NCBI RefSeq assembly: GCF_002894645.1
Contig: NZ_NCQY01000011.1
Span: forward strand, 1 to 64,000
Source of the DNA: Salinibacter altiplanensis
GTDB taxonomy: Bacteria > Bacteroidota > Rhodothermia > Rhodothermales > Salinibacteraceae
DNA: 64,000 bases
Reading direction: 5' to 3'
A model generated the notes under the pieces. The model made no database searches, was not told the DNA's origin, and saw only the letters and a list, made by a program, of their open reading frames with translations. A program made the translations under genes and the position numbers. Shown piece by piece: positions 1-64,000 of the stretch. Position 1 is the first letter of the stretch, and every line of letters starts with the position of its first letter.

Positions 1-111
1 GGAGCCGCTTCCCGGACAAGGCGGGGGCCAGGGGGGAGGGGGGCAGGGCGGCAGTGGGGGCGGGAACTGAGCGCCCGTTCCTTGGCAACTTGCGACAAAG
101 ACCGACATCAC

Positions 112-146
112 AAAATGGCGAGGGGCATCCCCCCTCGCCATTTTTG
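112..146. terminator. Bidirectional intrinsic terminator hairpin
   Basis: A perfect 12-bp stem (114-125 with 131-142) with a 5-base loop is followed by five T on the plus strand and preceded by four A, so it can end transcription in both directions. It probably ends a plus-strand gene lying left of the window. The rest of positions 1-111 shows no gene that I can support. Confidence 0.75.
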
Positions 147-172
147 CATGGCTGCGGGCGGCTCGTCAAAAC

Positions 173-206
173 AAAAAAGCGGCAGCCCCGTCTTGGGACT
201 GCCGCT
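173..206 (-). terminator. Terminator of RNase P RNA
   Basis: On the minus strand an 8-bp stem (206-199 with 185-178), extended by a C-rich/G-rich pairing, is followed by a run of six T. It lies 16 bases beyond the 3' end of the RNase P RNA and is the natural end of that transcript. Confidence 0.8.
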
Positions 207-221
207 CGTATCCAGGCGGAT

Positions 222-646
222 CGTGCAAGTCTGTAAGCCGAATTTGGTCTGCTCGCCCCCGGCGCCGTGGCCGGCCGACGAGGAGGCCATCATCTATCTG
301 GGACGGCCGTTGCCGGTCGCCTCAAGCGGCCTACCTGCACCAAGGAGGCGGGCAGCCTCCGGTCCCGATCGCCGGGGCCCAGTGCCACTTGGCCTTACAC
401 CCCGTGGGGTTTGCCGGGCCGCTCCGATTGCCCGGAGCGCCGGTGCGCTCTTACCGCACCCTTGCACCCCTTACCCCGACGGCTGCCGGGGCGGGACTGC
501 TCTCTGTTGCACATGCCGTCGTGCCGGGGAGGCCCGGCACGCCTTCCCGTTAGGAAGCACGGTGCCCTGTGGTGTTCAGACTTTCCTCACCGCCGGCCCA
601 GTGGTGTACAGCTGGGGCGCGACGGAGCGATGGCCCGATTCGCACG
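222..646 (-). ncRNA. rnpB: RNase P RNA (bacterial type A-like)
   Basis: This is the catalytic RNA of ribonuclease P, which removes 5' leaders from pre-tRNAs. On the minus strand I see the conserved 5' core GAGGAAAGTCTGAACACC (around 586-569), the GGTAAGAGCGCACCGG-type core segment (around 457-440), and the 3' core ending in the TTCGGCTTAC segment (around 243-233). The ends were set by the terminal P1 helix: CGTGCGA at 646-640 pairs with TTGCACG at 228-222, giving an RNA of about 425 nt, normal for the family. It is followed by its own terminator and lies just downstream of another minus-strand gene that has its own terminator, so it is probably a separate transcript. Exact ends are inferred; open reading frames across it on both strands are artefacts. 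Confidence 0.9.
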
Positions 647-711
647 TCCTTTGATGTACACCCGTGCCGGTGGAGGAAGGTCCCATGCGCGCCAGCGGCC
701 TAGGGCCACGC

Positions 712-748
712 AAAAAAGCGCAGCGGCCTCGGCGGACAGCTGCGCTTT
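712..748 (-). terminator. Terminator after the zinc-ribbon-like gene
   Basis: On the minus strand an 8-bp stem (746-739 with 724-717) is followed by a T run (717-712). It begins at the stop codon of the gene that ends at 747 and separates that gene from rnpB. Confidence 0.75.
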
Positions 749-1523
749 ACAGGGCGAGTGCGTCTTTCATGTCGTCGACCGTCTCGTTGTAGAGGTCCTG
801 GTCGACGATGATGCGTCCGGTGTGCTCGCAGGCGACGATGGTCTTTCGCTTCCGAATTTCGACCTGCCGCTGCGGCGGAACGGCAAAGCCGGCGGCAGCG
901 CCTCGCTTGAGCGGCACAACGGCCCGGCCGTCGCGAAGGCGGTCGCGGAGCTTCGAGTAGGCCTTGACGTAGCGGCTGTCGACCTTCTCGGATGCCTCTT
1001 CCCGGAGCTCCTCAAGGGTCTTCTCCTCGTCCTCCGTGTCGTCGACGACTTCTTCGAGCTCGTCCTGCTTCTCGTCGAGAGCCTCCTTGAGCTCGTCGAG
1101 GCGGTCCTGCGTGTCTTCAATGGCCCCCTCGTTCGACTCGATGGTTTCTTCGGCCTCCTCGATGGTCTCTTCGGCCTCGGCGATGCGCTCCTCCTGACTT
1201 TCAATCTCTTTCGTGAGCGCGTCGAACTCGCGGTTGTTGCGGACTTCAAGCTGCTGCTCTTCGTACTTGTCGATGAGGCCTTCCGCCTCCTTGATGTCGA
1301 GCTCGGCCTGCCGCTTGGCCACCTTCTGCTCCTGAACCTCCTCCTCGTAGTTCTCGAGGCGCGTTTCGAGGCCCGCCTTCTCGTCCTCCAGGTCACGGAT
1401 TTCGGCGGGGAGGTCGCCGCGGAGCTTCTGAATTTGGTCGATCCGGTTGTCAATATGTTGGAGCCGGACCAGGGCACGGAGCTGGTCCTTTACATCTGTC
1501 TTCTTCTTTCGAGCAGTCGGCAT
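747..1523 (-). CDS. Coiled-coil protein of the C4-type zinc-ribbon (DUF164) family with a degenerate ribbon
   Basis: 258 aa. Residues 12-195 form a long, highly charged, Glu-rich helical coiled coil; residues 200-245 align by eye to the C-terminal zinc ribbon of this family, including the VPPQRQ-EIRKRK core and the CEH-GRI segment. Members often sit near Nif3-like genes, as here (the next minus-strand gene upstream is a Nif3 homologue), and their exact function is unknown. The odd point is that the usual first CxxC is replaced by small or hydrophobic residues (about 209-213) and the last Cys of the second pair is Thr235, so C232 is the only cysteine and zinc binding is unlikely. The fold may be kept without metal. 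The start ATG at 1523 is followed by a basic N-terminus typical of the family. A hairpin (1589-1604) lies in the leader. Confidence 0.8.
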   Translation of the reverse strand: MPTARKKKTDVKDQLRALVRLQHIDNRIDQIQKLRGDLPAEIRDLEDEKAGLETRLENYEEEVQEQKVAKRQAELDIKEAEGLIDKYEEQQLEVRNNREFDALTKEIESQEERIAEAEETIEEAEETIESNEGAIEDTQDRLDELKEALDEKQDELEEVVDDTEDEEKTLEELREEASEKVDSRYVKAYSKLRDRLRDGRAVVPLKRGAAAGFAVPPQRQVEIRKRKTIVACEHTGRIIVDQDLYNETVDDMKDALAL

Positions 1524-1588
1524 AGACTAGCTGTTTTGATCATTTGAGCGCAGATGAACACCATTCAATAAGTACATCCAGACTGGAC

Positions 1589-1604
1589 GGAGGTTCGTAC
1601 CTCC
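1589..1604. repeat. Short inverted repeat in the leader of the zinc-ribbon-like gene
   Basis: GGAGGT and ACCTCC separated by a TCGT loop form a perfect 6-bp hairpin 66-81 bases upstream of the start codon at 1523. It could be a leader hairpin or an operator half-site pair. The rest of 1524-1815 shows no gene. Confidence 0.4.
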
Positions 1605-1815
1605 ATATGGGACTTCTTTCATTTCGTGCAAAAACATCGAGAGTCGGGCCGTCACTCTGTTGGGGACCCGGGGGGAGCGCTCCTGAGAATCTCGCGTTGT
1701 GCGTCTCGTGTGGCGGGAGGGACGGCGTCAGGTCGAGACGAGCGGCTGCGCAGCGTGCATCACACGACGCGGCGACTCCCAAGGCGGCCTTCAATTTCGC
1801 CGCGGGCCCTGGTGC

Positions 1816-2973
1816 CTACGACGGTTCGTCCCCTGCGTCTCCGGAGGGAACGAACGTACGCACGGGACTGGTGGTGGTGTCGGTCCGGTGCCAGTCGACC
1901 CGGGGAAAGTGCTCGCGGAGCCGGTCTCGGAGCAGGGCCTCAGTGAGGGCCTCCGTCTCGTAGTGCCCGGGGTCGATGAGGGCCATCTCAGGGGCCCCGT
2001 CCGTGCCGAGCACGTCGAAGAACTCGTGGTACGTCACGTCCGCGGTGACGTAGGCGTCGGCCCCGGCGCCGCGGGCGGTGCCGATGAAGTCGCTGCCGGC
2101 CCCGCCGCAGACGGCCACGCGCTCGACCGTCGCGTCCGGGTCGCCCACGTAGCGCAGGCTCCCGGCATCGAGGCGGGTCGCCACGCGGTCGAGGAACGCG
2201 GAGAGGGGCAACGGATCGTCGAGGTGGCCCAGCGCGCCGAGTCCGGCCTGCGAATTCTTCTGCTTGACCGGATAGAGGTCGTAGGCCACCTCCTCGTACG
2301 GGTGGGCCTCCTGCAGAGCGGCCCTTACGGGGCCCAGTGCCCAGCGGGCCACCTCTACCTCCAGCTTCCGCTCGTCGGCCGACTCCACGTTGCCCCCGGC
2401 CGTGCCGATGTGCGGGTCGGTGTCGGCCCCGGGCGCAAAGAAGCCGGTGCCCTCTGTCGCGAACGCGCAGGCCTCGTAGTCGCCGATCTGGCCGGCGCCC
2501 GCGTCGGCGAGGGCCTGCCGCACGTCGTCGACCGCGTCCTCCGGCACAAAGACGGCCAGCTTGTAGAGCGTGTCCGCGAAGCCGTCGAGAAAGCCGACGT
2601 CGGTGAGGCCCAGGCGCTCGGCGAGGGCAAACGAGACCCCCTCCGGCGCGGCGTCGAGGTTGGTGTGGATGCTGTAGAGCCCGATGCCCGCCTCCGCGAA
2701 CCGGAGGGCCAGGTTCGAGACGTACCCGTCGGCCGTCACCCCGTCGAGCGGCCGAAAGAGGAGGGGATGGTGGGTGACGACGAGCTCGGCGTCGTGGGCC
2801 TTCGCCTCCGCCAGCACCTCCGGCGTGGCGTCGAGGGCCAGCACCGCGCGGGTGACGCCCCGGGCCGCGTCCCCGACCTGTAGGCCGACGTTGTCGTAGT
2901 CCTGGGCGGAGCCGGGCGGGGCCCAGGCCTCGAGGGCCGTGGCGATGTCGGCGATGGTGGGCGTGTCGTCCAT
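1816..2973 (-). CDS. Nif3-like dinuclear metal centre protein (GTP cyclohydrolase 1 type 2 homologue)
   Basis: 385 aa from the ATG at 2973. The N-terminus carries the family signature: a QDYDNVGLQVG segment (about residues 20-30), the metal-binding THHP at about 65-68 and the SIHTNLD motif at about 100-106. The C-terminal third has the second metal-binding part, VCGGAGSDF and TADVTYHEF, ending with IDPGHYETE, where His and Glu complete the two-metal site. The long middle insertion (about 130-240, with an HPYEE-type segment) is the PII-like domain found in the longer YqfO-type members. The biochemical role of the family is unsettled. An upstream in-frame extension is less likely because the ATG at 2973 gives the usual N-terminus. 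It is followed by the DUF164-like gene, a frequent neighbour. Confidence 0.9.
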   Translation of the reverse strand: MDDTPTIADIATALEAWAPPGSAQDYDNVGLQVGDAARGVTRAVLALDATPEVLAEAKAHDAELVVTHHPLLFRPLDGVTADGYVSNLALRFAEAGIGLYSIHTNLDAAPEGVSFALAERLGLTDVGFLDGFADTLYKLAVFVPEDAVDDVRQALADAGAGQIGDYEACAFATEGTGFFAPGADTDPHIGTAGGNVESADERKLEVEVARWALGPVRAALQEAHPYEEVAYDLYPVKQKNSQAGLGALGHLDDPLPLSAFLDRVATRLDAGSLRYVGDPDATVERVAVCGGAGSDFIGTARGAGADAYVTADVTYHEFFDVLGTDGAPEMALIDPGHYETEALTEALLRDRLREHFPRVDWHRTDTTTSPVRTFVPSGDAGDEPS

Positions 2974-3214
2974 GGCAGACGCAGGGGCGTAACGAGAGGA
3001 GCGTACGCCTCTTACATGACCGAGCGGGAGGGCGGATTCGTGAAAGACGCCCCAAGGCCGTGGGCCCCCACTACCCACGCGCCGAAAAACGCGTTGGCCG
3101 CTCTGGGCAGGCCTACTCCAGCGAAAGGGGCCTGAGGGCGTCCCGGCGGATCACCAACTCGATGCCGGTGCCGTTCTGTTCCGGACGTCCCGCTGCTCTG
3201 CCTGTCCGGGCTCG

Positions 3215-4348
3215 TCACCGCCCGTGAGGGAACGAGGCGTCCCCGGCCCCGGCCTGGACCGCCAGGTCGTCCACCCCGAAGGACGTGCCCACGTCCAGCC
3301 CGGAGGCAATCAGCGGATGGTTCAGGGGGACGGTCCGGGTCTGTCCCGCAATCTCGTCGAGTGGGACCTGTGTGAACGTGTCGTCCTGGACGGCGACCAT
3401 GACCCCGGTGGTGCCGTCGGCGACCAGGGCGGCGGCGCGGCTACCCAGGGTGGTGGCCAGGTTGCGGTCGTAGGCCGTGGGGGACCCGCCGCGCTGCATG
3501 TGTCCCAGGACGGTGGTCCGGATGCTGGTGTCCAGGGGCTCCCGCAGTTGATCGGCGAGGACGCGGCTGATGCCGCCGAGGCGGATGGAGTCGGTGTACT
3601 CCTGTCCCCGCTCCTGCACCACGTAGTCTCCCTCCTCGTGTCGGGCCCCCTCGGCCACCGCGACGATCGTGAAGCGCTGGCCGCTCCGTGCGCGGTCCCG
3701 ACACACGCCCGCGACCGTTTCCACGTCGTACTCAATCTCGGGGAGGAGAATCACGTCGGTGCCGCTGGCGACCCCTGCGTGCAGCGCAATCCAGCCCGAG
3801 TACCGCCCCATCGTTTCGACGATCATGACCCGGTGGTGGCTCTGGGCCGTCGTGTGGATGCGGTCGATCGCGTCGGTCGCAATGGTGACGGCGGTGTCGA
3901 ACCCGACCGTGCGGTCGGTGCCCACCAGGTCGTTGTCGATTGTCTTGGGCACGCCCACGATGCCGACCCCGAGGTCGGTGAGGCGATGGGCGATGGACAT
4001 GGTGCCGTCCCCGCCGATTGCGACGAGGGCATCCAGGTCGAGGGTGCGGTAGGTCTTCACCACCTGAGCGGAGACGTCGGCCCCGCCCCGTGGCAGGTAG
4101 TTGAAGGGGTCGGCCTTGTTGCTGGCCCCGAGAATGGTGCCGCCCCGGGTCAGAATGCCGCTCACGTCGCGGTAGTGAAGGGGCTCTACGTTTCGGTTGA
4201 CGACGCCGCGAAACCCGTCGCGGAAGCCGAGGACCTCCGCGTCGTGCTGGAGGGTGAGACTCTTCGTGACGGCGCGGAGCGCAGCGTTGATGCCGGGGCA
4301 GTCGCCCCCGCCGGTGAGGACGCCGACGCGAAGAGAGTTGTTGGGCAT
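3215..4348 (-). CDS. pfkA: 6-phosphofructokinase, group III type
   Basis: 377 aa from the ATG at 4348. It phosphorylates fructose 6-phosphate in glycolysis. Visible motifs are the N-terminal GGGDCPGIN (13-21), GGDGT (112-116), PKTIDND (134-140), METMGRYSGW-type sequence (about 179-186) and GHMQRGGSP near 290. In this superfamily Gly in GGDGT favours ATP and Asp (GGDD) favours pyrophosphate; Lys in PKTIDND is typical of PPi enzymes and of the actinobacterial-type ATP enzymes of group III. The combination here predicts an ATP-dependent, probably non-allosteric enzyme; this is inference. It is transcribed alone, with no close operon partner. A longer in-frame reading upstream has a low-complexity, unlikely N-terminus. 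Confidence 0.92.
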   Translation of the reverse strand: MPNNSLRVGVLTGGGDCPGINAALRAVTKSLTLQHDAEVLGFRDGFRGVVNRNVEPLHYRDVSGILTRGGTILGASNKADPFNYLPRGGADVSAQVVKTYRTLDLDALVAIGGDGTMSIAHRLTDLGVGIVGVPKTIDNDLVGTDRTVGFDTAVTIATDAIDRIHTTAQSHHRVMIVETMGRYSGWIALHAGVASGTDVILLPEIEYDVETVAGVCRDRARSGQRFTIVAVAEGARHEEGDYVVQERGQEYTDSIRLGGISRVLADQLREPLDTSIRTTVLGHMQRGGSPTAYDRNLATTLGSRAAALVADGTTGVMVAVQDDTFTQVPLDEIAGQTRTVPLNHPLIASGLDVGTSFGVDDLAVQAGAGDASFPHGR

Positions 4349-4628
4349 GGGGCGGCGCGGAGATGGGAAGGGAATGGTGGGATGGGGGCACGGTGCCGAC
4401 CGCCCATCTAATGAGCAGGGAGCCGAATGTGTGTGGAGGAGATGCGAAAAAGAGATTCGTTCGGGCGAAACGAAGTCTCTCCGTCTCGGCACAGGCGTTT
4501 GGAGGTGCGCTCGGGGCGGTCCGGAGCCGCCGCGGTTCGACGAAAAACTCCGCCCCCCCCCACGCACGTTAGAAGCTGTCCAGGGTCTTTCGACAGCTCG
4601 CCAGCGTGCTCCCAAATCAACCCGTCTC

Positions 4629-5036
4629 ATGAAGGTGCAACAATCCCAAAATGTTCTCGGCGGCGTGCTTCGCGCGTGCTCGATGGATCCCGAGACTGGG
4701 TTCTACCGAGATGGCCACTGTCGGACCGGGCCGCGTGACGCCGGCAGCCACGTCGTGTGTGCCAGGATGACGGAGGCATTCCTGGAGTACACGAAGCGCC
4801 AGGGCAACGACCTGATGACCCCGCGTCCAGAGATGGACTTTCCGGGGTTGGAGCCGGGCGACCGGTGGTGTCTCTGTGCCGCACGGTGGCGGGAGGCAGT
4901 GGAGGACGGGGTGGCCCCGCCCGTCGTACTGGCAGCCACCAGCGAGGCGGCCCTGCAGGCGGTCGACCTGGAGACGCTGAAGGCGCACGCCATCGACGCA
5001 TCGTCGCCGGACGACACCACGCCCCAGGACCCGTAA
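4629..5036 (+). CDS. DUF2237 family protein
   Basis: 135 aa. The whole protein matches the DUF2237 pattern: NVLGG near the N-terminus, DP-TGF-RDG-C-TGP-D-GSH-VCA in the first half (residues 20-46), then EFLEYTK-RGNDL-TPRPE--FPGL-PGDRWCLCA-RW and APPVVL-AT in the second half. It has several conserved Cys, among them the WCLCA pair. No function is established for the family. The ATG at 4629 lies a few residues before the first conserved block, so this start is preferred over in-frame upstream codons. The gene converges on msrB, leaving only about 10 bases between their stops. Confidence 0.88.
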   Translation: MKVQQSQNVLGGVLRACSMDPETGFYRDGHCRTGPRDAGSHVVCARMTEAFLEYTKRQGNDLMTPRPEMDFPGLEPGDRWCLCAARWREAVEDGVAPPVVLAATSEAALQAVDLETLKAHAIDASSPDDTTPQDP

Positions 5037-5046
5037 GTGCGCCGTG

Positions 5047-5604
5047 TCAGGAGCGAAAGTCGGGCAGCGGAGCGTCGGCCGGGACGAAAGAGAGGGCGAG
5101 GCCGTTGTTGCAGTAGCGAAGGCCGGTGGGGTCCGGGCCGTCCGTAAAGATGTGGCCCTGATGGCCGCCGCAGCGGGCGCAGTGATACTCAGTGCGGGTG
5201 TATCCCAGCTTCGTGTCCTTCTTCGTGTCCACCTGACTGTCGAGCGGGGCCCAAAAACTCGGCCAGCCCGTTCCGCTCTCGTACTTGGTCTTCGACGAAA
5301 ACAGCGGCAGGCGGCAGGCCGCGCAGATGTAGGTCCCGGTCCGGGGCTCGTTTAGCAGTGGGCTCGATCGTCGCGGCTCGGTTTCCTCCTCGAAAAGAAT
5401 CTGGTACTCGCCTTTTGTCAAGAGGCGTCGCCACTCCTCCTCAGGCTTGTCCAGTGGAGGAAAATCCTCGGGAAGCGAATGCACGCCGAGCGTGTCGGGG
5501 GCGGAAGCAGACGCGGGGCTCGACCGACCGGGCGTACATGCAGTCAGCGCCAGGGGCGCCATGGCGGCCCAGCCCAAGTGTTTGAGAAACGTTTTGCGGT
5601 CCAT
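5047..5604 (-). CDS. msrB: Peptide-methionine (R)-S-oxide reductase, predicted lipoprotein
   Basis: 185 aa. It reduces the R form of methionine sulfoxide in oxidised proteins. The domain begins near residue 55 (EEEWRRLL) and shows two zinc-binding CxxC pairs (ICAAC about 94-97, CARCG about 143-146), the SGTGWPSFW block, HQGHIF-DGP and the catalytic RYCNN segment near the C-terminus. Unlike the soluble enzyme, it begins with a basic residue pair, a hydrophobic stretch and LTAC (Cys23), a good lipobox, so it should be attached to a membrane and act on envelope proteins. It is divergent from the Cys/His-rich gene at 5788, and a methionine-repair enzyme next to a predicted copper-uptake locus is consistent with oxidative stress in the envelope. 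Confidence 0.92.
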   Translation of the reverse strand: MDRKTFLKHLGWAAMAPLALTACTPGRSSPASASAPDTLGVHSLPEDFPPLDKPEEEWRRLLTKGEYQILFEEETEPRRSSPLLNEPRTGTYICAACRLPLFSSKTKYESGTGWPSFWAPLDSQVDTKKDTKLGYTRTEYHCARCGGHQGHIFTDGPDPTGLRYCNNGLALSFVPADAPLPDFRS

Positions 5605-5787
5605 GGGAATGTAGGAATGGAGTGCAGCGTGGGCGCAGGATTATGGAAAGTGCATCGTCGAGATGTTTCAGTGCGTCGCCAAACTCCACGAAGATACGCT
5701 GAATGGCACGAAAACGAGGGGCACAGGTTGATCTCCGGAGATGAAAAGACGTAACGATTAGTACTCATTTCCCCAGCCGCGTCCGCG

Positions 5788-6219
5788 ATGCGTTTAGGAC
5801 TGCATACATTCCGGTGTCCCCAGTGGGGGCGGACCCTGTCCGTCCTGATCGTCGGGGCTCTGTTGATGCAGGGGCCTCTCCAGGGCCTCGTGCAGGGGGC
5901 CCATGAGGCGATGGGGACCCATCAGTGTGCTCACACTGCGCATGACGTGTGTCCGCGCAACCCCGATGGGGCGTGCACCTGTGCCCACACCGAATCCGAT
6001 GGGGAGACGGAGGGTCCGACCATCCGGGCGTGTCATGGCGGATCGGAGGTCCTGGGGCCTGTGTCCACATGGCAGTTGCTCCGTGCCCCCATCTCTGTTC
6101 CGGGCCCTCTCGTCTCTGAGGCGACGTTTTTGTCTTCGTCGCCGTCCCGGCCGCCGCACCGCTTCGGCGATGATATCTTTCGTCCTCCTCGACCGGCACC
6201 TTCCGTGCGCCTGCGCTGA
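5788..6219 (+). CDS. Secreted Cys/His-rich protein upstream of a TonB receptor
   Basis: 143 aa, not matched to a named family with certainty. It has a basic start, one hydrophobic segment (about 17-37, possible signal peptide or anchor), then a Cys/His-rich stretch (about 40-85: CAH, HDVC, CTCAH, CHGG) and a Pro-rich tail. The pattern resembles small secreted proteins (DUF2946-like or the so-called HYC_CC_PP type) that accompany copper-related outer-membrane receptors. The receptor at 6309 follows after 89 bases on the same strand, suggesting co-transcription. A role in periplasmic metal handling is inference. Codon use fits the genome, and the length and position support a real gene. Confidence 0.6.
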   Translation: MRLGLHTFRCPQWGRTLSVLIVGALLMQGPLQGLVQGAHEAMGTHQCAHTAHDVCPRNPDGACTCAHTESDGETEGPTIRACHGGSEVLGPVSTWQLLRAPISVPGPLVSEATFLSSSPSRPPHRFGDDIFRPPRPAPSVRLR

Positions 6220-6308
6220 CCGGCAGGCGTCTTCCCACTTGTGTCGTTCGGACTTCTGCGCTGACGAGGTCATCCGTGCATCTCTCAAGACTTGGAGGAC
6301 TTCTTGTT

Positions 6309-8681
6309 ATGGATACTATGCATCGCTACATCGCTTTTGCATGCTTCTCGTGTGCCTTTCTTCTACTCGTTCCCGCCGCTTCGGCCCAGTCGACCGGCGC
6401 CGTTGAGGGGCGTGTCTTCGACGGGGAGACGGATACGACCCTGCCGGAGGTAAATGTTGTGATTTCCACCCTGGACCGTGGGGCCGTCACGGACGAGGAG
6501 GGGCGCTTTGCACTTCGGAATGTGCCCTCCGGAACGTACCAGCTACAGGCCCGCTTCGTGGGCTACGAAACCACGACCCGCACCGTACAGGTGACGGCCG
6601 GTAGTGCCACACAGCTTCGCCTTCGCCTGTCCCGCTCATCCGTCGAGATGAGCGGCATTCAGGTCACGGCCCTCTCGCCCGACCGGGAGCCCACCGGCTC
6701 GCTCGACGCGGAGCAGATCCGGACGGCGGAGGTGGCCGACCCCGGCGCCCTGCTCCGTGACCTGCCGGGCATCAACTCGGTGCGGCGGGGCCCTGTGGGG
6801 CTCGACCCCAATGTGCGCGGCCTCTCGGAGACGGAGGTTGGGACCTACATCGGCGGGATGCGCACCTTTCCCGCGGGGCCGGCCCGCATGGATTCGCCCA
6901 TGAGCCATGTTGACCCGAGCACCATCAAGAGCATCGACGTGGTGAAGGGGCCGTACGCCCTTACCTGGGGCCCTGGCAACATGAGCGCCATCCAGGTGAC
7001 GCAGCGTGGCGAGGATCCGCCCCGCACCCCGCTGACCGGAACCGTCCGTGCCGGCTACGACACAAACCGAGAGGCCCGCGAGGCGACGGTCTTTGGGATG
7101 GGGCGGCAGGGCGACTGGTTCTACAGCGTCAATGGCGCCTGGCGGGGGGGCAGCACCTTCGACGCCGGAAATGGACAACCGATCCCGGCCGACTATGAAT
7201 CCGCCGAGGGGCGGGCCCGCATCGGGGTGGAGCTGACCGACCGGTCCACCCTCTCACTCAGCGGCAGCTACCAGGATCAGGAGGACATCGACTATCCGGG
7301 CCGCCTCCTCAACGCCGACTTCTTCGAGACCGGCATGGGGCAGCTCACATACGAGTTTGCCCAGAATGAGAACATGCTCCGGGGCCTGACGGTGCGCGCC
7401 AGCGCCCAGCAGACGCTCCACGGCATGACGAACGAGGGCAAGTGTACGTTTGAGAAGAACGGTTGTCCGGACGGAAAGCCGCCCGCTCCATTCCGCATTG
7501 GCGTCGACTCGGAGATTCAGAACGTCAGTGGACGTGTGGCGGCCGATCTGGTCCTTGGGGCCTGGGACCTCACGGTCGGGGGCGACGTGGTGCACACCTT
7601 CCGGGACGCCACCCGGCCCCTGGAGGCGGTGATGCCGAATGGGAATCGCGTCGTGCCGCCATTCTACAGGAGAGGGGACGAAATTCTCGATAACGCCTGG
7701 CCCGGCGTGACGATCACGCAGGAGGGGGTGTTTGCCGAGGCGAGCCGCGCCCTCGGCGATCTTTTGACCTTGACGGGCACCACGCGCCTCGACCTGGCCC
7801 AGTCCGATGCCAACGACCCGACCCAGCCGTTTCTGGAGAATGCTGGCGTTTCGGAGGCCGGGCTGGACCAGAGCGACGTGATGCCGAGCGGGGCCGTGAC
7901 GGCGTCGCTAGTCCTCACGGAGCGATGGACCCTTTCGCTGGGAGGCGGGACGGTCGCGCGGCCGCCCAGCGCCCTAGAGCGCTATGCAGATCGCTTCCCC
8001 GCTAGCAAGTCTCAGATGAGCGCCGAGTTCCAGGGCATCCCGTCACTCGATCCGGAGCGCAGCACGCAGGGCGACCTCTGGCTCGAAGGGGACGGGCAGG
8101 CCTGGTCGCTCAGCGTCAATGCCTTCGCTCGTCGCGTCGACGACTACATCACCCTCGCCCCCACGGGCATCGATCCGATTCTCCCGCTGAGCAAACCGCA
8201 GACGGTGTTCCGGTACGTCAACGGGGAGGCCACCTTCTACGGGACGGAGGTGGACGCGACGGTGTCCCTCGCGGAGCCGCTCACGGCCCGGGCCTCCGGA
8301 AGTTATCTGTGGGGCGAGGACGAGACGGCGGACGAGCCGGCTTTTGGGGTGTCTCCCGCGTCGGCTGCCCTTGGCCTTCGGTGGACACATCAACCCACCA
8401 CATCGGCCGTAGGAGAAGTCTTCGTAGACGGAGGTGTGGAACTCGTGGCGGAGCAGGACCGCGCGGCCACCACTCGCAGAGAGACGGAGACCGACGGCTA
8501 CACCACGGTCGACCTGCGGGCCGGCGCGACCGTACTGGAGCGCGTGCGACTCGACGTGAGCGTCGAAAACCTGTTCGATGAGACATACGTCAACCACTTG
8601 AATGCCAAGAATCCGTTCTCCGGCGACTCGCTGCCGGAGCCGGGCCGCGTCGTGTCGACGACGCTGCGCCTGCGGTTCTAA
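6309..8681 (+). CDS. TonB-dependent outer-membrane receptor, probably for copper
   Basis: 790 aa. The signal peptide ends at about residue 27 (AASAQ). Next is a carboxypeptidase-regulatory-like beta domain (about 30-110: GRVFDGET, DEEGRF, VPSGTYQL), a plug (about 125-235) and a 22-strand barrel ending in a terminal Phe (LRLRF). In the plug the GGMR, RMDSPMSHVDPSTIKSIDVV and KGP segments resemble the TonB-copper (OprC/NosA) family, where a Met/Asp-rich segment contacts copper; substrate is therefore predicted as copper, with moderate confidence. Two Cys in an extracellular loop region (CTFEKNGCPDG) may form a disulfide. The ATG at 6309 was chosen because it follows a GGAGG site by 10 bases; a GTG at 6276 and an ATG at 6318 are alternatives. 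Confidence 0.88.
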   Translation: MDTMHRYIAFACFSCAFLLLVPAASAQSTGAVEGRVFDGETDTTLPEVNVVISTLDRGAVTDEEGRFALRNVPSGTYQLQARFVGYETTTRTVQVTAGSATQLRLRLSRSSVEMSGIQVTALSPDREPTGSLDAEQIRTAEVADPGALLRDLPGINSVRRGPVGLDPNVRGLSETEVGTYIGGMRTFPAGPARMDSPMSHVDPSTIKSIDVVKGPYALTWGPGNMSAIQVTQRGEDPPRTPLTGTVRAGYDTNREAREATVFGMGRQGDWFYSVNGAWRGGSTFDAGNGQPIPADYESAEGRARIGVELTDRSTLSLSGSYQDQEDIDYPGRLLNADFFETGMGQLTYEFAQNENMLRGLTVRASAQQTLHGMTNEGKCTFEKNGCPDGKPPAPFRIGVDSEIQNVSGRVAADLVLGAWDLTVGGDVVHTFRDATRPLEAVMPNGNRVVPPFYRRGDEILDNAWPGVTITQEGVFAEASRALGDLLTLTGTTRLDLAQSDANDPTQPFLENAGVSEAGLDQSDVMPSGAVTASLVLTERWTLSLGGGTVARPPSALERYADRFPASKSQMSAEFQGIPSLDPERSTQGDLWLEGDGQAWSLSVNAFARRVDDYITLAPTGIDPILPLSKPQTVFRYVNGEATFYGTEVDATVSLAEPLTARASGSYLWGEDETADEPAFGVSPASAALGLRWTHQPTTSAVGEVFVDGGVELVAEQDRAATTRRETETDGYTTVDLRAGATVLERVRLDVSVENLFDETYVNHLNAKNPFSGDSLPEPGRVVSTTLRLRF

Positions 8682-8730
8682 CCGGCGTGGCAGGACGCAC
8701 ATATCGACGGGGGGAGGATTGCTCGGATCG

Positions 8731-8783
8731 CAGGGCGGTCCGGCCGTGGAACTCGTGGAGACACACACGGCTGGGCCGCCCTG
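8731..8783. repeat. Large inverted repeat after the TonB receptor gene
   Basis: CAGGGCGG (8731-8738) and CCGCCCTG (8776-8783) are perfect arms, and CCGTG inside the left arm pairs with CACGG inside the right arm, giving a long imperfect hairpin about 50 bases past the receptor stop. There is no T run, so it is at best a Rho-independent-like or mRNA-stabilising structure. Confidence 0.5.
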
Positions 8784-9041
8784 TCGATTGGGGGGTCGCA
8801 TCGGGGTCCGTCGCAATGTTGATCGGCACACCGGAGGACGTGAAGGGCGGCACGGGCAGAGGACGAAGCTGTGACGAACGCCACAGGCAGGCACTCACGG
8901 TGCTATCGCACGTTGCCCCAACACGCCATCTCAAAAAGGGTGCGGAGGAAGAGCGCTCCGTTTCCCCCAATCCGTAGCCCAGTCGTGGCGTCTGGAAAGC
9001 CCGCGTACGTCCGGTGAACCGCCCGCGGAAAGAGAACCGAT

Positions 9042-9106
9042 CCCCAAGTTGTTCGGCGGGGACGCTGGGGCCGAGAGACAGAGTCCCCCGCCCGGCTTCC
9101 TTGGGG
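9042..9106. repeat. Nested inverted repeat in the long intergenic region
   Basis: Outer arms CCCCAAG (9042-9048) and CTTGGGG (9100-9106) enclose inner arms GGCGGGGAC (9055-9063) and GTCCCCCGCC (9083-9092). The two helices would stack with an internal loop and a 19-base apical loop. The nesting suggests an RNA fold, but no known family is recognised. Confidence 0.45.
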
Positions 9107-9893
9107 CCCAACCCCAACGGGCAACTGCTGCCGATCAGAAACAGTGCACGGACGGAGTCACATTCAGTCGCCAAAGGGAGGCGCAAGGCAGACTCGTGAA
9201 GGGGCGTGGGCAGAGGAGGCAACACAGGTTCACCCTGCCCCCGTCCGACGGCGGTAGTGAGGGTGGCGCCGTGGAGGTTCTCGTCCGGCGGTGCACGCGT
9301 CCTGGTTCTGTACTCGGCATCTGGCGTGTGTTTTGCAGATGGAGGAATCCCAGGCGGAAAAGGTCGTCCCGACGGATTTGCACCGCGTGCAAGAGCAGGG
9401 GCGATTGTTGGGGCGCCGTGGTGAACGAACGCGACGTTGCCGTGCATGTATGAAGTACAACGCTGCAACAAAAACAGCTGCACCCGAGTGGACCGACGAG
9501 GAAGTTGAGGAGAGGAGAGAGAGGTTCATCCCTGGGGCTCGGCTTTGTCACGAATAGATGTCCGAGGTGGAAAGGGGCCCGTCCTTCTTCCGTGCCGCTC
9601 GTCTCGACACAGTGACAAGGAGCGAAGCAAGCCCGTTTTAGGACGGTACGCTCGCCGAGTACCCCCGCGAATTCCATCGAAGTTCTGCCGCTCGATCTTT
9701 CCCATAAGCGTTAAGGTTTGGCGTAAATCCCCTAGGATTCAGCGGAAAGCCGCTTGGGGCTTTGGCTTGTTGAACGCCATATCGTATGTTCTATTCGCCT
9801 TGGAACTGAATCTGAAGACGAAGGATCTCGGTGGGGCTGTTTGCCCGGACGGACAGCGGTGCCCGATTACTCACTGTCGAATGATTCGCTAGT

Positions 9894-10547
9894 ATGCCGC
9901 AATTTTTTCCCAAGAAGGCCAACACGCTCCCCTTTCTTTCCTTGGGGGCCTCGCTCCTTGGGGGCGTCCTTCTGGTGTTTTTGGTCTGGTACTACTTCTC
10001 GCCCGAGTTTAAGGTGGTGGGGTACCAACCGGAGCAGCCGGTGCCCTACAGCCACGAGACCCACGTCGAGAAGCTGGGGATGGACTGCCAGTACTGCCAC
10101 ACCAACGTGGCAAACTCGAAGCACGCCAACGTGCCGTCCACCCAGACGTGCATGACGTGCCACAGCCAGGTGAAGACCAACTCGCCGAAGCTGCTTTCGG
10201 TGCGGGAGAGCTGGGCCAACAATGAGCCCATCGAGTGGACCAAGGTGCACCATCTGCCGGACTACGCGCACTTCAGCCACGCGTCGCACGTGAACAAAGG
10301 GGTTGGGTGTGAGACGTGCCACGGCCGCATCGATCAGATGGGAGCAGACGGTGTGTATCAGGCCGAGCCCCTGTCGATGGGATGGTGTCTGGACTGCCAC
10401 CGGCAGCCGGAGAAGTACCTTCGTCCCAACGACCAGATCACGACCATGGGGTACACCCAGCCGGCCAGCTTCGTCGAGCGAAACCTGGAGCGCATCGAGG
10501 AGCAGGGCATCCAGCCGCCCACCAACTGCTCGGCCTGCCACTACTAA
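9894..10547 (+). CDS. actA: Alternative complex III pentaheme cytochrome c subunit ActA
   Basis: 217 aa. It carries electrons within the quinol:cytochrome c oxidoreductase ACIII. One transmembrane anchor (about 14-36) is followed by a periplasmic domain with exactly five CxxCH heme sites, starting at C65, C86, C139, C165 and C212. The last site is two residues from the C-terminus. Additional His residues (HETH, HHLP, HFSHASH) can serve as distal ligands. This matches ActA of Rhodothermus marinus and Flavobacterium complexes in length and heme number. It opens the act-cox cluster, all on the plus strand, with actB about 115 bases downstream. The ATG at 9894 is followed directly by the anchor and is the obvious start. 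Confidence 0.95.
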   Translation: MPQFFPKKANTLPFLSLGASLLGGVLLVFLVWYYFSPEFKVVGYQPEQPVPYSHETHVEKLGMDCQYCHTNVANSKHANVPSTQTCMTCHSQVKTNSPKLLSVRESWANNEPIEWTKVHHLPDYAHFSHASHVNKGVGCETCHGRIDQMGADGVYQAEPLSMGWCLDCHRQPEKYLRPNDQITTMGYTQPASFVERNLERIEEQGIQPPTNCSACHY

Positions 10548-10661
10548 TCGTCTCGGGAAGCGTCGAGCGTCGTGCCTGGAAAGGCGGATCGTCTGCGACG
10601 CCGGATGCTGAGCGCGCAGCGCTCGGGACTGTCCCCTCAACCCGCAACGCCACAGTGTAGT

Positions 10662-13600
10662 ATGATCGAACTAGACGTCATAGATTCGGAGACGGCCGCC
10701 CGCGACGGAGAGGCGACTGCTCAAGATGCGTCGTCGGGGCCCACCTTTTGGCGCCACTGGTCCGAGTCGGAGGCCGACGAGGACGGCGACGACCTGACGG
10801 AGTTTGTGCCGGGGGACAGCGAGCCCCCGAGTGGGGCGTCGCGCCGGCAGTTCCTGCAGCTGATGGGAGCGGCCATGGCCATGGCGGGGTTGGCTGGCTG
10901 CCGGCGGCCGGAAGAGAAGATTCTTCCGTACGCCCGGGAGCCGGACGCGGTGACGCCCGGCATTGCGGACCACTACGCCACGGGCATGCCGTTCCGGGGC
11001 GTGCTCCGGCCGGTCGTCGCCAAGAGCAATGAGGGGCGCCCGACCAAGATCAAGGGCAACGACGACCATCCGGCGGGGCAGAGCGGCACCAGCCCCTACG
11101 AACAGGCCTCGGTGCTCAACCTGTACGACCCCGACCGGTCCCGGTCCGTTCGGCAGGAGGGACGCACGGCCTCGTGGGACGACTTCGTGTCGTTTTGTCG
11201 CCAGCTCGGCAACGAGGCGGACCAGCGCCGGGTGGCGGTCCTGATGGCAGAGACCTCCTCCCCGACCGCGCAGGCGATGCGGCAGCGCATGGCGGATCGC
11301 TTTCCGAACCTGCAGTGGGTGCCGTACGCCCCCACCGGAACCGATCCGCGGCGGCTCGGCACGCAGCAGGCCTTCGGTCGCCCCCTCCGGCCGCGCTTCG
11401 AGCTTGGGGAGGCGGAGGTGATCGTGAGCCTCGACGCCAACTTCCTCGACGGGCGCACCCCCGACTTCGGGTACCACACGCAGGGGTTTGCGGAGGGGCG
11501 GCGCCTGGACGGCGTAGAGGACACCATGAGCCGGCTCTACACGGTGGAGAGCCGCTACTCCACCACGGGGGGCAGTTCGGACCACCGGCTCGGGATGCGG
11601 GCCGGGCGCATTCCGGCTCTTGCGGCGGCCCTCGCGGCCGAGTTGGGCGTGGGGGAGGCGCCGGACGTCTCGTGGAGCGAGAGAGAGCGGGCGCACGTCC
11701 GGGAAATGGCCCGGGACCTGCGCGAGGCGGGCGAACACGGCGTGGTGATGGCGGGCGAGGCCCAGCCGCCCGAAGTGCACGCCCTCGCCATGGCGGTCAA
11801 CCAGCGACTCGGCGGCCTCGGCACCACCGTTACGCTTTTCGACACCGGAGACGACGAGATTCAACCCCAGGACGAGGCCCTGGCCGACCTGACCGCGTCG
11901 ATGCAGGCGGGCGAGGTGGACACCCTCTTCATGCTGGGCGTGAATCCCGTCTACGACGCCCCGTCCGAGTTGAACTTTGAGGAGGCGCTGTCGAACGTGC
12001 GCGACACGGTGCACCTGGGCCGCCTCCGCAACGAAACAGCCCAGGCGGCCCGCTGGCACCTGCCCCGCACTCACTACCTGGAGCAATGGGGCGACGGGCG
12101 GGCCTACGACGGCACGCCCTCGGTCGTCCAGCCGCTCATCCAGCCGCTCTACGACGATGCGCACTCGCTCATCGAGGTGCTCAACCTGGCCGCGACGGGC
12201 GTGGACGCCAGTGGGCACGACCTCGTCCGCGAGCAGTGGCGCGCGCAGCTCTCGGCGCCGTTCCGCGAGCAGTGGCGCCGGACGCTGCACGACGGGTACC
12301 TGGAGGGGGAGGGGTACGACGTTGCCTCGGTGGGCCCGGCGACCGTGCCGTCCATCGACGTCCCGGCGTCCGAACCGGACGAGATTGAGGTCGTCTTCCG
12401 CACGGACTCGAAGTTGTTGGCGGGGCGATTCTCCAACAACCCGTGGATGCAGGAGCTGCCGGATTCCATCTCGAAAATCGTGTGGGACAACGTCGCCGTC
12501 ATGAGCCGGGCGACGGCGGACGAGCTGGGAGTGGACGTCCAGCGCCGGGAGGGCAGTTTCTACGCCGACCGGGTGGAGCTGGCCCTCGACGGCGAGTCTG
12601 TGGAGCTGCCCGTGTGGGTGCAGCCCGGGTATCCGGACGGCTCGATCGGGGTGTCGATGGGCTACGGGCGCACCATCGCTTCGGCCCGCGAGTCCGAGAG
12701 CACGCCGTTCTGGGACACCAGCGATGAAACCAACATCTACAACGGAAGCCCCATTGCGGGGGGGATCGACGCGTCCGGAGAGCCGATGGACGTGGTGGGG
12801 GGCAACGTGGCGCCGATGCGGCCGAACGGAGGCCGCGTGGCCACCGGGGCCGAGGTCACGCAGGTCGACAGCGGGTATCTTCTGGCAACGACGCAGGAGG
12901 AGGGGAGCATGCAGGGCCGCCCGATCGTGCGGTGGGCCACCCTGGAGGAGTTCAAGGAGGACCCGGAGTTCGTCAACGAGTCGCAGCCGCCGGTTCCGAA
13001 CCTGGGGCACGAGGAAGAGGGCCACGGCGGGGGGAATGGCCACAGCGGGGATGGGGCAGCCCACGACGTGTCGGAGCAGGGCTTGGAGGCGGGGCCTGGG
13101 GCCGATGCCCACGGGGCGGACGACATGCCCGAGCAGGCTGCTCACGGAGGCGATGGTGCCGGTCAGCACGGCGACGCCGGCTCCGACGAACCGGGCGCGG
13201 TGGAGCAGCAGCAAGAGTACCCGATGGCTTGGGAAGAGAACCACCCGAAGGACCAGGCGGCGTCCAAAAACAACCCCTACTACCAGAACCAGTGGGGCAT
13301 GACCGTCGACCTCAACACGTGCACGGGCTGCAACGCCTGCGTGGTGGCCTGCACGAGTGAGAATAACGTGCAGGTGGTGGGGAAGGAGGAGGTGAGCAAC
13401 GGGCGGCACATGTACTGGATTCGAAACGACCGCTACTACGTGAGTGAGGAGGAGGGGGACGACAATCCCGAGATGCTCACACAACCGGTCATGTGCCAGC
13501 ACTGCGAGAACGCGCCGTGCGAGTCCGTCTGCCCGGTGGCGGCGACGGTCCACTCGCCGGATGGCACCAACCAAATGGTGTACAACCGCTGCATCGGGAC

Positions 13601-14051
13601 GCGCTACTGCCAGAACAACTGCCCGTACAAGGTCCGGCGCTTCAACTTCTACGACTGGACCAAGACGCTGCCCACGGAGGTGCAGATGGCGCAGAACCCC
13701 GACGTGACCGTGCGCACTCGGGGCGTTATGGAAAAGTGCACGTGGTGCGTCCAGCGGATCCGGAAGCAGCAGCAACAGGCCGACAACGAGGAGCGCGACC
13801 TCCGTCCCAACGAGGTGGAGACGGCCTGCCAAGAGGCGTGCCCCACTGACGCCATCACGTTTGGGGATCTCAACAACCCTGAAAGCGACGTGGTGGAGGA
13901 GAAGAAAAACCCGCGCCGCTACGAGTTGCTTTCCTACCTCAATACGAAGCCCCGTCTTTCTTATCTCGGGCGCGTGCGGAACACAAATCCCCGCCTGGAA
14001 GAGGCCCTCTCGGGCGCCGACGCGGAGGGAGAGGCGCCGGTGGAGGCCTAG
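10662..14051 (+). CDS. actB: ACIII subunit ActB: molybdopterin-like domain fused to Fe-S domain
   Basis: 1129 aa from the ATG at 10662. The N-terminal part (about 85-770) resembles the large subunit of molybdopterin oxidoreductases but, as known for ActB, should hold no cofactor. The C-terminal part has four cysteine clusters starting at C887 (CTGCNAC), C945 (CQHCENAPC), C977 (CIGTRYCQNNCPYK) and C1026 (CTWC with a later CQEACP), expected to bind three 4Fe-4S and one 3Fe-4S cluster. A twin-arginine motif (R61-R62, SRRQFLQ) precedes a hydrophobic segment and LAGC (Cys80), suggesting Tat export and possibly lipid attachment. Between the two domains, residues about 783-865, is a His/Gly/Asp-rich linker that looks species-specific. 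An upstream GTG frame start is less likely. Confidence 0.95.
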   Translation: MIELDVIDSETAARDGEATAQDASSGPTFWRHWSESEADEDGDDLTEFVPGDSEPPSGASRRQFLQLMGAAMAMAGLAGCRRPEEKILPYAREPDAVTPGIADHYATGMPFRGVLRPVVAKSNEGRPTKIKGNDDHPAGQSGTSPYEQASVLNLYDPDRSRSVRQEGRTASWDDFVSFCRQLGNEADQRRVAVLMAETSSPTAQAMRQRMADRFPNLQWVPYAPTGTDPRRLGTQQAFGRPLRPRFELGEAEVIVSLDANFLDGRTPDFGYHTQGFAEGRRLDGVEDTMSRLYTVESRYSTTGGSSDHRLGMRAGRIPALAAALAAELGVGEAPDVSWSERERAHVREMARDLREAGEHGVVMAGEAQPPEVHALAMAVNQRLGGLGTTVTLFDTGDDEIQPQDEALADLTASMQAGEVDTLFMLGVNPVYDAPSELNFEEALSNVRDTVHLGRLRNETAQAARWHLPRTHYLEQWGDGRAYDGTPSVVQPLIQPLYDDAHSLIEVLNLAATGVDASGHDLVREQWRAQLSAPFREQWRRTLHDGYLEGEGYDVASVGPATVPSIDVPASEPDEIEVVFRTDSKLLAGRFSNNPWMQELPDSISKIVWDNVAVMSRATADELGVDVQRREGSFYADRVELALDGESVELPVWVQPGYPDGSIGVSMGYGRTIASARESESTPFWDTSDETNIYNGSPIAGGIDASGEPMDVVGGNVAPMRPNGGRVATGAEVTQVDSGYLLATTQEEGSMQGRPIVRWATLEEFKEDPEFVNESQPPVPNLGHEEEGHGGGNGHSGDGAAHDVSEQGLEAGPGADAHGADDMPEQAAHGGDGAGQHGDAGSDEPGAVEQQQEYPMAWEENHPKDQAASKNNPYYQNQWGMTVDLNTCTGCNACVVACTSENNVQVVGKEEVSNGRHMYWIRNDRYYVSEEEGDDNPEMLTQPVMCQHCENAPCESVCPVAATVHSPDGTNQMVYNRCIGTRYCQNNCPYKVRRFNFYDWTKTLPTEVQMAQNPDVTVRTRGVMEKCTWCVQRIRKQQQQADNEERDLRPNEVETACQEACPTDAITFGDLNNPESDVVEEKKNPRRYELLSYLNTKPRLSYLGRVRNTNPRLEEALSGADAEGEAPVEA

Positions 14052-14103
14052 TGGCCAGAGAAGCCCCGCTCATACGAACTCGTCGAATTGATCTGAGCCA
14101 TTC

Positions 14104-15624
14104 GTGGAGACATCCAAGAAGCTTCCAACGGACCCGTCCGAGTCGCCCCCGTCGCCCGCCGGGGACGGCGCAGCCGACCCGGAGCGTCTCGTCCAGGGCA
14201 ACCTGTCGTTTCACGACATCACCGAGATGGTGTCGCGACACGCGGAGAAGAAGGCGCCGCTGGCGTGGTACGTGGCTTTTGGCGTGTCCCTGTCCGGGGC
14301 GCTCCTTCTGATTGGACTGCTCGCCTACGTGGTCTGGAACGGGATCGGGGTGTGGGGCAACAACCAGCCCGTCGGCTGGGGCTGGCCGATCGTCAACTTT
14401 GTGTTCTGGGTGGGGATCGGCCACGCCGGGACGCTCATCTCCGCGATCCTCTATCTCTTCCGGCAACACTGGCGGACGGCGATCAATCGGGCCGCGGAGG
14501 CGATGACGATCTTCGCGGTGATCTGTGCCCTCATCTGGCCGACCTTCCACGTCGGGCGCGTCTGGGCCATCTACTGGACGCTCCCGATTCCGAACCAGAT
14601 GGCCATGTGGCCGCAGTTTAAGAGCCCACTGCTCTGGGACGTGTTCGCGGTGTCGAGCTACTTCATCGTCTCGACCCTCTTCTGGTACGTGGGGCTCGTG
14701 CCCGACCTCGCAACGCTCCGCGACCGCGCGAAGAACTTCTGGCGGCAGCGCATTCTCGCCTTCTTCTCGCTGGGGTGGACGGGCTCGAACCGCCACTGGC
14801 GCAACTACGAGAAGGCGTACCTGCTGCTCGCAGGCCTTGCCACGCCGCTCGTGCTGTCGGTTCACTCGGTCGTGTCGTTTGACTTCGCGGTGTCGGTCAT
14901 CCCGGGGTGGCACACGACGATCTTTCCCCCCTACTTCGTGGCGGGGGCCATCTTCTCCGGCTTCGCCATGGTGGTCACGCTCATGGTAATCACCCGCGAG
15001 ATCTACGGCCTGAAAAACCTGATCACGATCGACCACCTGGAGAAGATGAACATCATCATCCTGCTGACCGGGTCGATTGTGGGCTTTGCCTACATCACGG
15101 AGTTCTTCATGGCCTGGTATTCGGGGGTCGAGTATGAGCAGTATGCCTTTATCAACCGGGCCTTTGGGCCGTACGCCTGGGCATACTGGATCATGATGAC
15201 CTGCAACCTCATCACCCCGCAGCTCTTCTGGTCGAAGCGGCTGCGGCGCTCCATCCCGGTCATGTTTGCCCTGTCGATCGTGGTGAACATCGGGATGTGG
15301 TTCGAGCGGTTCGTGATTACGATCACGTCGCTCCACCGCGACTTCCTGCCGAGCTCGTGGGGCTACTTCACGGCCACCTGGGTCGACATCGGCACGTTCG
15401 TGGGGTCGTTTGGGCTCTTCTTCACGCTCTTCCTGCTCTTCCTTCGGTTCGTGCCGATGGTGGCCATGGCGGAGGTGAAGGGCGTGATGCCGGAGGCCGA
15501 TCCGCACCACTACGACCCTGAGGGCAACGGCCACGCCGAGGGCGACGGCGAGCCCTACATCGCACCGGCGGAGCCGGCCCTGGCGGAGGCGTACCGGAAC
15601 GACGAGACCGACGCCCCTGAATAG
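14104..15624 (+). CDS. actC: ACIII membrane subunit ActC (NrfD/PsrC-like)
   Basis: 506 aa. It is an integral membrane protein with about ten transmembrane helices and belongs to the NrfD/PsrC family, which forms the quinol-binding membrane part of ACIII. Helices begin near residue 60 after a hydrophilic N-terminus. Family features seen include the [12 protein letters not shown] segment around helix 2-3, [26 protein letters not shown] in the middle (about 258-280) and [10 protein letters not shown] near helix 9. The reading frame starts with GTG at 14104; no ATG lies before the first helix except one at 14227 that would cut the N-terminus. The gene begins 52 bases after actB and is followed by actD. 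Confidence 0.93.
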
Positions 15625-15679
15625 GTGGGTCCCCCACGTTGTACTCATCGCTGTTCTCAATCGAGCATCGCGCGACGCC

Positions 15680-16285
15680 ATGTTTACGCTGATCCAAGAC
15701 CTGAAGGCGCAGGTGGGGATCTTTGAGAGTGACGCCGATCAGGTCCACGGCCTGCTCGCCGAGTTTCCGGACCCGGGGGCGCTGCTGCACGCCGCGGAGG
15801 CGGTCCGGGCAGAGGGCTATCGCCACTTCGACACGCACAGCCCGTTTCCGATCCATGGCATGGACGAGGCGATGGGCCTGGGCAACGCGGTCGGCGTCGG
15901 CGTGCTCACGTTTTTTGGGGGGATTACGGGGTGCGTGGTTGCGTACCTCCTGCAGTGGTGGACGGCTGCGGTGGACTACCCGCTCAACATCAGTGGAAAG
16001 CCGTTCTTCGCGGTAGAGCCCTCGGTGCCCATCATGTTTGAGCTGACGGTGCTGTTCGCCGCGTTCGGGGCGGTGGCGGGCATGTTCGCGCTGAATGGAC
16101 TGCCGCGGCCCTACAATCCCCTGTTCTACTCCGACCGCTTCAGGGGCGCGACGGACGACCGCTTCTTTCTGCACATCGCCGCCAGCGACGACGAGTTTGA
16201 CGTGGAGGACAGCGCTGCGATGCTCCAGCGGCTCGGGGCGCACCACCTTGAGCTCGTTAAGGATGACGGCACGGTCGATGCGTGA
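15680..16285 (+). CDS. actD: ACIII membrane-associated subunit ActD (DUF3341)
   Basis: 201 aa. Domain DUF3341 covers the whole protein: an N-terminal soluble part with the AEFPDPGALLHAAEAVRAEGY and FDTHSPFPIHGMDEAMGL blocks, two transmembrane helices (about 75-95 and 115-135) and a C-terminal segment ending in DRFFLHIAASD and a GA--LELV motif. ActD packs against ActC in the membrane in known ACIII structures and binds no cofactor. The ATG at 15680 lies 55 bases after actC. Confidence 0.93.
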   Translation: MFTLIQDLKAQVGIFESDADQVHGLLAEFPDPGALLHAAEAVRAEGYRHFDTHSPFPIHGMDEAMGLGNAVGVGVLTFFGGITGCVVAYLLQWWTAAVDYPLNISGKPFFAVEPSVPIMFELTVLFAAFGAVAGMFALNGLPRPYNPLFYSDRFRGATDDRFFLHIAASDDEFDVEDSAAMLQRLGAHHLELVKDDGTVDA

Positions 16286-16339
16286 GGCCGCCATCGGCCC
16301 GTTCCGCTCACACTCTTCTTCGACTTCTCTGCACGACCA

Positions 16340-16990
16340 ATGCGACGCCTGTTCGTTACCGGCTTGATGCTCGTCGCCCTGCTCCTGGCGGGGTGCCGGG
16401 GCACCCAGTCGGACAATCCGCCCTTCCACATGAACCTGGACATGGACTTCCAGCCCAAGTTCGGGCCGCAGGAGGCGAACCCGTTCTTCGAGGACGGCGC
16501 CGCCATGCGGGCGCCGGTCTCGGGCACGGTGCCGCGGGGCGAGCTCCGGGATAGCTCGGCCCTCTACCAGGGGCGGACGGCGGACGGGGATTACCTCGAC
16601 CAGATTCCCATTGCGGTCAACCGGAAAGTGTTGAAACGAGGCCGAGAGCAATACGAGATCCAATGCTCGGTCTGTCACGGGAAAACCGGAGACGGGAACG
16701 GGGTGATCATGCGGGGGGACTACGGCTACACCCCGGCCTCGAGCTACCACATCGACCGACTCCGGGAGTCGCCGGACGGGTACCTCTACGACGTGATCGC
16801 GAACGGCGTGCGCAGCATGCCGGCCTACGGACAGAAGGTGTCCGTGATGGACCGCTGGGCAATCGTCGCGTACATCCGCGCCCTGCAGCGCAGCCAGAAT
16901 GCCATCCCCGACGATCTGCCACCGGGAGAGCGGGCCGAGCTGGGCGCAGGGCCCGGGGACGGCGCCACGGCGCAGGCCAGCACGGAGTAG
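16340..16990 (+). CDS. actE: ACIII monoheme cytochrome c lipoprotein ActE
   Basis: 216 aa. A signal peptide with the lipobox LAGC (Cys19) predicts a lipid-anchored periplasmic protein. One CSVCH heme site lies at about 112-116 and the likely axial Met is in the RSMPAYG segment (about 158-164), so this is a class I monoheme cytochrome c. In ACIII, ActE takes electrons from ActA and passes them to the next acceptor. The N-terminal part carries the conserved MHLDMD-like and FEDG--MR--V-GTV-RG blocks of ActE proteins. It starts 54 bases after actD. Confidence 0.93.
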   Translation: MRRLFVTGLMLVALLLAGCRGTQSDNPPFHMNLDMDFQPKFGPQEANPFFEDGAAMRAPVSGTVPRGELRDSSALYQGRTADGDYLDQIPIAVNRKVLKRGREQYEIQCSVCHGKTGDGNGVIMRGDYGYTPASSYHIDRLRESPDGYLYDVIANGVRSMPAYGQKVSVMDRWAIVAYIRALQRSQNAIPDDLPPGERAELGAGPGDGATAQASTE

Positions 16991-17086
16991 TGCTTGGCTT
17001 CGCCGCATCCCCACGGCCCCATTGCCCGGACTTCCGAACCGACTTTTCGAAGGGCCCTTGTGGCTCCGAATTGACGTCTCAACGCC

Positions 17087-18352
17087 ATGCCCGATTCCAT
17101 CAATCGTAGTTCCCTTCTGAAGTGGCTGGTCGATCCGGTCCAGTCAACGAGCGGCGTCGCAAAGCGGGCCTATCGGTTCGTGGGGGACCGGCGCGCCTGG
17201 CTCGTGCCGATGGCCCTGGGGGTTGCACTCCTGGCAATTAGCCTCCTGGGGCTCTGGGAGAGCCCGGACGACTTCTTCTTTGCCTACCTGGTGGGGTGGT
17301 CATTTCTGCTGACCACGGCCCTGGGGGGGCTCTTCTTCCTGGTCTTCAACCACCTCACGCGAGCGCACTGGAGCGTGGTCGTCAATCGCATCAATGAGGC
17401 CCTGGTGTGGGCATTCCCGTTGCTTCTTCTGTTGGGGCTGCCATTGCTGTTTGGAATGCACGACCTGTACCACTGGACGCACGCGGGGCTCTACGACCCG
17501 GGCAGTCCCCAGTACGACGAAATTTTGGCGGGGAAGCGGGCGTACCTGAACACGCCGTTCTGGTTGGTCCGGATGGGGGTGTACTTTGCGGTGTGGACGT
17601 TCATCTCGTACCGCCTCTACACCCTCTCGCTCCGGCAGGACGTGCGCGCTGATCCCGAGATTCCGGCGGCGCTGCGAAGCACCAGCGCCTGGGGGCTCCC
17701 GCTCCTGGCAGTCACCACGGCCTTCGCCAGCTACGACATTCTGATGTCCACCGACCCCCACTGGTTCTCGACCATCTTTGGGGTCTACTTCTTCTCCGGA
17801 GGGGCCCTGGGGGCCGTCGCTACGATTACGCTCGTTTCGCTTTTGCTGCAACGAACCGGAGGGCTGCTCCAGGGCGTCATCACGCCGGAGCACTACCATG
17901 ACCTGGGCAAGTATCTCTTCGGCTTCGTGATCTTCTGGGCGTACATCGCCTTCAGTCAGTACATGCTGTACTGGTATGGGGGCATTCCGGAAGAGACGGT
18001 GTGGTTCCAGCACCGGCTACAGGGCGGCTGGGCCTGGCACAGCGCCGCCCTCGTGGTCTTCCACTTCCTCATTCCGTTCTTGATGTTGCTGCCCCAGGCG
18101 ACGAAGCGGGCCGGAACGGTGATGGCCGTGCTGTCCGTGTGGCTGCTCGGCATGCACTGGTTTGATCTGCACTGGGTGGTGCTCCCGGTGCTTCGGGAGA
18201 GCGGGGGCTTTCACTGGCTCGACTTTACGTGCTGGTTGGGATTGACGGGAATCTTTGCCGGGGGGTTGATGTATCGGCTCAGCCGACACCCCCTCGTACC
18301 CCAGGGCCACCCGTCCCTGCACGACTCGCTCCAGTTCGAAAACATGCAATGA
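17087..18352 (+). CDS. actF: ACIII membrane subunit ActF
   Basis: 421 aa. It is a polytopic membrane protein with about ten helices, the second quinol-side membrane subunit of ACIII and distantly related to ActC. Helices run from about residue 42 to the C-terminus; the polar turn with NHLTRAHWSVVVNRINEA and the segment SYDILMSTDPHWFSTIFGVYFFSGG (about 215-240) match ActF proteins. It starts 96 bases after actE and is the last recognised act gene before the oxidase genes. Confidence 0.92.
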   Translation: MPDSINRSSLLKWLVDPVQSTSGVAKRAYRFVGDRRAWLVPMALGVALLAISLLGLWESPDDFFFAYLVGWSFLLTTALGGLFFLVFNHLTRAHWSVVVNRINEALVWAFPLLLLLGLPLLFGMHDLYHWTHAGLYDPGSPQYDEILAGKRAYLNTPFWLVRMGVYFAVWTFISYRLYTLSLRQDVRADPEIPAALRSTSAWGLPLLAVTTAFASYDILMSTDPHWFSTIFGVYFFSGGALGAVATITLVSLLLQRTGGLLQGVITPEHYHDLGKYLFGFVIFWAYIAFSQYMLYWYGGIPEETVWFQHRLQGGWAWHSAALVVFHFLIPFLMLLPQATKRAGTVMAVLSVWLLGMHWFDLHWVVLPVLRESGGFHWLDFTCWLGLTGIFAGGLMYRLSRHPLVPQGHPSLHDSLQFENMQ

Positions 18353-18489
18353 CTGAGGTGTGGGCTCGTCTTGACAGGACTGGGAGCGGAACGAATAGGC
18401 TTTTTCGGCGATTTCACTCATCCAGGTGATCCTCCTCCGACTCCCCTGCGTTCGCCCCAAAAGATCAACATAACCATCCCCTTCGTCAC

Positions 18490-19230
18490 ATGGCTTCCGA
18501 CGATACACCGTCCCTGATTACTCCCGTAGACGCTGTTTCGGTCGATGGGGATGAGGTGGTGTACGTCTGGTCCTCTACTGAGGCGGCCGACGCATACCGC
18601 CTGCAGGTGGCCGAGACGGCAGGGTTTGACTCCCTCGTCGTGGACGCCGAGGTGGGCGACAAGACCGCGGTGACGGTGGGCAACCAGTTGCCCACAGACG
18701 GGCGGACGTTCTTCTGGCGTGTGCTCGTGAAGATGGAGGGCGAGTGGAGCGCGCCGAGTTCTGTGGAGAGTTTCGTTGCGACCACGGCGGCGGACGCCGA
18801 GCAAGGGCCTCCCGATGCGTCCGACGAAGAGCCCGTCACGGAGCTTGCCCGCGCCGCTCGTCGAGAGGCGACCGCCACCGAGACCTTCGACCTTGAGGAT
18901 CAAGTCGAAAAGGAAAAGGAGCGCGGCGTGGCGTACGAAGGCGTGGCCGCAACCCAAATTATGGGCGTCTCGGCCTCAATCATTACCGTCGTCCTCGTCG
19001 CCATTGCGATCCTGTTCGGGTGGTTTGGGCAGGTCACTCAGAGCGAAGAGCGGGCGTCGGCCAAGCGGATGCAGTACCGCGACATCAAGCAGGCCGAAAT
19101 GGAGGCTGCGCAGCAGTTGCAGCAGTACGGCGTCGTGGACGAAGAGGCGGGCACCTACCGGATCCCGATCGACCGTGCCATGGATCTCGTCGCGACAGAA
19201 GAGTATCGGAAGCGGCAACCGTCGGAATGA
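18490..19230 (+). CDS. Unknown single-pass membrane protein between actF and coxB (FN3-like plus anchor)
   Basis: 246 aa, not assigned to a named family. Residues 1-100 read like a fibronectin type III or Ig-like beta domain (SLITPVDA, YVWSSTEAADAYRLQVAE, FFWRVLVKMEGEWSAPS). An acidic linker follows (about 100-150), then one transmembrane helix (about 158-180, IITVVLVAIAILFGW) and a C-terminal tail ending in YRIPIDRAMDLVATEEY. That last motif resembles small membrane proteins found beside SCO/cytochrome oxidase genes in other phyla. Its place inside the cluster suggests an assembly factor or accessory subunit of ACIII or the oxidase, perhaps at the place of ActG; this is inference. Codon use matches its neighbours. 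Confidence 0.75.
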   Translation: MASDDTPSLITPVDAVSVDGDEVVYVWSSTEAADAYRLQVAETAGFDSLVVDAEVGDKTAVTVGNQLPTDGRTFFWRVLVKMEGEWSAPSSVESFVATTAADAEQGPPDASDEEPVTELARAARREATATETFDLEDQVEKEKERGVAYEGVAATQIMGVSASIITVVLVAIAILFGWFGQVTQSEERASAKRMQYRDIKQAEMEAAQQLQQYGVVDEEAGTYRIPIDRAMDLVATEEYRKRQPSE

Positions 19231-19349
19231 TGAGTCGGGCGGCAGGCATGGGGCACGAGGGCCACTCTTGCACAGCGGTGCGCGACACCTTATCGGCCGC
19301 CCTTTTGACATGAGGCAGCGATTCGTCTCCACCAACGACCAATCACGAC

Positions 19350-20297
19350 ATGGGTGATTTTTGGCTTCCCGAAGCGGCGTCCACAATGGCGCCGAAGATT
19401 GACAGTCTATTTACCTTCGTCAACGTCGTGAGTGGGGTTCTCCTCGTCGGCGTGGTCACGGCGATGCTCTGGTTCATGTATCGGTATCGCCGTCAAGACC
19501 CGGCGGAGCGGCCCAGTCCCGTTAAGGAGAGCAAGCTACTTGAGATCTCCTGGATTGTGATCCCCACAATCCTCGTCCTGCTCGTCTTCAACTGGGGGTT
19601 CAAGTCGTTCGTGGCGCAGAAGACGATTCCGGACAACGCCTATGAGATTCAGGTCCAGGCACGATCGTGGGGGTGGTCGTTCGAGTACCCGAACGGCGTC
19701 ACGACGGACACCCTGTATGTGCCGGCCGACGAGCCGGTGAAGACCACCATGAGCAGCCAGGACGTGATTCATAGCTTCTACGTCCCGGCGTTTCGGGTAA
19801 AGCAGGACGTGCTGCCCAACCGGTACACCTCCGTCTGGTTTGAAGCGACCAAGGAGGGGGCCTACGACCTGTTCTGCACCGAGTACTGTGGCCGGAACCA
19901 TTCTGAAATGGACGCGGAGGTGAAGGTTGTCTCGCGGGCCCGGTTCGACGAATGGCTAGAAAGTGCCGGGACGCCGGACGACATTCCGCTGCCGAAGCTG
20001 GGGGAGAAGCTCTACACCCAGCAGGGATGCCAAGGGTGTCACAGCCTGGATGGCTCCGAGATGGTGGGGCCCTCGTGGAAGGGGCTTTACGGAAAAACGG
20101 AACACAAAATGGCTGATGGATCGACGGTGACGGCAGACGCGAACTACCTTCGAGAGTCCATCCTGCAGTCCGGGGCGAAGGTCGTGGACGGGTACCAGAA
20201 CGTCATGCCGTCGTACGCCAGTCTCTCGGAGCGCGAGGTGTCCGGGCTCGTTGAGTTCATCAAGGAGCAGAGCGACAAGGAGCTGTCCGAGGAGTAA
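19350..20297 (+). CDS. coxB: caa3 oxidase subunit II with fused cytochrome c
   Basis: 315 aa. Two transmembrane helices (about 20-46 and 65-85) precede the cupredoxin domain with the CuA ligands His141, Cys176, Cys180, His184 and Met187 (CTEYCGRNHSEM). The C-terminal domain (about 215-315) is a cytochrome c with CQGCH (227-231) and a likely axial Met in NVMPSY. This fusion defines caa3 oxidases: electrons from ACIII enter the heme c domain, then CuA, then CoxA. There is no cleavable signal peptide recognisable; the first helix may act as the export signal. The ATG at 19350 is preferred; an in-frame ATG at residue 13 is an alternative. Confidence 0.95.
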   Translation: MGDFWLPEAASTMAPKIDSLFTFVNVVSGVLLVGVVTAMLWFMYRYRRQDPAERPSPVKESKLLEISWIVIPTILVLLVFNWGFKSFVAQKTIPDNAYEIQVQARSWGWSFEYPNGVTTDTLYVPADEPVKTTMSSQDVIHSFYVPAFRVKQDVLPNRYTSVWFEATKEGAYDLFCTEYCGRNHSEMDAEVKVVSRARFDEWLESAGTPDDIPLPKLGEKLYTQQGCQGCHSLDGSEMVGPSWKGLYGKTEHKMADGSTVTADANYLRESILQSGAKVVDGYQNVMPSYASLSEREVSGLVEFIKEQSDKELSEE

Positions 20298-20373
20298 CGA
20301 TGAGAGCCCGTTGGGCCCTTGCTGCGGCCCCACCGTCATCGTGTATGCTTGTTACACATCAGACTGAGACGCT

Positions 20374-22119
20374 ATGAGCACGACCACACAAGACGCCCCG
20401 GTCGAGCAGGCAGGGCCCGATGAGGAGGAAACCAACTACCTCAACCACGAGACGAGCATCTGGTCGTGGTTGACGACGAAAGACCACAAGCGCATTGGGG
20501 TTCTCTACTGCATTTCTCTGGCCGTGGTCTTTCTCGTGGCCGGGGTGCTGGCGCTCCTCATGCGGGCTGAGCTGTCGGGTTCCGGGCAGACCCTGATGGG
20601 CAATGACACCTACAATCAGGTGTTCACGATGCACGGCATCCTGATGGTCTTCCTCTTTCTGGTGCCGTCCATCCCGGCGATTCTGGGGAACTTCGTGCTG
20701 CCCCTCCAGATCGGGGCGAAGGACGTGGCCTTTCCGCGGCTCAACCTTGCCTCGTGGTACGTGTACTTGGCCGGGGCCGCCTTCACAATCACGGCCCTTC
20801 TGACGGGCGGGGTGGACACCGGGTGGACGTTTTACACGCCGTACTCTGCGTCCACGGGCGGGGGGGTGCTCTGGATGACGTCGGCCATCTTCGTCGCCGG
20901 CTTCGCCAACATCTTCACGGGGCTGAACTTCATCGTGACGATCCATAAGATGCGGGCGCCGGGCATGACCTGGAATCGGCTGCCCCTCTTCGTGTGGGGC
21001 ATGTACGCCACGAGCATCGTGCAGGTGCTGGCGACCCCGGTCATCGGCATCACAATGGTGCTTCTCATTCTGGAGCAGACGCTTCAGATTGGCATCTTCG
21101 ACCCGGCCCTCGGGGGCGACCCGGTGCTGTTCCAGCACTTCTTTTGGTTCTACAGCCACCCGGCGGTCTACATCATGATCCTGCCGGCCTTCGGCATCCT
21201 GTCGGAGCTGATTGCGACCTTCTCCCGCTCGCGGATCTTCGGGTACCGGGCGATTGCCCTCTCGTCGGTCGCGATCGCGATGCTCGGCTTCCTGGTGTGG
21301 GGGCACCACATGTTCGTGAGTGGCCAGTCCGCCATCTCCTCCATCGTCTTCTCGCTCATCACGTACCTCATTGGCATTCCGTCTGGCATCAAGGTCTTCA
21401 ACTGGGTGGCGACCCTGTACAAGGGCTCTATCTGGCTGCAAACCCCGATGCTGTACGCGTTGGGCTTCCTGTTCATGTTCACGATCGGCGGCTTCACGGG
21501 CATCATGGTGGGGGTGCTCTCGGTGGATGTGCACCTGCACGACACCTACTACGTGGTGGGCCACTTCCACTACGTGATGATGGGCGGGTCCGTGGTCGCC
21601 CTCTTGGGGGGAATGCACTACTGGTGGCCGAAGATCACGGGCCGCATGTACAACGAGACGCTCGGCAAAATCGCGGCCGGGCTCGTCTTCGTCGGGTTCA
21701 ACCTGACCTTCTTCCCGCAGCTGGTGCTTGGCGCGCGCGGAATGCCCCGCCGCTACGCGAACTACGCGGAGCGCTTTGCGGGCCTGCATCAGCTTTCGAC
21801 CGTCGGGTCCCAGATCCTGGGACTGGGCCTCTTCCTGATTCTCGGATACGCCTTGTGGTCCCTCGCGTACGGAGAGAAGGCCCCGGCCAATCCCTGGGGG
21901 GCGACCACGCTCGAGTGGACCAACACCACGGCCGTCCCGATCCATCACAACTTTGAGCGGATCCCCCTCGTCACGCGGGGCCCGTACGACTTCCACCTCG
22001 CCGACGAGGTGTTTGGCGGCGGAGACGGAGAAGCCCTTAGCGATGACGTGCCCCAGATTCCGGACCCGGCGCCCTCGGCCCCGTCCGAGACGGACCCCAC
22101 AGAATCGGCCGGTGTGTAA
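20374..22119 (+). CDS. coxA: caa3 oxidase subunit I, A2-type heme-copper oxidase
   Basis: 581 aa. It is the catalytic subunit that reduces oxygen at the heme a3-CuB site and pumps protons, with about 12-13 helices. Visible features: the heme a ligand His in FTMHG, the CuB/His-Tyr motif YSHPAVY (Tyr260-Ser261-His262), HHMF for the other CuB histidines, the heme ligands in [13 protein letters not shown], and the family segments WATTK-like DHKRIG and GGVDTGWTF. The usual Glu of HPEVY is Ala, while Tyr-Ser precedes the His; this YS signature is that of A2-type oxidases such as Rhodothermus caa3. Start ATG at 20374, 76 bases after coxB. Confidence 0.96.
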
Positions 22120-22158
22120 GTAGCGGCCCTACGCTTGTCTCACGACACCTCCCGACCC

Positions 22159-22860
22159 ATGGCAACGGAAACAGCCCCGGCCCCCACCGAGAGGGAAGAG
22201 GCCGAGCACGATCATCACCCCGAGCACCTGCAACACCACTTTGTCTCGTCGAAGCAGCAGTTCGACTCGGCGAAGCTTGGAATGTGGGTCTTTCTGATTA
22301 CTGAGGTGCTGCTCTTCAGCGGCATGTTCGTCGCCTACGCCGTCTTTCGCCAGTGGAACCCTGACGTGTTTGCGGCGGCCAGTGGAACGCTTGACCAAGC
22401 GATGGGGGCGGCCAACACCGTCGTGCTCCTTACCTCGTCCCTGACGGTGGCCCTCGCCATTCATGCCATCAAGCAGGACAGGGTGCAGCGGTGCATCTAC
22501 TACCTTCTGGGGACGCTCGGGCTCGCAGGGGGGTTTATGGTGGTCAAGTACTTCGAGTACATGGCCAAGTTTGAACACGGGGTCTTCCCCGGTGCGGCCT
22601 TCGACCCGCACGGGGCCCACTACGAACACCTGGCCGAGATGACCGCGGCGCCTCAATTCTTTAGCATCTACTTCGTGATGACGGGCATCCACGGGGTGCA
22701 CGTCATCATCGGCATGATCGTCATCGGCGTGCTCGCGCTCATGGCGTGGCGCGGCTCATTCAGCAGTGAATGGTACACGCCCGTGGAGCTTACAGGGCTC
22801 TACTGGCACCTCGTAGACATCGTCTGGATTTTTCTCTTCCCGCTTCTCTATCTCATCTAG
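22159..22860 (+). CDS. coxC: caa3 oxidase subunit III
   Basis: 233 aa from the ATG at 22159. Five transmembrane helices start at about residue 40 (KLGMWVFLITEVLLFSGMFVAYAVFR), the short five-helix form usual for caa3 oxidases. The family segments W--TEVL-FSG, ANT--LL-SS, HGVHV--G and YWHLVD-VW-FLFPLLYL are present. The N-terminal 35 residues are hydrophilic and His/Glu rich. An in-frame TTG at 22135 would add eight residues and is less likely. The subunit stabilises subunit I and does not carry cofactors. Confidence 0.94.
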   Translation: MATETAPAPTEREEAEHDHHPEHLQHHFVSSKQQFDSAKLGMWVFLITEVLLFSGMFVAYAVFRQWNPDVFAAASGTLDQAMGAANTVVLLTSSLTVALAIHAIKQDRVQRCIYYLLGTLGLAGGFMVVKYFEYMAKFEHGVFPGAAFDPHGAHYEHLAEMTAAPQFFSIYFVMTGIHGVHVIIGMIVIGVLALMAWRGSFSSEWYTPVELTGLYWHLVDIVWIFLFPLLYLI

Positions 22861-22926
22861 AGGAGACAGCTCGCGTTTGCGGTTGCCACGTCGACACCAT
22901 CGAGTTTTGAAGCTTCCTTTGCATCC

Positions 22927-23376
22927 ATGGCTCACGACGGCCCCCACATCGTTCCCAAGTCCATTCTCCTGAAGGTATTCGGGGCGCTCATCGTCCTAAC
23001 GGGCCTGACGGTGGGGGTGGCCTACGTTCCCCTTGGGCCCCTGACGGTGCCCGTTGCCCTCGGCATCGCGGGACTCAAGGCCACACTCGTGGTGCTCTTC
23101 TTCATGCACCTGAAGTACGACAACCCGGTCAACGCCCTGACCTTCACGATCGGAACGATCTTCGTCGTCGTGTTCGTCACCATCACGCTGCTCGACACGG
23201 CGTTCCGGGGCGACCTGGGGAACGTGACGGCACAGACGGTACAGGAGATTCAGGCCGAGCAGGAGCGTGCACAGCAGCGCCAGGATGCGATCCCGTCAGA
23301 CTCGCTGCGGATTGCTCCCTCGGACTATCCCAACCAGGACCGAGGGGCGAGTATGGAGTCCGATGAGGGGTCGTAG
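22927..23376 (+). CDS. coxD: caa3 oxidase subunit IV (prokaryotic type)
   Basis: 149 aa. Three transmembrane helices (about 13-35, 40-60 and 72-95) with the family segments IV LTGLTV-VAYVPLGPL, ALGIAGLKATLVVLFFMHLKYD and FTIGTIFVVVFVTITLLDTAFRGD. The C-terminal 45 residues are hydrophilic, Gln/Glu/Asp rich and end in a Ser-containing tail, longer than in most members. It follows coxC by 66 bases. The subunit supports assembly of the oxidase. Confidence 0.9.
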   Translation: MAHDGPHIVPKSILLKVFGALIVLTGLTVGVAYVPLGPLTVPVALGIAGLKATLVVLFFMHLKYDNPVNALTFTIGTIFVVVFVTITLLDTAFRGDLGNVTAQTVQEIQAEQERAQQRQDAIPSDSLRIAPSDYPNQDRGASMESDEGS

Positions 23377-23386
23377 GTGCAGCAGT

Positions 23387-23404
23387 GCCTTCCGCTTCGA
23401 AGGC
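23387..23404 (+). terminator. Possible hairpin after coxD
   Basis: GCCTTC and GAAGGC arms enclose CGCTTC, giving a 6-bp hairpin 11 bases past the coxD stop. No T run follows, so it may only mark mRNA processing or pausing. Confidence 0.3.
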
Positions 23405-23535
23405 GTAGATATGTGACACGACGCACACGAACTTCTTCGGTCCTTTAGGGTATCACGAAGCAGAGCAGTCTAGAGGGGGGCAATCCGCTGGGGCTTCGGT
23501 TTCGTTTCGACTACACGGGGCTGCCGCCACTGCCC

Positions 23536-23835
23536 ATGGTTCTTCTGTTCGCTGGACTCGTCGGGGTCACCTTCTTCGCGCTGCTGGTGTGGGCCGGTAC
23601 CATGGTGTATCGGCTGTACAACCCCGAGCATCCCCGCCCTTTTCATGAGCATCCCGTTGTGCAACGGGAGCGAGCCACCGCAGAGGGGGAGCACGTGTCG
23701 GTCGGGGTGCGCGAGATCCGGGCCGATCGGCGTCGGGCCCATCGGGACGCAGAGACCCAGCGTGAGTATGTGTGGGGACGATCAGAGGACATCCCGGAGG
23801 CGTGGCGCGAGGATCTGTGGACCCGTCGCAACTGA
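23536..23835 (+). CDS. Small single-pass membrane protein at the end of the oxidase cluster
   Basis: 99 aa, unrecognised. One N-terminal transmembrane helix (about 2-25, LLFAGLVGVTFFALLVWAGTMVY) is followed by a charged Arg/Glu/His-rich tail. It is 159 bases after coxD on the same strand and its stop lies 20 bases before the convergent nucleosidase-like gene. Small membrane proteins of this kind often accompany oxidase clusters as accessory or assembly factors, but nothing in the sequence proves that. The coding statistics (third-position GC) fit a real gene. Confidence 0.6.
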   Translation: MVLLFAGLVGVTFFALLVWAGTMVYRLYNPEHPRPFHEHPVVQRERATAEGEHVSVGVREIRADRRRAHRDAETQREYVWGRSEDIPEAWREDLWTRRN

Positions 23836-23854
23836 GCGGAACGGGCTGGACGCG

Positions 23855-24457
23855 CTACGACCCGGAATCCATGTGTTTCTGTAGACACGTGGCAACGGCC
23901 CGGTAGAGCGCCTGCTGGTCCGTGGAGGGGGCCGCGTCCCCGTGGGCCCGGCCGGTAATGCCCTTTGCGATGTGACACGGGGTGCCGTGCTGGGCTGCCA
24001 CGTAGGCCACGGCGTATCCGGTCGCGTCCCGCATGTCCGCAATGCGTTCCCAGTAGCCTGGCTCGTCGGCGTCCTCCCGCACGTGATCCTGGGAAACGAG
24101 GGTGCCCTCTGCCTCGAGGTCGAAGGGAGACTCGAGTGGCATGCGGGGATAGTCCGGCGCTTCCAGCTCCACGCGGTCGCCCTCCAGGACGAACGTTGCG
24201 CCCACCACCGTCCCTACCTCGAGCTCGTCGGCAAGCGCAACCGCCCCGCCCGCGTGCACGAGCGTGTCGAGGTCGTGCTCGTGGAGAAGACGCCTGGTCC
24301 CGAGGGCAGCCTTGATCTTGCCCGGACCCACCACGGCGATGACCTGCTCCTCCGTTTCTAGATGGGCTCCCTCCTCCAGTTCTCCAAACCGTTCCCCAGT
24401 GTATTGCTCCACAAAGGGAGCTGCTTCGTGAGGTGTAGAAAATATAACTCCGAGCAT
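23855..24457 (-). CDS. Nucleoside phosphorylase superfamily protein, MTA/SAH nucleosidase-like, with altered active site
   Basis: 200 aa. The N-terminal half follows the methylthioadenosine/S-adenosylhomocysteine nucleosidase pattern: MLGVIFST-HEAAPF, then VVGPGKIKAALGTRRLL (about 42-58), VHAGGA (about 67-72) and LEVGTVV. The C-terminal half keeps the layout DATGYAVAYVAAQHGTPCHIAKGIT but lacks the Met-Glu pair and the catalytic Asp of characterised enzymes, so hydrolysis by the usual mechanism is doubtful. It could act on a different nucleoside or have lost catalysis. It is divergent from metF (93 bases between starts), which fits a link to the methyl cycle. Start ATG at 24457 gives the normal N-terminus. 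Confidence 0.7.
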   Translation of the reverse strand: MLGVIFSTPHEAAPFVEQYTGERFGELEEGAHLETEEQVIAVVGPGKIKAALGTRRLLHEHDLDTLVHAGGAVALADELEVGTVVGATFVLEGDRVELEAPDYPRMPLESPFDLEAEGTLVSQDHVREDADEPGYWERIADMRDATGYAVAYVAAQHGTPCHIAKGITGRAHGDAAPSTDQQALYRAVATCLQKHMDSGS

Positions 24458-24549
24458 CGAACACCCTTCATTTTGGAAAGTATCACGGCTAACGCATAGC
24501 AGCGTCCGGGTCCAATCAAGCGAATTTGCAAACGAATGTCACGGATCGC

Positions 24550-25509
24550 ATGAAGGTTACCGAGCATTTCGATCATGAGTCCGAGCCACTGATCTCCTAT
24601 GAGATCATCCCTCCCAAGCGAGGCGGGTCGGCAGACCAGATGCTGAACGTAGTTGAGGAGCTCATGCCCTACGACCCGCCGTTTATCGATGTTACCAGCC
24701 ACTCGGCGGAGGCAGAGTACAAGCAGAAGGACGACGGAACCTGGACCCGCTGCGTGAAACGGAAGCGGCCAGGGACGATCGGTCTCTGTGCCGCCATTGA
24801 GGCGCGCTTTGACATCGATACGGTGCCTCACATCCTCTGCAAGGGATTTACACGGGAGGAAACGGAGGACGCCCTCATTGAGCTTAACTACCTCGGGGTC
24901 GAGAACGTGCTGGCCATTCGAGGAGACGACAACGGCTACGAGAAGTCCATCACGGGCAACCGGTCACGCAACGAGCACGCGGTTGACCTCGTGCGGCAGA
25001 TCCAGGACATGAACGACGGGGTGTACCTGGAGGACCTCATGGATGCCGAGCCGACGGACTTCTGTGTGGGAATAGGGGGCTATCCGGAAACGCACTTCGA
25101 AGCCCCGAATCTGGCCTGGGACATCATGCGGCTTAAGGAACAGGTGGACGCCGGGGCCGACTACATCGTGACGCAAATGTTTTTCAACAACGAGTACTTC
25201 TTCAACTTCGTAGACAAGTGCCGGGAGGTGGGCATCGACGTGCCCATCGTGCCCGGCCTTAAAATTCTGAAGCGCAAACGTCACCTGCGCCTCCTGCCGA
25301 AGCACTTCCACACAGAGATCCCGGAGGAACTTGCCGCGGAGGTGGACGCGGCCGATCCCGACGATGTAGAACGCATTGGGGTCAACTGGGCAATTCGGCA
25401 GGCTCGAGAGCTGATGGAGGCCGGGGCCCCAGGCATTCACTTCTACATTATGTCGAGTGCGGACACGGTCAAAAAGGTCGTGGAGCCCATGCGCGGAGAA
25501 GTGGCGTAG
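24550..25509 (+). CDS. metF: 5,10-methylenetetrahydrofolate reductase
   Basis: 319 aa. FAD enzyme that makes 5-methyl-THF for methionine synthesis. Seen: ISYEIIPPKRGG near residue 17, ID VTSHSAE (about 47-54), the NVLAIRGDD block (about 116-125), GGYPETH (about 170-176), DAGADYIVTQMFF (about 196-208), PIVPGLKIL (about 230-238) and GVNWAIRQARELMEAGAPGIHFYIM near the C-terminus. All are typical of bacterial MetF TIM barrels. The ATG at 24550 is chosen over an in-frame TTG at 24526. No SAM or other riboswitch is recognisable in the short divergent promoter region. Confidence 0.95.
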   Translation: MKVTEHFDHESEPLISYEIIPPKRGGSADQMLNVVEELMPYDPPFIDVTSHSAEAEYKQKDDGTWTRCVKRKRPGTIGLCAAIEARFDIDTVPHILCKGFTREETEDALIELNYLGVENVLAIRGDDNGYEKSITGNRSRNEHAVDLVRQIQDMNDGVYLEDLMDAEPTDFCVGIGGYPETHFEAPNLAWDIMRLKEQVDAGADYIVTQMFFNNEYFFNFVDKCREVGIDVPIVPGLKILKRKRHLRLLPKHFHTEIPEELAAEVDAADPDDVERIGVNWAIRQARELMEAGAPGIHFYIMSSADTVKKVVEPMRGEVA

Positions 25510-25550
25510 ATGAGTGCTCCCATCACGCCTTCTGATGGACACTCAGACAG

Positions 25551-25592
25551 AAAAAACGGGCTCAGCGGCCGAGGGCCGTCGCCGAGCCCGTC
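25551..25592 (-). terminator. Terminator of the hibernation-factor gene
   Basis: On the minus strand GACGGGCTCGGC pairs with GCTGAGCCCG (arms 25590-25584 and 25563-25557, extended by one or two mismatched pairs) and six T follow (25556-25551). It lies 12 bases past the stop at 25605 and on the other strand can also slow metF transcription. Confidence 0.8.
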
Positions 25593-25604
25593 TTCTCATG
25601 GTGA

Positions 25605-25925
25605 CTATCGGTGTGCGTCCTTGTCTTTGCTACGGAGCTTGGCCTTGTATTTTTCAAGCTGCCGGCGCAGGTGGTCAATGCATAGGTTGATTGCCTTCTC
25701 GTGGCTGCTTGCCGAGTCCTCGGCCGAAAGCCGTTTCTGGTACACGTCGATGTTCATCGAGGCGGTCTTGTTCTCGGCGGGGGAGTTGTCTTCTCCAAGG
25801 ATGACGTGGGCGCTCGTAATCCCGTCGTAGAACTGCTCCAGCTTGGCAGTTCGCTCCCGAGCGTACTCCTGGACACGGTCGCTCACGTCAACGTGACGCG
25901 TCGTGACTTGGGTCTGAAAGGCCAT
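25605..25925 (-). CDS. hpf: Ribosome hibernation-promoting factor, short form
   Basis: 106 aa, the length of short HPF/RaiA proteins. It binds the 30S decoding region and stores ribosomes as inactive particles in stationary phase or stress. The fold pattern is clear: beta strand TTRHVDVSD, helix RVQEYARERTAKLEQFY, strands SAHVILGED and KTASMNIDVYQKRL, then helix SHEKAINLCIDHLRRQLEKYKAKLRSKDK. The C-terminus is basic. It has its own terminator and is separated from ybeY upstream by 183 bases, so it is likely transcribed alone. Confidence 0.92.
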   Translation of the reverse strand: MAFQTQVTTRHVDVSDRVQEYARERTAKLEQFYDGITSAHVILGEDNSPAENKTASMNIDVYQKRLSAEDSASSHEKAINLCIDHLRRQLEKYKAKLRSKDKDAHR

Positions 25926-26108
25926 AGGACGGTCCCTCTGTTGTGAGTGGGTAGACGAGACAGCTCCCCGCCGCTCCCCAATGCCTGAGGGGATATTTTC
26001 ACATTCTGAGATGCGGGGAATGGTTCCATGAACTCGGCCGACGAAGGTGCCGGAAGGCTGCCCGGCGTGCCCTCAGAGGCGAGCCCCTCAAGGGCGAGTG
26101 TTAAACGG

Positions 26109-26627
26109 TCAGGAGGACGGCGTTGACAGGACGGCATCGAGGTACCGGTCTTCCTTCTCCCGCATTGTGGACTGTCCCGACGGCTGTGCGTCGTCGTACC
26201 CGATGAGATGCAGGAGGCCGTGGACGACGTACCGATAGGCCTCGCGCTCAAATGAGGTGTCGAACTCGTCGTGGCGCTCGGCCGCCGTGTCTAAATCCAC
26301 GTACACCTCCCCTTCGACTTCATCGTCGGAGGAGGCAGCAGGCGCGGGGCCCTCGTGGAGCGAAAACGAGAGGACATCCGTGTCGTAGTCGTGATCAAGG
26401 TACGACCGGTTCAGGCGCCCAACCGTATCGTGGTCGGTGAGCACCAGACTCAGATGCGCCAGTGACGCCTCCTCCGCGGTCACCACGTGGTCGATGATAC
26501 GCCGAAGGGTTTCGGCGTCGAGCTGACGGGCGGGGTGGTCCTGCTCAATCGAAAGCGGCTCCGGATACTCGGGGGACACAGTGCCAGATGGGGGAGGGGA
26601 CGGAAGAAACGAGCGAGGGGCTACCAC
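26109..26627 (-). CDS. ybeY: Endoribonuclease YbeY (rRNA maturation factor)
   Basis: 172 aa. Metal-dependent RNase that helps mature the 3' end of 16S rRNA. Family blocks: LSLVLTDHDTVGRLNRSYLDHDYDTDVLSF (about 58-88) and the zinc motif HGLLHLIGYDD (about 136-146), with the third His replaced by Asp, a change common in Bacteroidota relatives. An acidic insertion follows the first block. The start is uncertain: GTG at 26627 overlaps the end of the cold-shock gene by 7 bases, and GTG at 26579 would give 156 aa. The overlap suggests translational coupling with the cold-shock gene, which is interesting because both act on RNA. Confidence 0.9.
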   Translation of the reverse strand: MVAPRSFLPSPPPSGTVSPEYPEPLSIEQDHPARQLDAETLRRIIDHVVTAEEASLAHLSLVLTDHDTVGRLNRSYLDHDYDTDVLSFSLHEGPAPAASSDDEVEGEVYVDLDTAAERHDEFDTSFEREAYRYVVHGLLHLIGYDDAQPSGQSTMREKEDRYLDAVLSTPSS

Positions 26628-26953
26628 GAAGATCCCGAAGAGGATCCGCTGCTGGACGGGGACGGGTCGACCGTGGCGGTGGGGTCCACATCCGCGGGTG
26701 TGAGCGCCGGCTCGTCCTCGGCCTCCGGGGAAGACGCTTCTTCTTCGTCCAGTGGCGTCACCTCCAGGGCGTGGAGGCCCTTCGGTCCATCGTTCAGCTC
26801 AAATTGGACGTGCTGATCGCTCTTCAGGGTTTTGAAGTCGTCGTCCGACTGGATGTTCGAGTAGTGTACAAAGACATCTTCGCCATCGCCGGGATGGAGA
26901 ATAAACCCGTACCCCTTCTTGGCGTCGAACCACTTGACTGTGCTTGTCTTCAT
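26621..26953 (-). CDS. Cold-shock domain protein with acidic Ser-rich tail
   Basis: 110 aa. Residues 1-68 are a cold-shock domain with VKWFDAKKGYGFI (RNP1) and DVFVHYS (RNP2); such proteins bind single-stranded RNA or DNA and melt mRNA structure. The remaining 42 residues are an acidic, Pro/Ser-rich tail, ending in a run of Ser and Gly, not found in the classical 70-aa CspA. Upstream on the minus strand is a near-consensus sigma-70 type promoter (27172-27200) giving a leader of about 210 bases, like the long regulated leaders of enteric cspA mRNAs. The gene overlaps ybeY by 7 bases. Confidence 0.9.
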   Translation of the reverse strand: MKTSTVKWFDAKKGYGFILHPGDGEDVFVHYSNIQSDDDFKTLKSDQHVQFELNDGPKGLHALEVTPLDEEEASSPEAEDEPALTPADVDPTATVDPSPSSSGSSSGSSW

Positions 26954-27353
26954 GATGTCGATTCAATCGTAATGACTGGATCGTCCTAAACGATGCGTCC
27001 GCGTCGGGCAAGAGGTCGTATGAAGCCCCAACACTGCGTCCCGGGACGTTGGCGGACGTGTCGCAGAGTGTGAAGAGAGTCCCAGGGAGAGTCGGAACCG
27101 GTCATACAAAGCCACTCGCGCGGTTCCTCACAGGGTGAACGACGGGTGCCACAACGCACTCACTGCCGCTAAATATAGTCTGGGACGGTCCCTCTGTCAA
27201 GGCACGGTGGATTTCTGAACGAGATGCGGCCGTAGCGAGGGGGGCTCCAGGTGAGGAGCGGCCGGTGAAGCTCGGCCCGCGCAAATCCCGACCCGGGAGG
27301 GGCGGGCAGGAGGGGCTCCGGCCCGGGGGCATCGGGCAGAAAGAAGGCCCTCC
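26954..27353. other. Leader and promoter region of the cold-shock gene
   Basis: 400 bases without a supportable gene. The right part (27172-27200) holds the promoter listed separately; the part between it and 26953 would be transcribed as a long 5' leader of the cold-shock mRNA. The segment 27240-27353 is very GC-rich with G/C runs and can form a hairpin beyond the end of the GT117 gene, but lacks a T run. Confidence 0.55.
27172..27200 (-). promoter_or_regulatory. Near-consensus sigma-70 type promoter for the cold-shock gene
   Basis: On the minus strand TTGACA (27200-27195) and TATATT (27177-27172) are separated by exactly 17 bases. Transcription would start near 27165, about 210 bases before the cold-shock start codon. 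In a Bacteroidota-lineage genome such a clear -35/-10 pair is uncommon. Confidence 0.65.
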
Positions 27354-30296
27354 CTACTCGCCAGGGGGAGACGAGGGCAGAGCAGGCTCCTGAGACGGAG
27401 CGCTGGAAGGGGCGCCGGGCACTGCGGGCATCTGCGACGGTCCGCGGGCCGAGTCGCTGGCTAGGCCGTACGCCTGACGGACCCGGGCGGGAACCTGGAA
27501 TGATGCGTTGGCCAGCACCTGTTCAAGTTTCCGGTCGAAGGCCTCCACGGCATTCGTTTGGTTGGCCTTGAGGTACGAAGACCGCACCCGACCCGCGTAC
27601 TGGAGGGCACGGCTGAACCGACGACGAGAGCCGGCCGACCGGAGCTGGGCCAGGACCATCGGCTCCGCATCGGCCAGGAGACGGGCCACCCGGTCGGTGC
27701 TGCCCAGGCTCTGGTACGCCTGAGCCGTGAAAAAGAGCGTCTGCATGTCGGCCGGAATTGTGGCAAACGGAACGGCCTCCGTAAAGTCGTTCAGGAGCTG
27801 TTCGGCGGTATCCGGACGGTCCTGCTGGCCCAGTTGCTCAGCCGCATGGGCGTAGTGCAGGCGATAGCCATCCACCATCCGCCGTGCATTCTCGTTGTAG
27901 TAGACGGTTGAATCGTTGAGGTTCGTAAACCGGAAGTTTGCCAGGCGCTCGTCGGTCAGGCCCGGGATCACCCGCCCCAGAGGCTTCTTGTGCTTGATGG
28001 GAAGCACGCGGTAGGCCTGGCCCTCCAGCTGAAAGTAGTTGCTGAGGTTCAGCTGCCCGGAGCGCGCCACCGTCACGGCAAAATAGAGGGGACGGTCCCA
28101 TCCGTTCTGCGCGTTGGTCCGCAACATGTCGTAGGTGACCACGTCGGCGGTCTGCAGGATGCGCGTGTCCTGCTGGAACGGACGTCCCTTCAGTGTCCAT
28201 GTCATCGGGCGTTCGAGGCGCGAGGCACTGGCCGAGTCGGGAAGGTAGGCGGAGAGCTCGGACTGGAGGGCGTCGGTGTCCACCGGCAGTTTCATTTGCT
28301 TCGGCTTCCAGCGCCGGTAGCCCAACTGGTCGATCTCGTCCTCCGACAGGGAGATGGGCAGGGGCGCCGACTCGTATGCGGTCTCGTTTTTGAGCTGGCG
28401 CACGTACCACTTCGTGTTCAGAAGTGATAGGTTGACCACCCGGACGTCTTTGCGTACTCCTTCGACGGTCTGCAGGTACCACAACGGGTAGGTGTCGTTG
28501 TCCCCGTTGGTAAACAGGATGCCGTTCTCCTCGATGCTGGTCAGCATGTTGTGTGCGTAGTCGCGCGGCACGTAGTTCTCGGAGCGGTCGTGGTCGCCGT
28601 AGTTTTCTAGCGTCATCCAGCCGGGGACGGCCAGAAAGAGCAGCAGCCCGGCCCCGAGGGCGGGCATCAGTCGGGCCATTTGTGAAAGCGAATCTCGGAC
28701 CGACTCGTAGGCCATCTGCATCAGGCCCCCGGCCCCGATGCCGATCCAGAGGCTGAAGGCGAAGAAGCTGCCGACGTACGAGTAGTGCCGCTCGCGCGGC
28801 TGCATCGGCGCTTGGTTCAGGTAGATGATAATGCCGATGCCTGTGATAAAGAACAGCACAAAGACGCTAAACGCCCGTCGCCAGTCGCGGCCGAAGTGGT
28901 AGAAGGCGCCGAACAGCCCCAAGAGGAGGGGAAGGGCAAAGTACACGTTCCGCGACTCCTTCTCGCTCGGCGTCTCTAGGGATTGGGGGTTGGCGTGCTG
29001 GTCGAGCCCCGGGATGCCGGTGATCCAGGGCGCCCCCTGCACGTCGCTCGCCCGCCCGGAGAAGTTCCAGAGGAAGTACCGGACGTACATGTGCCCCACC
29101 TGGTAATCGAGAAAGAACTCCAGGTCGGAGTCGTATCGCTCGTAGACGTTCCAGTGCTGGGGGTCTACAGAGTGACGTCGCGGAAAGAGCGTCGATTCAC
29201 CGTTGCGGCGACTGACCTGCCCGGATTCGTCGTCGAACGTCACGCCCTGCAGGAGCGGCGTATTGCCGTACTGCTCCCGCTCCAGGTACGAGATGAAGTT
29301 TTCGATGGTGTCCGGGTCGTTCATGTCGATTGGCGGGTCGGTTGCGCTCCGGACGAAGACGAGCGCATACGACGCGTAGCCGATGAAGATGACCGTCACG
29401 CACATAAAGGCCAGGTTCGCCGCCGGCATGCGCCGCTGGTGCGTGGCGTAGATCCCGTAGGCCAGAATGAGGGCGAGCACGGTTGCGGTCAGGAACGGGG
29501 CCCCGACGGAGGCGAAGAGGCTGGGCAGCCCCACGATGAGGCCCGGGTAGATGGTGAAGAACAGGACAGAGGCAAGGGCCCCGGCGCCCACGATGCGAAG
29601 CCAGCGCTGGCGGGAGGTCCAGTGCTCGCGGTCGAACTCGGTGAAGAAGACGATGAAGGCGACGAAGAAGAACGCGAGCAGGCTCAGGAGGTGGACCCCG
29701 GTGGCCATGCCGAAGAGGAAGGCAATGACGACGAGGTAGCGGTTCGCGTTGAGCTGAAACGGCTGCCGGCTGCCGCCCTGCCGGGCTTCCTCGGCGCGGG
29801 CCACGCTGCTCCATCGCAGGACGAGCCACACGACCAGCGCGGTAAAGAAGGTGGAGAGGGCGTACACCTCGGCGATGCCTGCGTTGAACCAGAAGGAGTC
29901 GCTCACCGAAAAGGCCACGGCGCCGATGACCCCACTGGCGAGAGAGATGGCGTAGGGCCCCGTGTCGAGTTCGCTCCGGTCCCCCTGCCATCGACGTACG
30001 AGGCGGACGATGACAAGGTGGGCGAGCAGGACGGTGCCGGCGCTGGCCAGGACGGAGAGCAGGTTGACGGCCAGGGCGACGGTTTCCTGCGATGGGGCCA
30101 GCATGGAGAAGAGCCGGCCCAGGAGCAGGTAGAACGGCGCTCCTGGCGGGTGCATCACCTGAAGTGTGTAGACGCTCGCGATGCGCTCCCCAGGGTCCCA
30201 GAACGAGACGGTCGGCGCAACGGTCGCCAGGTACAGGCCGAGCGCCCAGAGAAAGACGAGCCCGGCGGTAAGACGGTCGATCCTCTTCCGATTCAT
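27354..30296 (-). CDS. DUF2723 / glycosyltransferase family 117 membrane protein
   Basis: 980 aa from the ATG at 30296. The N-terminal half has about 12 transmembrane helices and the conserved DUF2723 start: a helix, then SFWDPGE (Trp33-Asp34, Glu37), then VMHPPGAPFY (about 46-55). Glycosyltransferases of the GT-C type carry an acidic motif in this first periplasmic loop, and the family is thought to O-mannosylate exported proteins in Bacteroidota. A large soluble part follows: NGDNDTYPLWYLQTVEGVRKDVRVVNLSLLNTKWY is the conserved middle block (about 580-615). The last 200 residues are helical with TPR-like repeats and a Pro/Ser/Gly-rich tail. It lies 82 bases after the thioredoxin-like gene on the same strand. 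Confidence 0.85.
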   Translation of the reverse strand: MNRKRIDRLTAGLVFLWALGLYLATVAPTVSFWDPGERIASVYTLQVMHPPGAPFYLLLGRLFSMLAPSQETVALAVNLLSVLASAGTVLLAHLVIVRLVRRWQGDRSELDTGPYAISLASGVIGAVAFSVSDSFWFNAGIAEVYALSTFFTALVVWLVLRWSSVARAEEARQGGSRQPFQLNANRYLVVIAFLFGMATGVHLLSLLAFFFVAFIVFFTEFDREHWTSRQRWLRIVGAGALASVLFFTIYPGLIVGLPSLFASVGAPFLTATVLALILAYGIYATHQRRMPAANLAFMCVTVIFIGYASYALVFVRSATDPPIDMNDPDTIENFISYLEREQYGNTPLLQGVTFDDESGQVSRRNGESTLFPRRHSVDPQHWNVYERYDSDLEFFLDYQVGHMYVRYFLWNFSGRASDVQGAPWITGIPGLDQHANPQSLETPSEKESRNVYFALPLLLGLFGAFYHFGRDWRRAFSVFVLFFITGIGIIIYLNQAPMQPRERHYSYVGSFFAFSLWIGIGAGGLMQMAYESVRDSLSQMARLMPALGAGLLLFLAVPGWMTLENYGDHDRSENYVPRDYAHNMLTSIEENGILFTNGDNDTYPLWYLQTVEGVRKDVRVVNLSLLNTKWYVRQLKNETAYESAPLPISLSEDEIDQLGYRRWKPKQMKLPVDTDALQSELSAYLPDSASASRLERPMTWTLKGRPFQQDTRILQTADVVTYDMLRTNAQNGWDRPLYFAVTVARSGQLNLSNYFQLEGQAYRVLPIKHKKPLGRVIPGLTDERLANFRFTNLNDSTVYYNENARRMVDGYRLHYAHAAEQLGQQDRPDTAEQLLNDFTEAVPFATIPADMQTLFFTAQAYQSLGSTDRVARLLADAEPMVLAQLRSAGSRRRFSRALQYAGRVRSSYLKANQTNAVEAFDRKLEQVLANASFQVPARVRQAYGLASDSARGPSQMPAVPGAPSSAPSQEPALPSSPPGE

Positions 30297-30378
30297 CCTA
30301 ACGGGAAGGCACTGGTGTCGAGAAGCACGAGAATGCAAGAAGGTACAGGGGAGCGTCGTGGTGAATCAAAGATCGGGG

Positions 30379-31020
30379 CTACCAGTCTGCGCTCGTCGCG
30401 TCGAGGAGCCCCTGAATGGTGTCCATTTCCATCTCGCCGTAGTTCAAGGCGAAGGCGAGTTCTCCGTTGCCGTGGAAGATCCAGGTGGAGGGGACCCAAG
30501 TGACCGGGAGCCCCAGGAACGAATGGCGTCGGTTCTCCTCCTGGTCGCTGGGGCCCAGGTCCGGCTGGGTCACCTCGGCGACCCGATCTGGAAGGGAATG
30601 CTCGTTTAGCGTCGCGGCCCCGCTTTCGTTGTCGTTCCACACGGTGACGAACGTGAAGGTAACGGCCGGGTTGGCCGCCACGAGGCCGGCCCAGCCATTG
30701 TCCAGCTCGTTTTGAGAGTTGGAGCACCAGGGCGCCCAGAAGTGGACCACGTGGAGCCCCTTCTCCTGGATGCGGTCCTGCACAACGGCTTCCGCCTCCG
30801 TCGTGGGCGACACCGACACGGCGGGACGTGGGCCAGCAACGGCGGACCGCCTGGCGCGTGCGGCGGACGAGTCGGTCCCCCCGCTCTGGGAGGCCGTGGA
30901 CGACGGTGTGTCGGCCTTCTCTAGCTGGCCAACCGCACACTCCCCTGGCTCCTCCTGGGCCTGTACGGGACCAGTCGCCACGCAGGCAAGACCTAAGAGC
31001 ACAAGAACAAGCGATCTCAT
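30379..31020 (-). CDS. Secreted thioredoxin-like (TlpA-type) protein with a CxxS site
   Basis: 213 aa from the ATG at 31020. A signal peptide ends at about residue 22 (VQAQ). After a low-complexity acidic and Ser-rich segment, a thioredoxin fold begins near 78; LHVVHFWAPWCSNS is the active-site strand and helix, giving Cys99-Ser-Asn-Ser102 in place of CxxC. Later blocks VTWVPSTWIFHGNGELAF contain the cis-Pro strand of the fold. With a single Cys, the protein may act as an isomerase-like or thiol-binding partner instead of a reductase. Two extra cysteines at residues 13 and 28 lie in the signal peptide and just after it. Confidence 0.82.
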   Translation of the reverse strand: MRSLVLVLLGLACVATGPVQAQEEPGECAVGQLEKADTPSSTASQSGGTDSSAARARRSAVAGPRPAVSVSPTTEAEAVVQDRIQEKGLHVVHFWAPWCSNSQNELDNGWAGLVAANPAVTFTFVTVWNDNESGAATLNEHSLPDRVAEVTQPDLGPSDQEENRRHSFLGLPVTWVPSTWIFHGNGELAFALNYGEMEMDTIQGLLDATSADW

Positions 31021-31106
31021 GGGACGACCGAACCCGGTAGGGTACAGCTTTAAGAATGGGAGTGGATCGCCGGGGGCACTCGGGACGAGTGGGGACGTCG
31101 GAGCAT

Positions 31107-31775
31107 TCACGACTTTCCCTGAACAACAACAACGCACTCGCCCCGCACTTTCGTATACCCCGCGAAATACGACCGCACCTCTTCGAGCGTTCCTCGTTCG
31201 ATCTCTTCGTACGCCTTGGTGATCTCTCGAGCCACGGCGGCCATGCGGTCGGCCCCGAAGTGTTCGATGAGGTCCCCCAGGGTCCGAAGCAGCCGGTGGG
31301 GCGACTCGTAGATCACCATGGTCCGCGGTTCGGTTGCCAGCGTGGTCAGGCGAGTCTGGCGTCCCTGCTTCTTGGGCAGAAAGCCCTCAAAGACGAAGCG
31401 GTCGCTGGGCAGGGCGCTGGCAGTGAGCGCCGGGATGAGGGCCGTGGGCCCGGGGAGGGCCTGCACCTCGATGTCCTCCGCCCAGCAGGCCCGAGCGATG
31501 TAGAAGCCCGGGTCCGAAATGCCCGGCGAGCCCGCATCGCTGATGAGGGCGACATCGCGCCCCACACGCATCCGGGTGATCAACTCCGGGGTTTTCTCGC
31601 GCTCATTGTGTTCATGGTAGCTCGTGGTGGGGGTGTCTACGTCATGATGATCCAGAAGGTGGCCGGAGGTTCGAGTGTCCTCACAGGCGATCAGGTCCGC
31701 CTCCCGCAGCACCCGGAGGGCCCGCAACGTGATGTCGTCTAGGTTGCCGATTGGGGTGGGCACCAGGTAAAGCAT
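31107..31775 (-). CDS. rsmI: 16S rRNA (cytidine1402-2'-O)-methyltransferase
   Basis: 222 aa, shorter than E. coli RsmI (286) but covering the full tetrapyrrole-methylase-type domain. Seen: LYLVPTPIGNLDDITLRALRVL at the start, ACEDTRTS (about 29-36), ALISDAGSPGISDPG (about 74-88), VQALPGPTALIPALTASALPSDRFVFEGFLP (about 103-133), ESPHRLL (about 155-161) and REITKAYEE near residue 182. It methylates C1402 in the decoding centre with RsmH. The C-terminal extra domain of longer homologues is absent. It lies 49 bases downstream of the LptF/G gene on the same strand. Confidence 0.94.
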   Translation of the reverse strand: MLYLVPTPIGNLDDITLRALRVLREADLIACEDTRTSGHLLDHHDVDTPTTSYHEHNEREKTPELITRMRVGRDVALISDAGSPGISDPGFYIARACWAEDIEVQALPGPTALIPALTASALPSDRFVFEGFLPKKQGRQTRLTTLATEPRTMVIYESPHRLLRTLGDLIEHFGADRMAAVAREITKAYEEIERGTLEEVRSYFAGYTKVRGECVVVVQGKS

Positions 31776-31824
31776 TGGGGACAAGTTGTGCGGAGACGTG
31801 TCGAGCGGGGCGCCCCGAGACGGC

Positions 31825-33258
31825 TCACGACCGAAGGGATCGCAGCCAGTCCCAGAGGCGCCGACGAAGAGGCGGGGTTGCGCCCAGGTCAAGGACGACG
31901 TACAGAATCAGCCAGAGCCCTGCGCCGGACATCAGAAAGTTGGCGATCCACATGCCCAGCCACGGCGGAAAGAAGCCCCGCTCCGCCAGCTTTTCCCCCT
32001 GTACGAGGGTAACCCAGTAGAACATAAAGATGCCGAGTGCCACGGCCCCGATCGTGGCGAGGCCGCCTCGGCGCAGGGCAAGGCCCAGCGGTGCCCCCAC
32101 GATCATAAAAATGAGGCAGGCGAGCGCGATCGAGAACTTTTTGTAGAACTCGACCTGGTAGCTCCGAATGCGCTGGGTTTGCCACTTCGTGTCTCGCTGG
32201 ATGTTTTGGATGGTGGACTGGGCCGACCGGGCGTTCTGGACCGCGGGCGAGACCACCGAGCGGCGCGCACCGTCGTCGAGGTCGGCAAGGGCGAGATAGG
32301 GGGACGAATGCGTTGGGGCAACGGGGGCCGGAGCCGACGTGTCCGTGGCGGCCGAGTCGGGGGGCCACGGGGACAGCTGGTCTTGGGTCTGCTCGTACAG
32401 GGACTGGTACTTCTCGTCTCGCAGTGCCTTGAGGGAATCGAGTGTTGCGAGCAGCTGTGGGGTGCGCATGGTGCGGGTGGAGCGGGAGGTCTCCCCCGAC
32501 GTGGAGCGCCGAAAGACGGCGTTCGAGAGCGTGAACTGGATGCGGTGACGGTCGAAGGTAAGTCGCTCGTACCGCTCCGACCGGTTGCTCGCATCCGCCG
32601 GCAAGGGGCGGTGCATCTCTCCGTTCCGCAGGGTGAGAGTAAGGCGGGCGCCCCCGTCATTTGAGGTGATGACCCCCCGTTCAGCCTTGATGACCGCCTG
32701 ACGGTCCCGCCCCTGAGTGTAGTCGTAAATGGTGACGTCAATCAAGTCGTTGGTTCCGGACGGACGGTCCCGAACCAGAATGCTGTAGTCCTCCAGGTCC
32801 TCGTAAAAGATGCCCGATCGGAGCTCAAAGCCGGGGCGCTTTCCCCGAATGTCGCTCCAGAGCTGGCGGGCCCGGTGGTTGGCCTCCGGCAGCATGACGT
32901 TGTTGAAATAGAGCATTCCGCCCATGAGAAGAAGGGCCACCACGAGCGTCGGCCACACGATCTGCCCGAAGGAGATCCCGGTGCTCTTAATGACGGTGTA
33001 GTACTGCGATTCGGCCAGCTCGCCAAATGCCATGAGGGCGGCCAGCAGCACCGACATCGGCACTGCCAGCACCACCATGTACGCCAAGTTGTAGGCAATC
33101 AGTTCGATAATGACCGGGACGGGGATGCCCTTGCCCGCAATCTCGGGCAGCCATCGAATCAAGAACTGCATCAGCAGCAGAAACATGAGCGTGCCGAGCC
33201 ATCCGAAGAAGGGACCCGGCAGCCGACGCAGTACGATCCAGTGGAGGCGGCGCAGCAT
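31825..33258 (-). CDS. LptF/LptG family permease of LPS export
   Basis: 477 aa from the ATG at 33258. Three N-terminal transmembrane helices (about 15-120) and three near the C-terminus flank a periplasmic beta domain, the typical YjgP/YjgQ architecture. Family blocks: LLMQFLIRWLPEIAGKG, ELIAYNLAYMVVLAVPMSVLLAALMAFGELAES, FNNVMLPEANHRARQL and the late GAPLGLALRRGG. It forms the transmembrane part of the LptB2FG transporter that moves LPS to the outer membrane. Whether it is F or G cannot be told. A Pro/Ala/Ser-rich insert (about 335-370) in the periplasmic region is unusual. Divergent from the MBL gene at 33438. Confidence 0.9.
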   Translation of the reverse strand: MLRRLHWIVLRRLPGPFFGWLGTLMFLLLMQFLIRWLPEIAGKGIPVPVIIELIAYNLAYMVVLAVPMSVLLAALMAFGELAESQYYTVIKSTGISFGQIVWPTLVVALLLMGGMLYFNNVMLPEANHRARQLWSDIRGKRPGFELRSGIFYEDLEDYSILVRDRPSGTNDLIDVTIYDYTQGRDRQAVIKAERGVITSNDGGARLTLTLRNGEMHRPLPADASNRSERYERLTFDRHRIQFTLSNAVFRRSTSGETSRSTRTMRTPQLLATLDSLKALRDEKYQSLYEQTQDQLSPWPPDSAATDTSAPAPVAPTHSSPYLALADLDDGARRSVVSPAVQNARSAQSTIQNIQRDTKWQTQRIRSYQVEFYKKFSIALACLIFMIVGAPLGLALRRGGLATIGAVALGIFMFYWVTLVQGEKLAERGFFPPWLGMWIANFLMSGAGLWLILYVVLDLGATPPLRRRLWDWLRSLRS

Positions 33259-33437
33259 GTAGAGGTGTCGTCGTGGGGAAGCCCCAAATAACAGGATGCA
33301 CAAACGCCCGGTGCAAATCGCATGTTCGGGGACGGGGGCGCGGCGTCGGCGTGAGCCCACCGCCGTTGGATCTTCCGAGGGCCGTGGGAATTGAGAACAC
33401 CTGCTCAATGTACCCCCAATGCTCTCTCACACTCCGG

Positions 33438-34088
33438 ATGCAGGTCGAGCCGTTTACGTGTAGCTCCTTCATGACGAACTCTTATCTCTGCCACGACCAG
33501 GGGGAGGCCGTGCTCGTCGACGCGAGTTGCGAGACCGAGGCTGAATGTGAGCAGGTGATGCAGGTCATCGAGGAGCATGATCTCGACGTACGCCACCTGC
33601 TGCTGACCCACGCACACATCGACCACATCTTCGGGTGCACGTTCTTCGAGGAAGAAGTCGGCCAGCGATTTCAGGCCCACGAAGCCGCGGTGCCGTTCAT
33701 CGAGCGGGCGGAGGAGCAGGCCACGGCGTTTGGGGTGGAGGTGGAGCCGCCGTCCGTGCCCACGACCCACCTCGCGGAAGGAGACACCGTCTCGTTCGGC
33801 GACGTGACCCTCGACGTGCTGCACACGCCGGGCCATTCGCCCGACTCCATCTCGTTCGTTCACCGCCCGAGCCGACAGGCCCTCACGGGAGATGTCCTGT
33901 TCCAGAACTCGATTGGTCGCACGCAGGGCCTTCCGGAAACGTCCCGCCCGCAGCTTTTGCACTCGGTTACCGAGAAGCTCCTTCCCCTCGGCGACGACGT
34001 TACGATCTACCCCGGCCACGGCCCCTCGACGACCATCGGTCAGGAGCGCACGCAGAATCCGTTCGTGCAGGAGGCCCTCCGGGCGTAG
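33438..34088 (+). CDS. MBL-fold hydrolase, glyoxalase II-like
   Basis: 216 aa from the ATG at 33438. The metallo-beta-lactamase fold shows NSYL, VDAS, the metal motif THAHIDH (about 54-60), later TPGHSPDS (His about 135), LTGDVLF (Asp) and a final YPGHGPST. The order and length match the hydroxyacylglutathione hydrolase-like YcbL group, which hydrolyse thioesters. In this lineage low-molecular-weight thiols are probably bacillithiol-based, and bshA is the next gene but convergent, so a bacillithiol thioester substrate is possible but not shown. An in-frame ATG at 33408 would add ten residues. Confidence 0.87.
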   Translation: MQVEPFTCSSFMTNSYLCHDQGEAVLVDASCETEAECEQVMQVIEEHDLDVRHLLLTHAHIDHIFGCTFFEEEVGQRFQAHEAAVPFIERAEEQATAFGVEVEPPSVPTTHLAEGDTVSFGDVTLDVLHTPGHSPDSISFVHRPSRQALTGDVLFQNSIGRTQGLPETSRPQLLHSVTEKLLPLGDDVTIYPGHGPSTTIGQERTQNPFVQEALRA

Positions 34089-34138
34089 TCGATGCGGGCC
34101 GAGTAAACCCGCAGAGATACATGCATTCGAGCATTCTT

Positions 34139-34251
34139 CTGAGAACCTGTTTCAATTTCTGTCTCGGGGATCCGAGCGTCCTCGGAAGTTTCCCGATCTC
34201 TCCGGGAAGGTGCCCCTCTCATGAGGGAAAGTCAACATACCAGGTTCTGAG
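34139..34251. repeat. Cloverleaf-like palindromic element
   Basis: Outer arms CTGAGAACCTG (34139-34149) and CAGGTTCTGAG (34241-34251) are complementary at 10 of 11 positions and enclose three perfect hairpins: CTCGG/CCGAG (34163-34176), TTCCCG/CGGGAA (34190-34208) and CCCTC/GAGGG (34214-34227). A GGAA-starting unit also recurs with a 21-base period (34184, 34205, 34226). The layout suggests a folded RNA or a protein-binding DNA element; no known family is recognised. Confidence 0.5.
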
Positions 34252-34278
34252 GGACGGACGACCGGAGGAACGAACGAA

Positions 34279-34319
34279 CCCGAGAAACTGCAGGGGGATT
34301 TCCCAGAACTCCCCTCGGG
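34279..34319. repeat. Second hairpin of the palindromic region
   Basis: CCCGAG (34279-34284) and CTCGGG (34314-34319) pair, and GGGG (34293-34296) pairs with CCCC (34311-34314 region) inside. It resembles the neighbouring element in its GGGA/TCCC composition. Confidence 0.4.
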
Positions 34320-34532
34320 AGCCGGTGCGCACACTGACGTGAACCCACCCCGGCCTGCCGGTCCTTCTGCGGGCCTCTAAAACGACTCATTCCCGGGGCA
34401 CGCGGTACCGGGGGCTCAGCGCGGGTTTTCAGTGCCTCGACTCCGCGTCGCCCTCCCGGGCGTGCTCGGTTGCTCTCGCCCCCAGCGCTGCGCCCGGAAG
34501 GGTGCGTCCTCAAGATTCCCTTGTGTGTCTAC

Positions 34533-35681
34533 TCAGGCACTGGGAGACACCGTGCCGGCCCGGATGCGCTCGTAGTAGTCCTCGTACAGCGGCACGACGT
34601 GGTCGATGTCGAAGGTCTCGACCGCTCGCGTCCGGGCTGCCGCCGCCATCTCGTCGTGCAGCTCCTCATCGTCGAGAAGCGTCCGGGTGCATTTGGTGAA
34701 CTCGTCGATGTCGTCGAGTGGACAAAGGAAGCCGGTTTCTCCGTGCACGATCAGTTCCGGCAGCCCGCCGACCTCGCTGGCCACGACGGGCACCTCACAG
34801 GCCATTGCCTCCAGGGCGGCCAGGCCAAAGGTTTCCGAGCCGCTCGGCATGAGAAACACGTCGGCGATCGATAGAATCTCCTCGATCGGGTCCTGCTTGC
34901 CGAGGAAGCGCACGTCGTCGTAGACCCCGAGCTCCCGGGCCTTGCGCTCCGTGGGCACCCGCTCCGGGCCGTCGCCCACGAGCAGGAGCTTCACGTTCGA
35001 GGTCCCGTTCTGCAACCGGTGGAAAACCTCCACCACCTGATCGGTGTTTTTGACAGATCGGAAATTGGAGACGTGCACGATGACCTTTTCCCCATTGGGA
35101 CAGAGTGCCTGCTTAAAGTGCTCCTTGTCCTGGCGCACGAAGCGGTCGGTGTCAATAAAGTTGGGAACCACCTCAATGTCCTGAGACACCTCGAAGTGAT
35201 CGTAGGTCTCTTGGCGGAGGTAGTCGGATACGGCCGTCACCCCATCGGACGCGTTGATTGACCACGTGACGACGGGGGCGAACGAGGGATCCCGGCCGAT
35301 GAGCGTGATGTCTGTGCCGTGGAGGGTGGTGACGACAGGGAGGTCCAGGTCCTCTGAGTTGAGGATCTGCTGGGCCATCACGGCGCTCGACGCATGGGGC
35401 AGCGCGTAGTGCACGTGCAGGAGGTCCAGCCCCGCGTGCTTGGCGATGTCCACCATCTTGCTGGTGAGCGAGAGGGTGTATGGGGGGTAGTCAAAGAGCG
35501 GATAGCTCTGAACGTTGACCTCGTGGAAGAAGATGTTGCCGGCCACGTGAGAAAGCCGGAAGGGCAGATCTGAGGCGATAAAGTGAATCTCGTGGTCGCG
35601 TTTCGCGAGGGCCTTGCCGAGTTCGGTGGCTACGACCCCACTGCCGCCGTAGGTGGGGTAACAGGTAATGCCGACTTTCAT
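34533..35681 (-). CDS. bshA: N-acetyl-alpha-D-glucosaminyl L-malate synthase
   Basis: 382 aa from the ATG at 35681. GT4 glycosyltransferase for the first step of bacillithiol synthesis (UDP-GlcNAc plus L-malate). It opens with [30 protein letters not shown]-type sequence typical of BshA, has [12 protein letters not shown] (about 99-110), [12 protein letters not shown] (about 130-141), [11 protein letters not shown] (about 185-195), HVSNFR--K, and the GT4 donor site [23 protein letters not shown] (about 290-312). Length and N-terminus match the Bacillus enzyme closely. No bshB or bshC gene is in the window. A bacillithiol system is known or predicted in this lineage, so the assignment is consistent. 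Confidence 0.93.
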
Positions 35682-36127
35682 GGGAGGGGGAAGCGATGGC
35701 TTTAACTGAACAGAAAGGTGCAAAGGGAACGCCTGGATGTTGGCGGGATCAGTGACCCCTACTCGTGCTTTGGAGGGAGGTTGCAGGCATCACGGCCGGT
35801 GCTCCTTCCAGGAACACATCGTAACGGCTCAGCAGTCCGCATCTCGTCCGTGGCTGTTTGACTGAGATCGGTTCTCCGTCCCGTCTGGAATGGCCGGTGG
35901 GCATACTTTCCTGAGTCCCCGCTGCCAGACAATGGATGACTGGGCATCGGTCCGGAACTGTCGGGCGGTGGCGGAAGTGCCTCGTGAAGCGGCCACTACA
36001 GATGGCCGTTCCGTGTCGGAACCGTTACTTTCCGCCTCCAAGACGCGTCTTCCCTCGTGTAGAACCGGGTCGAGGCTGGCGGCCCACGACACGCATCCGC
36101 ATTCTCGCTGAACGAACCCGCTCTTTC
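35682..36127. other. Intergenic region between divergent bshA and the barrel gene
   Basis: 446 bases with no supportable gene, riboswitch or RNA. The frame running into the barrel gene from the left lacks signal-peptide logic and is not taken as its N-terminus. Promoters for both divergent genes must lie here, but none is clear enough to mark. Confidence 0.5.
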
Positions 36128-36757
36128 ATGCACACTTCTACAAAACAGACCCCGTATTCTGCCCTTTTCGCCCTTCTTCTGCTCGGGCTCACGGTCTCTC
36201 CCGCGCAGGCTCAGTTCGGCATTGCCGCTGGGGCAAACTTCGACTCCGTAGATGACATCCAGGATGCCGAGAACGTACAGAACACATCCACTGGATACCA
36301 CATCGGAGCTGTGTACGATCTCAGTCTCGGGCCTGTGAGCCTGCGCCCCGGGCTGTTCTACCGAAAAATTGGAAGCTACGATTTTTCAGACGTTTCGGGC
36401 TCGGACGTTGGGGACCTCGACGTGACCGCGTTCGAAGTCCCTGTCGATGTCCGGGTTACAGTCTTTCCGTTCCCGTTCGTACGTCCCTACGTGATGGGAG
36501 GGCCGAACGCCTTCCTTCCCCAAAGCAGCGAAGACGACTTCGACGACAACTTTGAGGACGTCTCCTTCACGTTCAATATTGGCGTCGGGGCGGACGTGTC
36601 GCTTCCCGGGGTTGGGGTAACCCTTCAGCCGGAGTTTCGGTACGAGTTTGGGGCCTCGGACTACATTGACGACGCCTTTGAGGTTGGGGGCAAAGACTTC
36701 TCGCCGAGCGACCAGACCCTCAGTGCCTACGCGCTTCGGTTGAACGTTTTGTTCTAG
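36128..36757 (+). CDS. Outer-membrane beta-barrel protein (porin-like, opacity type)
   Basis: 209 aa. A signal peptide (about 1-29, ending AQAQ) is followed by alternating strands typical of an eight-stranded barrel: FGIAAGANF, YHIGAVYDLS, VSLRPGLFYRKIG, VTAFEVPVDVRVTVF, VRPYVMGGPNAFL, VSFTFNIGVGADVSLPG, LQPEFRYEF and the C-terminal YALRLNVLF ending in Phe. Acidic loops (DDFDDNFED, DYIDDAFEV) fit a halophile. It belongs to the loosely defined outer-membrane beta-barrel (OmpX/porin-like T9SS-neutral) group; the function is unknown. The ATG at 36128 directly starts the signal peptide. Confidence 0.82.
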   Translation: MHTSTKQTPYSALFALLLLGLTVSPAQAQFGIAAGANFDSVDDIQDAENVQNTSTGYHIGAVYDLSLGPVSLRPGLFYRKIGSYDFSDVSGSDVGDLDVTAFEVPVDVRVTVFPFPFVRPYVMGGPNAFLPQSSEDDFDDNFEDVSFTFNIGVGADVSLPGVGVTLQPEFRYEFGASDYIDDAFEVGGKDFSPSDQTLSAYALRLNVLF

Positions 36758-36796
36758 CGCCAGACAGGAGACTCATCAACGCAGAGCCGCTTTGTA

Positions 36797-36830
36797 CAGC
36801 CCACCGTCCGTTTCGTCGGGCGGCGGGCTG
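36797..36830 (+). terminator. Hairpin after the barrel gene
   Basis: CAGCCC-ACCGTCCG and CGGGCGG-CGGGCTG-type arms pair over about 12 bases with a TTTCGT loop. It ends 40-73 bases past the stop at 36757, followed only by TTGTG, so a weak intrinsic terminator shared by the convergent genes. Confidence 0.5.
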
Positions 36831-36863
36831 TTGTGCTGCGGAGGCCCAGGTCAGTCTAGATCC

Positions 36864-37607
36864 CTACGAGATCTGCTTAAAGAACCGAAAGCGCCGTTCG
36901 TCGATCGCGTATTGGTCGTGCTCCGGAGCCACGACTCCGCTTCTCTCTGCCCAGTACGGCACTGCCCGGCCCCGCATCGACCGTTCGCTGTAGAAATGCC
37001 GTGTCTCGACCGGGAACGGCCGATAGGCTGCCCCCTCCGCGTGCCGCACGTAGCGGGCGACCCATAGGGCCTGGCGCCACTGCGGGAGTGGCGCCTCCGG
37101 CCGGAGGCGCAGGTAGTGGGCGCGCTTCGAGGCCCCGGGGTTGAAGGCGCTGAATTGGTAGGGGTCCAGCACCACTGATCGGTAGGTGCGGTGGCCGCGG
37201 TAGGCGGTCTCGACGCGGTTGCGGATGACCCAGGCGACCAGCTCCTGCTCGTGGGGCAACTTTGTTTCGGAGTAGATGGCCCGGGCCAACCACACGGTGG
37301 ACTCGTCAAGGTTGGTCGGGGCCGGGAGCAATGTTGGGGACTTGCCTCGGGCCGAGGCGGGTGGGGCGCCGGCTTCCAAACTTGTGGTCCCTCCCGAAGC
37401 TCGTGGCGTGGAAGGGGCGTAGGCGGCGGACAACTGTCGGGCAGAAGTGGTCTCCCGACCGTCGGCCTCAACGTGTTGCACTTCGGGGGCCGACGCGTGG
37501 AGGGGGGCGTCCACTTCGGGCCCGGGTGCGGACGAGGGAGACACTGTGCCCGCCGAAAACATGAGGGTCCCGACTGATGCACAGAGAAGAACCGTGCGCT
37601 TGCTCAT
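36864..37607 (-). CDS. Cell-wall hydrolase, SleB-like (hydrolase_2)
   Basis: 247 aa from the ATG at 37607. A short signal peptide (about 1-25) is followed by a Pro/Ala/Ser-rich linker to about residue 100. The domain begins with TVWLARAIYSETKLPHEQELVAWVIRNRV (about 104-132), in which the Glu of YSET is the expected catalytic residue, then YRSVVLDPYQFSAFNPG (about 143-159), RYVRHAEG and a late HFYSE. These match SleB-type lytic enzymes that cut peptidoglycan. No peptidoglycan-binding repeat is seen in front. It is probably a periplasmic wall-turnover enzyme. Confidence 0.85.
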   Translation of the reverse strand: MSKRTVLLCASVGTLMFSAGTVSPSSAPGPEVDAPLHASAPEVQHVEADGRETTSARQLSAAYAPSTPRASGGTTSLEAGAPPASARGKSPTLLPAPTNLDESTVWLARAIYSETKLPHEQELVAWVIRNRVETAYRGHRTYRSVVLDPYQFSAFNPGASKRAHYLRLRPEAPLPQWRQALWVARYVRHAEGAAYRPFPVETRHFYSERSMRGRAVPYWAERSGVVAPEHDQYAIDERRFRFFKQIS

Positions 37608-37945
37608 ATACCGGTGTATGCTATCCAAAGCCCATCGAGACGGCGTCGGGGCCACAAAGAACTGAAGCCTCCCCGGCCGATTTATTGTACTCTCAGTATA
37701 TACCTTCCCACAGTCATCTTGTGACTGTGCAAGGAGAAACTATAGAGGGTCCATCTAAGTTTCCGGTGGGTCGTTCCCGTAACCTTCTGAAAAAGCAGGT
37801 ACTTGTAAAGGTAAGTCTCTTCTTCACTCCCGATTGTCCAGTCATTGATCGTTCATTGCTTTGTGTTTAATCAATTCTATGTGTTGTCTTAACAGAAGCG
37901 CTCTTTGAAAGCGTGTCTCGTGCATCGCCCCCATACACTCACGCT
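37608..37945. promoter_or_regulatory. AT-rich divergent promoter region with a palindrome
   Basis: 338 bases between the divergent wall-hydrolase gene and pdxB. The stretch 37675-37915 is markedly richer in A and T than the surroundings. CACAGTCA (37709-37716) and TGACTGTG (37722-37729) form a perfect inverted repeat with a 5-base spacer, a good operator candidate. For pdxB, a TTG followed after 19 bases by TTGCTTTG (around 37835-37863) resembles the Bacteroidota -33/-7 promoter. No gene is supported here. Confidence 0.5.
37709..37729. repeat. Perfect inverted repeat, possible operator
   Basis: CACAGTCA-TCTTG-TGACTGTG, eight-base arms, 21 bases in all, lies 101 bases upstream of the wall-hydrolase start and about 217 bases upstream of pdxB. 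Its size is that of a dimeric regulator site. Confidence 0.5.
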
Positions 37946-39136
37946 GTGATTACACCTGTGTCCCCCTTGAACATCCTTGCAGATGCCAACATCCCCCGCG
38001 TAGAGGATGCCTTTGGACCGTTCGGGACGGTGCGCCGGATGCCCGGACGAGAGATGGAACCCTCGGACGTTGCGGCGGCAGACGTGCTCCTCGTGCGGAG
38101 CGTGACGCCCGTCGGGCCAGAGCTTTTGGAAGATACGGACCTGCGGTTTGTTGGATCGGCCACCATTGGGACGGATCATGTGGACCGAGCGCATCTCCGG
38201 TCGCGGGGCATCCCGTTTGCGCATGCCCCGGGGTCCAACGCCGACTCGGTTGCCGACTATGTGGTGGCGGCACTGCTCGCGCTTGCCCGTCGCCGCGGCG
38301 TTTCGTTGGAGGGACGGACGGTCGGCATTGTGGGCTGTGGCAACATTGGAGGGCGCCTTGCCCGTCGGCTCCCGGCGCTGGGGATGGAGGTTCTAAAACA
38401 TGATCCCCCCCAGGCCCGCGCTGCGGAGGCCGCGGGAAAGCCTCATTCGTTTGTGTCCCTCAACACAGTGCTCGACACGGCCGACGTCGTAACGCTGCAC
38501 GTTCCACTCAAAGAGTCCGGGCCCGACCCGACGCATCATCTGGTGGACGAGGCGTTTTTGGATCGGCTTGGCGACGGGGCGTGGCTGCTGAATACCTCCC
38601 GGGGGGCAGTCGTGGACGGAGGGGCACTGCTCGAGGCCCGAAGGCAAGGGGGCCTAGGGGTAGCGGGGCTGGACGTGTGGGAGAACGAACCCTCGCCCGA
38701 CCCCGCGCTCATTGAGGCTGTGGACCTGGCGACGCCCCACATCGCGGGGTACGCCCACGACGGCAAGGTGCGGGGAACAGAAATGCTGTACCGGGCGCTT
38801 TGTGAAGAGCTGGGGGCCGAGGCACGATGGGAGGGAACGGCCGCCATTCGTCCGTCCTCGACGGACGCACTGCGGTGCCGGGCCCCGGACCCTCGGCTGC
38901 CCGTCGCAGACTGGGGCTTCCAGCTTGCGCGACAGGCGTACGACCCGACGGTCGACGATGCATCCCTCCGGGATCTGGTCGCGCTGGAACCGGGTGCACG
39001 CGGGGCGGCGTTCAGGCGGCTCCGGGCCCAGTACCGCCGGCGACGTGAGATGCAGCAGCATACGGTGCCGGCGACGGCCGTTCCCTCCGCGCACGAGCGG
39101 ATCGTCGCGGAAGGGTTGACGATGCAGATCGGATAG
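37946..39136 (+). CDS. pdxB: Erythronate-4-phosphate dehydrogenase
   Basis: About 396 aa. NAD-dependent enzyme of the DXP-dependent pyridoxal phosphate pathway. Seen: NILADANIPRVEDAFGPFG and PGREM (substrate domain start), LLVRSVT (about 52-58), GSATIGTDHVD, the GVCGNIGG-type dinucleotide fold GIVGCGNIGGRLARRL (about 126-141), NTSRGAVVDGGALLEA and GLDVWENEPSPDP, and HIAGYAHDGK with the catalytic His. A C-terminal dimerisation domain follows, as in PdxB but not other 2-hydroxyacid dehydrogenases. The start is uncertain: GTG at 37946 fits the family best; GTG at 37913 or 37958 are options. pdxJ of the same pathway lies 1 kb downstream on the other strand. Confidence 0.88.
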   Translation: MITPVSPLNILADANIPRVEDAFGPFGTVRRMPGREMEPSDVAAADVLLVRSVTPVGPELLEDTDLRFVGSATIGTDHVDRAHLRSRGIPFAHAPGSNADSVADYVVAALLALARRRGVSLEGRTVGIVGCGNIGGRLARRLPALGMEVLKHDPPQARAAEAAGKPHSFVSLNTVLDTADVVTLHVPLKESGPDPTHHLVDEAFLDRLGDGAWLLNTSRGAVVDGGALLEARRQGGLGVAGLDVWENEPSPDPALIEAVDLATPHIAGYAHDGKVRGTEMLYRALCEELGAEARWEGTAAIRPSSTDALRCRAPDPRLPVADWGFQLARQAYDPTVDDASLRDLVALEPGARGAAFRRLRAQYRRRREMQQHTVPATAVPSAHERIVAEGLTMQIG

Positions 39137-39148
39137 GTCCCTGTGTCG

Positions 39149-40063
39149 CTACGACCGGTAGCCGTAGGAGCGGAGGAGGTTCTTCCGGTCGCGCCAGTTC
39201 TCTCGCACCTTCACGTGGAGGTTCAGGTACACAGGGCTTTTGACGAACGCCTCGATGTCTTCGCGGGCCGTCATTCCCACCTTCTTGAGGGCCTTGCCGC
39301 CCTCGCCGATGAGAATGCCCTTGTGCGACTCCTCCATGACGACGATTTCGGCGTCGATGTAGTCCTTCGTCCCCTCCGGCCGTTCCTCGTAGGCCACGAC
39401 GTTGACCTGCACGGAGTACGGGATTTCCTGGTGGTAGTGCTTGTACACCTTCTCCCGAATCATCTCGGCCACGAAGAAGCGCTCCGGGTGCTCGCTAATC
39501 TGATCCTTTGGGTAGAAGGGCGGGCCCTCCGGAAGGGTGTCAAGGAGGAGGTGAAGAAGCGTTTGCAGGTTGAAGCCCTCTTTGGCGGACGTGGGCACCA
39601 CCTCGTCGAAGGCCCGGAGGTCCTCGTAGGACTCGACCAGGGGAAGGGTCTCCGTCTTCGAAATCAGGTCCATCTTGGTAAGCACCAGGAACGCCGGCGT
39701 ATCGCCAATTTGCTTCAGGCTTTGGGTGTCCGGCTCGTCCTGGGTCGCTTCGTGCAAGAAGAGGAGAAGATCCGCGTCCCGAACGGCCCCCTGTACCTGC
39801 CCCATCATGGTCTCGTGCAGCGCGTATCGCGGCTCGATGATGCCCGGCGTGTCCAGAAAGATGGCCTGGTGCTCCGGCCCCGAGTGGATGCCGAGAACGC
39901 GGTGCCGGGTGGTCTGCGGCTTCCGGGTGACGATTGACAGTTTTTCGCCGAGCAGGGCGTTCATCAGTGTGCTCTTGCCCACGTTGGGCTTGCCCACAAT
40001 GGCCACGTAGCCGCTGGTATGGTCGTCGGAGATGTCGTCGAAAAGGGGCTCGGAATGCTCCAT
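39149..40063 (-). CDS. era: GTPase Era
   Basis: 304 aa from the ATG at 40063. Ribosome-assembly GTPase that binds the 3' end of 16S rRNA. G motifs: GKPNVGKST (about 24-32), TTRHRV with switch I, DTPGI (about 72-76), TKMD (about 131-134) and TSAKEG (about 162-167). The C-terminal KH domain carries EIVVMEESHKGILIGEGGKALKKVG (about 245-270). The length is the family norm. It is followed on the minus strand by nothing close, and pdxJ precedes it by only 22 bases, so pdxJ-era is probably one operon. Confidence 0.95.
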   Translation of the reverse strand: MEHSEPLFDDISDDHTSGYVAIVGKPNVGKSTLMNALLGEKLSIVTRKPQTTRHRVLGIHSGPEHQAIFLDTPGIIEPRYALHETMMGQVQGAVRDADLLLFLHEATQDEPDTQSLKQIGDTPAFLVLTKMDLISKTETLPLVESYEDLRAFDEVVPTSAKEGFNLQTLLHLLLDTLPEGPPFYPKDQISEHPERFFVAEMIREKVYKHYHQEIPYSVQVNVVAYEERPEGTKDYIDAEIVVMEESHKGILIGEGGKALKKVGMTAREDIEAFVKSPVYLNLHVKVRENWRDRKNLLRSYGYRS

Positions 40064-40085
40064 AGAGAGAGGAAAGAAGAGGTGA

Positions 40086-40832
40086 TCAAGAACGTGGGTT
40101 CTGCGGTTCGGTGCCTGCAATCGTTGTACGCATGTCACGGACAGCCCGGTCCATGCCCACGAGGATGGCACGGGCCATCACCGCAAAGCCGATGGACACC
40201 TCCGCGACCTGGGGGACTGTTTCTTGGAAGAGGGGAAAGTTTTTGTAGTTCAGGCCGTGCCCGGCGTGTACCCGAAGATCGGCCTCGTGGGCCGTCCGGG
40301 CAGCCGCGGCCAGTCGCTCGGCCTCCTTGCGCTGGGCCGCTTCTGTGGAGGCGTTCGCAAAGTCGCCGGTGTGGAGCTCAATGCAATTGGCCCCCGCTGC
40401 GGCGGTGGCTTCGATTTGGGCCGGCGCGGGGTCTACGAAGAAACTCACCTGGTCCACCCCGGCGTCGTAGAGGCGGTGCGTGACGGATTCGAGGCGCTGG
40501 CGGTTCGCTGTCACGTCAAGGCCCCCCTCCGTGGTGACCTCCTCGCGCCGCTCGGGCACCAGTGTGGCGAGGTCCGGTGCCACGTCGCAGCAGATGGAAA
40601 CTACCTCCTCCTCTGTGGACAGCTCAAAGTCAAGCTTGCCGTTGACCGTCTCGGTCAGGATCCGCACGTCCCGCTCCGTGATGTGACGACGGTCCTCCCG
40701 AAGGTGAAAAACGATGCCGTCCGCCCCGGCCTGTTCGCAGCGCGCGGCGGCGTGCACCGGGTCGGGGAAGGTCTCCTCGCGGGCATTGCGGAGGGTGCCG
40801 ATGTGATCGACGTTGATGAGCAGGTTCGTCAC
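40086..40832 (-). CDS. pdxJ: Pyridoxine 5'-phosphate synthase
   Basis: 248 aa. Last ring-closing step of vitamin B6 synthesis: joins 3-amino-2-oxopropyl phosphate and 1-deoxyxylulose 5-phosphate. Seen: NLLINVDHIGTLRNARE at the N-terminus, GADGIVFHLREDRRHI (about 37-52) with the conserved His and Arg, LDFELSTEEE, the VPERREEVTTEGGLDV block (about 92-107), ELHTGDFA (about 150-157) and VHAGHGLNYKN (about 190-200). No ATG precedes the conserved start; GTG at 40832 gives the usual N-terminus, and GTG at 40841 would add three residues. It is upstream of era on the same strand. Confidence 0.93.
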   Translation of the reverse strand: MTNLLINVDHIGTLRNAREETFPDPVHAAARCEQAGADGIVFHLREDRRHITERDVRILTETVNGKLDFELSTEEEVVSICCDVAPDLATLVPERREEVTTEGGLDVTANRQRLESVTHRLYDAGVDQVSFFVDPAPAQIEATAAAGANCIELHTGDFANASTEAAQRKEAERLAAAARTAHEADLRVHAGHGLNYKNFPLFQETVPQVAEVSIGFAVMARAILVGMDRAVRDMRTTIAGTEPQNPRS

Positions 40833-41053
40833 GAGGGACACAGGGCTGGTCGAAAGACTAAAAGCGCGCCTACCCCAACACCGAGATAGGGGCTCTTGTT
40901 TTTTGAAGGGTGTGCAGGGAATTGCATTTCGCAGAAGAGCCCCCTATTTTCGGATCCGCTACCACATTCTCCGCCTTCCCGTGTCTCTTCAGGTCGCGTT
41001 GGGCGGAAAACTCACCCGGTCATCTTCTTTGCCAACACGAACGAACGGCTCCC

Positions 41054-41515
41054 ATGGCTACGAGCAGCGGAACGATCCAGACTGCCATTCAGGCCCTCCT
41101 GGTGGTCGCAATTGTCGGCCTTGCATACTTCCTGTATCAGTCGATCACCGAGCCCTATGAGCGCATCGAGCGGGAGCAGCAGCTAACAGAGCAGACGCGC
41201 CAGCGCATGGAGAATGTTCGAACGGCACTCGTCGACTACGAGCGCGACAGTGCCTCCTACCCGGACTCGCTGCACATCTTGCTCCAGCACGTTCGCGACG
41301 ATTCGATTCTCTCAACCAGACAGGACAGCATCTTTGGGGGCTCAATTACTCCCGACTCCCTGCCGTTCTCCCCCCGGAGTGGCACCCCGTTTCAGTACGC
41401 CGTGAGTGACACCGGACGAGTGGAAACCTACCTGCTCGAAGACCCAGACACCGACGATCAGATCGGCACCTTGACCGGTGATCCCACGCAGTCGAACGCG
41501 GCCAGTTGGGAGTAG
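41054..41515 (+). CDS. Pseudopilin-like membrane protein
   Basis: 153 aa, not firmly assigned. A short polar N-terminus is followed by one hydrophobic helix (about 10-28, AIQALLVVAIVGLAYFLY) and then a helix-rich region (ERIEREQQLTEQTRQRMENVRTALVDYERDSASYPDSLHILLQHV). The DYERDSASYPDSLHILLQ block resembles the start of the globular domain of type II secretion pseudopilins, where the long helix leads into a YP-SL-L motif. A canonical prepilin cleavage site is absent, so this is only a similarity. It is 71 bases before a PilM-like gene, which favours a pilus- or secretion-related pair. The remaining tail is Ser/Asp-rich. Confidence 0.6.
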   Translation: MATSSGTIQTAIQALLVVAIVGLAYFLYQSITEPYERIEREQQLTEQTRQRMENVRTALVDYERDSASYPDSLHILLQHVRDDSILSTRQDSIFGGSITPDSLPFSPRSGTPFQYAVSDTGRVETYLLEDPDTDDQIGTLTGDPTQSNAASWE

Positions 41516-41586
41516 GCCCGACGAGGAGGCGGCAAACGGAGTTCCTGGAAGCAGTCCGGCGTGTGTGCACGCAGAGAGAAGTCACT

Positions 41587-42525
41587 ATGCAGTCGATCTC
41601 GGCCGCGGTTCACATTCAGGGCTCGACGATCCGGTACGCCGAGATCGAGCGGGACGGCTCGGACCTGGACCTCCGGCGGTGCGGGGAGGAAGCCTTTGAG
41701 GTGGACGTGGCGCGTGTCCTCTGGGGAGAAGAACGTCCCGAGGCCCTCGACGAGATCGCGGCCGCCCTGGCCCGAATCTTCGATGACGCCGACACGTCGG
41801 CGGTGGGACTGGTGGTTCACCCGCAGGACGCATACAGTTTTTTCATGCCCCTCCCCGAGGGGCTCTCGCCGGACGAGCGCGACCGGCGGGTGGCGTACCA
41901 GGCGGCCCTGGTTACGAACACACGGTCGCCCAGCGCGCTCCACACCGTATCGAAGTCGGTACGCACGACCACGGAGAAGGGCGAGTCGATCGAGTGGGTG
42001 CACGTCCTGGCCGTGCCTCAGCAGGTGAAGGCACGCACGGATGCCTTGTTCGCGGAGGTGGCAGCGGAGGAGACCACGGGGCGCGTCCTCAGTGCGGAAG
42101 CGGCGGCCCATCTGATGGGGCCATTCGAAGAGGGCGGGGCGCTGGTAGCACCGGCGGACGGTGAAGAGACGTATCGGCTCGCTATTGGACAGTACGCCGA
42201 CCACACCGAATATGCCTTGACGCGAGGCGGTAGGTGGCACCATGCCCACGCGGCCCAAGACGCCCCGACGGCGGCGGACCAGGCCTACTACGCTGCGGGA
42301 GTGCTCAATCGGATCGGGGCGGCGCCGGACGCGCTCGACGCCCTCGTCGTGTACGGAGCGGACGCAGATGCCGTGACCGATGAGCCTTTCAAGTCGGTGT
42401 TTGGGTGCACACCCGCCGTGCTCGATCCGTTTGAACAACTGCATCGCACCTGGGAGCCGGACGCAGAGAAGCCCGGGGAATATGTGCCATGCATCGGGGG
42501 AGCCCTGGCGCTGTCCGTGCAGTGA
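41587..42525 (+). CDS. PilM-like actin-fold protein (ASKHA-type)
   Basis: 312 aa from the ATG at 41587. The sequence shows a short beta start (AAVHIQGSTIRYAEIERDG), a central block with VGLVVHPQDAYSFFMPLPEGLSPDERDRRVAYQAAL, LSAEAAAHLM and a second half with RLAIGQYADHTEYALTRGG, and ends CIGGALALSVQ. That order is like PilM/GspL cytoplasmic domains, which have an actin fold and anchor the inner-membrane part of pili or type II secretion. Nucleotide-binding residues are not clear. It is downstream of the pseudopilin-like gene; no PilN, PilO or ATPase gene is close, so the pair is isolated. Confidence 0.6.
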   Translation: MQSISAAVHIQGSTIRYAEIERDGSDLDLRRCGEEAFEVDVARVLWGEERPEALDEIAAALARIFDDADTSAVGLVVHPQDAYSFFMPLPEGLSPDERDRRVAYQAALVTNTRSPSALHTVSKSVRTTTEKGESIEWVHVLAVPQQVKARTDALFAEVAAEETTGRVLSAEAAAHLMGPFEEGGALVAPADGEETYRLAIGQYADHTEYALTRGGRWHHAHAAQDAPTAADQAYYAAGVLNRIGAAPDALDALVVYGADADAVTDEPFKSVFGCTPAVLDPFEQLHRTWEPDAEKPGEYVPCIGGALALSVQ

Positions 42526-42655
42526 GAGCGAAAAGAATGGCTCCACCCCCCGCTGACGCCGTCGTCCGGGATCTCTTCCTCGAAGGCTGTTTACCATTTC
42601 CGGGGCTCGTACGGCCTCATTGCGTCATCCGCTCACCCATCGCTCCTGGATCATT

Positions 42656-43258
42656 ATGAAACTCATCGCCGGCCGGTTTGGGGGACACGGCCTCAAGACG
42701 CCCTCCGGCCACGAGACACGCCCATCCACGGCCCGGACGCGGGAGGCCCTGTTCGGGCTCATCGACGCCCGCATCTACCTTGAGGGGGCGGAGGTGCTCG
42801 ATCTCTTCTCCGGCACCGGCGCACTCGGTCTGGAGGCCATCAGCCGGGGCGCGGATCTCGTGACGTTCGTGGAGAAGAAGCGGGATGTTCTCGAGTATGC
42901 CCGGGAAAACGCCGAAAAGATTGGGGTGGAGGACAAGTGCATTTTCATTCAGGGAGACGCGGTAGAGTACCTTCGGTCCTACCAGGGACCGGCGCTCGAT
43001 CTCATTACGGCGGACCCGCCCTACAAGCTGGACACGATGACGGAGATGCCGGACCTTGCGGTCCCTCATCTTCACACCGATGGCGTCTTCACGCTCGAAC
43101 ATAGCTCCCACGACTGGTTCGACGAGCATCCCCGGTTGATGACGAGCCGCTCCTACGGGCGCACCATCGTCAGTCTGTTCCGCCCCCCGCTTCCGCCTGA
43201 GGAGGAGGCCACGGATGAGACCGGATCGGCCCCGGAGTCTTCGTCGGAGATGTCGTAG
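42656..43258 (+). CDS. rsmD: 16S rRNA (guanine966-N2)-methyltransferase
   Basis: 200 aa from the ATG at 42656. Seen: KLIAGRFGGHGLKTPSG at the start, RPSTARTREALFGLID (about 22-37), the SAM site VLDLFSGTGALGLEAISRGA (about 46-66), FVEK and the catalytic DPPY (about 121-124). The last 25 residues are an acidic Ser-rich tail longer than in E. coli. It is directly followed by coaD (36 bases), a common pair across bacteria, so rsmD-coaD is likely an operon. Confidence 0.94.
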   Translation: MKLIAGRFGGHGLKTPSGHETRPSTARTREALFGLIDARIYLEGAEVLDLFSGTGALGLEAISRGADLVTFVEKKRDVLEYARENAEKIGVEDKCIFIQGDAVEYLRSYQGPALDLITADPPYKLDTMTEMPDLAVPHLHTDGVFTLEHSSHDWFDEHPRLMTSRSYGRTIVSLFRPPLPPEEEATDETGSAPESSSEMS

Positions 43259-43294
43259 TCCGCTGCGCGCTTTGCCTCAATCCCTCGTCTCCGT

Positions 43295-43789
43295 ATGGAC
43301 CCGAATTTTGCCCTGTATCCCGGCACGTTCGATCCCTTTACGTTCGGCCACCGGGACGTTTTGGAGCGGGCCCTCCGTGTCTTCGACCGGGTGGAGGTAA
43401 CTGTGGGCGTCAACCTCGAAAAAGAGACCCTGTTTTCGACCCAGGAGCGCACGGCGCTCGTCCGGCGGTGCACCGAAGGACTGGATGGGGTGGAGGTGGA
43501 GGCGCACCAGGGACTGATCGTAGACCGGGCGCAAGAGAGGGGGGCGGTGGCCCTGGTGCGCGGACTCCGTCAGGTGAGCGACTTCGACGCGGAGTTCCGC
43601 ATGGCGTTTGCCAATCGGAAGCTCGCACCGGAGCTAGAGACCGTGTTCTTCATGACCTCCGAGGAGTACGCCCTCATCAGTTCCTCGATGGTGCGGGACG
43701 CCCACCGGTGGGAGGGAGACGTCTCAAAATTCGTACCGCCCCCGGTCGTGGAGGCGTTGGAACAGAAGGGCGTGCCGGCCCAGTCGTGA
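43295..43789 (+). CDS. coaD: Phosphopantetheine adenylyltransferase
   Basis: 164 aa. It makes dephospho-CoA from ATP and 4'-phosphopantetheine. The nucleotidyltransferase motif is YPGTFDPFTFGH (about 8-19), with the catalytic His18 in TFGH form. RGLRQVSDFDAEFRMA (about 89-104) and the ALISSSMVRD segment (about 126-135) are the other family blocks. It follows rsmD by 36 bases. The C-terminus is a little longer than in E. coli (159 aa). Confidence 0.95.
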   Translation: MDPNFALYPGTFDPFTFGHRDVLERALRVFDRVEVTVGVNLEKETLFSTQERTALVRRCTEGLDGVEVEAHQGLIVDRAQERGAVALVRGLRQVSDFDAEFRMAFANRKLAPELETVFFMTSEEYALISSSMVRDAHRWEGDVSKFVPPPVVEALEQKGVPAQS

Positions 43790-43959
43790 CCGTGTACAGC
43801 ACACGTCTCGAAGACGAGGGGGGCTTCCGATCCGTTTGGCGAATCAGCGGTTGAAGGGCGAATGGTGGCGTGCACGGTCGGGCGCGAGGTCTTTTGATTC
43901 GCCGCTGCGTCCTGTATCTTTGTTTGCACATGCATCCCTCACTTACCCTTACGCGACGA

Positions 43960-44334
43960 ATGGACACGCCGGACGACCTCTACTACACGGACGACCACGA
44001 ATGGCTGCGCGTCGAAAACGGCACAGCCACCGTGGGCATTACGGATTTTGCGCAGAGTGAACTCGGCGACATTGTGTTCGTCGAGCTGGAGCCGGAAGCG
44101 ACGGAGCTCGAGCAGGACGACATTTTCGGAACCGTTGAGGCGGTCAAGACGGTATCGGAGCTCTACATGCCCGTGGACGGCACCATCACGGCGGTCAACG
44201 ATGAGCTTGAGCTCTCGCCGGAGGTCGTGAACGAGGATCCATACGGGGACGGATGGATGATTGAAATCGACCTCGAAGCGCCCGGTGACGCGGAAGAACT
44301 GATGGGGGCGGACGCGTACGCGGACGTCACATGA
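43960..44334 (+). CDS. gcvH: Glycine cleavage system H protein
   Basis: 124 aa from the ATG at 43960. It carries the lipoyl group that shuttles the aminomethyl unit of glycine. Seen: LYYTDDHEWL at the start, VGITDFAQSELGDIVFVELP-like sequence (about 25-45) and the lipoyl lysine Lys63 in VEAVKTVSELYMPV. The late block NEDPYGDGWMIEI is typical. The protein is very acidic, as expected of a halophile. No gcvT or gcvP is in the window. An in-frame ATG at 43930 would add ten residues; the chosen start fits the family. Confidence 0.95.
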   Translation: MDTPDDLYYTDDHEWLRVENGTATVGITDFAQSELGDIVFVELEPEATELEQDDIFGTVEAVKTVSELYMPVDGTITAVNDELELSPEVVNEDPYGDGWMIEIDLEAPGDAEELMGADAYADVT

Positions 44335-44447
44335 CCCCCTTTGCTCACGCTGTGCGCCGCGCACGCCGGTCGCCCCAGTAAGAAAGCCTCCCGAAGCGAC
44401 CAGTTGCCTCTACACGCTGCCCCCCTCTGCTCCTCATCCCTGCGTCG

Positions 44448-46028
44448 ATGCACGACAAGATCATTGTTCTGGACTTCGGTTCGCAGTACACGCAACTCAT
44501 CGCGCGGCGGGTGCGCGAGGCCGGCGTGTACTCCGAGATTCGTCCCTGCACCGTGGGGGCGGAGGAGATCGATGCCCTGGGCCCGAGTGGCCTCATCCTG
44601 TCTGGGGGGCCGTGCTCGGTCTACGATGAGGAGGGGCCGGCGCTGGACCCCGCGCTGCTCGACCTGGAACGGCCCGATGGCGCCCCGGTGCCGCTGCTGG
44701 GCATCTGCTACGGCCTGCAGGCGATGGCGCATCAGTTTGGGGGCGCGGTGGAGCGGGCCGACCGGCGCGAGTTTGGGCGAGCGCAGCTGCAGCTGCCGCC
44801 GGCCGGGGCGGAGAAATCGCGTCTCTTCGACGACGTGCCAAGCGGGTCCACCGTCTGGATGAGTCACAGCGACCACCTGACGGACCTCCCCGACGGCTAC
44901 GAGGTGATTGCCCGCACCGACAACGCCCCGGTGGCGGCCGTCCGGGACACAGATGCGCCCTCCTACGGCGTACAGTTCCATCCGGAGGTGGTGCACACGG
45001 ACTACGGCCGCCAAATCCTGGAGAACTTCGCGCACGAGATCTGTGGGTGCAGCGGGGACTGGACGCCTGCCTCGTTCGTGGAGGAGCAGACCGCCGCGAT
45101 TCGGAAGCGGGTGGGCGACCGCCATGTCATTCTGGGGCTCTCCGGAGGCGTGGACTCGTCGGTCGCCGCGGCCCTTCTGCAGCGCGCTCTTGGGGAGCAG
45201 CTCCACTGCATCTTTGTCAACAATGGCCTCTTGCGGAAGGGGGAGTGGGCCCAGGTCCAAGAGACGTTCCGGGGCCACTTCGAGATGGACCTGCGTACCG
45301 CCGACGCCACGGACCGCTTTCTGGAGCGGCTCGACGGGGTGACGGACCCGGAGGAAAAGCGCACCATCGTGGGCAATACGTTCGTCGAGGTCTTCGAGGA
45401 GCAGACCGAGGCCATCGCCGCCGACCTAGGGCACCGGCCGACCTACCTTGCCCAGGGCACGCTCTACCCCGATCTCATTGAGAGCGTCTCGTTCAAGGGG
45501 CCGTCCGTTACCATCAAGACCCACCACAACGTCGGCGGGCTGCCCGAGGAGCTCGACTTTGACCTCATCGAGCCGTTTCGGGAGCTGTTCAAGGACGAGG
45601 TGCGCGAGATTGGGCGCCTGCTGGACGTGCCGGATCAGATCGTGGGGCGACATCCCTTTCCCGGGCCGGGCCTCGCCATTCGCATTCTCGGACGGATCAC
45701 GCGAGAGCGGCTGTCCCTGCTGCGAGAGGCCGACGCCATTTTCATCGAGGAGCTGCGCGCCAACGACCTCTACGACGAGGTGTGGCAGGCCTTTGCCGTC
45801 CTCCTGCCGGTACAGGCGGTGGGGGTGATGGGGGACGAGCGCACCTACGAAAATGTGTGTGCCCTGCGCGCCGTGACCAGTGTGGACGGCATGACGGCCG
45901 ACTGGGCGCACCTGCCCCACGACTTTCTCGGGCACGTCTCGAACCGCATTGTCAACGAGGTTCCCGGCATCAACCGGATGGTCTACGACGTGAGCTCCAA
46001 GCCGCCGGCAACCATCGAGTGGGAATAA
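44448..46028 (+). CDS. guaA: GMP synthase (glutamine-hydrolysing)
   Basis: 526 aa, the family length. It converts XMP to GMP with ammonia from glutamine. The class I amidotransferase domain (1-190) has [20 protein letters not shown] at the start, GICYGLQ (catalytic Cys about 86) and the His-Glu pair in [10 protein letters not shown] (about 169-178). The ATP pyrophosphatase domain (about 195-380) shows [10 protein letters not shown]. The C-terminal dimerisation domain ends in [14 protein letters not shown]. The gene stands between gcvH and an unrelated gene, with no purine operon nearby. Confidence 0.97.
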
Positions 46029-46336
46029 TGCTGCGAGGGGCGTCTGCGTTGGGATGAGGACGACACAATCGTTTTGGCATCGGGGCCTGTCTGGCGGATG
46101 GGGGCGACCGCCGAGGCGGTAGAGTGCATGCACACGAGCGGCGCCCGCAGGCGCTCTGTGGCGAAGGCCGTGCATGAGTGAGATCATGCGCCTTGAGCGA
46201 CGGGGCGAGTGCAAACGCCGCTCTGCGTGAGCCCCGGAACGTCGCCGCGCTGAGCATGCGGTTCCTGGACGCTCCTCGGGAGCGTGGACAGCCCGTCAGG
46301 CACATTCTCAATTCCCTAACAGTGTCTCTCGTCTCC
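46029..46336. other. Intergenic region after guaA
   Basis: 308 bases without a supportable gene. A short hairpin GCGCC-CGCA-GGCGC lies near 46141-46154. The frame entering the next gene from 46178 lacks a signal peptide logic; the ATG at 46337 is preferred. Confidence 0.45.
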
Positions 46337-48031
46337 ATGGTGACGCACCGCGCCGGATCGGCTTACGTATTTGGGCTTCTTCTGCTTCTTGGTGTCGGGC
46401 TGTCGGCGGCACCGGGGCACGCTCAGGAGGCAGCCCCCATCCCGAACATTGACAATGCGGAGCTGCTGTTTGAAGAGGGCGTCGCAGCGTTTGAGCGGGG
46501 CGAGTACGCGACGGCGCACGAACGCTTTCGGTTGGTGAGCGAGTACGAGCTCAATCGAAAAACGACGGCCGCCCTGCTCATGGAGGGCAAGGCCCTCGTG
46601 CAGCTGCGCCGTTACCGGGACGCCATCGACCGGCTTGAGGCCCTCCTCAACCAATACGCGGAGACCACGTACCGGGACGAAGCGGAGCGTCTCTTGGAGC
46701 GGGCCCGGAGTCGGCTTCAGGAAGAGACGCAGGCCCAAGATACCCTCCGCGTTGGCGTGACGCTTCCGATGGGGGCCGCGGAGGTGCCCCTCTCTCAGGC
46801 CCTGTTCAACGGCGTCCGGCTGGCGGTCGACGAGCACAACGGCCTGCGGCGGCGGTACATCCGTCCGCCGGGACTGCGGACAGAGGCCGACACCTTCGAG
46901 GTCTACGACACCGCCCGCCTCTCGGGGGACAGCCTGGCGACGACGGACGGGACGACCACCGTGGCTGCCCCGTCCGACACGGTTCGTGTCGACTCGCTGC
47001 GAATCGTCGCGGAGCAGGTGGATCGGCCAGATTGGGTTGCAAAGATGCACTTCCGGCGGGCGGGCTCGCGGCCCGAGGCGGCACGGGCGGCCGTCGATTC
47101 GCTTGTGCGCCTCGACAATGTTGACGTGATCCTCGGGCCCCTCCGGAGCCGCGCAGCGCGCCCGGCGGGCGCGCGGGCCGAGGCCGCCCGCGTGCCCCTC
47201 GTGGCTCCGATGGCCACGGACGAGAGTGTCTCCGAGGGAAAATCCCACGTGTTTCAGGCCAATGCCACGATTCCGGACCGGGGGCGGGCCATGGCACGGG
47301 CCGCCAAAAATGCACTTCTCATCGACCGCGTCGGGATCATTTACGAAGAGGCCGGGGGCCTGGGGGCGCGCATGGCCGAAGGCTTTCGGACGGAGGCGCG
47401 TCGGCAGGACTTGACAGTGCCGCTGAGCATTCTGCTTCAGGGGGCGCGGGACTGGTCGCGGCTGGCCACCCTTCTCGAAGATTCAACCCTCGTTGAGACC
47501 GACTCTCTTCGCACCCGGCGGGACTCCGCCGCCATCGATTCTCTGCTGGCCGAGACGGAGGCGCTCTACCTCCCCGTGTCGGGACGCGGGACGGCGGGCA
47601 AGATCCAGAGTGCCCTCACGGGCCTCCGGCAGATCCTTCCCGGACGACGGGTGCTCGGCAACGCCGAGTGGCACGATCTTCCGTTTAGAGAGGCGGCCAG
47701 TGCGGTCACCGCCACGTACACGAACGGCTTTTACGTGCAGACGGATCGACCAGCCGTACAGCGGTTTGTGCGCCGGTACCGCCTGCTCACGGGCAGTTCC
47801 CCGGACGAACTGTCGACCAACGGCCGGCGTCTGGCCTACGTGGGCTACGACGTCGCCCGCTTTCTACTGACCACTCTCTCGCCGTCTGAGGCCGGCTCCA
47901 TCCCCCGAGCACTCCGCACGGCCCCGACGTACGAGGGGCTTGGGATGCGCATTGGCTTTCAGGGAGAAAACGGAAATCAAGCGCTGTTTATCCATCGCTA
48001 TCGGGATCAGCAGACGGAGCTCCTCCGGTAG
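46337..48031 (+). CDS. Periplasmic TPR plus type 1 periplasmic-binding-fold protein (LpoA/LppC-like layout)
   Basis: 564 aa. A signal peptide (about 1-30, ending in AQ after PGHA) is followed by TPR-like helices (about 40-130, NAELLFEEGVAAFERGEYATAHERFRLV) and a periplasmic binding protein fold of the branched-chain amino acid or penicillin-binding protein activator type: VGVTLPMG at about 135, NGVRLAVDEHN, VDVILGPLRSRAARPAG (about 258-275), PLVAPMATDESVSEG (about 283-298) and VGIIYEEAGG. The TPR-then-PBP order is that of LpoA, which activates the murein synthase PBP1A, but this lineage usually lacks LpoA, so the role is inferred only from layout. bamD follows 170 bases later on the same strand. 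Confidence 0.75.
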   Translation: MVTHRAGSAYVFGLLLLLGVGLSAAPGHAQEAAPIPNIDNAELLFEEGVAAFERGEYATAHERFRLVSEYELNRKTTAALLMEGKALVQLRRYRDAIDRLEALLNQYAETTYRDEAERLLERARSRLQEETQAQDTLRVGVTLPMGAAEVPLSQALFNGVRLAVDEHNGLRRRYIRPPGLRTEADTFEVYDTARLSGDSLATTDGTTTVAAPSDTVRVDSLRIVAEQVDRPDWVAKMHFRRAGSRPEAARAAVDSLVRLDNVDVILGPLRSRAARPAGARAEAARVPLVAPMATDESVSEGKSHVFQANATIPDRGRAMARAAKNALLIDRVGIIYEEAGGLGARMAEGFRTEARRQDLTVPLSILLQGARDWSRLATLLEDSTLVETDSLRTRRDSAAIDSLLAETEALYLPVSGRGTAGKIQSALTGLRQILPGRRVLGNAEWHDLPFREAASAVTATYTNGFYVQTDRPAVQRFVRRYRLLTGSSPDELSTNGRRLAYVGYDVARFLLTTLSPSEAGSIPRALRTAPTYEGLGMRIGFQGENGNQALFIHRYRDQQTELLR

Positions 48032-48200
48032 GGGCCGAGGGCCGCGCAGGGCGGTGTGATCCATCCGGGCTTAAAGCCACGGAGAGGAACAGACCCTTCC
48101 CCCTGCCGTTTCGGCCCCGCGTTATCGTCCCCGCTCCAACTCTCGTATCGAAGGCCGGGGCGGCCCTCTCGTCGACTGCCCTTATCGTAGCGGTCCCTTC

Positions 48201-49055
48201 ATGCGTACGTCGGCTCTCGCTCCCGTTCTGGTGTTTTCGCTTCTTGGGGCCCTCGTTGGGTGCTCGAGTGGCACCCAGCTTACCTACAGTGGGCCCGAGG
48301 AGGCGTACGAGAAGGGCGTCGCAGAAATGGAGGAGGGAGACCCCCAGCAGGCCATCCGATTCTTCCGCGCTGTGTTCGAGTACGGGCGGGGCAACGAGTG
48401 GGCCCCCGACGCGCGCTTCAAGCTCGCCATGGCGCAGCGCGAGCTGAGCAAGCACCTCGTGGCCGCGAACGAGTTTCAGCGCTTCACACAGCTCTACCGC
48501 AACGACGACTTGCTTGCTCGGGCCGAGTTTGAGCGGGCCAACTCGTACTACCTCCGATCCCCCGCGTACCGGCTCGACCAGTCCGACTCGGAGCAGGCCA
48601 TCTCCCTCTTTCGCCTCTTCATCGACCGGCACCCCAACCACGAGCTGGTGCCGAAGGCGGAGAAGCGGATCAATGAGCTCCGCGCGAAGCTCGCGCGGAA
48701 GAAGTACGAGGCGGGCCGGCTCTACGAGCAGCGGAACATGTGGCAGGCCGCCACGACGGTCTACGAACGTGCCTTCGACCAGTACCCGGACACGCGCTGG
48801 GCCGACGATGCCCTGCTCGGTGCGGTTCGGGCCTACATCCGGTACGCGGACCGAAGTGTGGAAAGCAAGCAGGCCGAGCGCTACCGGAAAGCGATCGAGA
48901 ACCACAACCGGCTCACGCAGCTCTTCCCCGAGAGCACCGTTCTGGGGCGGGCGGAAGACTTGTACAGCGAGGCCCGAGAGAAGCTCGACCGCGTGCAGGC
49001 CCGGGAGGGCGAGCAGTCGCTGGCGCAAGAAGACACGTCTCGCGGCTCCAACTGA
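48201..49055 (+). CDS. bamD: Outer-membrane assembly lipoprotein BamD-like
   Basis: 284 aa. The signal peptide ends in the lipobox ALVGC (Cys21). TPR units follow: YEKGVAEMEEGDPQQAIRFFRAVFEYG, RFKLAMAQRELSKHLVAANEFQRFTQLYRNDD, ARAEFERANSYYLRSPAYRLDQSDSEQAISLFRLFIDRHPNHE and a final set around 200-260. The SPAYRLDQ segment and the TPR order match BamD, an essential part of the BAM machine that inserts barrel proteins into the outer membrane. The sequence is longer than E. coli BamD (245 aa) by an extra C-terminal helix. nadD begins 29 bases after the stop. Confidence 0.9.
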   Translation: MRTSALAPVLVFSLLGALVGCSSGTQLTYSGPEEAYEKGVAEMEEGDPQQAIRFFRAVFEYGRGNEWAPDARFKLAMAQRELSKHLVAANEFQRFTQLYRNDDLLARAEFERANSYYLRSPAYRLDQSDSEQAISLFRLFIDRHPNHELVPKAEKRINELRAKLARKKYEAGRLYEQRNMWQAATTVYERAFDQYPDTRWADDALLGAVRAYIRYADRSVESKQAERYRKAIENHNRLTQLFPESTVLGRAEDLYSEAREKLDRVQAREGEQSLAQEDTSRGSN

Positions 49056-49084
49056 CGGAGGGATTCTGTAGGCCCATTGTGCCC

Positions 49085-49672
49085 ATGACTGTTGGTCTTT
49101 TTGGGGGGTCGTTCAATCCTCCCCATGTTGCTCATCTGATCGTCGCGGAGGTCGTCCGCGACCAGTTCGCGCTCGATGAGGTGTGGTGGATCCCCAATGC
49201 CACCCCGCCCCACAAGCCCAACGACGAGTTGGCAGCTGTGAAGCACCGACTGGCAATGACCGAGCGGACAGTCGAGAGCAACACGGCCTTCCGAGTGTGT
49301 GGCGTTGAGGCACACCGGGAAGGGGTATCGTACACGGTCGAGACACTCCGTGTCCTGCAGGACCAGCATCCCGACACAGACTTCGCCCTCATTCTTGGCA
49401 GTGACAGCCTCGACCACTTTGCCGATTGGCACCGGCCCGACGAGATTGCCGAGCGTGTCCCGTTGGTCGTGTACAAGCGCCCTGGCGCCATCGAGTCGGT
49501 GGCCGCCCCCCGCTTCGCGAACCATGTTCAGTATGCGGCGGCTCCCGTCATGGAGATCTCGGGGACCGAGGTCCGTGCTCGCCGGCGGGCCGACCGGTCC
49601 ATCCGGCACCTCGTGCCTGAGGCGGTGCGCTCCTATATCGAAACGCATGACCTCTACCGGCCACCCGACTGA
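49085..49672 (+). CDS. nadD: Nicotinate-nucleotide adenylyltransferase
   Basis: 195 aa from the ATG at 49085. It makes deamido-NAD from NaMN and ATP. Nucleotidyltransferase motif GLFGGSFNPPHVAHL (about 4-18), WWIPNATPPHKP (about 34-45), GVSYTVETLRVL (about 80-91), LILGSDSLDHFADWHRPDEI (about 102-121) and the ISGTEVRARRRADRSIRHLVPEAVRSYIE end are all present. The His-x-x-His of family members is HVAH. Only 29 bases separate it from bamD, a frequent arrangement. Confidence 0.95.
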   Translation: MTVGLFGGSFNPPHVAHLIVAEVVRDQFALDEVWWIPNATPPHKPNDELAAVKHRLAMTERTVESNTAFRVCGVEAHREGVSYTVETLRVLQDQHPDTDFALILGSDSLDHFADWHRPDEIAERVPLVVYKRPGAIESVAAPRFANHVQYAAAPVMEISGTEVRARRRADRSIRHLVPEAVRSYIETHDLYRPPD

Positions 49673-49806
49673 TGAGCAAGGGCGGGAGCATCCACGGTCG
49701 ATGCATCGGCGCCTGAACCTTGTGTCGGACGGTGCCGTTCTAAAATGTTAGGCCAAAGGACGGACCGAGGATCCGCTACGTTTTCCCAAATGCTTCCCCC
49801 CCGCCC

Positions 49807-50403
49807 ATGGCACTCACCGAGTCGACGATGATGGAGCTGGGCCACTCGGCCCCTGACTTCTCACTGCCCGCGGCCAATCCTGAGGTGGATGACCGGGGCG
49901 ACGCGCAGCGTTCGCTCACGGACTACGACGAGGCGGAGGTGCTCGTCATTGTATTTATGTGCAACCACTGCCCGTACGTGAAGCACATCGAGGACGCTCT
50001 CCTCGACGTGGCACGGGCGTATCGGGAGGAGGGCGTGCAGGTCGTGGGCATCTGCTCGAACGATCCGGAGCGCTACCCGGACGACTCGTTCGACCGCATG
50101 GCCGAGCGGACCCGCGAGAAGGACTACCCGTTCCCGTATCTCCAGGACAAGACGCAGGACGTGGCGAAGGCCTACAAGGCCGCCTGCACGCCGGACCTCT
50201 ACGTCTTTGACGACAGTCGTACACTCGCGTATCGGGGACGCTTCGACGACACGCGCCCCGACGGGGATGAGGCCCACGGCGACGATCTCCGCCGGGCCCT
50301 CGACGAGCTTCTCACCGACGGCACCGTGACGGTAGAACAGATTCCCTCTGTGGGCTGCAACATCAAGTGGGCGCCCGATGCGAAGCCCGCCCACGCGGCG
50401 TAG
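49807..50403 (+). CDS. Thioredoxin-fold redoxin (AhpC/TSA-like, CNHCPYVK type)
   Basis: 198 aa. The domain shows PDFSLPA (about 16-22), VLVIVFMCNHCPYVKHI (about 45-61) with an atypical CxxC site (Cys52, Cys55), GVQVVGICSNDPERYPDDSFDRM (about 74-96) and AACTPDLYVFDDS (about 124-136). The end has the SVGCNIKW motif typical of this subgroup. Proteins of this kind are thioredoxin-like reductases or peroxiredoxin relatives without a known substrate. There is no signal peptide, so it acts in the cytoplasm. The start is chosen at the first ATG of the conserved region; codon use fits neighbours. Confidence 0.87.
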   Translation: MALTESTMMELGHSAPDFSLPAANPEVDDRGDAQRSLTDYDEAEVLVIVFMCNHCPYVKHIEDALLDVARAYREEGVQVVGICSNDPERYPDDSFDRMAERTREKDYPFPYLQDKTQDVAKAYKAACTPDLYVFDDSRTLAYRGRFDDTRPDGDEAHGDDLRRALDELLTDGTVTVEQIPSVGCNIKWAPDAKPAHAA

Positions 50404-50485
50404 CGGATTGTGCACTGAGTGGGGCCCGCCACTGGGCAACGATGGGCGGCCTTCCGTACTCCCCTGGGGGCATCTCCTGACTGCC

Positions 50486-50698
50486 ATGTTCGGCGGACAA
50501 GCATTTCGAACCTGGACACATGTCATCGCGGGAGCCTGCAGCATCTCCGTCCTCTTTCTGGGCGTGATGGTAATGGCCGAAACGGTGGTAGGGGACGGCG
50601 CCCGCGTCACACGGGCGGGTCTTCTGATGAGCGCCGCGGCCTTCCTCGGGTATCTCGGGGTCGCCTGGCTGATTCGCCGCGACGAAGCCCGGTCGTGA
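50486..50698 (+). CDS. Small two-helix membrane protein
   Basis: 70 aa, unrecognised. Two hydrophobic segments (about 10-30, VIAGACSISVLFLGVMVMA, and about 43-62, AGLLMSAAAFLGYLGVAWL) are joined by a short loop with a basic C-terminus. It lies in the same direction as the redoxin gene, 82 bases after it. Codon use (GC at third positions) supports a real gene, but no family is apparent. Confidence 0.5.
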   Translation: MFGGQAFRTWTHVIAGACSISVLFLGVMVMAETVVGDGARVTRAGLLMSAAAFLGYLGVAWLIRRDEARS

Positions 50699-50877
50699 TC
50701 AAGGTCCTGCACAGGGGCCCGACCGAGAACGCGAGAACCACGGACGGGGGGACGTTCCGTTAAGGAAGGTCATCCCGTAGCCCTTTCGACCCGCATCGGA
50801 TCTGGGAGCGCTTCCGACCTGTACGAAGCACAGTTCCGAGCCGCCATTCATACGTACACAACCCCTGAGGTGATACC

Positions 50878-51714
50878 ATGAGCAGCGACGCCGTCGAGAG
50901 CACCCCGGACGAAGAGCGATCGGCCTTCGAAACGGCCCAGGAAGAGCAGGAGGACGTTGACCCGCGCACCATTCCCCAGACGTTGGAGGAGCCCCCGCCA
51001 GTGGGGGACGAGATTGAGTATCCGGGCTACTCGGAAGAGGACCACGAGACGTGGCAGATCCTCGTGGAGCGTCAGATGGAGCAGCTTCCGGGCCGGGCCT
51101 GCGAGGCGTACATGCGGGGGCAAGACGTGCTGGGGCTGGAGGGAGACCGGATTCCGGACCTGGCACACTTGAGCCGGCGCCTCAACGAGGAGACCGGATG
51201 GGAGGTGGCCAACGTGCCCGGCCTCATCCACGAGAAGAACTTCTTTTCGCTGTTGTCGCAGCGCAAGTTCCCGTCCACAAACTACGTCCGTGGGCGGGAG
51301 GAGCTCGACTACACCCCGGCGCCGGACTGCTTCCATGACATCTTCGGCCACATGCCGATGCTCACGCAGCCGGAGTTTGCGGACTTCTACCAGCTCTATG
51401 GCCAGGCGGCACAGAACGCGGAGGGGGCCGACCGCCCCCGTCTGGAGCGGTTCCACTGGTTCACCGTCGAGTTTGGTCTGATTCAGGAACAGGATGAGAA
51501 GCAAATCTTCGGGGCGGGCATCGTGTCGTCCAACGAGGAGGTGACGCATGCCCTCTCCGACGAGGTGACGCTTCATCCCTTCGATCCCGAGCACATCGTC
51601 GAGAAGGACGACTACGAGGTGTACAACCTCCAGAAAGAACTCTTTGTCCTCGACTCCTTCGAACAGCTCGTGGACGGCTTCCGGGACTGGACGTCGAAGA
51701 ACGGGCTGCTGTAG
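50878..51714 (+). CDS. phhA: Phenylalanine 4-monooxygenase (aromatic amino acid hydroxylase)
   Basis: 278 aa. Non-heme iron, tetrahydropterin-dependent enzyme that makes tyrosine from phenylalanine. Iron ligands are His153 and His158 in FHDIFGH and Glu198 in FHWFTVEFG. GLIHEKNFFSLLSQRKFPSTNYVR (about 115-139) and the DYTPAPDCFHD block match bacterial PhhA. The N-terminal 45 residues are acidic and not part of the fold. Iron-ligand spacing and length fit a prokaryotic enzyme without the regulatory domain of the human one. A hairpin terminator (51751-51786) follows. Confidence 0.93.
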   Translation: MSSDAVESTPDEERSAFETAQEEQEDVDPRTIPQTLEEPPPVGDEIEYPGYSEEDHETWQILVERQMEQLPGRACEAYMRGQDVLGLEGDRIPDLAHLSRRLNEETGWEVANVPGLIHEKNFFSLLSQRKFPSTNYVRGREELDYTPAPDCFHDIFGHMPMLTQPEFADFYQLYGQAAQNAEGADRPRLERFHWFTVEFGLIQEQDEKQIFGAGIVSSNEEVTHALSDEVTLHPFDPEHIVEKDDYEVYNLQKELFVLDSFEQLVDGFRDWTSKNGLL

Positions 51715-51750
51715 TCGCCCCGTCCCCCGCCCATTTGAAGAGTGAGCACT

Positions 51751-51786
51751 GCGCCCCGCCCTGCCGGACCTCCGGCGGCGGGGCGC
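51751..51786 (+). terminator. GC-rich hairpin after phhA
   Basis: GCGCCCCGCC (51751-51760) and GGCGGGGCGC (51777-51786) form a perfect 10-bp stem with an inner CCGG/CCGG pairing. It follows phhA by 37 bases and ends with TTCC, so it is a strong structure with a weak T tail. Confidence 0.6.
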
Positions 51787-51882
51787 TTCCGTACGGTGAA
51801 CAACAGGGCCATGGAAAACATCTATGGGGCCGTCGGTTGAAAACGTGAGTTGAGCTCTCAAATCAGTCTCTCACACGTTCTC

Positions 51883-52170
51883 ATGGAGACAGGGACGGAA
51901 AAGCGGGTGTCCGCACGAATTACAGGGCGCGTGCAGGGCGTCGGGTTTCGCAACTTTACGCAGCGGCGAGCCCGGCGGCTGGACGTCAGCGGCTGGGTGC
52001 GCAACGAGCCCGACGGGTCGGTCCGGTTGGAGGCCGAGGGGCCAACCGATGCGCTCGAGTCGCTCGTCGAGGCCGTACACGAAGGCCCGCGAACCGCGCG
52101 CGTCGAGGAGGTCGACGTGGACTGGTCCGACGCCGACGACGCGTTTGAGATCTTTCAGGTACGTCGCTGA
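51883..52170 (+). CDS. acyP: Acylphosphatase
   Basis: 95 aa from the ATG at 51883. It hydrolyses acyl phosphates such as carbamoyl phosphate. The family signature is complete: [26 protein letters not shown] with the catalytic Arg in VGFR, and [18 protein letters not shown] with the catalytic Asn in WVRN. The C-terminal half is acidic. An in-frame upstream codon at 51850 would add 11 residues without conserved sequence. It lies just ahead of prmC. Confidence 0.93.
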
Positions 52171-52211
52171 GGCGATGGGACGCGGCCGCCAATCCATCAA
52201 GAAGAACTGCT

Positions 52212-53123
52212 ATGGAGCATCTACCCGGGGCAGAAAAGAAAACCGCCGGAGCATCCCCGACGCGACTCGAACTGATCGATCACGCGGCCCGGCGCTTGAC
52301 GGCGGCGGACCGATCGACCCCACGACGGACGGCAGAGTGGCTGCTGACAGAGCTGCTGGGCTGCGACCGGGCGCATCTGTACGCCCATCCAGATCGGACA
52401 GTCGCCTCGTCGGCGGCGCGGCAATTCCGCGAGATGGTGGAGCGTCGCGTGCAGGGGGAGCCACTGCAGCACATCCTCGGGTACGCCTCCTTTCACGGGC
52501 TGCGAGTCCGAGTGTCTCCCGACGTGATGGTGCCGCGCCCCGAGACCGAAATTGTCGTCGATCGGGCACTGGCTTGCCTTGAGGCTGTCTCATCGCCCCA
52601 AGTGCTGGACGTCGGCACGGGAAGCGGGTGCATCGCCCTCGCCCTCAAGCACGAACGGCCCGACGCCGAGGTGCATGCCTGCGACGTCAGCACGGACGCC
52701 CTCGGGGTGGCCCGGGACAATGCTCAAGATCTGGATCTCGACGTGCAATTTTTCAACGGGGATCTGCGTTCAGAGGCCCCGGACGCCGCGCCCCGAGACG
52801 TGGACCTCCTGGTCTCCAACCCGCCCTACATTCCCGACGCGGAGGCCGGGTCCCTACCGCCCGTTGTGCGGGAGTACGACCCCGACCAATCCCTCTTCGC
52901 CGGGAGCGATCCGCTTCGCTTCTACCGCGCCCTCGTTGGGTGGACGGAGGTGTTGTGCGCGCCAGGGGGCTCTTTTGTCTTTGAGGTCCATGCGGAGTAC
53001 GCCGCTGCGGTAGAGGGACTGTTCCGTGGAGAAGGGACTGTGGAAACGGTCCATACCGAGGAGGACCTGAGTGGGCGGCCGCGGATCGTGTGGGGGCGGA
53101 CCGAGCGGGCAAAGGCTAGTTGA
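52212..53123 (+). CDS. prmC: Peptide chain release factor N5-glutamine methyltransferase
   Basis: 303 aa. It methylates the Gln of the GGQ motif in release factors 1 and 2. N-terminal helical domain about 17-90, then [13 protein letters not shown] (about 109-121), the SAM site [15 protein letters not shown] (about 131-145), ACDVS-DAL and the substrate-binding NPPYIPDAE (about 200-208). The late [16 protein letters not shown] segment is also typical. It starts 41 bases after acyP. Its 3' end overlaps the convergent deacetylase-like gene by 8 bases. Confidence 0.94.
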
Positions 53124-54039
53124 CAGTGGAAGAGCGTGGTGTCTCGAAGACGTGGGCAGCTTCCCGGTACATGATGGCGTGGAGGTCGGCGGTGGCCTCG
53201 GGGGTGTCGGCGTACCCTCCCGAGAGGAGAAGGGCCACCGGACGGTCGTGGGCCTGAATCTGCTCCAGCACGTACCGGTCGCGGGCGTGAAGGCCTGCCC
53301 GGGTGAGGGAGAGTCGCCCGAACCGGTCGTCCGTCGCGACGTCGATGCCCCCGAGGTAGAACACCAGGTCCGGCTGCACGGCGTCCAGGGTGCGAGGGAG
53401 GTACGACTGCAGCGTGTCCAGGTACGATTGGTCGCCCGTTGCGTCGTCGAGGGGAACGTCGAGGGAAGACGGGGGCTTTTCGAACGGGTAGTTCTTCGCC
53501 CCGTGCATCGAGAACGTAAACACCGACGCGTCGTCCGCGAAGACGGCCGCGTTGGCGTTGCCCTGGTGCACGTCCAGGTCCACAACGAGGACGCGCTGGA
53601 CCCAGCAGGCGGCCTGCAGCACGCGAATGGCGACGGCCACGTCGTTAAGCACACAGAAGCCTTCGCCGTGACCGGGAAACGCGTGGTGGGTGCCGCCCGC
53701 AAGGTTGCCGGCAACGCCGTCCGTGAGGGCCATGAGGGCCGCGTTGATGGTGCCCTGCACGGCCAGTCGGGACCGGTACACGAGGCGCTCCGACCACGGG
53801 AGCCCCATGCGCCGCTCGGCATGTTCGGACAGGCTGCCCTCGGCAAGATGCGTCAGGTAGTCGGCCGTGTGGACGCGCCGCAGGTCCGTCCAGTCGGCCT
53901 GGCGGGGGGCGACCACGTCGGGGGGGCGAATCACGTCCTCGTCGAGAAGCTGCTGGTGGAGGGCCGGGAACTTGGCCATCGGAAACGGATGCCCCTCGGG
54001 AAGAGGGAGATGGTAGCCGTCGCAGTAACTGACGCGCAT
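53116..54039 (-). CDS. Histone deacetylase family / acetylpolyamine-amidohydrolase-like protein
   Basis: 307 aa. Zinc-dependent amidohydrolase fold. Seen: [14 protein letters not shown] at the N-terminus, [23 protein letters not shown] (about 114-137) with the HH catalytic pair, [10 protein letters not shown] (about 150-159) where Asp and His bind zinc, [23 protein letters not shown] with the third Asp, and LLLSGGYA. The short form without long insertions resembles class IV-like bacterial members, which deacetylate small molecules. The gene is alone on the minus strand and its last codons overlap prmC. Confidence 0.9.
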
Positions 54040-54173
54040 CTAGGGCCCGCGACTTCTGACAGAGAAAAGAATGACACGCAAAGAAACCGGTAGCTTGTAC
54101 GCAGATGCGCAGCCAGGGTCCAATCGTTGCCCCGAGGGACATGAAAAAGCCGGCACACATAGAAGCACACATA

Positions 54174-54204
54174 GAAAACGCCCGGTCGGGAAGGCCCGAC
54201 CGGG
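54174..54204 (-). terminator. Terminator of the small lipoprotein gene
   Basis: CCCGGTCGGG (54181-54190) and CCCGACCGGG (54195-54204) form a perfect 10-bp stem with an AAGG loop (plus-strand view); on the minus strand it is followed by CGTTTTC. Next to it a 12-base unit, CACACATAGAAG, is repeated (54154-54178). Confidence 0.7.
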
Positions 54205-54272
54205 CGGTGCTCGATGGGACGGTGGATAGACCCTACCTCGAACGAGGCGAGGTCCCGCCGAAAACGGGTCTA

Positions 54273-54482
54273 CTAGTCTTCGTCGGTGGTGTTGTGTCCT
54301 GCCCTTGGATCGGTATCGCCATCGCCCATGCTGTTGTGTTCCGCCTGCTGTTGGACCGTCACGTCTTCGTCGGCCTGCTGCGGACCGGTGACGCTGTCGC
54401 TGCAGCCGCCCAGCAGCAGGGTGCTGGCAACCAGAGCGGCGGTGAACAGGGACGCGAGGGTGGAATACGTAGAACGGTTCAT
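54273..54482 (-). CDS. Small acidic lipoprotein
   Basis: 69 aa from the ATG at 54482. The signal peptide has a hydrophobic core and a clear lipobox LLGGC (Cys27). The mature part is short, acidic and His/Gln-containing (QQADEDVTVQQQAEHN, DGDTDPRAGHNTTDED), probably unstructured. No family is recognised. It has a strong promoter (54544-54572) and its own terminator, which supports a real, highly transcribed gene. Small lipoproteins of this kind are common and of unknown function. Confidence 0.75.
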   Translation of the reverse strand: MNRSTYSTLASLFTAALVASTLLLGGCSDSVTGPQQADEDVTVQQQAEHNSMGDGDTDPRAGHNTTDED

Positions 54483-54543
54483 GGAAATACAGGGTTGATT
54501 CACAGGGCTGTTGGCACGAAATTCGCCGTGTAATACGAGTTCT

Positions 54544-54572
54544 ATTATATGTCCTCCGTTTCCCCGTTCCAA
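54544..54572 (-). promoter_or_regulatory. Sigma-70 type promoter of the small lipoprotein gene
   Basis: On the minus strand TTGGAA (54572-54567) and a perfect TATAAT (54549-54544) are 17 bases apart, predicting a start near 54537 and a leader of about 55 bases. The region between it and the plus-strand kinase gene is AT-rich. Confidence 0.6.
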
Positions 54573-54620
54573 CCCTGACCCATGTTAAATCAGCTATATC
54601 CTTGTGTTCGGTAGGTACTT

Positions 54621-57600
54621 ATGACACACAAGTGTATAAAAATTACCTTTTTTCTCTTTTCTGTCGTCCACCTCGCCGCCGCACAACCGGCGGGCCTGGA
54701 TGAGCGTGGGGTGCCCTTCCCGAGCGAGCACCACGCGCCGCCGGAGTACGGGCATTCCTCCCAGAACTGGGACGTCGTGGAGGACGACCGGGGGCTCATG
54801 TATTTTGCCAATAGCGACGGGGTCCTCCAGTACGACGGGCAGCGGTGGCGCCTTATTCCGACGGCCTCCGGAGAATTCGTGCGGTCCCTCGCGGCTGACA
54901 GCCTCGTATATGTTGGAGAAAAAGGGGATTTCGGCTACCTAGAACCCGATTCGGTGGGGGTCCTTCGCTACACCTCCCTTTACGACCGCATCCCGAAGGA
55001 CGAGCGGAATTTCGAGGACATATGGAGCACCCACGTCGTTGAGGACGTCGTGTACTACCAATCCAACCAGCGTCTCTTCCGGTGGGACGGATCGACGGTC
55101 ACATCTTGGAGCAGCGACGGTGGGTTCCATACGTCCTTCGTCGTGGACGGCACCCTCTACGTACGAGAGAAGGAGAAAGGTCTTCTCCGGATGGAGGGGG
55201 ACTCCCTGAGCCTCGTGCCGGGCGGAGAGATCTTCCACGGGACGCCAATCTACATGATAGCGCCTCATCCGAGCGGTGACCTCCTCGTCGGCACGCAGAA
55301 CAAGGGACTTTTGCGGTACGACGGGGAAGAATTTCGGTCCTTTGGACCCGGAGTGACTACCTACCTTCAAGAGAATGACTTCTATCACGGACGTTCCATT
55401 CCGGGAGACCAATACGCACTGGCGACTATCGGTGGGGGGGTTGTTCTCATCGATTCTCAAGGCCACGTGGACCGGGTCCTAGACAGGGCGTCCGGCCTCC
55501 CCGACAACGTAGTGAATCACCTCCACGTGGATCGGGGGGGACAACTCTGGATGGCCCTGAACAATGAGGGAATCTTCCGGGCTGATCTCAATTCTCCCCT
55601 CACGGTTCATGATGGACGGACAGGCCTGAATAGCACCGTTAAGGCCATCGAGCAGCACAAGGATACGACATATGTCTCGACGGAAGCCGGTCTTTACGTA
55701 CTCAGAGACGGAGAGGACAACCTGATTGGGCAGTCGGCCTCTCGCTTTGAGCAGTGGGGAGACGGAGATCTGCCTACTGTCTGGGACATGGTTTCCGTTG
55801 GGGAAGAGCTTCTACTTGCCGTCGACGATCGGGGGGTTTTGAAAATCTCCGATGGCAGGGAGAAGCGCATTGCAGAAGACTGGGTATTTACTTACAGTCT
55901 TCTGAAACTAGGGAGCAGCGACATCGTCTACGCCGCAACGCGCTCGGGATTGAAAGGCCTGGTACGGTCCGAAGACACATGGACCTCCTTCTCGATGGGC
56001 CAGATAGAGACAGAAATCAGGTCACTCGTGGCGGGTAAAAACGGGAACATCTGGGCTAGCACTGGGAGCGGCGACGTTCTCCGAATAGCTCTCTCATCCA
56101 GCGGACGCCAGGTAGAAACGATAACTCAGTACGATGAAAAAGACGGTCTTCCGGATGGATACAAAGCCTTAGCTTCTATCCGTGAGCGAGCCGCTATCGT
56201 ATCAGAGGAGGGCTTCTACCAGGTGCAAAACTTGGATCAGCCTCCAGAGTCCTGGCGGTTTGTCCGCGAGCAAGTCGTGCCCCCCAAGATCAGCGGCACC
56301 GATACCCTCAAGGTTCAGTCCGTAACGAATGGTAAAAACAGCCTCTGGGTCGTTGCGGAGAACCGAGTGTTTTTTGGTCGAGCGGATGCCGACAGCAGTC
56401 AGGAGAGCTCAGCGTATAGGTGGAAATCCGTCAAAGCTCTTCACTTTCCGAAGCCGGACGTGACGAGAGCATCCGTGAATCCGAACGGTACGTTGTGGCT
56501 CAGTCACGGATCGGACCTTTTTCGCTACGACTGGGACGAGGGCTCGGGGGGCCCGCCGTTGACGCCGCCGCCCTCGCCGATCGTACGGCGGGTCTCTCTG
56601 CTTGAAAGTGGGCGGACGCTACACGGAGGCACCGGTCCGGTGTCCGGGGACGGTCCTGCACTGGTCCTTTCGCACGGCCGAGACGTTCAGGTGGAGGTCG
56701 CGGCGCCCCAGTACAGCACCGTGGAACCCCACCAGTACCGCTACAAGTTGGCCGGAGACGCATGGAGTGACTGGACGACCGATGCGAGCCAGCGGTACCG
56801 AGGCCTGTGGGAGGGCACGTACCAGCTCAAAGTGCAGGCCCGAAACGACCGTGGGCAGGTTAGTGAGGCATCGACCTTCTCCATTCAGATTCTCCCGCCC
56901 TGGTACCGCACGCCCTGGGCCTACCTCGCCTACGGCCTCGGGTTTATTGGCCTGGCCTATGGCTACCGGCGCTACCGCCTGGTGAAGAGAGAGCGGCGGC
57001 AAGCCCGCAAGCGGGTGCGGGAACTGGAGCGGGAGCGCGTCGTCGCGGAGCGGCTCAAGAAGGCCAACGAGCGGCTGCGGGAGGCCAACCGGCTCAAGGA
57101 GGACTTCCTCGCTACCACCTCGCATGAGCTGCGCACCCCGCTCACCAACATCCTCGGCTCCCTGGAGGTGCTCCGGGACCTGATGGAGGGGGAGGAGACC
57201 GAGTTTCTGGACATGATCGAGAAGAACGGACAGCGCCTCAAGCGGACCCTCAACGCCCTTCTCGACCTGTCGATGCTGCGAGCTGGGGAGGAGGACCTGG
57301 GGCTCACGCCGATGCCCATCGACGAGTGCGTGGCGCGCGTGGCGTCGGACCTCCGCACAGATGCCGAAGAGAAGGGCCTCTCGTTTCGTGTAGACACCTC
57401 GGGGCCTCCCGCGCGGGCCGACCTCGACGAGCAGTACCTTGAGCAGATCCTCCGGAATCTGATCGAGAACGCCATCAAGTACACCGAGGAAGGAGTCGTC
57501 GCGGTCTCGACCGGGGCCGCCGAAGACCGGGTGTACGTGGAGGTGGAGGACACGGGCATCGGCATCGACGAAGCGTTTCTGCCGGATCTCTTCGAGGAGT

Positions 57601-57788
57601 TTAAGCAGGAGTCGCGAGGACGGTCGCGCACCTTCGAAGGAAACGGCCTCGGCCTTGCCATCTCGGCACGCCTCGCGGATCAGATGGACGGCGCCATTCG
57701 GGTCGAGACGGAAAAAAAGAAGGGGAGCCGGTTCCGAGTTGAGTTCCCACGCTCGTCGGCGTCCGTGGAGGCCGGAGCAGAAGGGTAA
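54621..57788 (+). CDS. Two-component sensor histidine kinase with beta-propeller sensor (Y_Y_Y type)
   Basis: 1055 aa. A signal peptide (about 1-22) leads to a periplasmic two-bladed-propeller-type sensor (about 25-690) made of repeats with DDRG-LMYFAN, W-AL, GLPDNVVNHLHVDRGGQLWMAL and GLP-GY segments. The Y_Y_Y domain follows (about 695-755), with YRYKLAG and W-ASQRYRGLWEGTYQLKV. One transmembrane helix (about 762-783) leads to a coiled coil and HisKA with the phosphorylated His835 in TSHELRTPL. The ATPase domain (about 935-1045) shows NLIENAIKYT, DTGIGI and NGLGLAI. No receiver domain or DNA-binding domain is fused, unlike the hybrid systems of gut Bacteroides. Base composition changes sharply near 56.55 kb, from about 50-58% GC in the sensor part to about 70% in the kinase part. 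Confidence 0.9.
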   Translation: MTHKCIKITFFLFSVVHLAAAQPAGLDERGVPFPSEHHAPPEYGHSSQNWDVVEDDRGLMYFANSDGVLQYDGQRWRLIPTASGEFVRSLAADSLVYVGEKGDFGYLEPDSVGVLRYTSLYDRIPKDERNFEDIWSTHVVEDVVYYQSNQRLFRWDGSTVTSWSSDGGFHTSFVVDGTLYVREKEKGLLRMEGDSLSLVPGGEIFHGTPIYMIAPHPSGDLLVGTQNKGLLRYDGEEFRSFGPGVTTYLQENDFYHGRSIPGDQYALATIGGGVVLIDSQGHVDRVLDRASGLPDNVVNHLHVDRGGQLWMALNNEGIFRADLNSPLTVHDGRTGLNSTVKAIEQHKDTTYVSTEAGLYVLRDGEDNLIGQSASRFEQWGDGDLPTVWDMVSVGEELLLAVDDRGVLKISDGREKRIAEDWVFTYSLLKLGSSDIVYAATRSGLKGLVRSEDTWTSFSMGQIETEIRSLVAGKNGNIWASTGSGDVLRIALSSSGRQVETITQYDEKDGLPDGYKALASIRERAAIVSEEGFYQVQNLDQPPESWRFVREQVVPPKISGTDTLKVQSVTNGKNSLWVVAENRVFFGRADADSSQESSAYRWKSVKALHFPKPDVTRASVNPNGTLWLSHGSDLFRYDWDEGSGGPPLTPPPSPIVRRVSLLESGRTLHGGTGPVSGDGPALVLSHGRDVQVEVAAPQYSTVEPHQYRYKLAGDAWSDWTTDASQRYRGLWEGTYQLKVQARNDRGQVSEASTFSIQILPPWYRTPWAYLAYGLGFIGLAYGYRRYRLVKRERRQARKRVRELERERVVAERLKKANERLREANRLKEDFLATTSHELRTPLTNILGSLEVLRDLMEGEETEFLDMIEKNGQRLKRTLNALLDLSMLRAGEEDLGLTPMPIDECVARVASDLRTDAEEKGLSFRVDTSGPPARADLDEQYLEQILRNLIENAIKYTEEGVVAVSTGAAEDRVYVEVEDTGIGIDEAFLPDLFEEFKQESRGRSRTFEGNGLGLAISARLADQMDGAIRVETEKKKGSRFRVEFPRSSASVEAGAEG

Positions 57789-57986
57789 GGCGCGAGCCGT
57801 GTCTGACTGCGCGGACATGCGCGCCTCCGAGACCGAGGGGGAGAAAATCGTCGCAATCGCTTTACACGTGCAGACGGCATTGAGGCGGGGTCCGTGGGGG
57901 CTGTGGGCGAATTGACAGAAACAATCCCCCAGGTGCGAGGTGGGGTTTTGGTCCAAATACTCATCCCATTCGCCGTCCCCAGGTCG

Positions 57987-59534
57987 ATGGCCTCGTTCCC
58001 GAGACGTCCCGTACGACTGCTTGCCGGAATTGGGCTCGTGCTGGTGGGGCTGCTGGCCGGGGTCCTCGCAATGCTGCTGATGGAACAGGAAGCGGATACG
58101 ACTCAGGTGGCCCGCATTGTGGAGCGTGTGGAGACGGCCGAGGAGGCCGGCACAACCCGGACGGCCTCGGCCCCGCGCAGCTGGGAGAAAAAGGGGCCGC
58201 CGCCCGCGGCACTCAACCGACTCTTCCGCGACGTTGCGGGCGACGTCACCGAGGGAATTGTGTCAATCCGGGTTGCCTCCGGGGCAGAGGGCAACGGAGA
58301 GAACCCGCTCGGGCAGCCGACACAGAACCTCGGGAGCGGGGTGGTGATCAGCCCGGAGGGCTACGTCGTGACGAACAGCCACGTGGTGGAAGGGGCGGAT
58401 CGCATCCAGGTGCGACTGACCGACAAGCGTCAGTTTGAAGCCCGGGTGGTGGGCACGGATTCGTCCACCGACCTCGCGGTCATCAAGGTGAATGGGGAGG
58501 ACCTTCCGGTGGTGCCGTTCGGGGATTCGGACCAGGTGCAGGTGGGGGACTGGGTGGTGGCGGTGGGCAATCCCCTCCAGCTTACCTCGACGGTTACGGC
58601 CGGCATCGTAAGCGCGCTGGGCCGTCAACTGCGGATCATTGAGGACCAGTTCCGGATCGAGAACTTCATTCAGACCGACGCGGCCATCAACCCGGGCAAC
58701 TCGGGCGGGGCCCTCGTCAACCTGAGGGGGGAGCTCGTCGGCATCAACACCGCCATCGCCAGCCGGAGCCGGCGGACGGAAGGCTACGGCTTTGCGATCC
58801 CCTCGGCGCTCGTAGAACGGGTGATCACCGACCTCATCGCGTACGGCGAGGTGCGGCGCGGGTACCTGGGCGTCAGCATCCTTCCCGTCGATGCGGACCG
58901 GGCCGAGGAGATCGGGCTCCGCGACATCCGTGGGGTGTATCTCGAGGAGATACAGCCCGGCAGTGCGGCGGATCAGGCTGGGCTGCAGGGCGGCGACGTA
59001 GTGGTGTCCATCGGGGGAAGGCCCGTCAACGCGCCCAACGACCTCCAAAGCCTGATTGCCCGCCGGCGCCCGGGCGACACGGTCGCCGTGGAGGTGTGGC
59101 GAGACGGCACTGCACGCACGTTTGGCGTGAAACTGATGGGCGAAGACACGTCGGTCTACCAGGAGTGGCTGAGTGACCTCCAGTCGGGAGCCTCCCCCAA
59201 CGTGGAGCCCCCGGAGTACCGGCCGCCCGACGACGAAGAGGAGAGGACGGCTGTGACCGAGGTGGATGGGTGGAACGTGGGGCTACGCCCGTTGTCGGAC
59301 ACTCAGGCCTCTGCCTTTGAAGTCGATGCTGGGGCGTACGTGGCGTACGTGGAGAGCGGAGGCCGGGCGGCGGCTGCCGGCCTGCCCCGCAGCGTCGTGA
59401 TGACCCGCCTCGACGATACCCGCATTGAGTCGCCCGCCGACGTCGTCCAGTATCTATCGGAGGCCACCGGGGGGGTGCTCGTGGAGGTACAGCGCCGCGA
59501 CGGCACGCCGGCCTTCTACGAGATTGAGCAGTGA
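57987..59534 (+). CDS. HtrA/Deg-type serine protease with two PDZ domains
   Basis: 515 aa from the ATG at 57987. Envelope quality-control protease. One N-terminal hydrophobic segment (about 10-32, LLAGIGLVLVGLLAGVLAMLL) acts as anchor or signal peptide. The trypsin-like domain carries the triad His132 (TNSHVV), Asp162 (TDLAVI) and Ser239 (GNSGGAL), with AVGNPLQL and QTDAAINPG between. PDZ1 (about 290-380, RRGYLGVSI, GGDVVVSIGGRPV) and PDZ2 (about 430-510, GAYVAYVESGGRAAAAGL) follow, the DegP/DegQ layout. An acidic linker PPEYRPPDDEEE separates the PDZ domains. It starts 198 bases after the sensor kinase on the same strand, so it may belong to an envelope-stress response. Confidence 0.93.
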   Translation: MASFPRRPVRLLAGIGLVLVGLLAGVLAMLLMEQEADTTQVARIVERVETAEEAGTTRTASAPRSWEKKGPPPAALNRLFRDVAGDVTEGIVSIRVASGAEGNGENPLGQPTQNLGSGVVISPEGYVVTNSHVVEGADRIQVRLTDKRQFEARVVGTDSSTDLAVIKVNGEDLPVVPFGDSDQVQVGDWVVAVGNPLQLTSTVTAGIVSALGRQLRIIEDQFRIENFIQTDAAINPGNSGGALVNLRGELVGINTAIASRSRRTEGYGFAIPSALVERVITDLIAYGEVRRGYLGVSILPVDADRAEEIGLRDIRGVYLEEIQPGSAADQAGLQGGDVVVSIGGRPVNAPNDLQSLIARRRPGDTVAVEVWRDGTARTFGVKLMGEDTSVYQEWLSDLQSGASPNVEPPEYRPPDDEEERTAVTEVDGWNVGLRPLSDTQASAFEVDAGAYVAYVESGGRAAAAGLPRSVVMTRLDDTRIESPADVVQYLSEATGGVLVEVQRRDGTPAFYEIEQ

Positions 59535-59611
59535 TTTTGGAGCGCCCTCTCTCAAAAGGGCGTGTTCTCGTTCTGTCCTCCATTTCCATTCCGATGTTTA
59601 ACGACCACAGT

Positions 59612-60826
59612 ATGCTCCGATACCTGACCGCCGGCGAGTCGCACGGCGAGGCCATCATTGGCGTTCTGGAAGGTGCCCCGGCCCAGCTGCCGCTCACATC
59701 CGACGACATCAACGAGCACCTCGCTCGGCGCTGGCTCGGATACGGGCGCGGGGGGCGGTCGAAAATCGAGAACGACAAGGTGCACATCTATTCGGGGGTG
59801 CGCTTTGGCGAGACGCTCGGAAGTCCCATCTCTTTCCGCATCGACAACGGGGCCTACGAGAAGGACAAGGCCGGCTGGCCTGAGAAAATGGCAATTGAGG
59901 GAGACCCGCCCGAAGACATGGAGACGGTGACGATGCCCCGCCCCGGCCACGCCGACCTGGCGGGCAAGCAGAAGTATGAGCACGACGACATGCGGCCCGT
60001 CATCGACCGGTCGAGTGCCCGCGAGACCGCCATGCGGGTGGCCTGCTGCTCGGTGGCGCGGCGCCTGCTGAACGAGTTTGGCATCGAGGTGGGCAGCCAC
60101 GTGGTGCGCATCGGGGACGTGGGGTTCGACGCCCCCGAGGAGTGGGCCGACCGTCGCAACGCGCTCATTGAAAAGGGAAGCGACGGGGCGAGTGCGCTCT
60201 ACGAGACGGCCGACCAGAGCGCCACCCGCATGATCGACGACGAGATGACGGAGCGCTGCGTGGAACACATCGACCAGACGAAGAAAGACCGCGATTCGCT
60301 TGGCGGTGTCTACGAGGTGGTCGTGACGGGCGTGCCGCCCGGCCTCGGGTCGTACGTGCACTGGGACCGGCGGCTCGATGGCCAACTCGTGCAGGCCATC
60401 TGCTCGATCCAGGCCCAAAAGGCCGCCGAAGTGGGGGACGGTTTCCGGAACGCCCACCGCCCGGGCTCGCAGGTGCACGATCCCATCGAGCCCCGTGAGG
60501 ACGGCGCGCAGGCCTACCCGCGTCGCACCAACCACGCGGGCGGCACGGAGGGCGGCACCACCACCGGCATGCCGCTCGTCGTGCGGGGCTACATGAAGCC
60601 GATTCCCACTCTCATCAAGCCGCTCGACTCGGTCGACACGGCGACGGGCGAGCCCGAGCCCACCCGCTACGAGCGGAGTGACATCACGAGTGTGCCGGCC
60701 GCCTCTACCGTGGCCGAAGCCACTGTTGCCTACACCGTCGCCAATGCGTTCCTCCGAAAGTACGGGGGCGACTCTGTGCCCGCCATCCGACGCCACATCG
60801 AAGCCGACGGCCACGGCTCAGAATGA
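59612..60826 (+). CDS. aroC: Chorismate synthase
   Basis: 404 aa. FMN-dependent last step of the shikimate pathway: 5-enolpyruvylshikimate 3-phosphate to chorismate. Seen: LRYLTAGESHG at the start, RWLGYGRGGR (about 42-51), MPRPGHADLAG (about 105-115), DRSSARETAMRVA (about 129-141), SIQAQKAAEVGDGF (about 264-277) and NHAGGTEGGTTTG (about 303-315). The last part has the AVPRA-like region DITSVPAASTVAEA. ATG at 59612 gives the standard N-terminus; an in-frame ATG at 59594 would add six residues. It follows the protease by 77 bases, without other shikimate genes nearby. Confidence 0.96.
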   Translation: MLRYLTAGESHGEAIIGVLEGAPAQLPLTSDDINEHLARRWLGYGRGGRSKIENDKVHIYSGVRFGETLGSPISFRIDNGAYEKDKAGWPEKMAIEGDPPEDMETVTMPRPGHADLAGKQKYEHDDMRPVIDRSSARETAMRVACCSVARRLLNEFGIEVGSHVVRIGDVGFDAPEEWADRRNALIEKGSDGASALYETADQSATRMIDDEMTERCVEHIDQTKKDRDSLGGVYEVVVTGVPPGLGSYVHWDRRLDGQLVQAICSIQAQKAAEVGDGFRNAHRPGSQVHDPIEPREDGAQAYPRRTNHAGGTEGGTTTGMPLVVRGYMKPIPTLIKPLDSVDTATGEPEPTRYERSDITSVPAASTVAEATVAYTVANAFLRKYGGDSVPAIRRHIEADGHGSE

Positions 60827-60946
60827 CCGGGGCGGGTGTCTTCTGGTCCCTCCGTGGCATCTGTGGCGATGGGGCCGAACACCCGGTCACGCGAGTGTGT
60901 AGGGAACCCTCCGCCGAGACGCCGACATTGTGAGACAAGGTCGCCC

Positions 60947-63775
60947 ATGTCCCCCGATCCCCCATCCAACGCGGAGCAGTGCTCCACCGGGCCCCTCGTC
61001 GAACGGCCCGGTGCACTGAAGGAATTCGTGGAGGCCACGCCGGCCCCGGTCGCCATGCTCGATGAGGACTGGTGCATCGTCACGCACAGCCGGGCGTGGC
61101 TGGAGGTTTTCCAAAACGAGGGAGACGAGACCGGCAGTCCCATCGCCCTCGATCGGGTTGAGTCCACGGGGCCAGCGTTGTCCGCGCGGGAAGCCCTCCC
61201 GGCCCCGACGAATCAGCGGGGGTTCTTCGAGGTGTTTGCCGACCCCGATGGCGAGTGGCGCTCTACGTTCCTGCGGAGCCTCCAGGAAAAGGGCAGCCAG
61301 CAGGGCCGCGAACGGCAGCTCTCCCAGCCAGATGGGCCCACGTACCGGGTGGATTGGGAGGTGCGACCGTGGCAGACCAAAAACGGATCGGAGCGGGGGG
61401 TGCTCCTGTCCGTCATTGACCGGACCGAGGAGCGGCACGCCAAGGGCCTGCGTCGGCAGGTGGACCACCGCTTCGACAAGCTGGTCGGCACGATCCGCGA
61501 AGGGGTGCTCCTCATGGACGACACCGGGGTGTTCCGGGATGGAAATGAGGCGGCCCAGGACATCCTCGGCCGCCCCCTCGACGAAATCATCGGAAGCCGG
61601 TTCGACGACGACATTTGGAACGGGCTGCGGGAAGACGGCAGTCCCCTCCCCAACGTCGAGTTTCCGTTCTGGCGGGCCCACATCGAGCGGGAGCCGGTAC
61701 GGGACGAGGTCATGGGCGTCTATCCTCCCGATGCACCGCCGCGGTGGATCCGGGTAAATGCCCAGCCGCTGTTCCGAAGCGGACAGGTGGCCCCCTACGC
61801 CGTCCTTGTCTCGTTCGACGACATCACCGACGAACGGCTTAAGGAGGAGGCCCTGCAAACCTCGCGCGACCTCCTGTCGAGCGTCCTCAGCAGCTCGCTC
61901 GACGGGATCCTCGTCTTCTCGGCGGTCCGGAACGCGACCGACGCCATTACTGACTTCGAATGCGTGCTGGTCAACCCGCAGGCAGAGAAGCTCTTCGAGA
62001 GCACGGCCGAAGACATCGTTGGCATGCGACTGCGGGATGACATGCCCCGGCAGGAGGAAAAGGGACTGTTCGACGCGTACCGCGAGGTGGTGGCGACCGG
62101 CGAGCCGGCCGAGATGGAGATCCACTACGACGCCGACGGGCGAGACGCCTGGTTTCAGGTAATGGCCGTGAAGGTGGAAAACGGCGTGGCCGTCACCTAC
62201 CGCGACATCACCGATCGGAAGGAGGCCGAACGCCAAATCCGCGAACAGGCCCAGCTTCTCGACAAGGCCCGCGACGCAATTCTGGCCCACGACTTGGACG
62301 GGCGGATTGTGTACTGGAACAAGAGCGCCGAACGCCTTACCGGCTGGTCGAAAGACGAGGTCGTGGGCACACAGGCCCGCGACTGCCTCTACGCCCCCAC
62401 GGAGGAGGACAAGCTCCATCGGTGCCACGAGACAATGATGGAAAAGGGCGAGTGGACGGGGGAGCTTCACATGCGCACCAAGGACGACGACGAGCGCATC
62501 GTTGAGAGCCGGTGGTCGCTCGTGCGCGACAGCGCCGGAGCGCCGAAGCATGTGCTCGTCATCAACACCGACATCACCGAGCGGAAGCGCCTGGAGTCGC
62601 AGTTCCTGCGGTCCCAGCGCATGGAAAGCCTCGGGCGGCTCGTGGGCGGGATCGCACACGACCTGGGCAACCTGCTGGTGCCCATCACCCTCGGGGTGAA
62701 GGTGCTCAAGCGCCGGGTGGACGACACCGACGACAAGGTGGACCAGACGCTCTCAATGATTCAGAAGAGTGCCGAGCGCGGCTCCGACATGGTGGAGCAG
62801 GTGCTGGCCTTTGCTCGCGGCGTAGAGGGCGACCGGGTGGCCCTCCAGCCGGAATTGATTGTCGAAGAGGTCGAGGAAATGACCGAGGAGACCTTTCCCG
62901 AAGACGTGGAGGTGCGCACCCGAACGGACGCGGCCCTGCGCCCGGTCGTGGGAGACGCCACACAGATTCAGCAGGTGCTCATGAACCTGTGTGTCAATGC
63001 GCGGGACGCCATGCCCGACGGGGGGACACTCACCGTTGACGCCCACAACGTGGACTTTACCGAACGGAAGGCCCGTCGCAACATCGAGGCAGAGCCGGGC
63101 GACTACGTGTGCATCGAGGTGCGCGACACTGGCACCGGCATGCCCGACGACGTGGCCGATAAGATCTTCGAACCCTTCTTTACGACGAAAGAGGAGGGCG
63201 AGGGCACGGGGCTCGGGCTCTCCACGGCCTACAGCATCATCCAGAGCCATGACGGGTTTATGGACGTGGAGAGCGAGGAGGGAGAGGGCACGACTTTCGG
63301 GGTTTACCTGCCCGCCGCCGACGAAGAGGCAACCCCGGAGGCCGCGTCCACGACGAACGGGGAAGCGGAACCCGAACGTCCGTCGTTTGATGGAGACGGG
63401 ACGCAGGTCTTGGTGGTGGACGATGAGGAGTTTGTGCTGGAGTCGGCGCAACAGACGCTGGAGGCGGTCGGATACCAGGTCCGGACTGCCCTCGATGCCG
63501 CGGCGGCCCTGCGGGTGATGCAAAAAGAAGCCGTCGATCTCGTCATCACGGACCTCCGGATGCCGGAGATGAGTGGGTTGGACCTGATTCGGCGGCTCCG
63601 GAAACGGCATCCAGATCTTCCCATCGTGGCCGCCAGTGGGGTGGCCGACGGCCTTACGGAGGAGGCCCTTGAGGCCGGGGCGCAAACCTTTCTCGCCAAG
63701 CCCTTTACCGCGGAGAAGCTCGAAGCAGTTCTGCACGAGGCCCTTCATGCGTCGGAAGAAACTGTGGCGCAGTAG
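60947..63775 (+). CDS. Hybrid sensor histidine kinase with four PAS domains and a receiver domain
   Basis: 942 aa from the ATG at 60947. No transmembrane segment is visible, so it is cytoplasmic. Four PAS domains cover about 24-555 (borders near 165, 300, 430), each with the usual LDE-W or F-NP/F-N-A pattern and a PAC tail such as RDITDRKEAERQI and NTDITERKRLE. HisKA follows, with His571 in GGIAHDLGN, the CckA/NtrB-like form; the ATPase domain shows NLCVNARDAMP, DTGTGMP and EGTGLGL. A linker leads to the receiver domain (about 820-940) with Asp869 in VITDLRMPE as the acceptor and Lys in AKPFT. The layout is like CckA-type hybrid kinases; a partner phosphotransferase is not in the window. A start 37 codons upstream is possible. 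Confidence 0.92.
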   Translation: MSPDPPSNAEQCSTGPLVERPGALKEFVEATPAPVAMLDEDWCIVTHSRAWLEVFQNEGDETGSPIALDRVESTGPALSAREALPAPTNQRGFFEVFADPDGEWRSTFLRSLQEKGSQQGRERQLSQPDGPTYRVDWEVRPWQTKNGSERGVLLSVIDRTEERHAKGLRRQVDHRFDKLVGTIREGVLLMDDTGVFRDGNEAAQDILGRPLDEIIGSRFDDDIWNGLREDGSPLPNVEFPFWRAHIEREPVRDEVMGVYPPDAPPRWIRVNAQPLFRSGQVAPYAVLVSFDDITDERLKEEALQTSRDLLSSVLSSSLDGILVFSAVRNATDAITDFECVLVNPQAEKLFESTAEDIVGMRLRDDMPRQEEKGLFDAYREVVATGEPAEMEIHYDADGRDAWFQVMAVKVENGVAVTYRDITDRKEAERQIREQAQLLDKARDAILAHDLDGRIVYWNKSAERLTGWSKDEVVGTQARDCLYAPTEEDKLHRCHETMMEKGEWTGELHMRTKDDDERIVESRWSLVRDSAGAPKHVLVINTDITERKRLESQFLRSQRMESLGRLVGGIAHDLGNLLVPITLGVKVLKRRVDDTDDKVDQTLSMIQKSAERGSDMVEQVLAFARGVEGDRVALQPELIVEEVEEMTEETFPEDVEVRTRTDAALRPVVGDATQIQQVLMNLCVNARDAMPDGGTLTVDAHNVDFTERKARRNIEAEPGDYVCIEVRDTGTGMPDDVADKIFEPFFTTKEEGEGTGLGLSTAYSIIQSHDGFMDVESEEGEGTTFGVYLPAADEEATPEAASTTNGEAEPERPSFDGDGTQVLVVDDEEFVLESAQQTLEAVGYQVRTALDAAAALRVMQKEAVDLVITDLRMPEMSGLDLIRRLRKRHPDLPIVAASGVADGLTEEALEAGAQTFLAKPFTAEKLEAVLHEALHASEETVAQ

Positions 63776-63949
63776 GAGCGGCATCTGGACACAGGCCCGA
63801 GGAGGAAAGGCCGGCCGCAGTCCAGTGTTCTGGTCAATCGGGCTGCGATGCTACACACGTAACCAGACCGTGGTGATGGGAGGCGAACTCTCTGTGCCGA
63901 GGCACCGTTTTCCCGGTACGTATTTTTAAAGCCCTGTCTTTCCAGACGC

Positions 63950-64000
63950 ATGAGTTGGCTCACCCGCCTCGCCCACCGCGACGACGCCTCCCTCAACACA
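63950..64000 (+). CDS. Start of an unidentified gene (truncated by the window)
   Basis: An ATG at 63950 opens a frame of 17 codons that runs to the window edge (MSWLTRLAHRDDASLNT). It is too short to assign. A TATTTTTAAA stretch at 63920-63929 may be part of its promoter. The 174 bases before it hold nothing else I can support. Confidence 0.45.
   Translation, partial: MSWLTRLAHRDDASLNT

What the first reader, a model, noticed from the sequence alone, without database searches (positions are those of the whole stretch)
34139..34319. Cloverleaf-like palindromic element between convergent genes
Outer 11-base arms (10 of 11 complementary) close three perfect hairpins, with a 21-base periodic GGAA unit, followed by a fourth hairpin. 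This is far beyond a terminator and does not resemble a riboswitch that I know. It could be a structured RNA, a mobile miniature element or a multi-site operator.
Basis: seen in the sequence. Interest (0 to 1): 0.5.

Follow-up and report, generated by a model that had tools for sequence, protein, structure and literature searches.

The report
Decayed IS110 inside a miniature transposon
The cloverleaf-like DNA is most likely the leftover of two nested jumping elements, a miniature transposon into whose end an RNA-guided IS110 element had landed before most of both was lost, so it looks like a fossil rather than a new kind of RNA or control site.

Summary
The palindromes are real: 11-base arms (10/11 complementary), three hairpins, GGAA every 21 bases. 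But the locus is not a dedicated structured RNA. Bases 34139-34178 are the left end of a miniature inverted-repeat element ('MITE A', multi-copy in this genome). Bases 34171-34243 are the reverse complement of the first ~71 nt of the noncoding left end of an IS110-family element, plus its core. The pieces overlap in an 8-base repeat, TCCGAGCG. The arms are the MITE terminal repeat plus a TGA target duplication; their one mismatch is the middle base of that duplication.

A relative (L122) holds an intact IS110 at this very position of a MITE A-type copy: the predicted intermediate. The six intact copies read carry a predicted bridge RNA whose target guide resembles the MITE terminus; one copy in a different target has a changed right guide that fits it. 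The window piece lacks guide loops and transposase. It is absent from the 11 orthologous loci examined.

Verdict: a chimeric transposon fossil, new member of known kinds. Unexplained: the five IS110 left-end remnants found in this genome end within left-end nt 71-84.

The parts
34139..34251 (.). whole chimeric element including its target-site context C-TGA-G on both sides
   Evidence: arms; homology of both halves
34140..34142 (.). left copy of the 3-bp target duplication, TGA
   Evidence: read from sequence; rule of equal 3-bp flanks
34143..34149 (+). left terminal repeat of MITE A, GAACCTG
34139..34178 (+). left end of MITE A, 38 of 40 identical to the copy L015 (C3:324632)
34171..34178 (+). 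TCCGAGCG, 8 bases shared by the MITE left arm and the IS110 left end: the joint
34171..34241 (-). first ~71 nt of the noncoding left end of an IS110-family element (three 5' hairpins); 74 of 81 positions identical to L122 when the core and flank up to 34251 are included
34171..34186 (.). hairpin TCCGAG-CGTC-CTCGGA = third hairpin of the IS110 left end
34189..34209 (.). hairpin TTTCCCG-CGGGAAG region = second hairpin of the IS110 left end
34214..34227 (.). hairpin CCCTC-TCAT-GAGGG = first hairpin of the IS110 left end
34242..34243 (-). IS110 core dinucleotide CT (AG on the + strand)
   Evidence: comparison with intact copies
34244..34247 (+). outermost remnant of the MITE right terminal repeat, GTTC
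34248..34250 (.). right copy of the target duplication, TGA
   Evidence: read from sequence

Best explanation
A chimeric fossil of two nested transposition events. (1) A MITE A copy (terminal repeat GAACCTGTTT..., probably moved in trans by an IS5-type transposase) inserted between the two convergent genes and duplicated TGA. (2) An IS110-family element inserted at the CT core inside the MITE's right terminal repeat (AGAAC-CT-GTTT), a site that its own predicted bridge RNA favours. (3) A deletion between TCCGAGCG in the MITE's left arm and the same 8 bases in the IS110 left end removed the guide loops, the transposase gene, the right end and most of the MITE. What remains is MITE left arm, three IS110 hairpins and the MITE's outermost right end; it most likely has no function now. 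Shown: the identity of both halves, the target duplication, an intact example of step 2 in a relative, and guide-target matching at the level of sequence. Inferred: the deletion and its mechanism, that it happened at this site, the IS5-type partner, and the lack of function.
For: Left 40 bases match MITE A 38/40 and the rest matches the IS110 left end plus target flank 74/81, overlapping in TCCGAGCG. MITE A copies have equal 3-bp flanks in 14 of 23 rows, and the window has TGA on both sides. L122 is an intact IS110 in the right terminal repeat of a MITE A-type copy, with the same left joint as the window. L089 in the own genome is a second left-end remnant that runs into MITE interior, with another joint. 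The three hairpins are the first three helices of the consensus fold of six intact left ends. The intact element's gene has PF01548 and PF02371. Predicted target guides score best with their own targets: 2 of 720 re-pairings reach the true score. The element is absent from 11 of 11 orthologous loci examined.
Against: No strain with an earlier stage at this very locus was seen; 444 bp separate the stop codons here against -20 to 106 bp in the 10 orthologues that could be read, so more than this element is new and a clean empty site cannot be shown. L071/L067 carry a similar joint at another locus, so the chimera may be older and have moved as a unit. The clustering of remnant ends at left-end nt 71-84 is not explained by random deletion. 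No intact IS110 of this group was found in the own genome. The right-guide column is only slightly better than another column (46 against 43 and 42 of 48 pairs).
Confidence: 0.82

Rival explanations
1. The chimera formed once elsewhere and then moved as a small mobile unit, using the MITE ends, into this site; TGA would be the duplication of that second move.
For: Both outer ends GAACCTG/CAGGTTC and the TGA duplication are intact. L071 (G005) and L067 (G004), at another locus, also join the MITE left arm to the IS110 left end near CCGAGCG.
Against: The IS110 piece begins 6 bases (GTTC plus core AG) inside the right end, so the inner part of the terminal repeat is replaced. L071/L067 are only 75% identical to the window over 92 positions. 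No second copy with the window's joint was found in the own genome.
Confidence: 0.12
2. The three-hairpin left-end block is kept by selection, for example as a transcript-end or RNA-stabilising structure at gene ends.
For: All 5 left-end remnants found in the own genome end within nt 71-84, about 1 in 10,000 for uniform breakpoints in the noncoding left end. Pairs of the three hairpins are kept in 95.9% of 219 cells over 12 sequences.
Against: Covariation is weak: 2 pairs with changes on both sides, 43 of 500 shuffles as good; covariation score 90 of 500. No terminator-like site was found in 34050-34560. The element is absent from orthologous loci.
Confidence: 0.04
3. A structured RNA, riboswitch-like element or protein-binding operator proper to this intergenic region.
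For: The isolated 113-nt piece folds better than most shuffles, z -2.32; the hairpins and the 21-base GGAA spacing are real.
Against: The two transposon families account for 34139-34251; no Rfam family at gathering score; no promoter-like site by the simple scan; absent from 11 of 11 orthologous loci examined; the genes are convergent.
Confidence: 0.02

Closest known systems
IS110-family insertion sequences with bridge RNA / seekRNA (IS621: PMC11208160; ISEc21: PMC11187229; passages seen)
   Same: Intact relatives have PF01548 and PF02371, a long noncoding region upstream of the gene, a CT core, and loops matching target and donor. IS621 likewise prefers a repeat, the REP elements: 144 of 173 mapped insertion sites (PMC11208160 passage).
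   Different: Target is the terminal repeat of MITEs. The left end has three hairpins before the target-binding loop, where the paper describes one 5' stem-loop. The window copy is only a ~71-nt remnant.
[quoted passage not shown] paper not held)
   Same: A DEDD-type element inserted inside the terminal repeat of another transposon.
   Different: IS1111 group rather than IS110 type; host is a large transposon, here a MITE of another family.
MITEs mobilised by IS5-type insertion sequences (recalled as a class)
   Same: Short, noncoding, multi-copy, terminal repeats, 3-bp duplication (mostly TNA). In the genus an element with a DDE_Tnp_1 match has a 14/14 terminal match GAGCCTGTATTCAA and a TCA duplication (L210), another GAGGCTATTTGAAA and TAA (L215).
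   Different: The exact autonomous partner was not found; the window copy has lost its interior and the inner right repeat.

Membership tests
MITE (miniature inverted-repeat element) | terminal inverted repeats | tested here: met
   GAACCTG / CAGGTTC in the window; longer in full copies
MITE (miniature inverted-repeat element) | short target duplication | tested here: met
   TGA on both sides in the window; equal 3-bp flanks in 14 of 23 rows (one copy is listed twice, in both orientations)
MITE (miniature inverted-repeat element) | many noncoding copies in the genome | tested here: met
   a full copy as query gives 46 matching pieces in the own genome (some copies give two pieces)
MITE (miniature inverted-repeat element) | an autonomous element with the same ends | tested here: inconclusive
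   31 loci with PF01609 matches checked: none with these ends; L210 and L215 have similar ones. Other transposase families were not checked
IS110 family | DEDD transposase with PF01548 and PF02371 | tested here: not met
   met in the intact relative L065; absent from the window, which holds ~71 nt of left end only. The window is a remnant, not a working IS110
IS110 family | insertion at a core dinucleotide without duplicated target beyond it | tested here: met
   six intact copies read, CT at both ends; the window keeps the left joint
IS110 bridge RNA | target guides that match the insertion site | tested here: met
   in intact copies: 95 of 102 pairs, 2 of 720 re-pairings as good; weak for the left guide of L114 (5 + 1 wobble of 9) and the right guide of L129 (5 + 2 of 8). 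Not present in the window piece
IS110 bridge RNA | expression and activity as RNA | not testable with these tools
   no transcript data
intrinsic terminator | G+C hairpin followed by a T run | tested here: not met
   0 found in 34050-34560, shuffles mean 0.4
known RNA family | match to an Rfam model | tested here: not met
   0 at gathering score in 33000-35000

The most novel reading that the evidence does not exclude
The first ~71-84 nt of this IS110 group's left end, three hairpins that end just before the target-binding loop, behave as a unit that outlives the element: either the recombinase or hairpin-directed deletion cuts there again and again, or the block is kept, or even moved, as a small structured element of its own.
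Probability: 0.12. Interest if true: 0.55.

Novelty: new member of a known kind. Interest (0 to 1): 0.3.

Why it matters
It turns a puzzling palindrome into a readable history. It points to an IS110 group in halophilic bacteria whose predicted bridge RNA favours the terminal repeats of local MITEs, with one copy (L114) in which target and right guide have changed together, which supports the predicted loop without an experiment. It also warns that cloverleaf-like intergenic sequences can be nested transposon remnants.

Tried and rejected
Known RNA: no Rfam family at gathering score. Terminator or promoter: none by the simple scans. TnpB/omega-RNA right end: considered because L062 borders tnpB-like reading frames (label recalled from the translations). 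Rejected when L065 and L062 showed an IS110 gene next to the repeat and L062 proved to be an IS110 inserted within those frames. MITE partner: the 5 own-genome PF01609 loci lack such ends; of the 31 loci from both searches L210 and L215 have similar, not identical ends. Two MITE-type ends 1318 bp apart in G007 as an autonomous element: judged by eye from the reading frames to hold no transposase; no family scan was run. A mini-IS110 with a right end near the remnants: of 16 loci checked only L003 has a weak right-end-like string. A right-end query found nothing in the own genome. Selection on the hairpins: covariation inconclusive. Literature: 'Salinibacter + MITE' 1 paper, 'IS110 + MITE + terminal inverted repeat' 12, 'Salinibacter ruber + insertion sequence + IS110' 1, 'IS110 + miniature + remnant + left end' 0. 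From titles and abstract openings none described this case; none of these papers was opened.

Rows dropped: five left-end matches that run into contig ends (L095, L101, L106, L110, L096; ends at nt 91, 91, 74, 74, 60) were left out of the list of remnant ends. L194 is the same place as L111 and was counted once. The clustering trial used only the five own-genome ends. L111 (its terminus is missing), L101, L106, L110 and the intact L129 were not put into alignment A2.

Full report
WHAT IS THERE. The described palindromes exist. Arms 34139-34149 and 34241-34251 are 10/11 complementary. The isolated 113-nt piece folds into an outer stem with three good hairpins, z -2.32, 4 of 200 shuffles as good; the minus strand gives z -1.45, 18 of 200. 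With more flank the effect disappears, z -0.17, 81 of 200. GGAA starts at 34184, 34205, 34226 and also 34267. The element lies between a metallo-beta-lactamase-fold gene ending at 34088 (+) and a glycosyltransferase gene (BshA-like, name recalled) whose reading frame ends at 34533 (-).

TWO REPEAT FAMILIES. A search of the own genome with 34119-34339 gave 22 matches, the window included. They fall into two groups: the left ~40 bases, and the stretch from about base 34171 on. Reading 20 of the places with their flanks shows the left group to be a MITE with ends GAACCTGTTTCAATTT... and ...AAAATCAAAACAGGTTC. Of 23 rows with both ends, 14 have equal 3-bp flanks, mostly of the form TNA. The 23 rows include the window, six from G005 or G008, and one copy listed in both orientations. 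A full copy as query finds 46 matching pieces in the own genome. In the window the duplication is TGA at 34140-34142 and 34248-34250. As TGA is a direct repeat inside the symmetric context C...G, the outer arms look palindromic with exactly one mismatch, the middle base of the duplication.

THE HAIRPIN PART IS AN IS110 LEFT END. In relatives the second group continues into a transposase gene (334 aa in L065) with PF01548 and PF02371. Six intact copies of 1258-1281 bp were read: G005 (three), G002, G004 and G009. All six have CT at both ends, left end CTGGTATGTTGA... and right end ...CACAGCATCT. The contig lengths of the G002 and G009 copies (14854 and 38694) equal those of Salinivenus iranica CB7 and of the MAG Bacteroidetes bacterium QH_7_62_13 in the named collection, so the genus is the Salinivenus/Salinibacter group (inference). 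The window holds the reverse complement of the first ~71 nt of this left end, 74 of 81 positions identical to L122 when core and flank are included. Its three hairpins are the first three helices after the terminal pairing in the consensus fold of the six left ends.

THE INTERMEDIATE. L122 (G005:C1, about 256.8-258.1 kb) is an intact IS110 with left flank GTCTCAGAAC|CT and right flank CT|GTTTTGATTTTGGGTCGG. Its joined flanks give a MITE A-type element with both ends. The window has the same left joint. Its other joint lies in TCCGAGCG, present in the MITE left arm and in the IS110 left end. A deletion between these repeats in an L122-like arrangement yields the window sequence; the deletion itself is inferred. 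L089 (own genome, C29:259.9 kb) is a left-end remnant after which MITE interior like that of L122's host resumes at left-end nt 84 (comparison by eye). L011 (C15:125.2 kb) is a MITE A copy whose last bases read CATACCAG like the IS110 terminus. L108 (G005) has yet another joint. L071 and L067 (G005 and G004, same flank) have a joint near CCGAGCG at another locus, so either such a joint arose more than once or an older chimera existed.

WHY IS110 LANDED THERE. [quoted passage not shown] Scanning the six aligned left ends against their own targets, the best column for the left guide gives 49 of 54 pairs, the next 38. For the right guide the best gives 46 of 48 (38 Watson-Crick), the next ones 43 (23 Watson-Crick) and 42 (37 Watson-Crick), so the right guide is less clearly set apart. 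With these columns 2 of 720 re-pairings of guides and targets reach the true total of 95. Two copies are identical over the scored guides and target bases, so 2 is the minimum possible. The columns were chosen on the same data. L114 sits in a different right target (CT-TCTCTGG) and its right guide reads TAGAGAAG, 7 Watson-Crick pairs and 1 wobble of 8. Results that fit less well: the left guide of L114 (5 + 1 wobble of 9) and the right guide of L129 (5 + 2 of 8). Donor-like strings ACAGCATC and TTACCAG stand before the gene (by eye). The guides thus favour AGAAG-CT-GTTT-like sites, and the terminal repeats of local MITEs (AGAACCTGTTT, AGAAGCTGTTT) are such sites. The window piece ends before these guides.

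CONSERVATION. The element is absent from the 11 orthologous loci examined: blastn of the 113 bp gave nothing better than E 1.9. The twelfth relative, G009, gave no orthologue of the glycosyltransferase gene. The stop codons are 444 bp apart in the window and -20 to 106 bp in the 10 of 11 orthologues that could be read. So the rest of the 444 bp is also particular to this lineage, and a clean empty site cannot be shown. Part of it, 34323-34502, has a 69% relative at C29:552416-552581.

AGAINST AND OPEN. No intact IS110 of this group and no right-end remnant was found in the own genome. Two marginal, adjoining transposase matches (E about 7e-4) lie at C3:261.3-261.6 kb, away from the five remnants. 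The assembly has 30 contigs, so a repeat could be missing. The five left-end remnants found in the own genome end at nt 71 (window), 84, 71, 80 and 77. Uniform breakpoints over the noncoding left end give so narrow a range in 0.011% of 200,000 trials, over the whole element in none. Other remnants in the genus, not at contig ends, end at 79, 42, 40, 31 and 145. Hairpin covariation over 12 sequences (5 intact, 7 other) is weak: 2 pairs with changes on both sides, 43 of 500 shuffles as good. Selection on the block is therefore not shown and the clustering stays unexplained. The MITE's own transposase was not identified; L210 (ends GAGCCTGTATTCAA, TCA duplication, DDE_Tnp_1) makes an IS5-type partner likely.

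VERDICT. MITE and IS110 left end are each members of known kinds. The chimera is most likely a nested-transposition fossil with no sign of present function. The checking round changed the wording of several counts and added the marginal transposase matches and the weak margin of the right guide. It did not change the reading.

Noticed in passing
own genome C5:34171, C29:259876, C16:204281, C19:230961, C5:80055: The five IS110 left-end remnants found in this genome end at left-end nt 71-84, just past the third hairpin, with no right end or clear transposase remnant found.
   Followed up: partly
L106 and L110 (G009): Two left-end copies carry an extra hairpin insertion and both contigs break at the same base, left-end nt 74, hinting at further copies that differ after that point.
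   Followed up: no
window 34323-34502 and own genome C29:552416-552581: Intergenic stretch beside the element has a 69% identical relative elsewhere in the genome, with a conserved GCCCCCAGCGCTGCGC; identity unknown.
   Followed up: partly
G007:C8:47413-48730 (L190): MITE-type ends in opposite orientation 1318 bp apart enclose a 271-aa reading frame that does not look like a transposase: possibly a gene framed by two MITEs.
   Followed up: no
L062 / L129 (G005:C1:296.3-297.6 kb): An intact IS110 sits inside tnpB-like reading frames (label recalled), one mobile element's gene broken by another.
   Followed up: partly
own genome C5:80055-80278 (L194): A second MITE family (AGAACCTGTTTGGTGG...) lies directly at the end of an IS110 left-end remnant, in GAAAATCA, as if the MITE had inserted into the remnant.
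   Followed up: no
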